From: Actinomycetota bacterium
GTDB taxonomy: Bacteria > Actinomycetota > Actinomycetes > Nanopelagicales > Nanopelagicaceae
Length of the DNA: 47,562 nt
Direction: 5' to 3'
Assembly (NCBI GenBank): GCA_005800815.1
Contig: SYEK01000003.1
Location: 1 to 47,562, forward strand
Shown here: positions 1 through 47,562 of the stretch, in pieces
Layout of the letters: each line of letters starts with the position of its first letter
Position numbering within the stretch: the first letter of the stretch is position 1
Notes under the pieces: generated by a model
The model's input: the letters and a program-made list of their open reading frames with translations, nothing else
What the model was told of the DNA's origin: nothing
The model's database searches: none
Position numbers and translations under genes: made by a program

Positions 1-447
1 CTATTGAGCTACCACTTCAATCGTTGCCGATGCAACCACACCATGACCTAGCGCGATCTTGACTGTGTGGCTCCCGGTCTTTTTGATATGGCCCTTTGTT
101 GTAATCGAGTGGCGATCGACATCCAAGCCAACTGCGCTTTTGATAGCAACGGCGACGTCTTTATCGGTGACAGATCCAAATAGGACGCCCTTTGCGCCCA
201 CCTTGACCTTAGTAGTAATAGTTGCGGCCTCAAGTGTGGCCTTGACCTCTTTAGCGTGATCGATATCGCGGATCTCACGGACCGATCTAGCCCGACGGAT
301 ACTCTGGATCTGCTTTTCTCCACCGAGTGACCATGCGATTGCATTTCCACGTGGCAACAAATAATTGCGGGCAAAGCCATCTTTGACAGTGACGACATCG
401 CCTGCGGCGCCTAGTCCTGCGACTTCACGAGTAAGGATGAGTTTCAT
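1..447 (-). CDS. rplI: 50S ribosomal protein L9
   Basis: Large-subunit ribosomal protein L9, which binds 23S rRNA near the base of the L1 stalk. The 148-residue product begins MKLILTREVAGLG, followed by the family's typical KDGFARNYLLPRG stretch (about residues 23-35), then a long helix and a C-terminal RNA-binding domain. I place the start at 447; a longer open frame exists upstream, but it would overlap rpsR and add unrelated residues. A purine-rich AAGGAG-type site lies just upstream. It is the last gene of rpsF-ssb-rpsR-rplI, 14 bases after rpsR, so it is probably co-transcribed. The stop codon is the first three bases of the window, so the gene is complete. Confidence 0.96.
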   Translation of the reverse strand: MKLILTREVAGLGAAGDVVTVKDGFARNYLLPRGNAIAWSLGGEKQIQSIRRARSVREIRDIDHAKEVKATLEAATITTKVKVGAKGVLFGSVTDKDVAVAIKSAVGLDVDRHSITTKGHIKKTGSHTVKIALGHGVVASATIEVVAQ

Positions 448-461
448 AGTTGATTCACTCC

Positions 462-749
462 TTATTTCGCCGAAGATGTGTAGGGAAGTAGGGCTACTTC
501 GCGGCTGTTCTTGACTGCAGTTGCAATCGAGCGCTGGTGTTGTGTGCATGCACCAGTGACGCGTCGGGCACGGATCTTGCCGCGATCGGAGATGTACTTG
601 CGAAGGGTAGATATGTCTTTGTAGTCGATGTAGGTGAGCTTTTGCTGGCAGAAACTGCACGGCTTCTTCTTGAACTTCTTGTTTAGGGCAGCGGCCTTTG
701 CGCCCTTGTTCTTTGGCTCGCGTAGAGCCTTGTTATTTCTTGCTCCCAT
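462..749 (-). CDS. rpsR: 30S ribosomal protein S18
   Basis: Small-subunit protein S18, the partner of S6 on the 16S rRNA platform. The 95-residue protein has a basic N-terminus ([13 protein letters not shown]), a CSFC pair near residues 32-35, the conserved YIDYKD segment and the [14 protein letters not shown] core. The CxxC pair plus a later Cys suggest the zinc-binding (C+) form of S18, as found in many actinobacteria; zinc binding is inferred from the residues only. Length is slightly above the usual 75-85 because of the N-terminal extension. It sits between ssb and rplI in the standard S6 operon. Confidence 0.96.
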
Positions 750-831
750 TGTGGTGCTCCTTGTTCAGATGCCCTAGTTGTCTTCGTTAATTGATTTTTA
801 ACTAGTCCTAGGAATGGATGGATAGGTGGAT

Positions 832-1341
832 TTAAAAGGGTGGTTCATCGGTGGTTGAGCTACCCCAACCACCGCCTGCTGCCGGTGTTGAGGATGCTGC
901 AGCGGCCCATGGATCTTCGGTAAATGAATCGCTGGCAGCCGGTGCTGAGAATGCGCCGCCTGTGCCGCCAGTACGCGCGGCCTTGGTGACTTTAGCGGTG
1001 GCATTACGTAGTGATGGACCGACCTCATCTACCTCTACCTCAAAGACTGTTCGCTTCTCGCCCTCTTTTGTCTCAAAAGAGCGCTGCTTCAATCGACCCG
1101 AGAGGATCACGCGCATTCCCTTTGTCAGTGACTCGGCAACGTTCTCGGCTGCCTGACGCCAGATCTGACACTGCAGAAAAAGGCTATCGCCATCTTTCCA
1201 CTCATTGGTCTGCTTATCGAGATAGCGAGGGGTGGAGGCAACACGGAACTTGGCAACGGCCGCACCTGATGGTGTGAAACGTAGCTCGGGATCATCAACT
1301 AGGTTGCCAATCATCGTAATCGTTGTATCTCCTGCTGCCAT
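832..1341 (-). CDS. ssb: single-stranded DNA-binding protein
   Basis: SSB protects single-stranded DNA during replication and repair and recruits partner proteins through its C-terminal tip. The 169-residue product has an N-terminal OB fold (about residues 1-115; [15 protein letters not shown] and [12 protein letters not shown] are typical of actinobacterial SSB). A flexible Gly/Ala/Ser-rich linker follows, and the C-terminus is the protein-docking peptide DEPPF. It lies between rpsF and rpsR on the same strand, the usual bacterial arrangement, about 80 bases upstream of rpsR and 39 bases after rpsF. No second ssb is visible in the window. Confidence 0.96.
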
Positions 1342-1380
1342 TTTTTCCTTCTCTCTATCTACTCGTGGGATCCGTGCTCA

Positions 1381-1668
1381 TTATTTCTCTGGACGTATGA
1401 CTTTGGTGCGCAGAATCGCTTCATTCAAGTTGAGCTGACGATCTAACTCTTTGATTGCAGCTGGCTCGCAGTTCATATCGATGACTGCATAGATACCTTC
1501 GCCCTTTTTCATGATTTCAAATGACATACGGCGACGGCCCCACAAGTCGAGCTTGTTGACGGTTCCGCCGGAGTCTTTGATGATCTTCAAATATGTCTCA
1601 AGGCTTGGTGTGACTGTACGTTCTTCAAGTTCTGGATCAAGAATGACCATAAGTTCATAGTGACGCAT
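1381..1668 (-). CDS. rpsF: 30S ribosomal protein S6
   Basis: Small-subunit protein S6, which forms a heterodimer with S18 before binding 16S rRNA. The 95-residue protein starts [12 protein letters not shown] and contains the conserved [20 protein letters not shown] region; length is normal. It is the first gene of the ribosomal/ssb group. Upstream on the same strand an AGGAGG sequence (bases 1681-1686) lies 12 bases before the start codon and can pair with a CCTCCT at 1719-1724, so translation may be controlled by leader folding (see the leader feature). The upstream glycosyltransferase gene ends about 100 bases away. Confidence 0.96.
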
Positions 1669-1680
1669 GCGTTAACCCGA

Positions 1681-1724
1681 CCTCCTCTGGACTAAGACGG
1701 CCACGGCATTTCCGTGACAGGAGG
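1681..1724 (-). promoter_or_regulatory. candidate S6:S18-binding rpsF leader RNA hiding the SD
   Basis: On the minus-strand transcript, CCTCCT (1719-1724) can pair with AGGAGG (1681-1686), which is the rpsF Shine-Dalgarno sequence. Inside lies a second perfect stem, CACGG/CCGTG (minus-strand reading; 1712-1716 with 1702-1706), with a five-base loop. The long 3' side of the internal loop carries GCCGTCTTAG, with a CCG next to the inner stem. Known S6:S18 leaders have two stems separated by a bulge containing CCG that mimics the 16S site. The match is by inspection, not by covariance model. Confidence 0.5.
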
Positions 1725-1731
1725 GTTAGTG

Positions 1732-1769
1732 CCTCCCCCAACCGGCATCGGATGCTGGTGAGGGGGTGC
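1732..1769 (-). terminator. strong hairpin between the GT87 gene and rpsF
   Basis: CCGGCAT (1742-1748) pairs with ATGCTGG (1752-1758), and outside it CCCCC (1735-1739) pairs with GGGGG (1762-1766), giving a stable two-part stem. It starts at the stop codon of the upstream membrane gene. There is no T-run on the minus strand, so it may be a weak or Rho-assisted terminator, an mRNA-stabilising end, or part of the rpsF leader. Confidence 0.45.
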
Positions 1770-2962
1770 TAAGGGTAGGCCTTGGAGGCCTCAAAGAGTA
1801 AATCAAGGGCCTTGCCCTGTGGATTGCCGGCGGCCAGGGCTCGCTTTGCCAAGACCCACACGAGGTAGAGCGATGTAGCGATCCGCAAAAGAGAGAGCCC
1901 TGCGTAGAGCTGGCCCGAAAGACCGTAGGTAGCGCCAGTGACAAGTGCTAGATGCTGCCAAATGGCGATGTGATACACAATCTCACCACCTTGCCAGACC
2001 CAAAAGGCGGGCAGATCTTTTGTGTGCGTCAGGGCGATTACCGCAAGTGGTGTTAGCCATAAGACGTATTGCGGTGAGTAGACCTTGCTGGCCAGCATGA
2101 TCGTTGCCATGAGAATGAATGCAACCGATGCAAGGGTGGGCGTTGATTTAATCTCAAAGAGAAAGATAGCTATCGCTGTAAGAACGATCAATAAGAGGAG
2201 AAGTGAAAGATAGTTCAGATTTGTAAGTGGCAGACCCAATTGATTCAGGGCTAACCAAAGCGAGCCCCAATCGGCATTTCGCTCTAGATTGAGTGTGTAA
2301 AAACGTGACCACCCTGTCGGAGTTGTCACTATGAATGGCAGATTGATCGCAGACCATACTCCAACTACGGTCATCAGATATTTGATTAACTCTCTTATAC
2401 GATCTTGGCGCCAGAGGATCAAGGCGATAGGTAAGAGTAAAAAGATCGGTAAGAACTTTGTCGAGATTGAAAGGCCGATTGCTAGGGCACTGTATAGATA
2501 TGCCTTGCGATCAAACCAGTAGATTGAGAGCATCATGGTGATAATCGCCCAGAGATCCCAGTTGATGTAGAGAGATGCGATCATGGCAGGTGCAACAGGT
2601 AAGAGATATGAAAAGCTCGGTCTTATTCTGCTCACAACAAAGACTAAGCCGATAAAGAGTGCTGCCAAGAAAATTACATTGATATTGAAGTAGGTGAGAG
2701 GTGAATCCGTAAAGGCGGCGGTGGCAAACATCACCATGCCAGTCAAAACAGGGTACTCCACGGCATTTACATCACTGGTGTAAGGCCACTGGTTCTTATC
2801 TAATCCGCGAGCGCCAAAGAGTGAGGGAAGATCGCTATAACAGGCGTGAACGTACTGATCAGGAGTAGCCCACGTCGTGTCTTGGCAGGTGGAGAATTTC
2901 GCGAAAGAGATCAGTGATGCTAAAACTGCCAGTGCCAAGAGGGCCCTTGAGCGCATAGCCAT
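1769..2962 (-). CDS. GT87-type polytopic membrane glycosyltransferase (DUF2029)
   Basis: A 397-residue integral membrane protein with a hydrophobic N-terminal segment, a periplasmic-looking loop of about residues 28-70 and roughly ten further membrane segments (for example FINVIFLAALFIGLVF-like and ILWLTPLAVIAL-like stretches). This topology and the position between ponA and rpsF match the actinobacterial GT87/DUF2029 family, polyprenyl-phosphate-sugar-dependent mannosyl or arabinosyl transferases acting outside the membrane; Mycobacterium has a member of this family (Rv0051) in the same slot. The acceptor cannot be told from sequence. Its start overlaps the ponA stop by one base (TAATG on the minus strand), implying translational coupling with the penicillin-binding protein and a shared cell-envelope role. 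Confidence 0.75.
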   Translation of the reverse strand: MAMRSRALLALAVLASLISFAKFSTCQDTTWATPDQYVHACYSDLPSLFGARGLDKNQWPYTSDVNAVEYPVLTGMVMFATAAFTDSPLTYFNINVIFLAALFIGLVFVVSRIRPSFSYLLPVAPAMIASLYINWDLWAIITMMLSIYWFDRKAYLYSALAIGLSISTKFLPIFLLLPIALILWRQDRIRELIKYLMTVVGVWSAINLPFIVTTPTGWSRFYTLNLERNADWGSLWLALNQLGLPLTNLNYLSLLLLLIVLTAIAIFLFEIKSTPTLASVAFILMATIMLASKVYSPQYVLWLTPLAVIALTHTKDLPAFWVWQGGEIVYHIAIWQHLALVTGATYGLSGQLYAGLSLLRIATSLYLVWVLAKRALAAGNPQGKALDLLFEASKAYP

Positions 2963-4863
2963 TACGGGTTACGGCTTTGAACGCCACCTGATGTCATCAC
3001 AATGGGCTCAAGGCCGCCTATATTCGATGGCGCAGGAAACTCCATGATCTCTTGGCCTTTCAGGGCGCCCTTCATAAAGGCGGTCCAGATTCTCGCCGGA
3101 AATGTTCCTCCCGTTACCGATGTCAGGCCACCGATTCCATTGAGAGACTCAGATGCGCTATCACGAAAGAGTGCAACCGATGCCGCTAGTTGAGGTGTGT
3201 ATGCGCTAAACCAGGCCGATGCATTTGACTGTGATGTTCCGGTTTTGCCTGCGGCTGGTCGACCCAACGCTAAGGCTGCAGCTCCAGTACCACCGGTGAT
3301 TGTTCCTTTGAGTGCATATGTTAAATCGGCCATGACCTCTTGAGAGAATACTTCCTGGCTCTCTTGTTTTGCCTCATAGAGAACTCCTTTGTTAGAGCCC
3401 CTGACTTGACTAACTAGATAAGGCTTTGACTTGACTCCTTGGGCGGCAAATGTCGCATATACATTTGCCACATCGATGACTCGAGGACTTGCAACACCAA
3501 GGACGACAGATGGTGTTGGCATCATCGCAACTGATTCTGGGATACCGGCCCTGCGTGCCACATCCACAACGGCTATCGGCCCGACTTTGATCCCAAGTGG
3601 GACAAAGATCGTGTTGATCGAGTACTTTGTCGCATTGAACAGGCTGACCTGGCCCCAACCCTGATCACCATAGTTTGAGACCTCATATGGTTTGCCGGCA
3701 TCATCATAGGTCTGTGGTGAATCACCGTTCCACATCGATGTTAGAGGTATCCCTTGTTCAAGGGCGGCAATGATCGCAAAGGGTTTGAAAGTCGAGCCTG
3801 CCAAGGCAATCGACTGCGTAGCATCACTGAGCTGTCGTGCTAGATAATCACGACCACCATAGAGTGCGACTATCTCCCCGGTCCCTGGGCGAATCGCCAC
3901 TAGACCAATGCGTAAATTTTCAGGTGCCTTCTTCGGATAGAACTTATTGACTGCATCCACTGCCGATTGTTGGGCCTGTTGATCTAGCGTCGTCTTGATG
4001 ACAAGCCCACCGATTAATAACTGATCCTGTGCGAACCCAAGTCTTGCCAACTCTTTCTGTACCGCCTCGATGATGTGACCTTTTGGGCCGCTTAACTGTC
4101 CCGATGTGGATCGAGGCGCAACGGCTGGAAACTTCATCTTGGCAGCGCCGGCTTCATCGAGCCAACCTGCATCGAGCATCCCCTCTTTGACATATTCAAA
4201 TCGAGCTAAGAGCCTGGCCTCATTGCCTTTCTTAAATGCCGGATCATAGAGTCCAGGAGAGCGCAGGATCGAGGCGATGACTGCGGCCTGAGCGTTGGTC
4301 AATTGATCGACGTTGCGATTGAAATACTGCTGTGATGCCGTCATCACACCATATGAACCACGGCCAAAGTAGATCGTATTGAGATAGCTTTCAAAGATCT
4401 GATCTTTAGAGAGTTGGTTCTCCAATTTGATCGCAATGACTAACTCTTTAATCTTGCGCTCAATTGTGCGACTAGGGGTCAAAAAGGCCGTCTTGGCATA
4501 CTGCTGGGTGATAGTCGAGCCGCCTTGCAGAGATCCACCTCGAAGGTTGTTAAATACCGCTCGGGCTATTCCGGTAACACTGAATGCACGGTTTGAGTAG
4601 AAGCTGCGATCTTCGGCGGCTAGAACCGCATGGCGTAGATTCAAGGGGATCTGTGCCAAGGGGATGATCTGGCGGTTTTGTGTGCCTACTCGACCAATCT
4701 CCTCACCATTGGAGTATTGGATGATGGTGGATTGACTGTTCACATAGGCGTTGGGATCTGGGATATCGACTGTGAAATATGCCAACGCGAACAAAACAGC
4801 GCCTGCGATGAAGGCAAAACCTCCAAGAAAGACGGTAGTTCTGATGAGGAATCTGCGAAGCAT
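2962..4863 (-). CDS. ponA: bifunctional class A penicillin-binding protein
   Basis: Peptidoglycan polymerase and cross-linker acting outside the membrane. The 633-residue protein has one N-terminal membrane anchor (about residues 8-30), a GT51 glycosyltransferase domain with AAEDRSFYS, GGSTITQQYAK and NTIYFGRGSYG, and a transpeptidase domain with the three active-site motifs STFK (in LAGSTFKPF), SIN (in TKYSINTIF) and KTGTS. The C-terminus ends shortly after the transpeptidase, without a PASTA domain. Class A proteins of this locus (PonA1 in Mycobacterium) are the main actinobacterial elongation polymerase. Upstream by 9 bases is the DUF5318 gene and downstream the GT87 gene, so all three probably form one operon. 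Confidence 0.94.
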   Translation of the reverse strand: MLRRFLIRTTVFLGGFAFIAGAVLFALAYFTVDIPDPNAYVNSQSTIIQYSNGEEIGRVGTQNRQIIPLAQIPLNLRHAVLAAEDRSFYSNRAFSVTGIARAVFNNLRGGSLQGGSTITQQYAKTAFLTPSRTIERKIKELVIAIKLENQLSKDQIFESYLNTIYFGRGSYGVMTASQQYFNRNVDQLTNAQAAVIASILRSPGLYDPAFKKGNEARLLARFEYVKEGMLDAGWLDEAGAAKMKFPAVAPRSTSGQLSGPKGHIIEAVQKELARLGFAQDQLLIGGLVIKTTLDQQAQQSAVDAVNKFYPKKAPENLRIGLVAIRPGTGEIVALYGGRDYLARQLSDATQSIALAGSTFKPFAIIAALEQGIPLTSMWNGDSPQTYDDAGKPYEVSNYGDQGWGQVSLFNATKYSINTIFVPLGIKVGPIAVVDVARRAGIPESVAMMPTPSVVLGVASPRVIDVANVYATFAAQGVKSKPYLVSQVRGSNKGVLYEAKQESQEVFSQEVMADLTYALKGTITGGTGAAALALGRPAAGKTGTSQSNASAWFSAYTPQLAASVALFRDSASESLNGIGGLTSVTGGTFPARIWTAFMKGALKGQEIMEFPAPSNIGGLEPIVMTSGGVQSRNP

Positions 4864-4872
4864 TAGTCAAGG

Positions 4873-5286
4873 CTACCTTGCCGCGTAATCCTCGTCCTCT
4901 AAGGTGCGCACCTTGCGGGGCGCCTTACGCTCTTGTCCATCACCTAAGACAAAAGAGGCGCATAAGTGATTCCATAAACACTCTCGGCACACCTCGACAA
5001 CATAGACACGAAACTCACCGAACTCACTCTCCATATCGGCTAGCTCTTGGGGTGACTTGATTCGCCCTGAGTACTGGCCCAACTGTTCACCGAAGGTGTA
5101 GCGCAGTTCGACGAGCTGGTTTTTCTTACAGACCGGGCAGTCGCGCCTGGTTCTTTGGCCATGCCACTTTGCCGCCCTGACCAAATATGGATCGGCATCA
5201 CAGGCATCGATGGTTCCCCGAAAGAGTGCCAACAAGGTGGCACGCTTATCGAGTGAATAATCGATGTAGGAGCGTTGCGACTTCAT
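4873..5286 (-). CDS. DUF5318 family protein
   Basis: A 137-residue soluble protein with two cysteine clusters, CPVC near residue 55 and CRECLWNHLC near residue 100, that could form a zinc knuckle. Between them is a conserved-looking segment with RYTFGEQLGQYSGRI. Length, cysteines and location directly upstream of the class A PBP match the actinobacterial DUF5318 family (Rv0049 in M. tuberculosis has the same length and neighbour). Its function is not known. It is the first gene of the DUF5318-ponA-GT87 group and is divergent from the MFS gene with only 43 bases between starts. Confidence 0.8.
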   Translation of the reverse strand: MKSQRSYIDYSLDKRATLLALFRGTIDACDADPYLVRAAKWHGQRTRRDCPVCKKNQLVELRYTFGEQLGQYSGRIKSPQELADMESEFGEFRVYVVEVCRECLWNHLCASFVLGDGQERKAPRKVRTLEDEDYAAR

Positions 5287-5329
5287 AGTTTCTTAGAATA
5301 AAGCAAGTTCTGCGACTACGCTCTTTCTT

Positions 5330-6604
5330 ATGGGGTTTTTTCAACTACTCAAACACCCCAGATTTTCGCGGTTGCTTGCCATCCGTTGGGCCGGACAAGC
5401 TACCGATGGCATCTTTCAGAGTGCGCTGGCCTCCTTCGTTCTATTCTCCCCAGAGCGCCAGGCAGATGCATTAAGTGCCGCCCTTGGTTTTGCAGTCGTC
5501 TTGCTGCCATACTCGATCGTTGGGCCCTTTGTTGGGACGATCCTGGATCGAATATCACGCCAGCGTGCACTGTTCTTCTCCAATATTTTACGTAGTACCA
5601 ACCTCGTGGTCGTTGCACTCTTTGTATTTAATGGAACCACTGGAGTTGCACTCACTGTGGTCGTCTTGATCGCCTTTGGGATCAACCGACTAATCCTGGC
5701 CGCACTCTCTGCCGGTCTTCCTCTCCTGGTCGATTCGAAATCTCTAATCACAGCCAATGCCATCGCAGTAACAGGTGGCACAGTCTTAGTCGTCATCGGT
5801 GGTGGCCTCGGTGTCGGGGTGCGCGCACTGCTTGATTCATTGGCTATCGCCGATCACGCCGATGCTGTACTCGTGCTCATCGCTAGTAGTGGTTATTTCA
5901 TCTCGGCCATGTTGACAAGTAGGTTAAAAAAACTTGAAATCGGCCCACTCGAACATGAAAAGGCATCGGCGAGTTTGAGTCAGGGTGTAAAAGATATGCG
6001 TCAGGGTGTTGCATTCCTGGCACATCACTCAGATGCCGCCCGTGGGATCCTTGCAACGGCCGTGCACCGTGGGGGGCTAACGGCTCTGACTCTCACAGCG
6101 CTCTTATTGGCACGCAATACCTTCAATGATCCCTCCTCTCCTGAACAGGGTCTTAAGGACTTTGGTTTTGCACTCTCCTTTGCAGGAATAGGTGTCTTTC
6201 TTGGCGCCTTTCTGGCCCCATATGGCGTGGCCAAATTTGGTCGCCACCGGTGGATGAAGTTTGCCCTGTTTGCCAGCGCTCCCTGTCCATTGATCTTGGC
6301 CGCCTCTGCCACCCAGTTGGCTCTAATAACAACTGCGCTACTGGTCTCCTTCTTCGGGCAGAACCTCAAGGTGACAAACGATGCGCTCGTCCAATCCAAG
6401 ATCGATGATTACTTTCGTGGCCGCGTCTTTGCCGTCTATGACGTCCTTGTTAATGGCGCGATCGTCTCTGGTGGTTTGATCGCCGCCTTGCTCTTGCCGC
6501 CCTCAGGTGTCTCGGTGATTCTTCCCATCTGTGTGAGCGCAGCTTACTTTCTTATCGCAGTGCTCTTACTTCGTCCCTCTGTTTTTCCACCAGTGAAGAA
6601 GTAG
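5330..6604 (+). CDS. MFS transporter
   Basis: A 424-residue major facilitator superfamily protein with about twelve hydrophobic segments. A DRISRQRALFFSN loop between segments 2 and 3 (GxxxDRxxRR-like) is the family signature, and a longer polar loop lies around residues 195-230 (SRLKKLEIGPLEHEK...). Substrate is unknown; exporters of this general type handle drugs or metabolites. It is encoded alone on the plus strand, between the divergent DUF5318 gene and the convergent pcnA. Its last 39 bases overlap the 3' end of pcnA on the opposite strand, which is unusual. The start ATG is at 5330, just after a TTTCTT stretch with no clear SD, so leaderless translation is possible. Confidence 0.85.
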   Translation: MGFFQLLKHPRFSRLLAIRWAGQATDGIFQSALASFVLFSPERQADALSAALGFAVVLLPYSIVGPFVGTILDRISRQRALFFSNILRSTNLVVVALFVFNGTTGVALTVVVLIAFGINRLILAALSAGLPLLVDSKSLITANAIAVTGGTVLVVIGGGLGVGVRALLDSLAIADHADAVLVLIASSGYFISAMLTSRLKKLEIGPLEHEKASASLSQGVKDMRQGVAFLAHHSDAARGILATAVHRGGLTALTLTALLLARNTFNDPSSPEQGLKDFGFALSFAGIGVFLGAFLAPYGVAKFGRHRWMKFALFASAPCPLILAASATQLALITTALLVSFFGQNLKVTNDALVQSKIDDYFRGRVFAVYDVLVNGAIVSGGLIAALLLPPSGVSVILPICVSAAYFLIAVLLLRPSVFPPVKK

Positions 6605-8005
6605 CTCTGTAGCCTGCTCCTCACCGATTAAACCTTGCTCCATACGCAGCTCCATCAAGAAATCCATCGCCGCCCCGACCTCTGGTGAGGGTTGAATCTT
6701 CAGTATCGCCATTACCTGCTCGCCATCTAAATCGGGGCGGATCTTGGAGAGCTCCTCCTGCTCCATCAAGATGGCAATACGCGCCTCAAGTGAGTCATAG
6801 GTCTTTGAGAGCAGTACTGCCTTTGTCTTATTGCGAGTTGTGCAATCGGCGCGAGTGAGCACATGTAGATGTTCGAGTAAATCTCCGGCATCGCGTACAT
6901 ATCTGCGCACAGCGGCATCGCTCCACTCACCATCTCCATAGCCATGAAAGCGCAGGTGCAAAGCGGTCAGGGTCGCCACCGCCTCAATAGTCTGGCTATC
7001 AAAGCGCATCTCCTGCAGCCGTTTTTTCACAAGTCGAGCTCCAACGACCTCATGGTGATGAAAAGAGACTCCGCCACCCTCGATTAGATTTCTCGTCTTT
7101 GGCTTTCCTATATCGTGCAACAAGGCGGCAAGACGAATAACCAGATTCACCCCACCCAAACGCCCCTCTAACATGATCGCCTGCTCTAGCACTGTGATTG
7201 AATGCTCGTACACATCTTTATGGTGGTGGTGTTCATCGATCTCCAAACGAAGTTTGGGTATCTCCGGCAGAATGATCTGTGCCAGACCTGTGTCTACCAA
7301 GATCGTGATTCCAAGTCGTGGGTTAGAAGAGGTCACAATCTTGATGAACTCATCGCGTATTCGCTCAGCCGAAACTATTGTGATGCGAGCTGCCAATTCA
7401 GTAATTGATGTTAAGAGATCGGGATGAATCTGAAAATCCAGCTGGCTGGCAAAACGAGCAGCACGCATCATCCGTAGAGGATCATCTGTAAATGAATCAC
7501 TGGGTAGGCCCGGTGTGCGCAGTAATCTCTTAGCCAGGTCTTGTAGGCCATTAAATGGATCGATAAACTCTGGAGCATCACCTGTGAGCTCTAAGGCCAT
7601 CGCATTGATTGTGAAATCGCGGCGCGATAAATCACCCAGAATAGAGTTACCAAACTCCACCTCTGGTTTGCGTGAATCACAGGCGTAGTGTTCGCTGCGA
7701 TAGGTCGTTATCTCAACCGTTGTTTCACCTCGCCTTCCTGCAACGGTTCCGAATGCGATACCGATCTCCCAGATATTCTCTGCCCACATCTGCAAGATCT
7801 TCTTCGTCTCTTGCGGATGCGCATTTGTTGTGAAATCCAAATCATTTCCCAGACGCCCAAGGATCGCATCGCGCACAGGACCACCGACTAAGGCCAAGGT
7901 GAAGCCCTTGGCTTTAAATGCCTGCGCAAGAGTCCCAGCCAGTGGTGCGCGCTCTATGAGAGAGCGGATCGCTAACTCTCCTGCGGGGCCTAAAGCACTA
8001 TTCAC
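6566..8005 (-). CDS. pcnA: CCA tRNA nucleotidyltransferase
   Basis: Adds or repairs the 3' CCA end of tRNAs. The 479-residue protein has the class II nucleotidyltransferase head with LVGGPVRDAILGR and the metal-binding DLD in GNDLDFTT, then RRDFTINAMA, the RMMRAARFASQL neck and a C-terminal HD domain with LLHDIGKPKT. The HD domain is usual in the bacterial subfamily annotated pcnA/cca in actinobacteria. A CCA enzyme is needed here: of the four complete tRNA genes in the window only tRNA-Ser(UGA) encodes its CCA. It is divergent from the NUDIX gene (33 bases apart) as in Mycobacterium (Rv3907c/Rv3908). The 3' end overlaps the MFS gene by 39 bases. Confidence 0.93.
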   Translation of the reverse strand: MNSALGPAGELAIRSLIERAPLAGTLAQAFKAKGFTLALVGGPVRDAILGRLGNDLDFTTNAHPQETKKILQMWAENIWEIGIAFGTVAGRRGETTVEITTYRSEHYACDSRKPEVEFGNSILGDLSRRDFTINAMALELTGDAPEFIDPFNGLQDLAKRLLRTPGLPSDSFTDDPLRMMRAARFASQLDFQIHPDLLTSITELAARITIVSAERIRDEFIKIVTSSNPRLGITILVDTGLAQIILPEIPKLRLEIDEHHHHKDVYEHSITVLEQAIMLEGRLGGVNLVIRLAALLHDIGKPKTRNLIEGGGVSFHHHEVVGARLVKKRLQEMRFDSQTIEAVATLTALHLRFHGYGDGEWSDAAVRRYVRDAGDLLEHLHVLTRADCTTRNKTKAVLLSKTYDSLEARIAILMEQEELSKIRPDLDGEQVMAILKIQPSPEVGAAMDFLMELRMEQGLIGEEQATELLLHWWKNRGTK

Positions 8006-8037
8006 AATAAGTAAGGTTAGAGCAGTACCCTAGCCAC

Positions 8038-8607
8038 ATGATCCCTGCACCTGGTGCGGGCAGCGACGGCATTAAGAAAAAGCGGAAGCGCAAGCGCCCC
8101 GCCAACCGCGGCCCCCAGACTCACTCTTCACCTGCACCGGCTAGCGCGAAAAAACCTGCCACAAAGAGGCCATACTCCAAACGCGTTGATGAGATCAGTG
8201 CAGGAGGATTGGTCATCGATGCAACTGGCACACGTGGCCTTCTCATCGGGCGAATCGATCATAAAGATGCCAGTGGAAAACGTCTGCTGTGGTCACTGCC
8301 CAAGGGTCATATTGAGGAGGGTGAGACACCAGAGCAGGCCGCTATCCGTGAAGTGGCAGAGGAGACTGGGATTACATCATCCATCTTGCGCTCCTTAGGT
8401 GTCATTGATTTTTGGTTCATGGCAGGTGGTAAGAGGATTCATAAGACCGTCCATCACTATCTCTTCTCGGAAGTAAGTGGGGATCTGGTGCCACAAGTAA
8501 GTGAGGTCGATGAGGTCTCATGGTTTCCTCTAGATGAGATCATTGGACTCCTTGCCTATCCAGATGAGAAAAAGCTGATCGCACGAAGTGGCCAGTTAAA
8601 GATATGA
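8038..8607 (+). CDS. NUDIX hydrolase (MutT4-like)
   Basis: A 189-residue NUDIX protein with a full Nudix box beginning GHIEEGETPEQAAIREV and finishing AEETGI (about residues 104-126), so it should hydrolyse a nucleoside diphosphate-linked substrate using Mg2+. The first 55 residues are very rich in Lys, Arg, Pro and Ala and look disordered; a similar basic tail exists in actinobacterial homologues at this locus (mutT4/Rv3908). The precise substrate cannot be read from sequence. The gene is the first of a tight plus-strand series: its stop overlaps the next start by four bases (ATGA at 8604). Confidence 0.88.
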   Translation: MIPAPGAGSDGIKKKRKRKRPANRGPQTHSSPAPASAKKPATKRPYSKRVDEISAGGLVIDATGTRGLLIGRIDHKDASGKRLLWSLPKGHIEEGETPEQAAIREVAEETGITSSILRSLGVIDFWFMAGGKRIHKTVHHYLFSEVSGDLVPQVSEVDEVSWFPLDEIIGLLAYPDEKKLIARSGQLKI

Positions 8608-9719
8608 GAAGAATCCTCAGTGTCACTGTGTCTTTGTTCCTCTTGCTAGCGCCACTGCCGATCGCCACTGCCGATGCTCCCATTGTCCGTATCACCAGCA
8701 CCTTGCATCAGAACTTCACGGGTGAGTTTAGAAATGATGATCTGGCCCAAGAGTTAACGCCTTCGGGAAGGTTGGGTCAGTTGGTCTTTATACCATTGAG
8801 CCAATCAAAGATATGGGTCATCGATCCAGCACTCATTGATGAGGTCATTGCAATGACATCTGATTACAAGCTTGCAACCGATGCAATCCCGGTTGGTAGA
8901 GAGATCGCTATCTCGTGGTTGGAGCAGTTGAAGAGATCTACTCTGGGCAATGAAGTCATCGCGCTGGCTTATGGGAACCCTGATGTCGCAATGGCCAAGC
9001 GTTTGGCACCGAGTGAGTTGAAGATGTACTACTCATTCGGCAAAGTTGCCCTGGAGATAGCCCTGGGCCGTACGGTACGTAGTGAACCTGGTGGCGGCTG
9101 GAGCCGGGGGAGTTCAAAGCTAAGCCCTCCACTGCGCAAGGGATACGGTGATAACCGGAAGGCATTGACGCGAATCTCCACAGTGGTCAACTCTGGGGAG
9201 ATAGTGCAACTGCGTATGCGTTTGGCGCGCTTACTATCGCCGAGCTTAGATGCAGAGAGTAGGGCTTATTTCTCCTACAACGCCCGGGAGGCAGTTAATA
9301 CCCAACTCAACCGACTGCGAGTCAATCCCGGCAAGTACCAGATCACCACCGAGAGGGTTGAGCTACCTGTGACGGTGATCAATGATTTCCCGGTCCCGGT
9401 CACTGTCGATATCCAAATGATGCCCGTGAGCACACGAATCTTGGTCGACTCATTTACGAACATCACCTTGGCGGCAAACTCCAAAACTCAACTTGAGCTC
9501 GGCGCACAGGTTATCGCCCCAGGTCAGACGCAGGTCCTGGCACAGATGCGGGATAAAAAAGGAGATGATGTGGTCCCGGCTGCACTCTTATCTTTGAATG
9601 CGACGGTAATTGATGCAAGGCTGACCTGGTTGACTACCGGAGCGGCGATACTTCTCGTACTCGCGGCTACCGCTCAGAGTGTGCGACGAGTTCGAAAGGG
9701 GCGCAAGAGTGAAATCTAA
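8604..9719 (+). CDS. DUF6049-like secreted membrane-anchored protein, short form
   Basis: A 371-residue protein with a signal peptide (residues 1-24, LFLLLAPLPIATADA end), a large extracytoplasmic region and a C-terminal membrane helix (about residues 343-362, LTWLTTGAAILLVLAATA) followed by a short basic tail, RRVRKGRK. Position between the NUDIX gene and murJ identifies it as the actinobacterial DUF6049 family (Rv3909 in Mycobacterium), but that family is usually 700-800 residues, so about half is missing here. The beta-rich C-terminal part (VTVINDFPVPVTVDIQM) is kept. Function is unknown; a link to MurJ or envelope assembly is inferred from constant adjacency. Overlaps its neighbours on both sides. 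Confidence 0.65.
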   Translation: MRRILSVTVSLFLLLAPLPIATADAPIVRITSTLHQNFTGEFRNDDLAQELTPSGRLGQLVFIPLSQSKIWVIDPALIDEVIAMTSDYKLATDAIPVGREIAISWLEQLKRSTLGNEVIALAYGNPDVAMAKRLAPSELKMYYSFGKVALEIALGRTVRSEPGGGWSRGSSKLSPPLRKGYGDNRKALTRISTVVNSGEIVQLRMRLARLLSPSLDAESRAYFSYNAREAVNTQLNRLRVNPGKYQITTERVELPVTVINDFPVPVTVDIQMMPVSTRILVDSFTNITLAANSKTQLELGAQVIAPGQTQVLAQMRDKKGDDVVPAALLSLNATVIDARLTWLTTGAAILLVLAATAQSVRRVRKGRKSEI

Positions 9720-11346
9720 CGAGTTATTCCGTGCCTCAGGGATCATGGCACTTGGGACGATTCTCTCTCGCATCACTGGTTTTATCCGAGGCATCTTGAT
9801 CGTTGCAGTCCTTGGTACCACCTTGCTGGCCGACACATACAACGTCGCAAACACGATGCCCAATATTTTATACAACCTACTCGTCGGTGGTGCACTGACC
9901 GCAATCTTCATCCCCCAATTAGTGCGCTCCTTTGATCAGGAGGATGGCGGGGATGGTTTTGCCTCCAGACTGATAACAACGATCTCACTCATCCTCTTGG
10001 TTCTTGTTGCTATCGGTGTTTACTTTGCTCCGGCGCTGGTGCGCCTCTATGCCCCCGAGTTCTTCACTGCTGGCTTTGAGGCTGAGAAAGATATCTCTAT
10101 AGCCTTCACGCGCTACTGCCTGCCACAGATCTTCTTTCTCGGTCTTTTCACCATGCTCGGACAGGTTGCAAATGCCCGTGGATCATTTGGACCTTTGATG
10201 TGGGCCCCGATAGCCAATAACATCGTTGGTATCGCCCTTTTTGGTGGCTTCCTGCTTTTCTCAACTGGAGTCACTACCGACTCGATTACCCCTGCTCAAG
10301 TCCAGATCCTAGGTTGGGGAACGACGTTAAGTGTTGTCGTGCAGGCCCTTGTCCTAGTGCCGGTCATCAAAGGTTTGGGAATCAAGATCCGTCCGCAATG
10401 GGGTTTGGCTGGGCTCGGTAAATCATTTGGCTTGGCCGGTTGGACCCTGGTTTATGTCCTGATCTCTCAGCTTGGTTATCTAGTCACTGTCAATGTCGCT
10501 ACCAGTGCAGCGGTGCGCAGTGCGCAAGAGGGAATCACACGTGGTGTCGGCTATACACCATATACATACGCCTACTACGTCATGTTGTTGCCGTACTCGA
10601 TCGTGACCATCTCGATCATCACTGCCATCTTGCCACATATCTCTCGGCTAGCCCTGGCCGGAGATCGTCAGGAGGTCCATGTTCAGTTGATCCGTGCCAT
10701 CAAACTAGTAGGTGTAATCACTATTCCAAGCTCTGTGGCTTTCTTACTCTTTGGCCCTTTGATCACGGAGGTGATTTTCATAGGAATCCCAATCCAGGAC
10801 GCCAGATACATCGGTTATGTATTAGCGGCGCTAAGTTTTGGACTTATAGCTTTCTCCATCAATTTGATCTTGATCCGCGGCTTTAACGCCTTTGAAGATA
10901 CCCGTACCCAAACCATCTCTATCTTGATAATAAATCTCATCTCAGTCGGCCTTTCTTACTTATTCCTCAACGTTCTTAAGAACCAGTGGGTCACGATCGG
11001 CCTTGGCGCAGCCTTCTCAGTGAGCTATCTAGCAGGCTTGTTCATCACATTGGGGTTGCTCAAAAAACACACGGGTGCAATCAAGGTCAGGGAGTTCCTA
11101 GGTCAGCATCTGCGCCTATTGGGAGCTGCCATTGCAGTCATGGCCCCGCTTTTTGCTCTCACTGAATACTTAACCTGGGCCGGTGTGCAACTCTCTCCTC
11201 TTGCACGGGCCGGTGAGTTGGTCCTTGTGATGTTGAGCGCATTCTTTGGCTATCTCATCGCAGGCAGGGCAGCTGGTGTGCAAGAGATATCGATGATTCG
11301 CCATCTACGTGATTCGGTAGTACGACCATCAAAGGATGCGGAATAA
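9709..11346 (+). CDS. murJ: lipid II flippase MurJ (MviN family)
   Basis: Moves lipid II across the membrane for peptidoglycan synthesis. The 545-residue product has about fourteen membrane segments and the MurJ/MOP core (GTILSRITGFIRG at residues 15-27, ANTMPNILYNLLVGG, GPLMWAPIANN). I place the start at GTG 9709, preceded by AAGGGG with a seven-base gap; an earlier GTG at 9679 lies deep in the upstream gene and lacks an SD. It overlaps the DUF6049 gene by 11 bases. The protein stops soon after the last membrane segment, so it lacks the pseudokinase and extracellular domain of the mycobacterial homologue (Rv3910). Confidence 0.92.
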   Translation: MKSNELFRASGIMALGTILSRITGFIRGILIVAVLGTTLLADTYNVANTMPNILYNLLVGGALTAIFIPQLVRSFDQEDGGDGFASRLITTISLILLVLVAIGVYFAPALVRLYAPEFFTAGFEAEKDISIAFTRYCLPQIFFLGLFTMLGQVANARGSFGPLMWAPIANNIVGIALFGGFLLFSTGVTTDSITPAQVQILGWGTTLSVVVQALVLVPVIKGLGIKIRPQWGLAGLGKSFGLAGWTLVYVLISQLGYLVTVNVATSAAVRSAQEGITRGVGYTPYTYAYYVMLLPYSIVTISIITAILPHISRLALAGDRQEVHVQLIRAIKLVGVITIPSSVAFLLFGPLITEVIFIGIPIQDARYIGYVLAALSFGLIAFSINLILIRGFNAFEDTRTQTISILIINLISVGLSYLFLNVLKNQWVTIGLGAAFSVSYLAGLFITLGLLKKHTGAIKVREFLGQHLRLLGAAIAVMAPLFALTEYLTWAGVQLSPLARAGELVLVMLSAFFGYLIAGRAAGVQEISMIRHLRDSVVRPSKDAE

Positions 11347-11379
11347 AGTGGGGGCTGAAAATGTTGCTAAGGAGTGAGT

Positions 11380-12309
11380 GTGAGTGAAGTAAGAGATGTA
11401 GTGATCGTGGGCTCTGGCCCAGCTGGATACACAGCAGCGATTTATGCATCTCGTGCGCAGTTAAATCCGGTTATCTATGAGGGTTCAGTAACTGCAGGAG
11501 GCGCACTGATGAACACGACCGAGGTTGAGAACTTCCCTGGTTTTGTTGATGGCGTGATGGGCCCAGATCTCATGGACTCCATGCGCAAGCAAGCCAAACG
11601 CTTTGGTACTGAGTTAATCACCGATGACATCGTAAAGATGGATTTAGTTGGTGAGATCAAAACCCTTGTAGATGGCTCAGGTAATACCGTGAGGGCAAAG
11701 AGTGTCATCCTTGCCATGGGTTCGGCCTATCGCCAGATCGGTCTGGTGAATGAGCAACGTCTCTCTGGTCATGGTGTCTCATGGTGTGCCACATGTGATG
11801 GGTTTTTCTTCCGTGATCAGGAGATCGCTGTGGTCGGCGGGGGAGATTCGGCAGTTGAAGAGGCGATGTTTCTCACCAAGTTTGCAAGCAAGGTCGTTAT
11901 GATCCATCGACGCGATTCATTGCGCGCCTCAAAGATCATGGCCGATCGCGCAGCAGCAAATCCTAAGATTGAGTTCATGTGGAACAATGAAGTGATAGAT
12001 GTCCTGGGTGAATCAAAGGTGGCCGGGCTCAAACTTCGCAACACCGTAGATGGCTCCCAGAGTGAGCGCGCTTTTGCCGCTCTCTTTGTCGCCATCGGGC
12101 ATATCCCAAGGAGTGAGCTGATCTCTACACAGATAACTCTCACGAGTGAGGGCTATGTCGAAGTCCAGGGCCGCTCTACCCGCACAAATATCCAAGGGGT
12201 CTTTGCCTGTGGTGATCTGGTAGACCATACCTACCGCCAGGCTATTACCGCAGCTGGCTCGGGCTGTCAGGCGGCCCTTGATGCAGAGAAGTTTTTAGCA
12301 CACCACTAA
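11380..12309 (+). CDS. trxB: thioredoxin reductase
   Basis: FAD enzyme that reduces thioredoxin with NADPH. The 309-residue protein has the FAD-binding GSGPAGYTAA (residues 11-20), the redox-active CATC (Cys136, Cys139), an NADPH site with VVGGGDSAVEEA and HRRDSLRAS, and the C-terminal GVFACGDLVD motif. GTG start chosen at 11380 because AAGGAG ends at 11374, giving a five-base gap; the GTG at 11374 overlaps that SD itself. It follows murJ by 33 bases. In Mycobacterium the sigM and anti-sigma genes lie in this gap; they are absent here. Confidence 0.96.
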   Translation: MSEVRDVVIVGSGPAGYTAAIYASRAQLNPVIYEGSVTAGGALMNTTEVENFPGFVDGVMGPDLMDSMRKQAKRFGTELITDDIVKMDLVGEIKTLVDGSGNTVRAKSVILAMGSAYRQIGLVNEQRLSGHGVSWCATCDGFFFRDQEIAVVGGGDSAVEEAMFLTKFASKVVMIHRRDSLRASKIMADRAAANPKIEFMWNNEVIDVLGESKVAGLKLRNTVDGSQSERAFAALFVAIGHIPRSELISTQITLTSEGYVEVQGRSTRTNIQGVFACGDLVDHTYRQAITAAGSGCQAALDAEKFLAHH

Positions 12310-12346
12310 AGTTCATCCACTACAGATAGAAATCCGGAGATCACCC

Positions 12347-12670
12347 ATGGCCACTACAAATGTCACCACGGCAACATTTGATGCACAGGTATTGCAGAGC
12401 AGCACCCCTGTTTTAGTCGATTTCTGGGCTGAGTGGTGCGGGCCATGCCGTGCCGTTGGACCGATTCTTGAAGAGATCTCAAATGAACATGGAGACAAGT
12501 TAAAGATCGTCAAGCTCAATACCGATGATGAGTCTGCGATCGCCATCAAATATGGCATCACCTCCATCCCGGCCATGTATGTCTTTGTCAACGGCGAGGT
12601 TGTCAAGCAGATTGTTGGAGCGCGACCAAAGCCTGCAATGCTCAAAGAGCTCGAAAGTTTCATCGCTTAA
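12347..12670 (+). CDS. trxA: thioredoxin
   Basis: Small disulfide reductase, substrate of the TrxB encoded just upstream. The 107-residue protein has the classical WCGPC active site (Cys31 and Cys34), the conserved cis-Pro in SIPAMYVF and the LDTDDE-like NTDDESAIAIKYGI region. An SD-like CGGAGA lies seven bases before the ATG. The trxB-trxA pair is standard at this origin-proximal locus (trxB2-trxC in Mycobacterium). It is followed after 21 bases by the cwlM-like gene. Confidence 0.96.
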   Translation: MATTNVTTATFDAQVLQSSTPVLVDFWAEWCGPCRAVGPILEEISNEHGDKLKIVKLNTDDESAIAIKYGITSIPAMYVFVNGEVVKQIVGARPKPAMLKELESFIA

Positions 12671-12691
12671 CACGTCATCGGATAACCATCG

Positions 12692-13684
12692 ATGCCAGAT
12701 CTCAATGAAGCACAGATCCGCTCCTTCCAACAAGGACGTGGTTTAAAGGTCACAGGTATCATCGATGCCGTCACCTCTGGCGCACTTGAAGAGGCCAGAT
12801 GGAAGCTCGGGGATCGCTCACTAACTGTGCAGGAGTACCCACTTATGCGCGGAGATGATGTCGCTGCCTTGCAATCGAGATTGACCGAGATGGGCTTTGA
12901 TTGTGGTCGAGTTGATGGGATCTATGGAGTGCGATCTGCTGCTGCGGTGAGAGAGTTTCAGCAATCTGTTGGCATAACCGTTGATGGTAAATGCGGACCC
13001 GCCACAATCATCGCACTCCTACGCTTGAGTCGAATCGTCTCAGGTGGTGCTCCCTCTCTTTTGCGAGAGAGTGCAACACAAAGAACGCGGGGTCCAGCTC
13101 TTGCCAACAAAACCATCGTTGTAAATCCCACCGGTAATGACTCACTTATCTACGACGTTGCACTTCGCACCGAGGGACGTTTGCTTGCACTTGGCGCATC
13201 CGTCTTTCTTACTCGGGGCGCAGCAAATAATCCCAGTGAGAGCCAGCGCATCGCATTTACGAATCAGAGTCAGGCAGATTTGGTGATCTCACTTGACTGT
13301 GATACCTATAAGAACCAGGGAGCACATGGCGTAGCCACTTATTTCTATGGCAGTGATTCCCATGGAATCCACTCGATTGTTGGTGAGCGATTTGCATCGT
13401 TAGTTCAGCGAGAGATCTGCGCTCGCACGGATCTGACAAACTGTCGAACACATGCAATGGCCTGGGATCTTTTGCGCTTGACCAAGGCTCCAGCAGTTCA
13501 AATAGATCTGGGCTATCAGAGTAATACCGGTGATATGCAGCGGCTATCTCGTCCTGATTTTCGTGATGTGGTTGCAGAGGCGTTAGTGATAGCTATCCAG
13601 CGACTTTATTTGGCCGCCGAGGATGATGCAAAGACTGGAACGTTGCGTATCGCTGATCTACGCAGAGCTGGTCTTCGCCGATAA
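12692..13684 (+). CDS. cwlM: CwlM-like amidase-fold pseudoenzyme
   Basis: A 330-residue protein without signal peptide, so probably cytoplasmic. Two peptidoglycan-binding-type repeats lie at about residues 1-50 and 50-110, then an Amidase_3-like domain at about 140-305. The amidase zinc ligands are missing: the DPGHGG motif reads NPTGND, the SIHAN motif reads SLDCD and the final VEVGF motif reads IDLGY. In Mycobacterium CwlM likewise lacks amidase residues and acts, when phosphorylated by PknB, as an activator of MurA. The C-terminal stretch with TGT (Thr315, Thr317) resembles the tail region carrying the known phosphosite; the exact match is my inference. A PknB gene is present in this window. 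Confidence 0.82.
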   Translation: MPDLNEAQIRSFQQGRGLKVTGIIDAVTSGALEEARWKLGDRSLTVQEYPLMRGDDVAALQSRLTEMGFDCGRVDGIYGVRSAAAVREFQQSVGITVDGKCGPATIIALLRLSRIVSGGAPSLLRESATQRTRGPALANKTIVVNPTGNDSLIYDVALRTEGRLLALGASVFLTRGAANNPSESQRIAFTNQSQADLVISLDCDTYKNQGAHGVATYFYGSDSHGIHSIVGERFASLVQREICARTDLTNCRTHAMAWDLLRLTKAPAVQIDLGYQSNTGDMQRLSRPDFRDVVAEALVIAIQRLYLAAEDDAKTGTLRIADLRRAGLRR

Positions 13685-13724
13685 ATAGTGAGCATGCCCC
13701 CTTGCTCTATGGCAGACTTGGCTC

Positions 13725-14987
13725 ATGTCCGAGATTACAAATCGCTTTGCAACGGGTGCGCCTCAGAATTTAGAGGAGCGCTTTGCAAATCGGGCCGCTC
13801 ACATGAAGCCAAGTGAGATCCGCTCACTCTTTGCCGTTGCATCCCGTCCCGAGATCGTCTCTTTGGCCGGTGGAATGCCCAACCTCTCGGCCTTTCCTAT
13901 GTCGATGATGGCCGATGTGGTCCAAAAATTGGTTGTGACCAATGGCGCAGAGGCGCTGCAATATGGGAGCGGACAGGGCCACCCGAAGCTTCGCGACCAG
14001 ATCTGTGATGTCATGGCGCTAGAGGGCATACGCGCCAATCCAGATGATGTCTTGGTGACAACTGGTTCCCAGCAAGCACTGGATTTGATCTCTCGAATCT
14101 TTATCGATCCAGGCGATGTCGTCCTTGTCGAGGCGCCCTCTTATGTTGGAGCGTTGGGAACCTTTCACCAATATGAAGCATCTGTCGTGCATGTGCAGAC
14201 AGATGACTCTGGTCTTGTCCCCCAAGCTCTTCGTGATGCTATCGCAACCCTTCGTGAGGCCGGGCGCAAGGTGAAATTTCTATACATGATTCCGAACTAT
14301 CAAAATCCTTCCGGAGTTTTGTTACCTGCCCAGCGACGGACTGAGATTTTAAATATCTGTCGCGAAAATGCGATATTCGTCGTGGAAGATAATCCCTACG
14401 GCCTTCTCGGCTTTGATGAGCCATCACCGAATGCGATGCGTGCAGAGGACTCTGAGAATGTGATCTACCTTGGCACTTTCTCAAAGACTATCGCCCCGGG
14501 TCTGCGAATCGGTTGGGCCCTAGTGCCCTCATCGCTGAAGGAAAAACTCATCATCGCAAGTGAGTCATCGATTCTGTGTCCCTCCAACTTTGCACAGCTG
14601 GCGATCTCTAGCTATTTGGCCGAGCAGCCTTGGCGCGATCAGATCGCATCTTTCTGTGGTTTATACAAGGTTCGACGCGATGCGATGCTCGAATCCCTCG
14701 ATGAGCACTTCCCAGCCGTTGCTAGATGGACCAAGCCTGGTGGCGGATTCTATGTATGGGTCACTCTGCCCACTGAGATCGATACAACTGCATTAATGCC
14801 AAAGGCGATCGCAGCCAAGGTTGCATATGTGCCAGGAACCGCCTTTTTTGCAGATGGTTTTGGATCGTGGTCACTGCGCCTGTCCTACTGCTATCCAACC
14901 CCTGAGCGAATCCGTGATGGTGTCAAAGCATTGGGCGCAGTGATCAAAAATGAGATATCCCACCGTGGTGGCAGGCAGATCTCTTAA
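13725..14987 (+). CDS. PLP-dependent aminotransferase, class I/II
   Basis: A 420-residue fold-type I aminotransferase, most like the 2-aminoadipate/aromatic group (LysN/ARO8-like, the catalytic part also found in MocR proteins, but no DNA-binding domain here). Visible features are the SLAGGMPNLSAFP N-terminus, the YGSGQGHPKLR motif, FLYMIPNYQNPSG, VEDNPYGLLGF and the PLP-lysine motif GTFSKTIAPGLRIGW. Substrate and product cannot be fixed from sequence; amino acid catabolism or synthesis is likely. A member of this family often sits next to parB in actinobacteria. Its stop overlaps the parB stop on the opposite strand by four bases. Confidence 0.85.
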   Translation: MSEITNRFATGAPQNLEERFANRAAHMKPSEIRSLFAVASRPEIVSLAGGMPNLSAFPMSMMADVVQKLVVTNGAEALQYGSGQGHPKLRDQICDVMALEGIRANPDDVLVTTGSQQALDLISRIFIDPGDVVLVEAPSYVGALGTFHQYEASVVHVQTDDSGLVPQALRDAIATLREAGRKVKFLYMIPNYQNPSGVLLPAQRRTEILNICRENAIFVVEDNPYGLLGFDEPSPNAMRAEDSENVIYLGTFSKTIAPGLRIGWALVPSSLKEKLIIASESSILCPSNFAQLAISSYLAEQPWRDQIASFCGLYKVRRDAMLESLDEHFPAVARWTKPGGGFYVWVTLPTEIDTTALMPKAIAAKVAYVPGTAFFADGFGSWSLRLSYCYPTPERIRDGVKALGAVIKNEISHRGGRQIS

Positions 14988-15844
14988 CCCTCAATAGCCT
15001 TTGTAATTCTCTTTAAATCCTCAGCCCCGGCGAACTCGATGAGGATCACCCCTTTTTGAACACTGCCTTGAATAGTCACACGAGTATCAAGGGCATCTGC
15101 GATACGCTCTGCGATCTCGTTGAACTCGATGATACTCGATCGAGGTGTTGTGAGTTTTTTCTTGCCTCTTTTGGGTGCATCTTTTGCGATGATCTCTTCG
15201 AGTGCGCGCACACTGAGCCCCTCAGAGATGATGCGCGCAGCCAGACTCTCGATCCTTTGTGCATCACTTAACCCAAGGAGCGCCCTTGCATGTCCGGCAG
15301 TGATAAGACCTGAGACAACTTTGCTCTGCACAGAGACTGGCAAATTCATCAGGCGGATTGTGTTTGAGACCAATGGGCGAGAGCGCCCTAACTTTTGGGC
15401 CAACTCTTCATGAGTGCATGCGAAATCATTGAGAAGTTGTGAGTATGCCGCAGCCTCTTCAATAGCATTGAGTTGGCTACGATGAATATTTTCAATCAAC
15501 GCCTCACGCAGTAGCTCGTTATCGGGGGTTTGACGAATAATGACTGGGATTGCCTTCAGGCCCGCCGCTTTTGCAGCGCGATATCTCCGCTCACCCATAA
15601 TCAATTCATAGCGCCCGCCGGTAATGATTCGTACTACTGGTGGTTGGAGAATCCCGATCTCTTTGATCGATGCGATGAGCTCATCGAGTGCATCTTGATC
15701 GAAGTTTTTTCGTGGCTGCCTTGGGTTAGGAGAGATCAAATTGATGTCGATGACATCCTGTGTTGCAACCTCTTTACCCTCGAGAGTCAATGAGGTGGGA
15801 ATCAATGCATCAAGGTTTGTACCTAATCCACCACGACGTACCAT
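14984..15844 (-). CDS. parB: chromosome-partitioning protein ParB
   Basis: CTP-dependent DNA clamp that loads on parS and spreads, helping origin segregation and SMC loading. The 286-residue protein has a short N-terminal ParA-contact segment, the ParB/Srx domain with NPRQPRKNFDQ and the CTP-binding GERRYRAAKAAG, a helix-turn-helix (HEELAQKLGRSRPLVSNTIRL) and a C-terminal dimer domain. It overlaps the parA stop by one base. Two near-perfect parS sites lie within 1-1.5 kb (16735-16750 and 17323-17338), so the protein has clear local targets. Confidence 0.96.
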   Translation of the reverse strand: MVRRGGLGTNLDALIPTSLTLEGKEVATQDVIDINLISPNPRQPRKNFDQDALDELIASIKEIGILQPPVVRIITGGRYELIMGERRYRAAKAAGLKAIPVIIRQTPDNELLREALIENIHRSQLNAIEEAAAYSQLLNDFACTHEELAQKLGRSRPLVSNTIRLMNLPVSVQSKVVSGLITAGHARALLGLSDAQRIESLAARIISEGLSVRALEEIIAKDAPKRGKKKLTTPRSSIIEFNEIAERIADALDTRVTIQGSVQKGVILIEFAGAEDLKRITKAIEG

Positions 15845-16755
15845 TATGCAATCCCACCTTCGCGTTTGTAGTGGATGGAGACAACATTCGAATCAAATGC
15901 CTTTGAGCGTGCCGCTAATTCACGTGCCACCAACATATATGCGATCGCACCTGGTGATGATGCATCGTATGTCATAACCGTCTGATGAAATCCTGGCGCC
16001 TCTGACACACGCACTGCGCGAGGGATGGGGATATCAATCAACTCGTTTGGATAGTGTTTGCGAATCTCATCTGCGACATCATTTGCCAAACGTGTACGTC
16101 CATCAAACATCGTCAAAACAAATGCAGAGAGCTTCAAATCTGTATTGAGGCGTTTTTTCACTAGATCGAATGTTTTTAATAACTGTGAGAGGCCTTCGAG
16201 TGCGTAGTACTCGCATTGAATCGGAATGAGCATCTCTTTAGCTGCGCTCAAAGCGTTGATCGTCAAAAGACCTAAACTTGGTGGACAGTCGATAAAAATA
16301 TAGTCAAGGGGTTCTGCATCTCTAGCGCGCACTGCGACCAACTCTTCAATCGCATCCTTTAATCGCATCTCTCTTGCCACCATCGGTACGAGCTCGATCT
16401 CAGCCTGGGCCAAAGATGTATTTGATGAGATGCATTCAAGAGATGGGAAGCCCTTCACTTTTTGGGCACACTCACTCATCGCCATCTGCCCCATCAAGAC
16501 CTCATAGATCCCTGGATTCTCAAGATGCTCCACACCAAAGGCAGTTGATGCATTGCCCTGGGGATCAAGATCTATGACAAGGACCCTCAGGCCCCCCATT
16601 GAGAGTGCTGCGGCGAGGTTTACCGTGGTGGTGGTCTTTCCTACCCCACCCTTTTGATTGGCAACTGTGATTATCCGAAGATTTGCCGGCTTATCCATCG
16701 CCTCTTTGAGGCGGCGAGTTCCCACAACCGCCTTTGTTTCACGTGAATCATCCAC
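15844..16755 (-). CDS. parA: chromosome-partitioning ATPase ParA (Soj)
   Basis: Dynamic ATPase that moves ParB-parS complexes. The 303-residue protein has a deviant Walker A KGGVGKTT (Lys35 and Lys40), YIFIDCPPSLGLLT as Walker B region and a conserved IDLDPQGNAS. The start is GTG at 16755; residues 3-6 (DSRE) are read through a parS site, as in many actinobacteria where parS sits in the first codons. The stop overlaps parB by one base, so the two are translationally coupled. It follows rsmG by nine bases. Confidence 0.96.
   Translation of the reverse strand: MDDSRETKAVVGTRRLKEAMDKPANLRIITVANQKGGVGKTTTTVNLAAALSMGGLRVLVIDLDPQGNASTAFGVEHLENPGIYEVLMGQMAMSECAQKVKGFPSLECISSNTSLAQAEIELVPMVAREMRLKDAIEELVAVRARDAEPLDYIFIDCPPSLGLLTINALSAAKEMLIPIQCEYYALEGLSQLLKTFDLVKKRLNTDLKLSAFVLTMFDGRTRLANDVADEIRKHYPNELIDIPIPRAVRVSEAPGFHQTVMTYDASSPGAIAYMLVARELAARSKAFDSNVVSIHYKREGGIA
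16735..16750. promoter_or_regulatory. parS site in parA 5' codons
   Basis: TGTTTCACGTGAATCA matches the bacterial parS consensus TGTTTCACGTGAAACA at 15 of 16 positions. It is inside the start region of parA, next to parB. Confidence 0.9.
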
Positions 16756-16764
16756 GCAGGCTAG

Positions 16765-17343
16765 TCAAGCACCTTTACGCAGTTCAACGATGCGTCCTGG
16801 CTCAATGCCCTCAAGATTTATCTCATGCAGTATCGCTTGTGGGAGCAAGGCCATCTCCTGCTCGGCCGATCTACCCTTAATGGCCAGGAGTGAGCCCCCG
16901 GGTTTGATCAGATGCCAGGTCATCGGCTTTAACCTCTCAAGTGGGGCCAGGGCTCGGGCCGTCACATAATGGGCGCTAGTGCGCACATCCTGAGCCTGTC
17001 CCTTGATAACCTGGATATCAAGACCGGCAACGGCCTGGCGTAAAAACTCAACTCTTCGCTCCAAGGGTTCGATCAGGCTTACATGCAGATCGGGCCGAGC
17101 CAGGGCGATAACAACTCCAGGCAGCCCAGCCCCTGATCCGACGTCAAATACGGTAGAGCCCTCTTTGAGAAGGGTGATTATAGGCAGGCAGTTGAAGATA
17201 TGGCGCTGCCAGATTCGCTGCCCCTCACGGGGGCCTATTAAGCCACGCTCAATTCCAGCCCCAACCAAGAGATCGGCGTAGGCCACTATCCGAGAGCTAT
17301 CTGGAAAGTAGCGCTCGATCAGAGTTTCACGTGAAACATCCAC
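16765..17343 (-). CDS. rsmG: 16S rRNA (guanine527-N7)-methyltransferase
   Basis: Methylates G527 of 16S rRNA with S-adenosylmethionine; loss gives low-level streptomycin resistance in other bacteria. The 192-residue protein shows the SAM-binding motif FDVGSGAGLPG (about residues 66-76), a second acidic region SLIEPLERRVEFL and the family's WQRHIFN segment. It starts with GTG at 17343, immediately after the jag stop (TAA then GTG with no spacer). Its first codons (MDVSRET) are read through a parS site. Located between jag and parA as in Mycobacterium (gid). Confidence 0.94.
   Translation of the reverse strand: MDVSRETLIERYFPDSSRIVAYADLLVGAGIERGLIGPREGQRIWQRHIFNCLPIITLLKEGSTVFDVGSGAGLPGVVIALARPDLHVSLIEPLERRVEFLRQAVAGLDIQVIKGQAQDVRTSAHYVTARALAPLERLKPMTWHLIKPGGSLLAIKGRSAEQEMALLPQAILHEINLEGIEPGRIVELRKGA
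17323..17338. promoter_or_regulatory. parS site in rsmG 5' codons
   Basis: AGTTTCACGTGAAACA matches parS at 15 of 16 positions; the inner 14 bases (17324-17337) are a perfect palindrome. It lies at the rsmG start. Confidence 0.93.
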
Positions 17344-17913
17344 TTAGGCGCTATAGATCACCACGTAGCGGTGTGGATCCTCTCCATCTGACTCACTAGT
17401 TAGCCCTAGCTCCTGGATAGTGTCGTGGATAATCTTGCGCTCAAAGGCGTTCATCGGGGCCAATTTGACGCAGTTTCCCGTTGATTTCACCTGCGAGGCC
17501 ATCTCAGTGGCCAACTTCTTGAGCTCAACCCGCTTTCCGCCTCGAAAGTTATCGATATCGAGCATAAGCCGCGAGCGATCCCCCGTCGATGTCTGCACCG
17601 CAAGGCGGGTTAACTCCTGAATGGCATCAAGGACCTCTCCTTGGCTACCAACCAGGTGGGCGAGTTTGCCACCGACGATAGCAAGTGAGGCTCGATCATT
17701 CTCCACATCGATATCGATATCTCCATCTAAATCGGCGATATCAAGGAGTGCCTCAAGATAGTCGGCGGCGATATCACCCTCCTCCTCCAGTTTGCCCACC
17801 CCTTTAAGGGGCTTTTCCTGCTCTGAGAGCTCTATCTCATCTGCACTCTTCTCTTTCGCCTTGAGTTCAGGCTCTTCCGTAGCCTTTTTGGCCTGTGCCT
17901 TTGTCCTTGCCAT
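17344..17913 (-). CDS. jag: R3H/KH RNA-binding protein Jag (KhpB)
   Basis: A 189-residue cytoplasmic RNA-binding protein. The first 60 residues are charged and Lys/Glu-rich, probably disordered. A KH-like domain with the GxxG loop GSQG follows (about residues 95-125), and an R3H domain is at the C-terminus (AFERKIIHDTIQELGLTSES then HRYVVI). Jag/KhpB proteins in Gram-positive bacteria bind small RNAs and influence cell elongation. It sits between yidC and rsmG in the usual order; the rsmG start codon begins at the base after its stop codon. Confidence 0.92.
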   Translation of the reverse strand: MARTKAQAKKATEEPELKAKEKSADEIELSEQEKPLKGVGKLEEEGDIAADYLEALLDIADLDGDIDIDVENDRASLAIVGGKLAHLVGSQGEVLDAIQELTRLAVQTSTGDRSRLMLDIDNFRGGKRVELKKLATEMASQVKSTGNCVKLAPMNAFERKIIHDTIQELGLTSESDGEDPHRYVVIYSA

Positions 17914-17983
17914 CTCTTCTCACTCTCCCTGCCGGGTTTGGGGTATATTGATAGGTTTTGAGGTGATTTGTACTAAATTTGGC

Positions 17984-18889
17984 CTACTTATTCTTCTTTT
18001 TCTTCTTTTTGGGCTGCTGACGCTGACCTTTGGGATCTACCACTGGCTCTGCCGGGGTATCGGATGAGTCTGGATTGAGGCCATTTTTGAGATTCTTTTT
18101 ACGGGTCAGCTCCTCAAAGGCTGGAGAGCCTGGGGTTGGGTTGCGTTTAATGACGTAGTACTGCTGTCCCCAGGTCCAAAAGTTTGTAGTCGACCAATAA
18201 ATCAACACGCCGATAGGAAAGTTAACACCGGTAATCGCAAAGATTACTGGGAATGCATACAACATGATCTTTTGCTGCTGCAACATCATGTTGTTGCTCG
18301 AATCCATCTTTGGCATACCTTTTAACATCAACTGTCGCTGAGTGGTAAATGTTGTCAATGACATGATGAAGATCAAAAAAACTGTCACGATTTTTACCGT
18401 TGTGATGTCTGTACCAAGAAATGTCTGAGAGATAGGTGCTCCGAAGAAGGTAGCGTTAGCCGCACTGACCACATCATCTTGTGTCAGTACTCCATACTTT
18501 ACTGGAGGATTTTTGCCGATCCCGTTGAGCACTGTAAAGAGAGCAAAGAAGATGGGGGCCTGGGCAAGAATCGGAAAACATGATGCAAGTGGGTTGGTTT
18601 TATGCTCCTTATACAACTTCATCATCTCTTCAGATTGCTTCTGCCTATCATCTTTGAATTTCTTTTGAATCTGCTTCATCTGTGGTTGCAGCGCAGTCAG
18701 AGCGCGCTGGCTCTTTATCTGCTTGACAAAAAGTGGAATCAAAATAATACGGATCAGTATGACAAGACCTACTATCGCTAGCGACCAGGAAACCCCGCTG
18801 TCTGTTCCGAAGAAAGGTGAGAGAAAATCATGGAGTGTCACAATCACCCAAGAAACAGCGATATATAAGGGTTTTAGGACACTATCCAT
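17984..18889 (-). CDS. yidC: membrane protein insertase YidC/Oxa1
   Basis: Inserts membrane proteins together with or without SecYEG. The 301-residue protein has the five-helix Oxa1 core: a first segment ending FFGTDSGVSW, VILIRIILIPLFVKQIKSQ with the functionally important groove arginine, the cytoplasmic hairpin (QKKFKDDRQKQSEEMMKLYKEH), LASCFPILAQAPIFFALF, and a C-terminal WSTTNFWTWGQQYYV. It lacks the large N-terminal periplasmic domain of proteobacteria. The tail is a run of lysines (KKKKKKNK) likely to contact ribosomes. Its start overlaps the yidD end by eight bases. Confidence 0.95.
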   Translation of the reverse strand: MDSVLKPLYIAVSWVIVTLHDFLSPFFGTDSGVSWSLAIVGLVILIRIILIPLFVKQIKSQRALTALQPQMKQIQKKFKDDRQKQSEEMMKLYKEHKTNPLASCFPILAQAPIFFALFTVLNGIGKNPPVKYGVLTQDDVVSAANATFFGAPISQTFLGTDITTVKIVTVFLIFIMSLTTFTTQRQLMLKGMPKMDSSNNMMLQQQKIMLYAFPVIFAITGVNFPIGVLIYWSTTNFWTWGQQYYVIKRNPTPGSPAFEELTRKKNLKNGLNPDSSDTPAEPVVDPKGQRQQPKKKKKKNK

Positions 18890-19115
18890 TGGTTATTACC
18901 TTCTCTCTCACGCCTACGTAATCGATGCCACCATGTGACCATGGATTACAGCGCATCAAGCGCCACATGCTCATGGCGACACCTTTTATCCCATGGTTCT
19001 CAATAGCAGTGACTGCATAGTTCGAGCATGATGGGTAGTACTTACAACGAGGGGCACAGATGGGTGAGATCCATTTTTGATACATCTTGATTGGTGCTAT
19101 CACAAGCCTTCTCAT
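18882..19115 (-). CDS. yidD: membrane protein insertion efficiency factor YidD
   Basis: A 77-residue protein starting MRRLVIAPIKMYQKWISP, with the conserved cysteines of the family in CAPRCKYYPSCSNYA and the RLMRCNPWSHGGIDYV end. YidD assists YidC-dependent insertion at the inner membrane. The start at 19115 is chosen because it overlaps the rnpA stop as ATGA and removes 23 upstream residues that only shadow rnpA. No good SD is seen, so translation is probably coupled to rnpA. Overlaps yidC by eight bases. Confidence 0.93.
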   Translation of the reverse strand: MRRLVIAPIKMYQKWISPICAPRCKYYPSCSNYAVTAIENHGIKGVAMSMWRLMRCNPWSHGGIDYVGVREKVITNG

Positions 19116-19468
19116 TTTCTCATAGCCTGTTCTTTTGCTTTCCTCACCAGGGTCGTAAGGATCTGGGTGAGCTCTAGGCAACACTCTGCCCCTGAAGAGT
19201 TACCCAAGCCTCGGATAACAAGAAGGGATCCATCCGGTAGTTTTGAATACTGCTCACGTAAGCAGTGACGTAGCTTGCGTGCCAGGCGATGTCGAAGAAC
19301 AGAGCCACCAATATTTTTACCGATGATTAGCCCCACACGAGCGGGATGAGTTGATTCGCCCTCTATATAAAGATAGCCAACAAAATGGGTTGATGAGGAG
19401 CGAAGACCACTCTTTGTTGCACGGAGAAAATCCCCGCTCTCAGTAAGCCGTGCAGTCTTAGCCAGCAC
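19112..19468 (-). CDS. rnpA: ribonuclease P protein component
   Basis: Protein subunit of RNase P, which trims tRNA 5' ends. The 118-residue basic protein begins MLAKTARLTESGDFLRATKSG (GTG start) and contains the RNR-type motif GKNIGGSVLRHRLARKLRH (about residues 49-67). Length is normal. It lies 21 bases after rpmH and overlaps yidD by four bases, the near-universal rpmH-rnpA-yidD-yidC order. Confidence 0.94.
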   Translation of the reverse strand: MLAKTARLTESGDFLRATKSGLRSSSTHFVGYLYIEGESTHPARVGLIIGKNIGGSVLRHRLARKLRHCLREQYSKLPDGSLLVIRGLGNSSGAECCLELTQILTTLVRKAKEQAMRK

Positions 19469-19489
19469 GAATATCTCCCTGTTAAGGCC

Positions 19490-19627
19490 TTATGCCGACA
19501 GTCGAGCGCGACCTTTGAGGCGACGGGCGGCAAGAACTGCGCGCCCTGCACGAGTTGCCATGCGTGCGCGGAAGCCATGCTTTTTTGCGCGTCGGCGCGC
19601 ATTGGGCTGAAAGGTACGTTTTGTCAT
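19490..19627 (-). CDS. rpmH: 50S ribosomal protein L34
   Basis: A 45-residue, highly basic large-subunit protein: [19 protein letters not shown] at the start, then [20 protein letters not shown] and RARLSA at the end. This is a full-length L34 read directly from the minus strand. It begins the rpmH-rnpA-yidD-yidC-jag-rsmG-parA-parB series, divergent from dnaA. An AGGAGC SD lies just upstream. Control is probably from the 275-base gap shared with dnaA. Confidence 0.95.
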
Positions 19628-19754
19628 GTAAAGCTCCTAAAAAGAGTACATACGGGTGCGGCCAGAGATGCGGGGGAAGCGAGGATGCAACGGTAGAGGT
19701 CTGGGGATAAGCCGGTCAAACCGATCCCCTGGGCCCGGTATGGCCGGCTTTGAA

Positions 19755-19888
19755 TGTGGATAACTAGTTGCTTTTTTCTCACTTTCGCTCTACTTTGCCC
19801 TTCCCTCCAGAGATTTCCCCAAATCTGGGGCCTTGCAAGGGCTCAACCTGGGGTTTAGACCACAGGCTGTGGATAACCCTGTGGATAT
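19755..19888. promoter_or_regulatory. DnaA boxes upstream of dnaA
   Basis: The rpmH-dnaA gap holds two perfect DnaA boxes in the TGTGGATAA orientation (19755-19763 and 19868-19876) and one with a single mismatch (TGTGGATAT, 19880-19888). The last two lie within 35 bases of the dnaA start, suggesting autoregulation of dnaA or a bipartite origin. Confidence 0.8.
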
Positions 19889-19902
19889 CAGAGAGGTTGA
19901 TT

Positions 19903-21309
19903 ATGGATGTCAAAGAGGTGGAGCTGAGCGCTCTGTGGGGCCGGGTTATCGAAGAGGTCGCACTGGATGCGCCACAACACCGTGCATTTCTTAAGCTCTC
20001 AAAACCCCTTGGTCTACTCCATAACAGCGATCAAACTACTTTATTGATCGCTACACCAAACCTGTTCGCAAAAGATGTCTTAGAGAGTCGTCTGCGCACA
20101 TCTGTCGGTGATGTTCTCACCCGCGAACTTGGTGAAAAGACAGTGATCGCTGTGACCGTCGATGAGGCGCTGGAGGTAAATAGCGCATCGATGCCTGAGA
20201 TTGATATTGACTTTGTTGTAGATAAACCACGGGTTGGAAGGGATGAGTTTTCGACCTCGAATCAACAAAACATAGAGCTTTCACAGTTAAATCCTCGTTA
20301 TGTTTTTGATAAGTTTGTTGTTGGCTCCTCAAATCGGTTTGCTCACGCCGCTGCCGTTGCCGTAGCAGAGGCTCCTGCCAAGGCTTATAACCCACTCTTT
20401 ATTTATGGTGATTCAGGATTGGGTAAAACCCATCTCCTTCACGCTATTGGGGCCTATGCCAAAGAGTTGTATGGCAATGTCCGAGTGCGCTATGTCTCCT
20501 CTGAGGAGTTCACCAATGATTTTATTAACTCGATCCGCGATGATAAGGCTTCGGCATTTCAGCGGCGCTACCGCGATTTAGATGTCCTGATCATCGATGA
20601 CATCCAATTCTTGGAGAATAAAGAGCGTACCCAAGAGGAGTTCTTCCACACATTCAATACTTTATATAACGCCAACAAGCAGATCGTCATCTCAAGTGAT
20701 CGCCCTCCAAAACAGTTGACGACACTTGAGGACCGCTTGCGCAGTAGATTCGAGTGGGGTTTGATCACTGATATTCAACCTCCAGAGCTTGAGACCCGTA
20801 TTGCGATTTTGCGCAAAAAGGCCGCACAAGATAAATTGAATGCACCTGATGATGTCTTGGAGTACATCGCAAGTAAGATTTCGACAAATATCCGCGAACT
20901 CGAAGGTGCACTTATCCGTGTTACCGCCTTTGCCTCCTTAAACCGACAGAGTGTTGATCTATCTTTAGCAGAGATAGTTTTAAAGGATTTAATCCCTGAT
21001 GAGATCAATCTAGAGATCACAGGCTCAACGATCATGGCTCAGACCGCGACCTACTTCTCATTGACGATAGATGATCTCTGTGGGACCTCTCGCTCACGAG
21101 TTTTAGTCAACGCCCGTCAGATAGCTATGTATCTGTGCCGAGAGCTCACCGAGCTCTCCCTACCTAAGATTGGCCAGACCTTCGGGGGACGCGATCACAC
21201 GACTGTTATGCATGCAGATCGAAAGATCCGTCAACTTATGGCCGAGCGCCGCTCGATCTATAACCAAGTGACAGAGTTGACCAACAGGATCAAACAGCAG
21301 GTGAGGTAG
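19903..21309 (+). CDS. dnaA: chromosomal replication initiator DnaA
   Basis: AAA+ initiator that binds DnaA boxes and melts the origin. The 468-residue protein has domain I at the N-terminus ([10 protein letters not shown]), a short linker, the AAA+ domain with Walker [10 protein letters not shown] and Walker [11 protein letters not shown], and a C-terminal HTH with the DnaA signature [14 protein letters not shown]. It is shorter than the mycobacterial (507) and Streptomyces (over 600) proteins because domain II is small. The start ATG at 19903 follows a GAGAGG purine tract; the open frame extends 45 codons further upstream, but that part runs through DnaA boxes and is not DnaA-like. Confidence 0.96.
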
Positions 21310-21618
21310 ATATGCCCGTATTCTCCCTATTAGGGATACTTGCCCCCAATTGGGGATAAGTTGTGGATATAAAAGGGGTTTTCCTTATTTTCTGTGTATA
21401 GATTGAATAGTGCTTGAGAGGAAGCGGGGGTAAGGGATGAGTATTCACCGGTTTATACACAGATCTCACTGGTTTATCCACAGGGTTGGTTGTGGGTCAG
21501 AGGGTGCTGAGCAGGGCTTTTCCCTCTCATCCACAATAGTCGGCTCTGGTTACTACGACTACCTTTATATATCTAAAGGTGGGTGTGAAAAGAACCTTTC
21601 ACGGCATGGGGGAAAGAG
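21310..21618. other. oriC, dnaA-dnaN intergenic replication origin
   Basis: This 309-base gene-free stretch has a cluster of DnaA-box-like 9-mers in both orientations: TGGGGATAA 21351-21359, TGTGGATAT 21362-21370, TGTGTATAG 21392-21400, TTATACACA 21453-21461, perfect TTATCCACA 21474-21482 and TCATCCACA 21527-21535. AT-rich candidates for the unwinding element are about 21366-21412 and 21561-21580. Location between dnaA and dnaN is the standard actinobacterial origin. Confidence 0.88.
21561..21580. repeat. AT-rich perfect inverted repeat upstream of dnaN
   Basis: ACCTTTA (21561-21567) and TAAAGGT (21574-21580) form a perfect seven-base inverted repeat around the TATATC centre. It lies 38 bases before the dnaN start, so it may be part of the dnaN promoter, an operator, or the unwinding element. 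Confidence 0.55.
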
Positions 21619-22749
21619 ATGAAGTTTATTGTCGAACAATCTGTATTAGTTGATGGGGTTAATTGGGTCTCACGAAGCCTTTCGACGCGACCTATTAAGA
21701 CAGAGCTCTTGGGGATCCTCATCGATGCAACAGGAGGGGAGATTCATCTCTCAGCCTCTGATCTTGAGACGGCCAGTAAGTCGCATTTTCCTGCAGAGAT
21801 TAAAGAGGGTGGAAAGGTATTGGTCTCTGGACGTCTACTCGCCGAGATAGCACGATCACTTCCCAATAAACCAATAAGTTTCGTATTAGAGGGAACCCGG
21901 GTCTTAGTCACTAGCGCAAGTGCAAAATTTACCTTACCCACCCTATCTATCGATGAGTACCCAAAGCTGCCCGAACTGCCGGAAAAGACAGGGGTAATTG
22001 CCAGCGACCTATTTGCCACAGCGGTCTCTCAAGTAGCCATAGCCGCAGGGCGCGATGACTCTCTACCCACACTTACAGGGGTGCATGTGGAGATCACGGA
22101 GGATACCCTCACACTAGCTGCGACCGATAGGTATCGCTTGGCCGTGCGCGAAATACAGTGGCGACCATCAACACCAAATTTTTCCACGACGGCATTATTG
22201 CGCGCTCGCACAATCGCAGATGCAGCGAAATCATTAATAGGGTCAAAAGATGTCTCACTCTCCTTTGCAGCAGCTAGCAGCAATGATCGTCTAGCAGGCT
22301 TTGCAAGCGATGGTCGAACGATGACCTCTCGGATGCTAGATGGGACATTTCCGCCCTATAGGCACCTTCTCCCACAAGAGGTCACAACAACGGCCCTTAT
22401 TGAGGTCAGCACACTTCTAGACTCTGTAAAACGCGTGGCACTTGTCACCGATAAGACCGTTCCACTACGTCTGAACTTTAGCAACAACACCCTTTCTCTG
22501 GAGGCAGGTGCTGGGGAAGAGGCACAGGCCACAGAGGCAATACAAATTCTCTTAACAGGTGAAGATATCTCAATAGCCTTTAATCCAGTCTTTCTCGCCG
22601 ATGGCTTAACGGCAGTAGGCACAAAGTTCGTGCAGATATCATTTACAGGGGCCAATAAACCAGCGATTTTGATGGGAAAGAGTGATAAAGACGGTGCACC
22701 CATCGAGAATTATCGCTATCTATTGATGCCTATGCGTTACGCCTCTTAA
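21619..22749 (+). CDS. dnaN: DNA polymerase III beta subunit (sliding clamp)
   Basis: Ring-shaped clamp that tethers DNA polymerase III. The 376-residue protein has the three repeated clamp domains; typical stretches are LLGILIDATGGEIHLSASD in domain 1, TLAATDRYRLAVRE in domain 2, and the C-terminal LLMPMRYAS (the usual LMPMR ending). An SD-like GGGGAAAGAG directly precedes the ATG. It lies between the origin and recF, and recF begins 14 bases after it, so dnaN-recF-dciA are probably one transcript. Confidence 0.96.
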   Translation: MKFIVEQSVLVDGVNWVSRSLSTRPIKTELLGILIDATGGEIHLSASDLETASKSHFPAEIKEGGKVLVSGRLLAEIARSLPNKPISFVLEGTRVLVTSASAKFTLPTLSIDEYPKLPELPEKTGVIASDLFATAVSQVAIAAGRDDSLPTLTGVHVEITEDTLTLAATDRYRLAVREIQWRPSTPNFSTTALLRARTIADAAKSLIGSKDVSLSFAAASSNDRLAGFASDGRTMTSRMLDGTFPPYRHLLPQEVTTTALIEVSTLLDSVKRVALVTDKTVPLRLNFSNNTLSLEAGAGEEAQATEAIQILLTGEDISIAFNPVFLADGLTAVGTKFVQISFTGANKPAILMGKSDKDGAPIENYRYLLMPMRYAS

Positions 22750-22763
22750 TAAAAGAGTTGTGT

Positions 22764-23858
22764 GTGCGCATCAACAAGTTGGAGTTGACCAACTTTCGCT
22801 CCTACCCCTCATTAAAACTAAAGATGCAGCCCGGGACCACCACCTTCATCGGTGATAATGGCTCGGGTAAGACTAATATCGCTGAGGCCTTGATCTATCT
22901 CTCATCCCTTTCATCCCACCGAACGGCAGGCAATGCACCACTGATTACCTTGGGGGCACAACAGGCCGTTATCAGAGCAGAGATCGAGCGAGAGTCCCGG
23001 TTCTTACAGATAGACCTTGAGATAAATGCAGCCAAGGCGAACAAGGCCAAACTCAATCTCAACCCCACCCGCAGTCAACGAGAGATTCTCGGTGCCTGCC
23101 AGGTCGTCTACTTCTCACCTGAGGATCTGGACTTAGTCAGGGGTGAGCCCGGGATCCGGCGAGATTTTCTCGATCGCTTACTGGTCAGCCGTACCCCTAG
23201 GTTGGTCGGGGTGATCACAGATTATGAACGTGTTATCAAACAGCGCAACGCCCTATTAAAGACCAGAGCATCAACAACTGCGCTAGTCCCCTGGAATGAG
23301 CAGTTAATCAAGCTAGGGGCAGAGTTGACCGCCGAGAGAATCGCCTTGGTGGATGCACTCAACCCATGGGTGGGTACTCACTACGCCAATCTCAATGAGG
23401 TCAAGAGCGCTTGGATATCATATAAATGCAGCACAGAGGGTGTTAATAGCAGTAGTGAAAACAACACAAGGCTCTTGTCGGCACGCTTGGAGGAGTTGGC
23501 CTACCAGGAGATCGAACGGGGTGTCTCATTGGTTGGCCCACATCGCGATGATCTACACCTACAACTCGGTGATTTTCCCGCCAAGGGGTATGCAAGTCAT
23601 GGTGAGTCATGGTCTATAGCACTATCTCTTCGTATCGGAGCATTCAACTTATTAAAGAGTGAAGGTGCAGAGCCAATCTTGATCCTAGATGATGTATTCG
23701 CAGAGCTCGATGAGATAAGGCGTAGTCAATTGATCTCTGCAATACTGATTGCAGAGCAGACGATCATCACCGCTGCCGTTGAAAACGATCTACCAGCGCA
23801 GCTTCTAACACAGAAGTTCTATGTCACCCCAGGCAGCGTCACACGAAGTAGAAGTTAA
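22764..23858 (+). CDS. recF: DNA replication and repair protein RecF
   Basis: SMC-like ATPase that helps load RecA at single-stranded gaps. The 364-residue protein starts RINKLELTNFRSYPSLKL and has Walker A GDNGSGKTN (about residues 30-38), the ABC-type signature region around GESWSIALSLR and Walker B EPILILDDVFAELD. I choose GTG 22764 because the purine tract AAAAGAG ends six bases upstream; a TTG two codons earlier touches that tract. Its stop overlaps the next start as TAATG. Confidence 0.94.
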   Translation: MRINKLELTNFRSYPSLKLKMQPGTTTFIGDNGSGKTNIAEALIYLSSLSSHRTAGNAPLITLGAQQAVIRAEIERESRFLQIDLEINAAKANKAKLNLNPTRSQREILGACQVVYFSPEDLDLVRGEPGIRRDFLDRLLVSRTPRLVGVITDYERVIKQRNALLKTRASTTALVPWNEQLIKLGAELTAERIALVDALNPWVGTHYANLNEVKSAWISYKCSTEGVNSSSENNTRLLSARLEELAYQEIERGVSLVGPHRDDLHLQLGDFPAKGYASHGESWSIALSLRIGAFNLLKSEGAEPILILDDVFAELDEIRRSQLISAILIAEQTIITAAVENDLPAQLLTQKFYVTPGSVTRSRS

Positions 23859-24316
23859 TGCAAAGACGTGATCTGGCCCTTGATTTATTTAGAAGTTTTA
23901 AATCAGGAGTGGTAAAAAAATCAAACAAAACTGAGCCACCCAGGCGCTCGGGAAAGCCTGGGGATCCCGAGTTGATAGCAGGGGTGCTTAATGAGCTAAT
24001 CGCAGAGCGTGAGTGGGACAGCGGTTTAGCCGAGGGTAATTTATTTATCACCTGGCCACAGATAGTCGGTGGTGATATAGCCGCACACACAACACCACTC
24101 TCGATCTCTGATGGGGTATTAACAGTTCAAACATCATCGACGGCATGGGCGACGCAGTTGACCTTGGTCTCCACGCAGTTACTCACCACAATCCAGAGTG
24201 ATCCAAGTGGGGCCACTGTTATAAAACTCCTCTTTCTGGGGCCTTTGGCCCCCAACTGGAAGAAGGGCATTCGCAGCATCCGAAATGCTAAAGGCCCCCG
24301 AGATACCTACGGCTGA
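23858..24316 (+). CDS. dciA: DciA-like DUF721 helicase-loading protein
   Basis: A 152-residue DUF721 protein. The N-terminal third is basic and low complexity (SFKSGVVKKSNKTEPPRRSG); the DUF721 domain follows, with LAEGNLFITWPQIVGGDIAAHT and LTVQTSSTAWATQL. DUF721/DciA proteins take the place of DnaC/DnaI and interact with the replicative helicase in most bacteria; actinobacteria keep the gene between recF and gyrB (Rv0004 in Mycobacterium). The start overlaps the recF stop by one base. Confidence 0.88.
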   Translation: MQRRDLALDLFRSFKSGVVKKSNKTEPPRRSGKPGDPELIAGVLNELIAEREWDSGLAEGNLFITWPQIVGGDIAAHTTPLSISDGVLTVQTSSTAWATQLTLVSTQLLTTIQSDPSGATVIKLLFLGPLAPNWKKGIRSIRNAKGPRDTYG

Positions 24317-24474
24317 TAGTCTCCCCCTAGGCCAAGGGTTTATCGCTCGGCTATACCCACACCTAGCCCTTTTCTCGGCTATCTCTGGCCTGGTTTTACG
24401 ACTAGGATAAAGCTCTGAAATCAGGAATATCCCTCCAAATGCCTTCCTGGGCGGTTTGGGCAGGCGTGAAATGA

Positions 24475-26439
<1,965 letters not shown>

Positions 26440-28935
26440 ATGGAGGATCTCAACCCGAACAAGTTGGACTCCTTCGATAAGATCGAGGGCGTTGATCTTC
26501 AAGTGGAGATGGCCCGCTCATACCTTGACTATGCGATGTCGGTCATCGTTGGGCGTGCTCTGCCAGATGTCCGTGATGGGTTAAAACCAGTTCATCGCCG
26601 CGTCCTTTATGCCATGTATGACGCGGGGTATCGTCCAGATAAGGGCTATTACAAATCCTCACGCATCGTGGGCGATGTGATGGGAAATTACCATCCACAC
26701 GGAGATGGGGCGATCTACGACTCGGTTGTTCGCTTAGCCCAGCACTGGTCGCTTCGGTACCTATTAATCGATGGAAATGGAAACTTCGGTTCACCAGGTA
26801 ATGATCCTGCCGCGGCTATGCGCTATACCGAGGCCCGACTCTCTCCTATAGCCATGGAGATGATGCGCGATATCGATGAAGATACCGTCGACTATGTTTT
26901 GAACTATGACGGGCGCTCACAGGAGCCAACCGTCTTACCTTCACGTTTTCCTAATCTGCTCGTCAATGGAAGTGCTGGGATCGCCGTGGGGATGGCGACG
27001 AATATCCCACCCCACAACCTGCATGAGATCGGTGAGGCGGTCATCTACAGCCTTGATCATCCAGAGCTCAAACAGGAAGAGCTTCTCAACGCCCTTCTAA
27101 AGATCGTCAAAGGTCCAGATTTTCCTACTAAAGCCCTCATTGTTGGACGAGGCGGGATCGAGGATGCATATCGAACAGGCCGTGGATCGATCACGATGCG
27201 CGCAGTGGTGCAGGTAGAAGAGATCAACAAACGGACATGTTTGGTCATTAGCGAACTGCCCTATCAGGTCAACCCAGATAATTTAGCGCTCAAGATCGCC
27301 GAGCTCGTCAAAGATGGAAAGATCAAAGGCATCGCAGATGTTCGTGATGAGGGTAATGAGCGTTTAGGTCAGCGGTTGGTTGTGGTCTTACACAGTAGCG
27401 CTATCCCTAAGGTGATCCTCAATAATTTATACAAACACACACAGTTACAAGATACCTTCGGGGCAAATATGTTGGCACTAGTAGATGGTGTCCCCCGAAC
27501 CTTGCGTCTAGATGAGTTCATCCGTTACTACATCGAACATCAGATTCAGGTCGTTGTGCGGCGCACCAAGTTCCGCCTGACTGAAAAAGAGCGTCGGGCA
27601 CATATTTTGCAAGGTTATCTCAAGGCCCTTGATGCCCTCGATGCCGTGATCGCATTGATCCGTGCCTCCAGGACACCGGAGGAGGCACGGACAGGCTTGA
27701 TGGGGCTACTAGATGTCGATGAGATCCAAGCGAATGCAATCCTGGATATGCAGCTGCGGCGCATCGCAGCACTTGAGCGTCAGAAGATTAACGATGAGTA
27801 TGACGGGCTGATGTCTGAGATCATCGAACTCAATGCGATATTAATCAGCGCAGACAAACAGCGCGAGATCGTTAAAAACGAACTTGTCGAACTTGTCGCA
27901 AAGTATGGTGATCAGCGTCGCACCCAGATAATCGCCAGTGAGGGTGATTTCAGTGCCGAGGATCTAATCCCGGATCAAGATGTGGTTGTGACGATCACTC
28001 GAGGCGGTTACTCCAAACGCACTATGGCCGAGCTCTATCGCTCACAACGCCGCGGTGGCCGTGGTGTCAAGGGCGCAGCGTTGAAAGAGGATGATGTTGT
28101 TGATCATTTCTTTGTCGCATCAACACATGATTGGCTTCTATTCTTTACCAATCAAGGTCGCGTCTATCGTTCGAAGGTACATGAGCTGCCAGATGCAGGT
28201 CGTGATGCCCGCGGACAACATGTAGCCAACCTCATGGCCTTCAAACCACAGGAGAAGATTGCAGAAGTCTTATCACTCAAGGACTACACAATCTCACCAT
28301 TTTTGGTTCTTGCAACCAAACGCGGGCTCATCAAGAAAACTCCGTTGGCAGAGTTTGACTCACCACGCAATGGTGGCCTGATTGCCATTGCACTCAAACC
28401 AGGCGATGAGGTCGTCGGGGCTTCTTTAGTCAATAGTGGCGATGAACTTCTTCTGGTATCGACAAAAGGCATGTCACTTCGACTCACATCAGATAATGAA
28501 TCGTTGCGCCCGATGGGTAGGTCAACTACTGGGGTGATAGGGATGAAGTTTCGTACAGGAGATTCATTACTCACAATGGCACGTGTAGATGGCGATCTTG
28601 CGGCGAACTCATTTGTCTTTACTGCAACAGATGGTGGCTTCGGGAAGAAGACCCCGATCGGTGAGTATCGACTACAAGGCAGGGGTGGTCTGGGAATCAA
28701 GGCGGCAAAGATTAATGAGGACTCGCGTGGCTCATTGGTGGGTGCTCTAGTCCTGCGTGATGAGGATGAGGTTTTGGCTATCACATCCACTGGGACCGTT
28801 ATGCGAACAACGGCGGCACAAGTGCGCCAAACAGGACGCGACTCTATGGGTGTGCGCCTGGTCAATCTTGATGAGGGCGTATCGCTGGTGTCGGTGACCA
28901 AAAATAGCGAGGATGAGATTTCCTCCAAAAGTTAG
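26440..28935 (+). CDS. gyrA: DNA gyrase subunit A
   Basis: DNA-cutting subunit of gyrase. The 831-residue protein has the winged-helix domain with [11 protein letters not shown] (quinolone-determining region, Gly90 and Asp94) and the catalytic Tyr129 in AMRYTEARL, then a coiled-coil and C-terminal beta-pinwheel containing the GyrA-box-like QRRGGRG (about residues 535-541). ATG follows the gyrB stop with no spacer. The last residues are EDEISSKS; the end of the gene is part of a 169-base direct repeat whose second copy lies beyond the formate dehydrogenase gene. Confidence 0.97.
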
Positions 28936-29077
28936 TACGGTTTGTATCCATTGATCTAGGTAATAGCTCGCCGTTTTGGGATTTAGCGGGGTTCAATGCA
29001 GCGCTGCACTTGTGCATGAATGAGTGATCTTTCATGTGGGCCTATAGTCCAGCCTGGTTAGAGCCCTTCCCCGATAA
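28909..29077 (+). repeat. direct repeat copy 1 (gyrA tail, spacer, tRNA-Ile 5' part)
   Basis: This 169-base segment aligns without gaps to 30444-30612, with about 133 of 169 identical positions counted by hand. It includes the final codons and stop of gyrA, the spacer, and the first 40 bases of a tRNA-Ile. Its right boundary is the GATAA of the anticodon loop. Confidence 0.9.
29038..29077 (+). pseudogene. decayed 5' fragment of tRNA-Ile
   Basis: The first 40 bases of a tRNA-Ile(GAU) end in the anticodon loop. The acceptor strand GGGCCTA is unchanged, but the D-stem GCTC is changed to GTCC and no longer pairs with GAGC. No 3' half follows; the sequence changes directly into the formate dehydrogenase leader. 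Confidence 0.85.
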
Positions 29078-29085
29078 ATGAAAGT

Positions 29086-29118
29086 TTGATAAAGTGCATT
29101 TAAAGGTTCATCTATAAT
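29086..29118 (+). promoter_or_regulatory. candidate promoter of the formate dehydrogenase gene
   Basis: A perfect TATAAT (29113-29118) is placed ten bases before the start codon. A TTGATA (29086-29091) could be the -35 element, but the 21-base gap is long. If TATAAT is used, the transcript would start about four bases before ATG and be nearly leaderless. Confidence 0.4.
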
Positions 29119-29128
29119 TGGAGAGATA

Positions 29129-30328
29129 ATGGCAAAAATACTTTGTGTTTTATATGGTGATCCAAAGAATGGGTATCCAAAGAGTTATGCGCGAAATAGT
29201 ATTCCAGTCATTGAAAAGTACCCAGATGGGCAAACAGTGCCAAACCCACACGCAGTCGATTTTCAACCTGGTGAATTGTTGGGTAGTGTGACTGGAGCCT
29301 TAGGTCTAAGAAAGTTCTTAAAAGACTTAGGACATGAACTAGTGGTCACATCTGACAAAGATGGACCAAACAGCGAATTTGAACAACACCTAGCAGATGC
29401 TGAAATAGTGATCAGTCAACCATTTTGGCCCGCATATCTGACGGCCGAGAGAATCGCCCGAGCACCTAAATTAAAGATGGCATTGACAGCCGGTATCGGC
29501 TCTGACCACGTGGATTTACAGGCAGCGATGGACAACGGTGTCACAGTGGCAGAGATTACCTATTGCAACTCAAACTCAGTGGCAGAACATATTGTGATGC
29601 AGATGCTGAGCCTGGTGAGAAATTATATTCCCAGTTACAAGCAGGTCGTAGATGGCGGATGGAATATTGCAGACTGTGTGGCTCGAAGCTATGACATTGA
29701 AGGCATGCATGTGGGCACCGTGGCGGCAGGTCGTATTGGTCTGCGCGCCCTAAAACTCCTCAAACCATTTGATGTGCACTTACATTACTTCGATCGTCAC
29801 CGCTTGCCAGCATCGGTAGAACAAGAGTTGAATCTTACTTGGCATGCCAGTGTAGAAAGTATGGTCAAGGTCGTGGATATAGTCACAATAAATTGTCCTT
29901 TGCATCCAGAGACAGAAAACTTATTCAACGATGCAATGATCGCCAAAATGAAGCGCGGTAGTTATCTTGTTAACACTGCGCGAGGTAAAATCTGCGACCG
30001 TGATGCCGTGGCCAGAGCATTACAGAGTGGGCACCTTGCAGGGTATGCAGGAGATGTCTGGTTCCCACAACCAGCGCCCCAGGATCACCCATGGCGCACC
30101 ATGCCAAATCACGGTATGACACCACATATGTCGGGTTCAAGTTTGTCGGCACAGACAAGATACGCAGCCGGTGTACGAGAGGTCTTAGAGTGTTATTTTG
30201 AAGGCCGTGCAATTCGCGATGAGTACCTTGTGGTGCACAATGGACAACTCGCAGGTGTCGGTGCTCACAGCTACTCTAAAGGAAATGTCACCGGTGGTAG
30301 TGAAGAGGCCGCCAAATTCAAGAGATAG
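29129..30328 (+). CDS. fdh: NAD-dependent formate dehydrogenase
   Basis: Cofactor-free (no molybdenum) D-2-hydroxyacid dehydrogenase family enzyme: formate + NAD+ gives CO2 + NADH. At 399 residues it matches the well-studied Pseudomonas enzyme in length and, from memory, in most motifs. Asn147 (TYCNS), Arg285 (NTARGK) and His333 (TPHMSG) equal its catalytic Asn146, Arg284 and His332. The NAD fold shows VAAGRIG with Asp222 (YFDRHRL), the NAD-selecting acid. The C-terminus AHSYSKGNVTGGSEEAAKF is typical. It is a lone gene between gyrA and tRNA-Ile, flanked by direct repeats, and looks acquired. It could give energy or NADH from formate; no partner genes for one-carbon metabolism are nearby. Confidence 0.95.
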   Translation: MAKILCVLYGDPKNGYPKSYARNSIPVIEKYPDGQTVPNPHAVDFQPGELLGSVTGALGLRKFLKDLGHELVVTSDKDGPNSEFEQHLADAEIVISQPFWPAYLTAERIARAPKLKMALTAGIGSDHVDLQAAMDNGVTVAEITYCNSNSVAEHIVMQMLSLVRNYIPSYKQVVDGGWNIADCVARSYDIEGMHVGTVAAGRIGLRALKLLKPFDVHLHYFDRHRLPASVEQELNLTWHASVESMVKVVDIVTINCPLHPETENLFNDAMIAKMKRGSYLVNTARGKICDRDAVARALQSGHLAGYAGDVWFPQPAPQDHPWRTMPNHGMTPHMSGSSLSAQTRYAAGVREVLECYFEGRAIRDEYLVVHNGQLAGVGAHSYSKGNVTGGSEEAAKFKR

Positions 30329-30399
30329 TTGTGGTGTGCGCATAGTGAGCAATTATAAATAAAGGTGTAATGGGAGTGAACTGTGGTTTGGCAGAGTCA

Positions 30400-30450
30400 T
30401 TACTCAGAGGAATCGTGGGTGAGTAAAGCATCTTCCACCTCATGAAGATG
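30400..30450 (+). terminator. two inverted repeats after the formate dehydrogenase gene
   Basis: TTACTCA (30400-30406) pairs with TGAGTAA (30420-30426), and CATCTTC (30429-30435) pairs with GAAGATG (30444-30450). The second stem overlaps the left edge of repeat copy 2. Neither has a T-run. They may end the fdh transcript or mark the recombination edge. Confidence 0.35.
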
Positions 30451-30470
30451 AGATTTCCTCAAAAAGTTAG
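30444..30470 (+). pseudogene. relic of gyrA 3' end
   Basis: Reading GAA GAT GAG ATT TCC TCA encodes EDEISS, followed by KS and a TAG stop: exactly the last eight residues of the intact gyrA. It differs from it only by two synonymous changes (GAG/GAA and TCC/TCA). No gyrA-like sequence precedes it. Confidence 0.8.
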
Positions 30471-30612
30471 TATGGTTAAGACCTGTAGGTATAGGCCTTA
30501 GCTCGCCCTTTTGGGAGTTAGAGAAGTTCAAGGTAACCTTGCACTTCTGCATCAAGGAGCGATCTTTTTTGCGGGCCTATAGCTCAGCCTGGTTAGAGCG
30601 CTTCCCTGATAA
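30444..30612 (+). repeat. direct repeat copy 2 (gyrA-tail relic, spacer, tRNA-Ile 5' part)
   Basis: Second copy of the 169-base repeat. It starts with a relic gyrA tail and runs into the intact tRNA-Ile gene, ending in its anticodon loop. The best conserved spacer blocks are TAGCTCGC with TTTTGGGA, and GCACTT with GATCTT just upstream of the tRNA, possibly old promoter elements. Confidence 0.9.
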
Positions 30613-30647
30613 GGAAGAGGTCGATGGTTCGAGTCCATCTAGGCCCA
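30573..30647 (+). tRNA. tRNA-Ile(GAU)
   Basis: Complete cloverleaf: acceptor GGGCCTA/TAGGCCC, D-arm GCTC/GAGC, anticodon stem CTTCC/GGAAG with loop CTGATAA (anticodon GAT), T-arm with GGTTCGAGTCC, discriminator A. The 3' CCA is not encoded (ACCC follows). Its 5' 40 bases are duplicated at 29038-29077. It lies 13 bases before tRNA-Ala, as in many actinobacteria after gyrA. Confidence 0.96.
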
Positions 30648-30660
30648 CCCGTTCTAAGAC

Positions 30661-30733
30661 GGGGACCTAGCTCAATTGGTAGAGCACCGCCTTTGCAAGG
30701 CGGGGGTTAGGGGTTCGATTCCCCTGGTCTCCA
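30661..30733 (+). tRNA. tRNA-Ala(UGC)
   Basis: Complete cloverleaf: acceptor GGGGACC/GGTCTCC, D-arm GCTC/GAGC, anticodon stem CCGCC/GGCGG with loop TTTGCAA (anticodon TGC), T-arm GGGGTTCGATTCCCC, discriminator A at 30733. CCA is not encoded. The ppiA start codon begins only two bases after the discriminator. Confidence 0.96.
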
Positions 30734-30734
30734 C

Positions 30735-31247
30735 ATGAGTACACAAGCAACCCTTCACACATCCCTCGGTGACATAGTCATCGCACTATTCCCACATCAC
30801 GCACCAAAGACTGTTGCCAACTTCGTGGAGCTAGCAACTGGTGCGAAAGAGTGGACCGATCCCACCACTGGTCAAAAAACCCGCGCAAATCTCTATGACG
30901 GGACTATCTTTCACCGCGTCATTGCTGGCTTCATGATCCAAGGAGGTGATCCACTTGGTAAAGGCACAGGCGGGCCTGGCTATCGCTTTGCCGATGAGTT
31001 CCACGGCGAGCTAACCTTTGAACGACCATACATTTTGGCGATGGCCAACTCTGGCCCAGGAACCAATGGTTCACAGTTCTTCATCACAACTGCTGCAACG
31101 ACATGGTTAAACCGTAAGCATTCAATCTTTGGAGAGATATTTGATCCAAAAAGCCAAGCTGTAGTCGATGCAATCGGTGCAGTAAAGACAGCTGCGGCCA
31201 ATCGTCCAGTAACCGATATCACGATCAATAGCGTCACCATTGCTTAA
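30735..31247 (+). CDS. ppiA: peptidyl-prolyl cis-trans isomerase (cyclophilin)
   Basis: Cytoplasmic cyclophilin of 170 residues that speeds proline isomerisation in folding proteins. Motifs include [15 protein letters not shown], with the catalytic Arg, and the active-site region [10 protein letters not shown]. There is no signal peptide. The start ATG at 30735 matches the family N-terminus and leaves one base between it and the tRNA-Ala discriminator, so there is no room for an SD; translation is probably from a processed or leaderless message. Mycobacterium also has ppiA after the gyrA-tRNA-Ile-tRNA-Ala block. It overlaps the rhomboid gene by eight bases. Confidence 0.94.
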
Positions 31248-31773
31248 GCGCTCGGCGACATACTCACTCATCGCACTCATCTGCGGGGCATATCTTCTTC
31301 AGATGCTGGTTCCATCGATCGAGCCGCGCCTAGTCCTGCCCAACCTGGAGTATCTGCAATCAACGAATGAGTGGTATCGCTTATTTAGCGTCGCACTGAC
31401 TCATGCAGGTCTGCTCCATCTTGGGTTTAATATGTATGCACTCATGGTTTTAGGTAACCCGCTTGAGGCCGCCTTTGGTGCGAACAAGCTCGTGGAGATC
31501 TTCTTTTTCTCACTTTTTACTGGCTCACTTGCCTCGGCCTACTTTGCTTCATTCTCGAGCTACTCTGTCGGGGCCTCAGGGGCGGTCTTTGGTCTCTTCG
31601 GCGCCCTTGCGATAGTGGGCAAGAGAATCGGCACAGATACCAAATCGATCTATGTCATCGTCGGTATTAACTTTGCCATCGGCTTTGCCCTTGGCGGAGT
31701 GGATTGGCGAGCCCACCTGGGTGGGCTCATCGGAGGTGTGATCAGCGCTCAATTTCTCTTGCGCAGGCGATAA
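31240..31773 (+). CDS. rhomboid family intramembrane serine protease
   Basis: A 177-residue membrane protein with six hydrophobic segments, the minimal rhomboid fold. The catalytic dyad is visible: Ser113 in [12 protein letters not shown] and His159 in [11 protein letters not shown]; the HLGFN motif (residues 60-64) is the conserved HxxxN-type element. It should cut transmembrane substrates inside the membrane; no substrate can be named. TTG start at 31240, inside the last codons of ppiA, suggests coupling. A rhomboid gene follows ppiA in many actinobacteria. Confidence 0.9.
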
Positions 31774-31776
31774 GAG

Positions 31777-31785
31777 TTATCCACA
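31777..31785. promoter_or_regulatory. perfect DnaA box outside oriC
   Basis: TTATCCACA at 31777-31785, four bases after the rhomboid stop, followed by a partial second site (TACCCACA, about 31791-31798). It lies in the small convergent gap between rhomboid and crgA, about 10 kb from oriC. Confidence 0.5.
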
Positions 31786-31835
31786 GGTTTTACCCACAGT
31801 GTGGAGAGAGTTACAGTGATGTAATTAGAGAGGTA

Positions 31836-32102
31836 TCAACGCCAACGGGTCGCTAAAGAGAAGCCAACCCCGATAAAGCTAAAGCCGATCAACATGTTCC
31901 AAGCCCCGATTCCAGGCACTGGATACCGGGTCTGGCTGACATAGAAGGTCACGATCCAGAGTAGACCGGCCAAAAAGAAGGCGATCATTGTTGGGGCCAG
32001 CCAACCTGGGCTCTCGAGCGGCAGATGAGGTGTATCGACAACGGCCTGGGCATCATGGGCGTGCTTATCAACGACCTTCTTGCGCAGCTTTGATTTAGGC
32101 AT
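31836..32102 (-). CDS. crgA: cell division protein CrgA
   Basis: Small actinobacterial septation protein, 88 residues, starting MPKSKLRKKV. Two membrane helices are visible (about residues 36-56, MIAFFLAGLLWIVTFYV, and 64-84, IGAWNMLIGFSFIGVGFSL) with the typical W-N motif and the TRW ending. CrgA links FtsZ and PBPs at the division site in Streptomyces and Mycobacterium. The start at 32102 matches family length; an upstream extension of 19 codons would run into the trpG leader. It is divergent from trpG with about 34 bases between. Confidence 0.93.
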   Translation of the reverse strand: MPKSKLRKKVVDKHAHDAQAVVDTPHLPLESPGWLAPTMIAFFLAGLLWIVTFYVSQTRYPVPGIGAWNMLIGFSFIGVGFSLATRWR

Positions 32103-32136
32103 ACGTGAAAGATACACCATGAGCCAGAATGCTCCT

Positions 32137-32769
32137 ATGGCCACCAAGATCCTTGTCATCGATAACTATGACTCCTTCGTCTTTAACTTGGTGCAGTACT
32201 TGGGCCAGTTAGGAGCCCAGTGCACCGTGGTTCGAAACGACGCTGTGAGCGCACACGAGGCGAGCAACTATGACGGCGTCTTGATATCTCCAGGTCCTGG
32301 GATTCCAGAGAGGGCCGGTGTGAGTGTTGAGATGATTCACTACTGCGCGCACAAGCGAATCCCATTACTTGGGGTCTGCTTAGGCCATCAAGCGATCGGT
32401 GTCGCATTCGGTGCCAGGGTCTCTCGCGCCCCAGAGCTGCTCCATGGAAAGACTTCGCTGGTGCATCACAGCGCTCAAGGTGTTTTAGCAGATCTACCAT
32501 CACCATTTAGCGCAACGCGCTATCACTCATTATCTGTGGAGAGAGATACGGTGGGCCCCGATCTTGAGATAACAAGTGCAACACAGTCAGGGATAGTGAT
32601 GTCGATGCGACACCGCACTCTGCCGATTGAGGGTGTTCAGTTTCATCCTGAGTCGGTGTTAACCCAACACGGGCATCAGATGCTAGCGAACTGGTTATTT
32701 GAGTGTGGGGATAAGACGGCGCGCAAGAAGGCCATTGGGCTCTCACCCCTGCCTAGCACTAAAACCTAA
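32137..32769 (+). CDS. trpG: class I glutamine amidotransferase, anthranilate/aminodeoxychorismate synthase component II
   Basis: Glutaminase subunit supplying ammonia for anthranilate (tryptophan) or aminodeoxychorismate (folate) synthesis. The 210-residue protein has KILVIDNYDSFVFNLVQY, the oxyanion SPGPG motif, nucleophile Cys81 in LGVCLGHQ and the His/Glu pair in QFHPESV. Whether it is trpG or pabA cannot be settled, as the partner synthase is not in the window. Start at 32137 agrees with the family; an ATG at 32119 with a weak GAAAGA in front is an alternative. Conserved between crgA and pknB; converges with a four-base overlap. Confidence 0.88.
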   Translation: MATKILVIDNYDSFVFNLVQYLGQLGAQCTVVRNDAVSAHEASNYDGVLISPGPGIPERAGVSVEMIHYCAHKRIPLLGVCLGHQAIGVAFGARVSRAPELLHGKTSLVHHSAQGVLADLPSPFSATRYHSLSVERDTVGPDLEITSATQSGIVMSMRHRTLPIEGVQFHPESVLTQHGHQMLANWLFECGDKTARKKAIGLSPLPSTKT

Positions 32770-34316
32770 GGCGCTTTATTGACTGTGATCGTCACTGACT
32801 TACCAATCGTCTGAGTGGTACCGGCATCGGGAGCCTGTCTGATAACGACACCGATAGGTTGGTTGGCATCGTAGGCCTCAAGCTCTCTGACCAAGAAGCC
32901 AACTTGCACAAGGATAGTTTTCGCTTGGATCAGATCCACCCCAATAAGTGCCGGGACTTCAACTTGGCCACTTGCAATCTGAAGGATCACCCCACTGCCA
33001 GCAGTGATCGTTGAGCCACCATCGGGGGTAACTCTTAGCACCGTGCCTAGCGCCTCATCAGATGGCACTGCCTCTGTTCGCGATACCAACAAACCGACGG
33101 CAGCTAGGGCAGCACGTGCATCCACCAGTGACATCCCAATGAGATCCTCTGGAACGATCACATCACCTGGGCCATCAGAGAGAGTTAAGACGACTCCCGA
33201 GCCTTTTTGCGCACGCGTGCTAGCAAGTGGAAGCTGACTTGCCACACGATCTTTCGGGATTCGTCCGTCATAAGCGCGGGTAAGGGTCACAACGTAATCA
33301 CCCAACAGCGCCTTTGCCTCTGCAGCAGAGAGGCCCACAACATTGGGAATCTGTGGGAAGGTCGATACATCTGTTGAGGGCCTGATGATGAACAATCCAG
33401 CGGCAATGGTTGCAAGTGCCAGCAGTGATGAGAGGACAGAGACTAAAACTTTGCGTCGTGAGATTTTCCTTCTTGGTGCTCGTGTTGTGACAATCTGACC
33501 AGCAGCGATTTTAAAGAGATCATCGAGCATCGCACCCGCTGATTGATATCTATCCTGTGGCTTCTTTGCAAGGGCCACTGCCAGAACCAGATCTATCCCA
33601 GCAGGGAGGTCAGGCTGAAGGGTTCTAGGTGCAACCAGTACACCAGAGACATGTTGGTAGGCTATCGATACCGGTGTATCACCGGTAAAGGGTGGTTTAC
33701 CCGTTAGAACCTCATATAACAAGCAGCCCGTGGAGTAAATATCACTGCGCAGATCTGCAGGCTCTCCCAAGGCCTGTTCAGGGGATAGATACTGCGCTGT
33801 ACCCACGATATTCCAGGTACTCGTGAGAGTCGCACCTAGATCTGCGAGTGCTCGTGCGATTCCAAAATCCATCACTTTGACATCACCTTGATCTGTGATC
33901 ATGATATTTGCAGGTTTGATATCGCGGTGAATGATCCCTTGCTCATGCGAGTACTCCAGTGCCGCCAGAATTCCCTCACCGATTTCAAGGGCGCGATTGA
34001 GTGGTACCGGCTGCCCTTTGTGGATCAACTCGCGCAGAGTGTGCCCGGAAATGAACTCCATAACAATGTATGGCGCAGGCTCCTCCCCTGAGTCATAGAC
34101 AGCGACAATGCCGGGATGACTTAACCCAGCGGCGGCAAGTGCCTCTTTCCTAAATCTTGCGACGAAAGAGGGATCTCGCGCTAAATCACTGCGCAGGACT
34201 TTCACTGCTACTTTGCGAGCAAGGCGCGTGTCCTGGGCCAGATATACATCGGCCATTCCACCTGAGCCGATCATCTCACCAATCTTGTATCGATCACCGA
34301 GCAGCACGTTGATCAC
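32766..34316 (-). CDS. pknB: Ser/Thr protein kinase PknB with PASTA domains
   Basis: Membrane kinase that senses cell-wall precursors. The 516-residue protein has a kinase domain (GSGGMADVY, Lys39, catalytic Asp132 in HRDIKPANI, DFG at 150-152, LSPEQA), with activation-loop Thr165 and Thr167 in the position of the PknB autophosphorylation pair of Mycobacterium. A basic juxtamembrane region and one helix (about 290-311) follow, then three extracellular PASTA domains (about 320-383, 384-450, 451-516); mycobacterial PknB has four. The start overlaps the pstP stop (ATGA), so kinase and phosphatase are coupled. Confidence 0.95.
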   Translation of the reverse strand: MINVLLGDRYKIGEMIGSGGMADVYLAQDTRLARKVAVKVLRSDLARDPSFVARFRKEALAAAGLSHPGIVAVYDSGEEPAPYIVMEFISGHTLRELIHKGQPVPLNRALEIGEGILAALEYSHEQGIIHRDIKPANIMITDQGDVKVMDFGIARALADLGATLTSTWNIVGTAQYLSPEQALGEPADLRSDIYSTGCLLYEVLTGKPPFTGDTPVSIAYQHVSGVLVAPRTLQPDLPAGIDLVLAVALAKKPQDRYQSAGAMLDDLFKIAAGQIVTTRAPRRKISRRKVLVSVLSSLLALATIAAGLFIIRPSTDVSTFPQIPNVVGLSAAEAKALLGDYVVTLTRAYDGRIPKDRVASQLPLASTRAQKGSGVVLTLSDGPGDVIVPEDLIGMSLVDARAALAAVGLLVSRTEAVPSDEALGTVLRVTPDGGSTITAGSGVILQIASGQVEVPALIGVDLIQAKTILVQVGFLVRELEAYDANQPIGVVIRQAPDAGTTQTIGKSVTITVNKAP

Positions 34317-35086
34317 AGCGCCGCTCCCAATAGCTGGTTTGCGATCACTTCTGAATGCGTCACATCTGCGATCAAGATGGTGATGTTATCGGGAGCGCCT
34401 TGGACATAGGCGGCATCGATGAGGCCCTTGATCGCCATCTCCCGATCATCTTTCTTTACGTAGCGTTTAATCTCTTTTTCTGTGAGAACCCCTGATAAAC
34501 CATCACTACATAAGAGATAGCGATCTCCCTCTTTGGCATCGAAGAGTTGCAAGAGTGGAGTTATCTCCCCATCTCCCATAAGTGCTTGGGTTAAAACCGA
34601 GCGCTGGGGATGCTCAAGGGCCTCTGCGGCTGTGATGGAGCCTTGGGCTACAAGCTCCTGAATAATCGTGTGGTCAATACTCAACTGCTCGAAAGTATGT
34701 TCACGCAATCGGTAGCAACGTGAGTCACCAATATGTAAGAGTGCCACTGTATCGGCGTAAGACAAGAGCGCAGTCAATGTTGTGCCCATTCCATGTAGCT
34801 GTGGTTCCTCAGTGGTGTACTCACCGATCCTGGTATCGATTGTGTGCAGTGAGTTCAAAAGGAGATCCTCGATTGAATCGGTATCGATATCAGAGTTAGT
34901 CAGTACTGGCATGAGTGATTGAAGAGTTTGAATCGCGATCCTTGAGGCAACTTCGCCTCCAGCGTGTCCACCCATTCCATCGGCAACGGCGATCAAAGAT
35001 CCACAGACAAGAGCTGAATCCTCGTTCCCGCTACGCATTAAACCCAGGACTGAGCGCGCACTGCTTTCAAAGAAAAACCTGCTCAT
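34313..35086 (-). CDS. pstP: PP2C-type Ser/Thr phosphatase
   Basis: Removes phosphate from PknB and its targets. The 257-residue PP2C domain shows RSGNEDSALV, metal-binding ADGMGGHAGGE, LHIGDSRCYRL and the final DNITILIADV. The family protein in Mycobacterium is about twice as long, with a membrane helix and an external domain; here the protein stops directly after the catalytic domain, so it should be soluble. It is the first gene of a two-gene pstP-pknB unit, divergent from the GDPD gene by 34 bases. Confidence 0.93.
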   Translation of the reverse strand: MSRFFFESSARSVLGLMRSGNEDSALVCGSLIAVADGMGGHAGGEVASRIAIQTLQSLMPVLTNSDIDTDSIEDLLLNSLHTIDTRIGEYTTEEPQLHGMGTTLTALLSYADTVALLHIGDSRCYRLREHTFEQLSIDHTIIQELVAQGSITAAEALEHPQRSVLTQALMGDGEITPLLQLFDAKEGDRYLLCSDGLSGVLTEKEIKRYVKKDDREMAIKGLIDAAYVQGAPDNITILIADVTHSEVIANQLLGAAL

Positions 35087-35120
35087 AAGGGGTAAGCCTA
35101 ACCCCTGTTAATCTTGAATC

Positions 35121-35798
35121 ATGAGGATTTATGCTCACCGCGGATCATCCGTAGATTTTCCTGAGATGACCATACGTGCCTATAAAGGTGCCATCGATGA
35201 TGGGGCAGATGGTTTCGAGTGTGATGTGCGCACCACCAAAGATGGTCAGTTGATTCTCTGGCATGACGCGGATATGAAGCGGATCGCCAGATACCCAGGG
35301 CGCATTGCCGAGATGGACTATATGCAGATTAGACGCCACTACCCAGAGGCGATACTCCTGGATGAGCTATTAGAGTTAACAAGAGATAATAAAAAGGAGT
35401 TAGCGATTGAGACTAAACATCCAGTCCCGACTGGAAGTCTGGTTGAAAAGAAGGTAATGGATCTGATTGCACAAGAGGGGATGAGAGCTCAGATCACGAT
35501 CATGTCTTTCTCATGGTTGGCTATTGAAAATATCCGAAAAATCGACCCCGCACAGTCAAGCGTTGCACTCTTAGGTGATCATCTCAATACCCTCAAGCGC
35601 CGGTTTACTTCGGCGCAGTACTTAGGACCGAGCATCGGGCTCCTTCGAGCAAAGCCAGAGCTCATCCTTGAACATCGAAAGCTCTTTGTCTGGACGGTCG
35701 ATGACGCAGATGACATGCGCTTTTGTTCAGATAATGGCGTCGAGGTTTTAATTACAAACAATCCGTCATTTGCCCGCAAGGTACTCGGGTATCATTAG
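35121..35798 (+). CDS. glycerophosphodiester phosphodiesterase
   Basis: A 225-residue GDPD-family enzyme that splits glycerophosphodiesters into glycerol-3-phosphate and an alcohol. The start YAHRGSSVDFPEMT carries the catalytic HRG; FECDVRTTKDGQLILWHD carries the metal-binding Glu/Asp and second His. There is no signal peptide, so it should act in the cytoplasm (UgpQ-like). It precedes pheA by three bases and probably leads the GDPD-pheA-serS-HAD unit. Confidence 0.9.
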   Translation: MRIYAHRGSSVDFPEMTIRAYKGAIDDGADGFECDVRTTKDGQLILWHDADMKRIARYPGRIAEMDYMQIRRHYPEAILLDELLELTRDNKKELAIETKHPVPTGSLVEKKVMDLIAQEGMRAQITIMSFSWLAIENIRKIDPAQSSVALLGDHLNTLKRRFTSAQYLGPSIGLLRAKPELILEHRKLFVWTVDDADDMRFCSDNGVEVLITNNPSFARKVLGYH

Positions 35799-35801
35799 CA
35801 A

Positions 35802-36632
35802 GTGAGTACATATGCATATCTGGGTCCAAAGGGAACATTCACCGAGGCTGCGCTCAAGAAAATCACCTCCTCCAATGACTCCTTAATCCCTTATGCAAAT
35901 GTCACCGCTGCGCTAGATGCAGTCCGTATTGGCAAAGCCCATTTCGCATTAGTGCCTATCGAAAACTCGGTCGAGGGAGTGGTTGCACGGACTCTTGACG
36001 AACTTGCAACAGGTACTCCTCTAGTCATTGTTGGTGAAGTCACTTTGCCTGTCTCTTTCGCACTTATGGTCAAGAGCTTTGAGGTCAATATCCGCCGTAT
36101 TGCGACACATCCGCATGCAGAGGCACAATGTAGGAGCTATATAGCCACGAACTATCCTGATGCGGAGCTGATCTCAACTGCCTCAACTGCGGCCGCTGCT
36201 GAGGCCATTGGTCGTGGTGAATTCGATGCAGCGATCGCAGCCCCAGTAGCGGCGGCCCATTATGGGCTGCGTGTAATCGCAGACAACATAGGCGATAACA
36301 TCGGGGCGATCACTCGTTTTATCGTGGTGACGAAACCAGGTACTTTACCCAAAGCCACGGGCTTTGACCGGACCTCATTGGCTGTTTTTATCGCCATTGA
36401 TCATGCAGGGGCACTGCTTGAGATTCTGAGCGAGTTTGCCAAACGAGATGTGAATATGACCTTTATTCAGAGTCGTCCCACGGGTTTAGAGCTTGGCCAT
36501 TATCATTTCATCATCGAAGTTGAAGGCCATAGCGCCGACTCTGCGATTAAGGAGACGATCAAGGCTTTACAGGCGATCTGTGAGGACATCCGTTTCTTGG
36601 GATCCTATCCGCGAGAAAAGGTCGGCAAATGA
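35802..36632 (+). CDS. pheA: prephenate dehydratase
   Basis: Converts prephenate to phenylpyruvate in phenylalanine synthesis. The 276-residue protein has a catalytic domain ([24 protein letters not shown] and ITRFIVV, with the catalytic Thr-Arg-Phe) and a C-terminal ACT regulatory domain ([17 protein letters not shown]) expected to bind phenylalanine. It has no chorismate mutase domain. GTG start. Its stop overlaps serS as ATGA; pheA-serS adjacency is common in actinobacteria. Confidence 0.95.
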
Positions 36633-37888
36633 TCGATTTGAAATTCCTACGCGAGAACCCTGATGTGGTGCGTGCATCACAAAAGGGGCGCGGTGAGGAT
36701 ATAAGCATCGTAGATAAAGTGTTAGTCAGCGATGAGGCTCGGCGCCTTGCAATCACTGAGTTTGAGGCTCTGCGGGCTGAGCAAAACACGTTATCAAAAG
36801 CGGTCGCAGGAGCAAAGGGTGAAGAGAAGAGCGCTCTTTTGGAGCGAGGCAAAACTCTGGCAACGAAGGTAAAACAGGCCGATAACACAAGAGCAGAGTT
36901 AGAGGCTGCGACCAAAGAGCTGATCATGCAGCTTTCGAATATTTTGGATCCATCTGCACCGATCGGCAAAGAAGAGGATTTCGTAGTCATCGAACATGTC
37001 GGTACACCTCGCGTATTTGACTTTGAGGCCAAAGATCACATCGAACTGGGCAAACTCTTGGGTGCAATCGATACCGAGCGTGGTGCAAAAGTAGCCGGCT
37101 CCCGCTCTTACTTCCTCACAGGCGCAGGGGCGATGCTCGAGTTTGCACTCATAAACTATGCAATCACCTCAGCGATCAAAGCCGGTTTTATTCCTGTCAT
37201 CCCCCCTGTGTTGGTGAATCCATCGGCGATGGAGGGCACAGGATTTTTGGGGCAGGCATCTGAGAACGTCTACCATCTTGAAAGAGATGATCTCTATCTT
37301 GTGGGTACCAGTGAGGTCTCTCTTGCAGCCTTTCATATGGATGAGATCTTGCCGGTAGAGAAACTACCTATCCGGTATGCCGGTTATTCATCGTGTTTTC
37401 GTCGCGAGGCTGGTACGTATGGCAAAGACACCCGAGGAATCATCCGAGTGCATCAATTTGATAAGGTCGAAATGTTCTCTTTTTGTCACCCCGACCAGGC
37501 CCAGGAAGAGCACAGACGCCTCTTGCAGTGGGAAAAACAGATCCTTGATGCGATGGAGCTTCCCTACAGAGTCATCGATGTCGCATCTGGGGATCTGGGT
37601 TCAAGTGCTAACCGTAAGTTTGATATCGAGGCATGGATCCCGACACAAAAGGCCTACCGGGAGGTCACAAGTACCTCTAACTGCGCAGAGTTCCAGGCCC
37701 GCCGCTTGAATATCCGTTATAAGGATGAGAGTGGAGCCAAGACCGTAGCGACCTTAAATGGGACGTTAGTTGCGATCCCTCGCATGATCGTTGCGATCCT
37801 TGAGAACCATCAAAACCCAGATGGCACCGTCAATATACCGAAGGCTCTACAAGCATTCCTTGGCGCCCAACGATTCGAGTTGGTGTGA
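36629..37888 (+). CDS. serS: serine--tRNA ligase
   Basis: Charges tRNA-Ser. The 419-residue class II synthetase starts [17 protein letters not shown], has the long N-terminal coiled-coil arm (about residues 30-105) that grips the tRNA variable arm, motif 2 in [20 protein letters not shown] and motif 3 near [17 protein letters not shown]. Two tRNA-Ser genes lie downstream in the same window (38742 and 43924). It overlaps both pheA and the HAD gene by four bases. Confidence 0.96.
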
Positions 37889-38697
37889 GTAGACGCCCAA
37901 AACTCATTGCAACTGATCTAGATGGCACCATAGTCCAACACAGTAACAAGATCTCAGCACGCACTATCGATATCTTCACTAAGGCCCACGCCATGGGGAT
38001 CCACATCTTCTTCGTCACAGGGCGACCACCTCGGTGGATGGATGAGATTCGAGATGCCTTTGGCTTTGGTGGGGCGATCTGCGCTAATGGTGCGATGTTG
38101 TACGACCTTCAAACCGGCACTGTGACACAAGAGTGGATGATCTCTCAAGAGGATCAATTTCAGATCGCCCATCGTCTGCGCACTGCGATCCCAGGTGTCT
38201 CGTTTGCAGTTGAGGCACATGATTATTACTACCGTGAGAAGAGTTACATACCACGATGGGATGTCGGCCTTGATAATGTCGGGGTATCAAAGATCGAAGA
38301 TGTCATCAAGGGCCCAGCATTGAAGATGTTGGCACGCTGTAGTGCCGGTGAGTTAACCTCCGATCAGATGTTGGAGATAGCCACCGGTGAGCTAGAGGGC
38401 TGCGCGACGGTTACGCACTCCAATGCCCGCGAATCCCTGTTGGAGATATCTGCACTTGGAATCTCAAAGGGAGCAACACTCGCGGTTGTGGCATCACGTC
38501 TGAATATTGATGCCAGTGATTGTGTCTCATTCGGTGATAACCCCAATGACTTCTCGATGCTGCGCTGGTGTGGACGCTCATTTGCAATGGCCGATGGACA
38601 TCCTGAGGGGTTCTCACATGCGAGTGGGATCGCTCTTGCCTGTGCAGATGATGGTGTGGCACTCATTCTTGAAGAGATGTTGGAACTCCCTCTCTAA
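37885..38697 (+). CDS. HAD superfamily (Cof-type) phosphatase
   Basis: A 270-residue HAD hydrolase of the Cof/IIB group: motif I is DLDGTIV (about residues 10-16), motif III lysine in [12 protein letters not shown] and motif [14 protein letters not shown]2-type cap domain fills the middle (about 80-190). Such enzymes remove phosphate from sugar phosphates, FMN or similar small molecules; the substrate is unknown. GTG start overlapping the serS stop. HAD genes after serS are frequent in actinobacteria. Confidence 0.9.
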
Positions 38698-38741
38698 TCG
38701 GGGATTTTTCGCGGGCCTTTTATTCAGGTAATCTCTCCTAT

Positions 38742-38827
38742 GGAGGGCTCGCATAGCGGCCGAGTGCACCGGTCTTGAAAACCGGCAAACGAAAGTTTCG
38801 TGGGTTCAAATCCCACGCCCTCCGCCA
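38742..38827 (+). tRNA. tRNA-Ser(UGA)
   Basis: Class II tRNA with acceptor GGAGGGC/GCCCTCC, anticodon stem CCGGT/ACCGG with loop CTTGAAA (anticodon TGA), a long variable arm (about 38784-38801) and T-arm GTGGGTTCAAATCCCAC. The discriminator is G and CCA is encoded at 38825-38827, the only encoded CCA among the complete tRNA genes here. It is close to serS. Confidence 0.95.
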
Positions 38828-38940
38828 TCTCTTACCGACTATGTGGCTGAGTTCATAGCCCTTTAGCCCGACTCCATGTAGCCATCCTTAGTAGGCAAGA
38901 GGAGAATCAGGCTCAGGAAATACCGTAAGGGAGCTATGTA

Positions 38941-39744
38941 ATGTCGGGTGTCTTCTCGCCAACGAGGGCAAAGATAGACAAACGGACCCTTCGCACGGAT
39001 AAATGGTGGTTACAACCTGCCCTCACATTTGGAGTCCTAATCTCCTTTGTAATCTATGCAACCTTTAGGGCCTTTGAAAATGCGAACTACTTTGCAGAGC
39101 CCCTTATCTCACCTTTCTACTCCCCCTGTCTTTCTGGCGCATGCGAACCCGGGACAGTCCTTGCCATCTTTGGTCAGCCCTTTAACAACCAGTACTTTGG
39201 TATCGGAATCTCTCCAGCTCTTTTCATCTTGATCTTTCCTCTTGGTTTTCGTATGACCTGTTATTACTACCGTAAGTCTTACTACCGCGCCTTTTGGATG
39301 TCGCCACCGGCATGTGCAGTGGCCGAGCCTCACAAAAAATATACAGGCGAGACACGTGCACCTTTGATCTTGCAGAACAGCCACCGCTGGTTCTTCTACG
39401 CAGGTCTGGTCTTTAACATAATTCTCACGTGGGACACCATCTTGGCATTTAGGAATGCCGAGAAAGAGTGGGGCCATATGAGTGTTGGCACACTCGTCTT
39501 CATCTTCTCGACGACGATGCTGTGGCTCTATTCACTCTCCTGTCACACCTGTCGTCACACTCTTGGTGGGCGGCTCAAGCACTTCTCTAAACATCCGGTG
39601 CGGTATAAGGCTTGGAGCCTTGTCTCAGCACTCAATCACAGACACCCGACCTTTGCTTGGATCTCACTCTTTGGGGTGGCAGGTGCCGATATTTATGTAC
39701 GCGCGGTTGCAACGGGTGCAATCACTAACTTCTACTTCTTCTAA
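38941..39744 (+). CDS. succinate dehydrogenase membrane anchor subunit, Sdh1 type
   Basis: A 267-residue membrane protein with about five helices (near residues 25-46, 90-110, 147-170, 185-205 and 240-262) and several histidines that could bind haem. It is not like the common SdhC or SdhD pair; order and sizes (anchor 267, flavoprotein 627, iron-sulfur 253) match the mycobacterial Rv0249c-Rv0248c-Rv0247c type (Sdh1). An AAGGGAG SD lies eight bases before ATG. A CHTCRHTLGG motif near residue 200 is notable. It should anchor the enzyme and pass electrons to menaquinone. Confidence 0.8.
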   Translation: MSGVFSPTRAKIDKRTLRTDKWWLQPALTFGVLISFVIYATFRAFENANYFAEPLISPFYSPCLSGACEPGTVLAIFGQPFNNQYFGIGISPALFILIFPLGFRMTCYYYRKSYYRAFWMSPPACAVAEPHKKYTGETRAPLILQNSHRWFFYAGLVFNIILTWDTILAFRNAEKEWGHMSVGTLVFIFSTTMLWLYSLSCHTCRHTLGGRLKHFSKHPVRYKAWSLVSALNHRHPTFAWISLFGVAGADIYVRAVATGAITNFYFF

Positions 39745-39755
39745 GGGAAAATGAT

Positions 39756-41639
39756 ATGAGCGAGTTAGAGCGTCACTCCTATGACGTCGTTGTCATCGGT
39801 GCAGGCGGTGCTGGTCTGCGCGCAGCAGTCGAGGCGCGTGAGGCGGGCCTGCGCGTTGCGATTATCTGCAAATCCCTATTTGGTAAGGCCCATACAGTCA
39901 TGGCCGAGGGTGGCGCAGCTGCCTCGATGGGGAATGCAAATGAGAAAGATAATTGGATGGTTCACTTTCGCGACACTATGCGTGGTGGCAAATTCCTCAG
40001 TCACTACCGTATGGCAGAGCTCCACGCCAAAGAGGCGCCAGATCGCATCTGGGAGCTGGAGATGTGGGGTGCACTCTTTGATCGCACCAAGGCGGGCAAG
40101 ATCTCACAACGCAACTTCGGAGGACATGAGTACCCACGCCTTGCACACGTTGGGGATCGCACAGGTCTAGAGCTCATCCGTACGATGCAGCAGAAGATCG
40201 TTGCCTTGCAGCAGAAAGATGGTCGCGACACAGGCGACATGGAGAGTGGGATCAAGGTTTTTGCAGAGCTGACGATCACGGACATCCTCAAAGAGAATGG
40301 GAGAGTCTCTGGTGCCTATGGCTACTGGCGCGAGAGCGGTGAGGAGGTCGCCTTCCAAGCACCGGCCGTTGTTATCGCAACGGGCGGGGTTGGCAAGACC
40401 TTCAAAGTTACCTCCAACTCTTGGGAGGGTACTGGAGATGGTCATGCACTTGCACTCAAAGCCGGTGCCAATCTCGTTGACATGGAGTTTTTACAGTTCC
40501 ATCCAACGGGAATGGTTTGGCCACCATCGGTGCGGGGGATTTTAGTCACCGAATCTGTGCGCGGTGAGGGTGGAGTTCTCACCAACTCCGATGGTAAGCG
40601 CTTCATGTTCAATTACATCCCAGAGGTATTCAAAGATAAGTATGCAGATAATGAGGCAGAGGCAGATCGCTGGTATGAGGATCAAGATAACAACCGTCGT
40701 CCGCCTGAGCTGTTGCCCCGCGATGAGGTCGCGCGTGCGATCAATAGTGAGGTAAAGGCAGGTCGAGGTGGCGAACATGGTGGGATCTACTTAGATGTCT
40801 CAAAGCGCCTATCGGCCGAAGTCATCAAAAAGAAGCTTCCCTCTATGTGGCACCAATTCTTCGAGCTCGCCGGTGTTGATATCACCAAGGAGGCGATGGA
40901 GGTCGGTCCAACCTGTCACTACATCATGGGCGGGGTAGAGGTAGATCCCGATACTGCCGCTGCCGTCGGTGTGCCAGGGCTCTTTGCCGCAGGTGAAGTC
41001 GCCGGCGGGATGCATGGCTCCAATCGTCTGGGTGGAAACTCATTGTCAGATCTTCTAGTCTTTGGCCGTCGCGCCGGAATCGGCGCTGTTGAGTACGTAA
41101 AGAACAACCCTGCAAATCCAGTGAGTGATTCGGCGATCGCAGCGGCTGCATCGAAAATTCAAGCACCATTTAACCGTGAAGGCGGAGAGAACTCCTACGC
41201 ACTTCATGCAGAGTTACAGGAGATCACGCAAGATCTTGTCGGAATTATCCGCACAGGAAGTGAGCTCAAAGAGGCGATTACAAAGATTGCACAGATCAGA
41301 CAGCGCAGTGCAAACGTCGCTGTGGCTGGTGGACGTAAATTCAACCCGGGTTTTCACCTTGCATTTGATCTCGATAACATGTTGTTAGTCGCTGAGAGCA
41401 CAGCGAAGTCGGCGATAGCCCGAGAAGAGTCGCGTGGGGGTCACACTCGTGATGACTTCCCGGTGATGAGTGATAAGTGGCGCCAGGTCAACCACATCTC
41501 ATCATTTGATGGCAGCCAGATCTCTGTTCGCACACAAGTACTACCGAATATGCCCAAGGAGCTCTTTGATCTCTTTGACATCCACGAGCTGGAAAAATAC
41601 ATGACATCAGAAGAGGTCTCGAAAGGTGGTTCCAAGTAA
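39756..41639 (+). CDS. sdhA: succinate dehydrogenase/fumarate reductase flavoprotein subunit
   Basis: FAD-bearing catalytic subunit that oxidises succinate to fumarate. The 627-residue protein has the FAD site IGAGGAGLRAAVEA, the covalent-FAD His46 in GKAHTVMAEGG, substrate-site motifs QFHPTGMVWP and LLPRDEVARAI, and GSNRLGGNSL with AGEVAGGMHG. Its stop overlaps sdhB by one base. Together with the neighbours it makes a three-gene complex acting on the inner face of the membrane. Confidence 0.95.
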   Translation: MSELERHSYDVVVIGAGGAGLRAAVEAREAGLRVAIICKSLFGKAHTVMAEGGAAASMGNANEKDNWMVHFRDTMRGGKFLSHYRMAELHAKEAPDRIWELEMWGALFDRTKAGKISQRNFGGHEYPRLAHVGDRTGLELIRTMQQKIVALQQKDGRDTGDMESGIKVFAELTITDILKENGRVSGAYGYWRESGEEVAFQAPAVVIATGGVGKTFKVTSNSWEGTGDGHALALKAGANLVDMEFLQFHPTGMVWPPSVRGILVTESVRGEGGVLTNSDGKRFMFNYIPEVFKDKYADNEAEADRWYEDQDNNRRPPELLPRDEVARAINSEVKAGRGGEHGGIYLDVSKRLSAEVIKKKLPSMWHQFFELAGVDITKEAMEVGPTCHYIMGGVEVDPDTAAAVGVPGLFAAGEVAGGMHGSNRLGGNSLSDLLVFGRRAGIGAVEYVKNNPANPVSDSAIAAAASKIQAPFNREGGENSYALHAELQEITQDLVGIIRTGSELKEAITKIAQIRQRSANVAVAGGRKFNPGFHLAFDLDNMLLVAESTAKSAIAREESRGGHTRDDFPVMSDKWRQVNHISSFDGSQISVRTQVLPNMPKELFDLFDIHELEKYMTSEEVSKGGSK

Positions 41640-42400
41640 TGACACGCAATGTCAAACTCCGTATCTGGCGTGGAGATTCAACCGATGGAGGCCTTCAAGA
41701 TGTTCAAGTCGAGGCCAATACCGGTGAAGTGGTTCTAGATGTCATCCACCGCGTTCAAGCGACGCAGATGGGTGATCTTGCCGTTCGCTGGAACTGCAAA
41801 GCCGGTAAGTGCGGCTCTTGTTCTATGGAGATCAATGGAAAACCCCGTCTTGCCTGTATGACCCAGGTCGCCTCTTTTGGTGATGAAGAGGTAATCACAG
41901 TGACACCTCTGCGCGCCTTCCCAGTCATCAAAGATCTGGTCACCGACGTCTCCTTCAACTACAAAAAGGCGATGGAGATCCCTGCCTATGAGCATCCACA
42001 GAACTTGGGTCCGGGTGAGGCCCGTATGGAGCAGATCGATGTGGAGCGCTCGCAGGAGTTCCGTAACTGTATCGAGTGCTTCCTATGTCAAGATGTGTGT
42101 CATGTGGTTCGAGATCACGAAGAGAACAAAAAATCCTTTGCCGGTCCTCGCTTCTTCATCCGTATCGCCGAACTAGATATGCATCCGCTGGATACCCTAA
42201 AGAACCGCAAGCGCACTGCTCAGGAAGAGCATGGGCTAGGAATGTGCAATATCACCAAGTGTTGCACCGAGATCTGCCCCCAACATATCCGGATCACAGA
42301 CAACGGGATCATCCCGATGAAAGAGCGTGTTGTAGATACTAAATACGATCCTGTGCGCTGGCTAGGCTCCAAAATCCGCAAACGTGAGGGAATTGTTTAA
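41639..42400 (+). CDS. sdhB: succinate dehydrogenase/fumarate reductase iron-sulfur subunit
   Basis: Electron-transfer subunit of 253 residues. Three clusters are visible: a 2Fe-2S site in CKAGKCGSCSMEINGKPRLA plus the next Cys, a 4Fe-4S site in CIECFLCQDVC and a 3Fe-4S-type site in CNITKCCTEICP. It passes electrons from SdhA to the membrane anchor. It starts within the sdhA stop (TAATG) and ends near the convergent aminopeptidase gene. Confidence 0.95.
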   Translation: MTRNVKLRIWRGDSTDGGLQDVQVEANTGEVVLDVIHRVQATQMGDLAVRWNCKAGKCGSCSMEINGKPRLACMTQVASFGDEEVITVTPLRAFPVIKDLVTDVSFNYKKAMEIPAYEHPQNLGPGEARMEQIDVERSQEFRNCIECFLCQDVCHVVRDHEENKKSFAGPRFFIRIAELDMHPLDTLKNRKRTAQEEHGLGMCNITKCCTEICPQHIRITDNGIIPMKERVVDTKYDPVRWLGSKIRKREGIV

Positions 42401-42416
42401 CTCTTTGATTCAAGCT

Positions 42417-43859
42417 TTAGCGCAGTGAGGCCATCCAGGCCTCGATCTCATCTGGGTGATGTGGGATATGTTCGCTCAAATTGATACAGCCTTCATCGGT
42501 TACAACGACATCATCTTCGATGCGAATACCGATACCGCGGTACTCAGCTGGGAACAACTCATCATCAGGTTGGATATACAGACCAGGCTCAACCGTTAGA
42601 CACATACCGGTCCTTAAAATCGCATCACGATACTGATCCGTGCGTGCTTGCGCGCAGTCATGCACATCAAGACCTAGCATGTGGCTGACCCCATGCAAAC
42701 TCCACCGTTTGTGTAAGCCAATTTGGGGATCCATAATCTCTTCAAGGCTGCTCGTTAATATCCCCATATCAATCAAACCCTGGGCCAGAACAGTATGACT
42801 GGCTTTATTGACTGCCAGAAATGGCACACCATCTTGCACTGCAGCGATACCTGCCTTTTGCGACTCATATACGAGCATGTATAGGGCGCGTTGTGCCGGG
42901 GTGAATTTGCCGTTGATTGGCAGGGTTCTGGTGATATCTGCCGTGTAATACGAGTCGAGCTCGACACCGGCATCGACTAAAAGGAGCTCCCCTCTTTTAA
43001 TATCCCCATCATTGCGAGTCCAATGCAGGATGCAGGCGTGCGAGCCTGAGGCGGCGATTGTCGAGTATCCCAGATCATTTCCCTCAACACGTGCACGGCC
43101 AAAAAATGCCGCCTCGATGACGCGCTCACCCCGGGGAGTCTTCGCCGCCGCAGGTAAGACACGGATGATGTCACTAAAGCCACGGTGTGTGGCATCAACG
43201 GCCTTTTGTAGCTCTGCAACCTCGTACTCATCTTTGATCAGACGGGCAACTGAGACAAAGTTTACTAACTCATCTGAGCGAGCATGTACTTTGATTACCG
43301 CATCCACAACTTCGTCATAGCCATGAAGGGCTGCAGCAACGCGACCTTTGAGAAATTTTTGTAACTCACTGACTGCACGGACCTCGATACCGTAACGCTG
43401 TGATGCCTCTTCAGTTGTAAATCGGCGACCGACCCAGAGTTCACCGTTTTTCGCATCACGGTAGAAAGCATCGGTATCACGCGTGGACCGGGGATTGATA
43501 AAAAGGATGGGTGTGTGGCCATCTAGTGACGGGTCCATCACTAAGACTGAGTCAGGATGGGCCTCTACTCCTTGCACGCCGGTGTAGTAAGCGAATGCGC
43601 TATGGGGTCGGTACTGATAATCAGTGTCATTGCTACGCTGCTTTGGGCCACCGCTTGGAAGGATGAGCCTTAACCCTTTGAAGGCTGCAGATAATTGTGC
43701 ACGGCGATGTAGACAATGTGGGATTACCTCACCCTGTGTGATTCCTGTTAATGGGGTCGGCGCCCAACCACTCTTCATGAACTCACCAAAGATCTCCGAT
43801 GGCGCGACGTCATAGACCCGTTTTGAACCAGTATCTAGCGCCCTATCCCCGTTATTCAT
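42417..43859 (-). CDS. pepP: Xaa-Pro aminopeptidase (M24B family)
   Basis: Cuts N-terminal residues before proline. The 480-residue protein has an N-terminal AMP_N domain (about residues 40-170) and a pita-bread domain with the five metal ligands: two Asp in LLVDAGVELDSYYTADITRT, His in GVSHMLGLDVHD, Glu in LTVEPGLYI and Glu in GIRIEDDVVVTD. ATG at 43859 is chosen; a TTG five codons earlier is less likely. No clear SD precedes it, so it may be leaderless. It converges with sdhB (16 bases apart). Confidence 0.92.
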   Translation of the reverse strand: MNNGDRALDTGSKRVYDVAPSEIFGEFMKSGWAPTPLTGITQGEVIPHCLHRRAQLSAAFKGLRLILPSGGPKQRSNDTDYQYRPHSAFAYYTGVQGVEAHPDSVLVMDPSLDGHTPILFINPRSTRDTDAFYRDAKNGELWVGRRFTTEEASQRYGIEVRAVSELQKFLKGRVAAALHGYDEVVDAVIKVHARSDELVNFVSVARLIKDEYEVAELQKAVDATHRGFSDIIRVLPAAAKTPRGERVIEAAFFGRARVEGNDLGYSTIAASGSHACILHWTRNDGDIKRGELLLVDAGVELDSYYTADITRTLPINGKFTPAQRALYMLVYESQKAGIAAVQDGVPFLAVNKASHTVLAQGLIDMGILTSSLEEIMDPQIGLHKRWSLHGVSHMLGLDVHDCAQARTDQYRDAILRTGMCLTVEPGLYIQPDDELFPAEYRGIGIRIEDDVVVTDEGCINLSEHIPHHPDEIEAWMASLR

Positions 43860-43923
43860 ATGGAGAGCGTACAAGGGTGGGATAGCCAGACCAAGTCACT
43901 AGGCTAAACTCACCTGTGTTCAA

Positions 43924-44012
43924 GGAGACGTCGCATAGCCCGGTCGAGTGCGCCTCACTGCTAACGAGGTAAGGTAGAAATACCTTCGGAGGTTCAAATC
44001 CTCTCGTCTCCG
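43924..44012 (+). tRNA. tRNA-Ser(GCU)
   Basis: Class II tRNA with acceptor GGAGACG/CGTCTCC, loop CTGCTAA (anticodon GCT), long variable arm with AAGGT/ACCTT and T-arm GGAGGTTCAAATCCTC. The anticodon stem has an A-C mismatch next to the loop (CCTCA against CGAGG). CCA is not encoded. It lies 23 bases upstream of fprA. Confidence 0.93.
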
Positions 44013-44035
44013 CTCAAAGAGTTTAAGGAGCGGTC

Positions 44036-45304
44036 GTGTCTACTTTTAAAGTCGCGATTATTGGTGCGGGCCCAGCGGGCTACTTCGCAGCACAAGCTCT
44101 TCAAAACCTACAAAGTGATGAACGTATCTTTGCAATTGACATGATTGAGCGCCTACCAACTCCTTGGGGTTTAGTACGAAGTGGTGTCGCACCAGATCAT
44201 CCAAAGATCAAAACAGTCTCAAAGGTCTTTGAAAAGATCGCCGCAGACCCGAACTTTCGGCTATTTGCGAATCTTGAGATTGGTGGTGAGATCAGCGTCG
44301 CTGCGTTGGCTCAGAAATACGATGCCATCGTGCTTGCAACAGGCTCTTCATTAGGTAAAAAACTAGGGATTCCAGGTGAGGATTTACCTGGTTCTCTATC
44401 GGCGGCAGAGTTCGTGCCTTGGTATAACGCACATCCAGAGTTCGCAGATGTCGCAGTTCGCCTTGATTGTGACACCGCAGTTGTCATCGGTGCAGGCAAC
44501 GTTGCGATGGATGTCGCGCGCATGCTTGCACTAGAGCCATCAGAGCTTGATCCCACCGATACTGCCGAGCATGCAATAGGGGCCTTTAAGACAAGTGAGG
44601 TGCGCAATGTCTATATCAGCGCTCGCCGTGGAGCAGAGCATGCAGCATTCACATCACCTGAGATCCGTGAGCTTCCCAAACTAGAGCACACCACTGTTCA
44701 CATACAAAGAGGTGATATCCAAGAGGCGATCACCCGGGCAGGCAGCGAACCGGAAAAAGATGTGAAAAGTAACCTTGATGCGATGCTGGCTATCGCCCAA
44801 TCCGATCGCAGCCAGCATGAGCGCACTCTGCACTTCCTCTTCCAGCACACACCAAAGGCGATCCTGGGTAGTGAGCGAGTCGAGGGTGTCCTCTATTCGA
44901 CACCAAACGGGGATGTCACCATCCCCTGCGGCCTAGTTATTACGGCAATCGGATATCACGTGCAGGGAATCGATGGTGTCCCTTATGAGAATGGCAAGGT
45001 CGTCAACATTGACGGGCGTGTGAGCCAGGGAGTCTATGTAGTGGGTTGGGCCAAGCGCGGCCCAACGGGAGTCATTGGAACCAACAAATCCGATTCTGCA
45101 GCGGTGATCGAACTCTTGGTTGCAGATCTGAAGAGCCCAAAGGGGGCGGGGGATATCTCCCAACTCATCACTAATCAGAGAGTCATTGACCAATCGGGGT
45201 GGGCGAGAATCAATGCCGCCGAGATCGCAGCGGGTGAGCCAAGGGGTAAACCTCGAGTCAAGAGTGTCACACAGGAAGAGCTCTTGAAGCTAGCGGCTTT
45301 GTAG
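44036..45304 (+). CDS. fprA: ferredoxin/adrenodoxin-type NADP reductase FprA
   Basis: Flavoenzyme moving electrons between NADPH and ferredoxin. The 422-residue protein shows the FAD motif IIGAGPAGYFAAQ, the family motif LPTPWGLVRSGVAPDHPKIK, the NADP site VIGAGNVAMDVARM and the C-terminal GWAKRGPTGVIGTNKSD. This is the adrenodoxin-reductase-like group, common in actinobacteria. GTG start with AAGGAG five bases upstream. Partner ferredoxins are not in the window. Confidence 0.94.
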   Translation: MSTFKVAIIGAGPAGYFAAQALQNLQSDERIFAIDMIERLPTPWGLVRSGVAPDHPKIKTVSKVFEKIAADPNFRLFANLEIGGEISVAALAQKYDAIVLATGSSLGKKLGIPGEDLPGSLSAAEFVPWYNAHPEFADVAVRLDCDTAVVIGAGNVAMDVARMLALEPSELDPTDTAEHAIGAFKTSEVRNVYISARRGAEHAAFTSPEIRELPKLEHTTVHIQRGDIQEAITRAGSEPEKDVKSNLDAMLAIAQSDRSQHERTLHFLFQHTPKAILGSERVEGVLYSTPNGDVTIPCGLVITAIGYHVQGIDGVPYENGKVVNIDGRVSQGVYVVGWAKRGPTGVIGTNKSDSAAVIELLVADLKSPKGAGDISQLITNQRVIDQSGWARINAAEIAAGEPRGKPRVKSVTQEELLKLAAL

Positions 45305-45380
45305 CCTTATCCATTGAGGGGTAACCATGTCGTTACCTGCCGAGTTAGTAAAGATATCTATCTTCTGATTAGATTTGGCC

Positions 45381-47396
45381 ATGAAATCATCCTGGTCAAA
45401 ACAAAAACTCTTTAGGTGGGGCTCCTTAGCCTTAACTACGTCATTCCTGGCCTCATTATTAGTTCCCATGGCCCAAGCCAACCCGTTCTCAACACCGAAC
45501 GCTCCGACAAGTGTGACCTCTTACTTGAGTTCACGTGGTGTAGTCGTTAAATGGGTTCCAGGCGCCGCTGTCGCACCTGGTGTCATGGGCCACGTCGTCT
45601 CGGCAGGAGCGGGCTCCTGTCCAATATTTGTACCAATAGCTAATCGTTCGATTATCACCATGCCTGTCGTTGAAGGCCAGCCGGCGGGGACTCCTGTCGT
45701 TCAAGCGGTGAATGCATATGGTTTTTCTAAGCCAACGGCATCGAGCAAGGCTTACACAGCCGCGCAACTTGCCACTGTTGCAAGCTCAAGGAATCAAGCG
45801 GTGCAAGTTCTACAACTGAGCGACCTCCATGGCGCCATCGAAGTCGGTGGATCATTCGGTGCGGCCCTGCTTGCAAGCAACTGGACGGCAGATCGCCTTG
45901 CAAACAAGGCAACAATCGCCCTTTCAGCAGGTGACAATATCGGGGCTGCTCCACCGATCTCCACAGAGTTTGAAGAGCTTCCGACGATCGAAGCGCTCAA
46001 TCTTGCAAAGCTAGATGTCTCAGTCTTAGGTAATCACGAACATGATCGCAACCTTGATCACCTGAATAAGATAATTGGGGCCTCAGACTTTCAGTGGGTC
46101 GTCTCAAACTACAACCCTGATTCTTTGAATGTCCTTAAGTCAGGTGCAAAGCAGGCCAAGAGATACATCATCATCGAGCGTGGTGGAGTGAAGATCGGCG
46201 TAGTAGGCACAAACACTCCAGAGACAATCGAGCAGGTATTTCCTGGAAACCTTGATTACAAGGATGCATCAGGAGAAAAGAAGACAATCACCATCAATCC
46301 AGGTGTTGAGGGCGTTAACGCTGCAATAGTTGAAGCGAAGGCAAATGGCGCAGCTATCGTGATCGCGATCTTGCACCAAGGCTGGCAGGAGAATTCCAAC
46401 GGTAGTGCAAACGGAATCTTGAACACAATGGCCTCACAGATAAAGGGCGCAGCTGCTATCTACGGTGGCCATAGCCATCAGACATTTGCATCTGTGGTCT
46501 CAGGAGGCAGAACGGCCACACCAACTATTATCGGTCAGGTCCGGAACTCAGGTGTCGAGTACACCCGCACACAGATCTGTATGCGTGATGGGACGGTTGT
46601 CGGTCAGTCTATTCAACACGTTCTCAAGGCTGCATCAGCGACAATCAACACAGGTATCGTCTCAACAGTCACGACACAAGATGCCACAGCAGCGGCAATG
46701 GTCAAGAGGTACAAGGACCAGCTCTCTGCAAAGCTTGATATCAAAATCGGTCAAGTCTCTGGGGTATTCCCACGTGGTGGAGCACCAGCTGTAGAGCGCT
46801 CAGGTGAGACTCCTATGGGTAACTACATAGCAGATCTCATGCGTACTAAGTACAAGACTGATTTTGCCGTCCAAAATGGCGGCGGTATCCGCGATACATT
46901 CCCTGCAAAAACATACACGCCAGCAAATACCACACTAGTTCGAACAGGTACTGGTCCTCTGGATGTGACTCTGGGTGATGCTCTGACTGTCTTTCCATTC
47001 GGTAATCAGATTGCCACAAGCGTTGTAACTGGTGAGAATCTGTGGAAGGCACTTGAAAACGGTGTTGGCGGTAACTATCCAGGAGATGGACGCTTCCCAC
47101 AGATCTCAGGATTCAAGTTCTCGTTTGACCCATCCAAGCCAATCGGCTCACGTATCGTAGAGGTGACAAAACTAGATGGAACAGCGATTGCTAAGGATGC
47201 AAAGCAGTACTCACTGACAACCCTTGACTTCGTAATCTACGGTGGAGATGGCTATTTAAATGTCTTCTCCCCTGCACAAGCAAAGGTAAAGGGAGCCTTA
47301 CTAGATTTATTTGTAGATTCTCTCAAGGCAGATCTAGCCGCGAAAAAGGTGACGCAAGTTCCTGCAGCAGATGGGCGTATCAAAAAGGTTGGCTAA
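45381..47396 (+). CDS. secreted 5'-nucleotidase/metallophosphatase (UshA family) with Fn3-like domain
   Basis: A 671-residue exported protein. A signal peptide (residues 1-34, LASLLVPMAQA end) is followed by a fibronectin-III-like segment (about 40-125, APTSVTSYLSSRGVVVKWV), a metallophosphatase domain with LQLSDLHGAIE, SAGDNIG and LGNHEHDRN (about 135-400), and a 5'-nucleotidase C-terminal domain with GNYIADLMRT and VQNGGGIRD (about 440-640). It probably releases phosphate and nucleosides from external nucleotides. No LPxTG or transmembrane anchor is seen at the end. Start at ATG 45381; a TTG two codons before is possible. Confidence 0.9.
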   Translation: MKSSWSKQKLFRWGSLALTTSFLASLLVPMAQANPFSTPNAPTSVTSYLSSRGVVVKWVPGAAVAPGVMGHVVSAGAGSCPIFVPIANRSIITMPVVEGQPAGTPVVQAVNAYGFSKPTASSKAYTAAQLATVASSRNQAVQVLQLSDLHGAIEVGGSFGAALLASNWTADRLANKATIALSAGDNIGAAPPISTEFEELPTIEALNLAKLDVSVLGNHEHDRNLDHLNKIIGASDFQWVVSNYNPDSLNVLKSGAKQAKRYIIIERGGVKIGVVGTNTPETIEQVFPGNLDYKDASGEKKTITINPGVEGVNAAIVEAKANGAAIVIAILHQGWQENSNGSANGILNTMASQIKGAAAIYGGHSHQTFASVVSGGRTATPTIIGQVRNSGVEYTRTQICMRDGTVVGQSIQHVLKAASATINTGIVSTVTTQDATAAAMVKRYKDQLSAKLDIKIGQVSGVFPRGGAPAVERSGETPMGNYIADLMRTKYKTDFAVQNGGGIRDTFPAKTYTPANTTLVRTGTGPLDVTLGDALTVFPFGNQIATSVVTGENLWKALENGVGGNYPGDGRFPQISGFKFSFDPSKPIGSRIVEVTKLDGTAIAKDAKQYSLTTLDFVIYGGDGYLNVFSPAQAKVKGALLDLFVDSLKADLAAKKVTQVPAADGRIKKVG

Positions 47397-47425
47397 TACA
47401 AGTAACCAATGAAAGTAGTAAACAA

Positions 47426-47451
47426 AGGGCGCTCGAGAGATCGGGCGCCCT
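47426..47451 (+). terminator. hairpin terminator after the 5'-nucleotidase
   Basis: AGGGCGC (47426-47432) pairs perfectly with GCGCCCT (47445-47451) across a 12-base loop, 30 bases after the stop. A weak T-containing tail follows. It is placed as expected for the end of the nucleotidase transcript. Confidence 0.6.
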
Positions 47452-47538
47452 CTGTGCTTGATCTCTCCTTACTTGGGTGTTTTGGTGGCAAGTGAAAAGA
47501 AGGTACTATTTCCCGCACTTCCTCAAAATACTCAATAA

Positions 47539-47562
47539 GCGCGCGTAGCTCAACGGATAGAG
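47539..47562 (+). tRNA. tRNA, probably Arg, cut by the window end
   Basis: The first 24 bases of a tRNA: acceptor GCGCGCG, then TA, D-stem GCTC, loop AACGGATA and GAG. The GTAGCTCAACGGATAGAG run is typical of bacterial tRNA-Arg genes. The anticodon is outside the window, so identity is inferred. Confidence 0.7.

Follow-up and report, generated by a model that had tools for sequence, protein, structure and literature searches.

In E. coli and B. subtilis, the S6:S18 leader is placed 5′ of rpsF in an operon that also carries rpsR, and PMC4647458 describes a stem H1 that contains the Shine-Dalgarno sequence (SD), a hairpin H2, a 3′ bulge with a pair of cytosines and the S18 residues that contact them. 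According to the same source, the two conserved leader cytosines are mimics of 16S rRNA positions C719 and C720 that contact K60/R63 of S18, changing them abolishes repression in E. coli, and E. coli S6 and S18 repress an rpsF-leader reporter about fourfold when overexpressed together, while neither does so alone; earlier papers are cited there for binding of the B. subtilis leader in vitro. In a review (PMC10931766), the bulge letters are given as CCG. An S6:S18 r-leader has also been described in Chlorobi, where rpsF, ssb, rpsR and rplI share the operon, and its motif is reported as unlike the rRNA site (PMC7247131). Among the titles and abstract openings listed, no paper on an actinobacterial rpsF leader was found.

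The rpsF leader of the window

The window is a stretch of 47,562 nucleotides from an Actinomycetota bacterium (Nanopelagicaceae), and the sequence 5′ of its rpsF gene reads 5′-UAACCCUCCUGUCACGGAAAUGCCGUGGCCGUCUUAGUCCAGAGGAGGUCGGGUUAACGCAUG on the minus strand. We consider it highly likely that this 5′ UTR is an S6:S18-type rpsF leader, that is, an operator through which S6:S18 would repress by way of the cytosines at 1690-1689. The leader fits well into a family that is known from other bacteria and is no new kind of element, and the position, stems, bulge cytosines and S18 residues listed above for E. coli and B. subtilis recur here (Table 1). Indeed, it lies directly 5′ of rpsF, and ssb, rpsR and rplI follow in one row on the same strand, so that S6 and S18 are both encoded in the operon, as the preliminary description had stated and as the family matches of rpsF and rpsR bear out. 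The gene set and the expected ligand are those of the Chlorobi r-leader, but the window leader, in contrast to the Chlorobi motif, matches the widespread motif. It differs from the better known systems in that H1, by alignment, lacks one pair relative to Bacillus (CUCCU/AGGAG versus CUCCUU/AAGGAG), the bulge carries CCA in place of the E. coli CCG, as is also the case in Bacillaceae, and ssb takes the place of the E. coli priB. Note that the 397-aa ORF located 5′ of the leader (1769-2962, minus strand) matched none of the NCBIfam and Pfam families at E ≤ 0.001.

Table 1. Genes and leader features of the window (all on the minus strand)
Feature	Position	Strand	Remarks
rpsF, ribosomal protein S6	1381..1668	-	TIGR00166, 79.8 bits; start at 1668
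ssb, single-stranded DNA-binding protein	832..1341	-	
rpsR, ribosomal protein S18	462..749	-	TIGR00165, 95.8 bits
rplI, ribosomal protein L9	1..447	-	TIGR00158, 106.3 bits on ORF 1-660, residues 72-218; start placed by counting from this match
SD of rpsF, AGGAGG, 3′ strand of stem H1	1681..1686	-	
Anti-SD, CCUCCU, 5′ strand of stem H1	1719..1724	-	kept in 54/54 class leaders
Stem H2, 5′ strand, GUCACGG	1712..1718	-	double changes in A1, A7 and A8
H2 loop, AAAUG	1707..1711	-	
Stem H2, 3′ strand, CCGUGGC	1700..1706	-	final C opens the CCG of the preliminary description
Asymmetric 3′ bulge, CGUCUUAGUCCAG, 13 nt, from H2 to SD	1687..1699	-	proposed S6:S18 site
Conserved cytosine pair, CC of CCA	1689..1690	-	proposed equivalent of the E. 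coli CCG contacting S18 K60/R63
Hairpin just 5′ of the leader	1731..1769	-	structure kept within the genus, sequence changes; outside the known motif
TACCCT, candidate -10 element	1772..1777	-	overlaps the last codons of the upstream gene

The pairing partners on which the preliminary description was built are present: CCTCCT lies 32 bases 5′ of AGGAGG and is complementary to it on the minus strand, and between the two are the inner stem CACGG (1716-1712)/CCGTG (1706-1702) and, next to it, a CCG (1700-1698). On both strands of the window, AGGAGG occurs 21 times, and only 2 of these copies have a CCTCCT within 60 bases upstream; by their coordinates, these two are one inverted pair read on the two strands.

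Comparative evidence for the stems and for the family

Taken alone, the window sequence says little about structure, since its fold energy was not beyond chance (z of -0.42 with 81 nt, +0.43 with 72 nt, -0.92 with 56 nt). Such ordinary values would fit a chance complementarity between a purine-rich SD and a pyrimidine tract. However, compensating changes among relatives and independent model matches speak strongly against chance pairing, which we regard as almost certainly wrong; the leader structure, as judged from related sequences and not from single-sequence folding, is more than chance.

The comparison used several alignments. A1 holds 54 distinct leaders out of 63 anchored class loci (70 fetched), all from families other than that of the window, and A2 has 46 rows, made up of the window and 45 leaders of the phylum set, in which members of the class are included. 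A4 is a manual selection of 28 Bacillaceae stretches from 63 distinct ones. A7 contains 25 leaders from outside the class, left from 52 anchored phylum stretches (90 loci) after exclusion of 5 class members, 3 mis-anchored stretches, 7 odd layouts and 12 stretches in which MAFFT had shifted an H2 strand. Finally, A8 has 24 rows: the window, 4 rows of its genus and 19 of the 20 fetched rows of its family.

In the 54 class leaders of A1, the 13 pairs of H1 and H2 are intact in 702 of 702 cells, and RNAalifold by itself predicts the same H1 and H2 structure; on A2 it recovered H2 and not H1. Double changes affect 4 of the 7 H2 pairs in A1, 5 of 7 in A7 (where one pair shows them in 15 of 25 rows) and 4 of 7 in A8. 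The covariation score was reached by none of 500 shuffles in each of A1, A7 and A8, with shuffles that ignore the relatedness of the leaders, and the number of extra pair types did not exceed that of the shuffles (45, 204 and 157 of 500, respectively). H2 thus appears as a hairpin with a covarying stem, and H1 as a stem whose 3′ strand is the SD.

Covariation in H1 is more limited. Of the five doubly changed pairs in A8, a single one belongs to H1, where U-A becomes A-U in 4 of the 24 rows, rows of A8 having been chosen to include the four lowest-scoring leaders of another genus. This genus of the same family (g141) has ACACCUG...AGGUGG in all four matched leaders (L290-L293, G317-G320), so that SD and anti-SD are changed together, and the four co-change cells probably reflect a single event. 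The outermost H1 pair, C1724-G1681, is broken in 5 of the 24 A8 rows, and one H1 pair is broken in 5 of the 25 rows of A7. Variation is slight in the rest of H1, as would be expected where the SD forms one strand. The compensating changes that the preliminary description proposed to look for are therefore present in both stems, with H1 contributing one pair and probably one event.

Three covariance models were used in the searches: R1, from 54 distinct class leaders, none of the window's family; R2, from 28 Bacillaceae leaders; and R3, from 25 leaders outside the class. R1 matched the window at 1680-1726 with 60.9 bits (E 1.8e-13), its next-best match in the same genome reaching 14 bits, and it matched 106 of 112 genomes of the order, including the one studied here. 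Of the 90 phylum loci given to it, 84 lie outside the class, and R1 matched 33 of these at E ≤ 0.01; the other 6 loci are from class members. R3 scored 28.9 bits in the window (E 8.2e-5), and in the genome search, with 150 of 410 candidates scored, the window site was the sole match reported at E ≤ 10 (E 0.002). The site is thus found by models trained outside its own group.

Among 20 of the 80 fetched Bacillaceae loci, rpsF leaders were matched in 19 by R1 (E 0.0047 to 1.6) and in all 20 by R3 (E 6.6e-5 to 3.4e-3). R2 gave no match in the window with default filters; with the filters off, no place in 401 bases scored higher than the window site (8.5 bits). The chain from Actinomycetota to Bacillaceae is therefore firm one way and weak the other way. 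As regards E. coli, R1 did not match the rpsF leader, R3 found it at the right place, weakly (E 1.7), and R2 with filters off had it as the best place in 4 kb (7.8 bits, E 0.25). The link to the E. coli leader is weak by model and comes mainly from a short alignment.

The Rfam model RF02893 (RpsF_leader) shares gene context and function class with our element, but no match was found at E ≤ 10 in positions 1300-2400, where its gathering threshold of 37 bits was not reached, and its best match in the genome (14.9 bits) is elsewhere. This miss says little, since the model exceeded its cut-off in just 1 of 14 control genomes, while giving 110.1 bits on E. coli; RF02893 is narrow and covers a small part of the motif. 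The scan with a leader model proposed in the preliminary description thus finds the site when the model is adequate, as with R1 and R3; RF02893 and R2 under default filters missed it. Altogether, the conserved structure, the covariation, the position and the resemblance to Bacillaceae leaders are established for this locus.

Several leaders depart from the common layout. In 22 of 65 class leaders (including L062, L076, L083, L087 and L095), GACGC lies 11-13 bases 5′ of CUCCU, often inside a small hairpin with varying arms (CUGC/GCAG, UUCG/CGAA, GUUGC/GCAAC). In some other classes (L180, L190, L192, L199 and the AU-rich L058, L143 and L170), an extra hairpin has apparently been inserted into the bulge, between H2 and the UCC preceding the SD. 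In family f14 (L073, L078, L084), the leader is remodelled, with a different H1 5′ strand and a different H2. By a simple pattern, the core with CC before GGAG is missing before rpsF in 12 of 90 phylum members. Two of these, L145 and L159, carry GACC followed by an altered GGAT; in the others (L031, L034, L043, L048, L144, L168, L169, L182, L187 and L194), the absence of the core means that the leader may have been lost or replaced.

Cytosines predicted to contact S18

In the E. coli sequence, the CCG between the hairpin and the SD sits in UAAUCCGUAAGGAG, beside the SD, and this segment aligns with UAGUCCAGAGGAGG in the window and with UAGUCCAAAAGGAG in Bacillus inaquosorum. The equivalent cytosine pair of the window is therefore the CC at 1690-1689, which reads CCA, the exact letters CCG being absent there. 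In the genus, this CC is followed by A in 40 of 40 leaders; among 70 class leaders, 53 have A at this third position, 14 have G and 3 have C, some of the C counts being CCCA read one place early (e.g., L093). A conserved cytosine pair thus occupies the bulge and aligns with the E. coli CCG and the Bacillus CCA. The bulge core AGNCC is common to the window and Bacillaceae, and E. coli has UAAUCC. On the protein side, S18 of the window keeps K60, R63, Y23 and K24, and has N at R61. A pattern search meant for a comparison with the 16S rRNA of the same genome gave no match.

The preliminary description had likened a different CCG, at 1700-1698, to the S6:S18-binding bulge. The kind of leader and its likely role were rightly recognized, given the R1 and R3 matches and the covariation, and the CCG itself was probably some nine bases off as the contact. 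The leader could work as proposed with S18 contacting this CCG directly after H2, and GCCG after H2 is indeed very conserved in the class, with a GCCG...AGNCC core in 70 of 80 Bacillaceae. However, the CCG adjoins H2, and its counterpart in E. coli is C-UG, i.e., E. coli has CUG directly after the hairpin and its bulge CCG beside the SD. In addition, its first C (1700) most likely pairs with G1718, the pair being GC in 53 and GU in 1 of the 54 leaders of the class model. Finally, five leaders (L073, L078, L084, L033 and L180) lack a CCG directly after H2 and yet keep CC beside the SD, the three f14 leaders among them having the same GAGUCCA before the SD. From the alignment, the G1718 pairing and these five leaders, we place the predicted S18 contact at 1690-1689; the CCG at 1700-1698 is probably not the contact, and a mechanism that uses it is unlikely.

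A second alternative dispenses with the protein: the SD/anti-SD pairing would be a passive structure that keeps basal translation low, or a thermosensor, and the SD would be hidden by structure alone. This explanation is disfavoured because two phyla maintain AGNCC(A/G) at positions that are not paired, for which a passive stem gives no reason; the S18 contact residues are also conserved in the window. We judge it highly improbable, and we retain control by S6:S18 through the cytosine pair beside the SD.

Folding registers, upstream sequences and proposed regulation

Vienna ensembles computed for 36 distinct genus leaders give the H1 register an average probability of 0.05 (highest 0.40), and the unpaired probability of the SD averages 0.21, which means that the SD is mostly paired. 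Folding 81 nt of the window gave a shifted register, with UAACCC/GGGUUA, in place of the H1 register. H1 is nevertheless favoured over the shifted register by the comparison, since the anti-SD uridine that changed jointly with the SD is unpaired in the latter. It is conceivable, and in our opinion doubtful, that the leader of this family is a two-register switch forming a distinct subclass of S6:S18 leaders. In such a switch, the free RNA would pair UAACCC with GGGUUA while the anti-SD slides to CCU/AGG, and S6:S18 bound to the bulge would enforce the H1 register; the traits of the subclass would be the shorter H1, the CCA bulge, the AGGUGG/CACCU co-switch and, in some other classes, the extra bulge hairpin.

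Two further pairings were considered and rejected. An outward extension of H1 (UAACC/GGUUA) is possible in the window, and comparison gives it no consistent support. In a swapped-partner test with 2000 shuffles, those at least as good as the native pairing numbered 1637 for the class, 1710 for Bacillaceae and 701 for the genus, as against 20 for the phylum set and 12 for all actinobacterial leaders; in a second run of 1000, they numbered 1000 for the class, 1000 for the genus, 911 for all and 1 for 37 non-class phylum pairs. Owing to this conflict, with no support in the class and a signal in the wider phylum set, the extension is not counted in the element. The other pairing, a switch in which the upstream hairpin captures the anti-SD, was seen in one 72-nt fold of the window and had an average probability of 0.0 in 36 distinct genus leaders.

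The upstream hairpin is a feature of the genus, in which the 33-53 bases between the stop of the upstream gene and the leader form a hairpin of changing sequence: 36 of 37 distinct segments (window included) have z below -1, with a mean of -3.75 against simple base shuffles. It is not general in the class (mean z of -0.07, n=65). This hairpin is possibly the 5′ end of the mRNA or the terminator of the upstream gene. Still further upstream, the pattern TA[CT]CC[ACGT]T[AG][AG] is present in 38 of 40 genus loci, L134 being cut short and L135 being without it, and TACCCT is identical in 32 of 32 distinct full-length upstream sequences retrieved by this pattern. A search with a sigma-70-type consensus promoter gave no match. 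The conservation suggests that TACCCT is a -10 element inside the upstream gene, with an mRNA that would start at the hairpin.

Very probably, S6 and S18 turn down their own production through this leader. When synthesis of both proteins outpaces their uptake by ribosomes, the S6:S18 heterodimer would bind the H1-H2 junction and the bulge through the cytosine pair 1690-1689; the bound heterodimer would hold H1 closed and keep the SD hidden, and translation of rpsF, and by coupling that of ssb, rpsR and rplI, would fall. We infer protein binding, repression and coupling from the published work in E. coli and B. subtilis, and the present leader leaves the knowledge of how such leaders work unchanged. 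It indicates that the public model for the S6:S18 leader is too narrow, and the joint SD/anti-SD change in g141 provides a natural compensatory experiment on the SD stem. With this leader, a ribosomal protein regulator that is rare and crosses phylum boundaries is documented in a large group of bacteria with small genomes.
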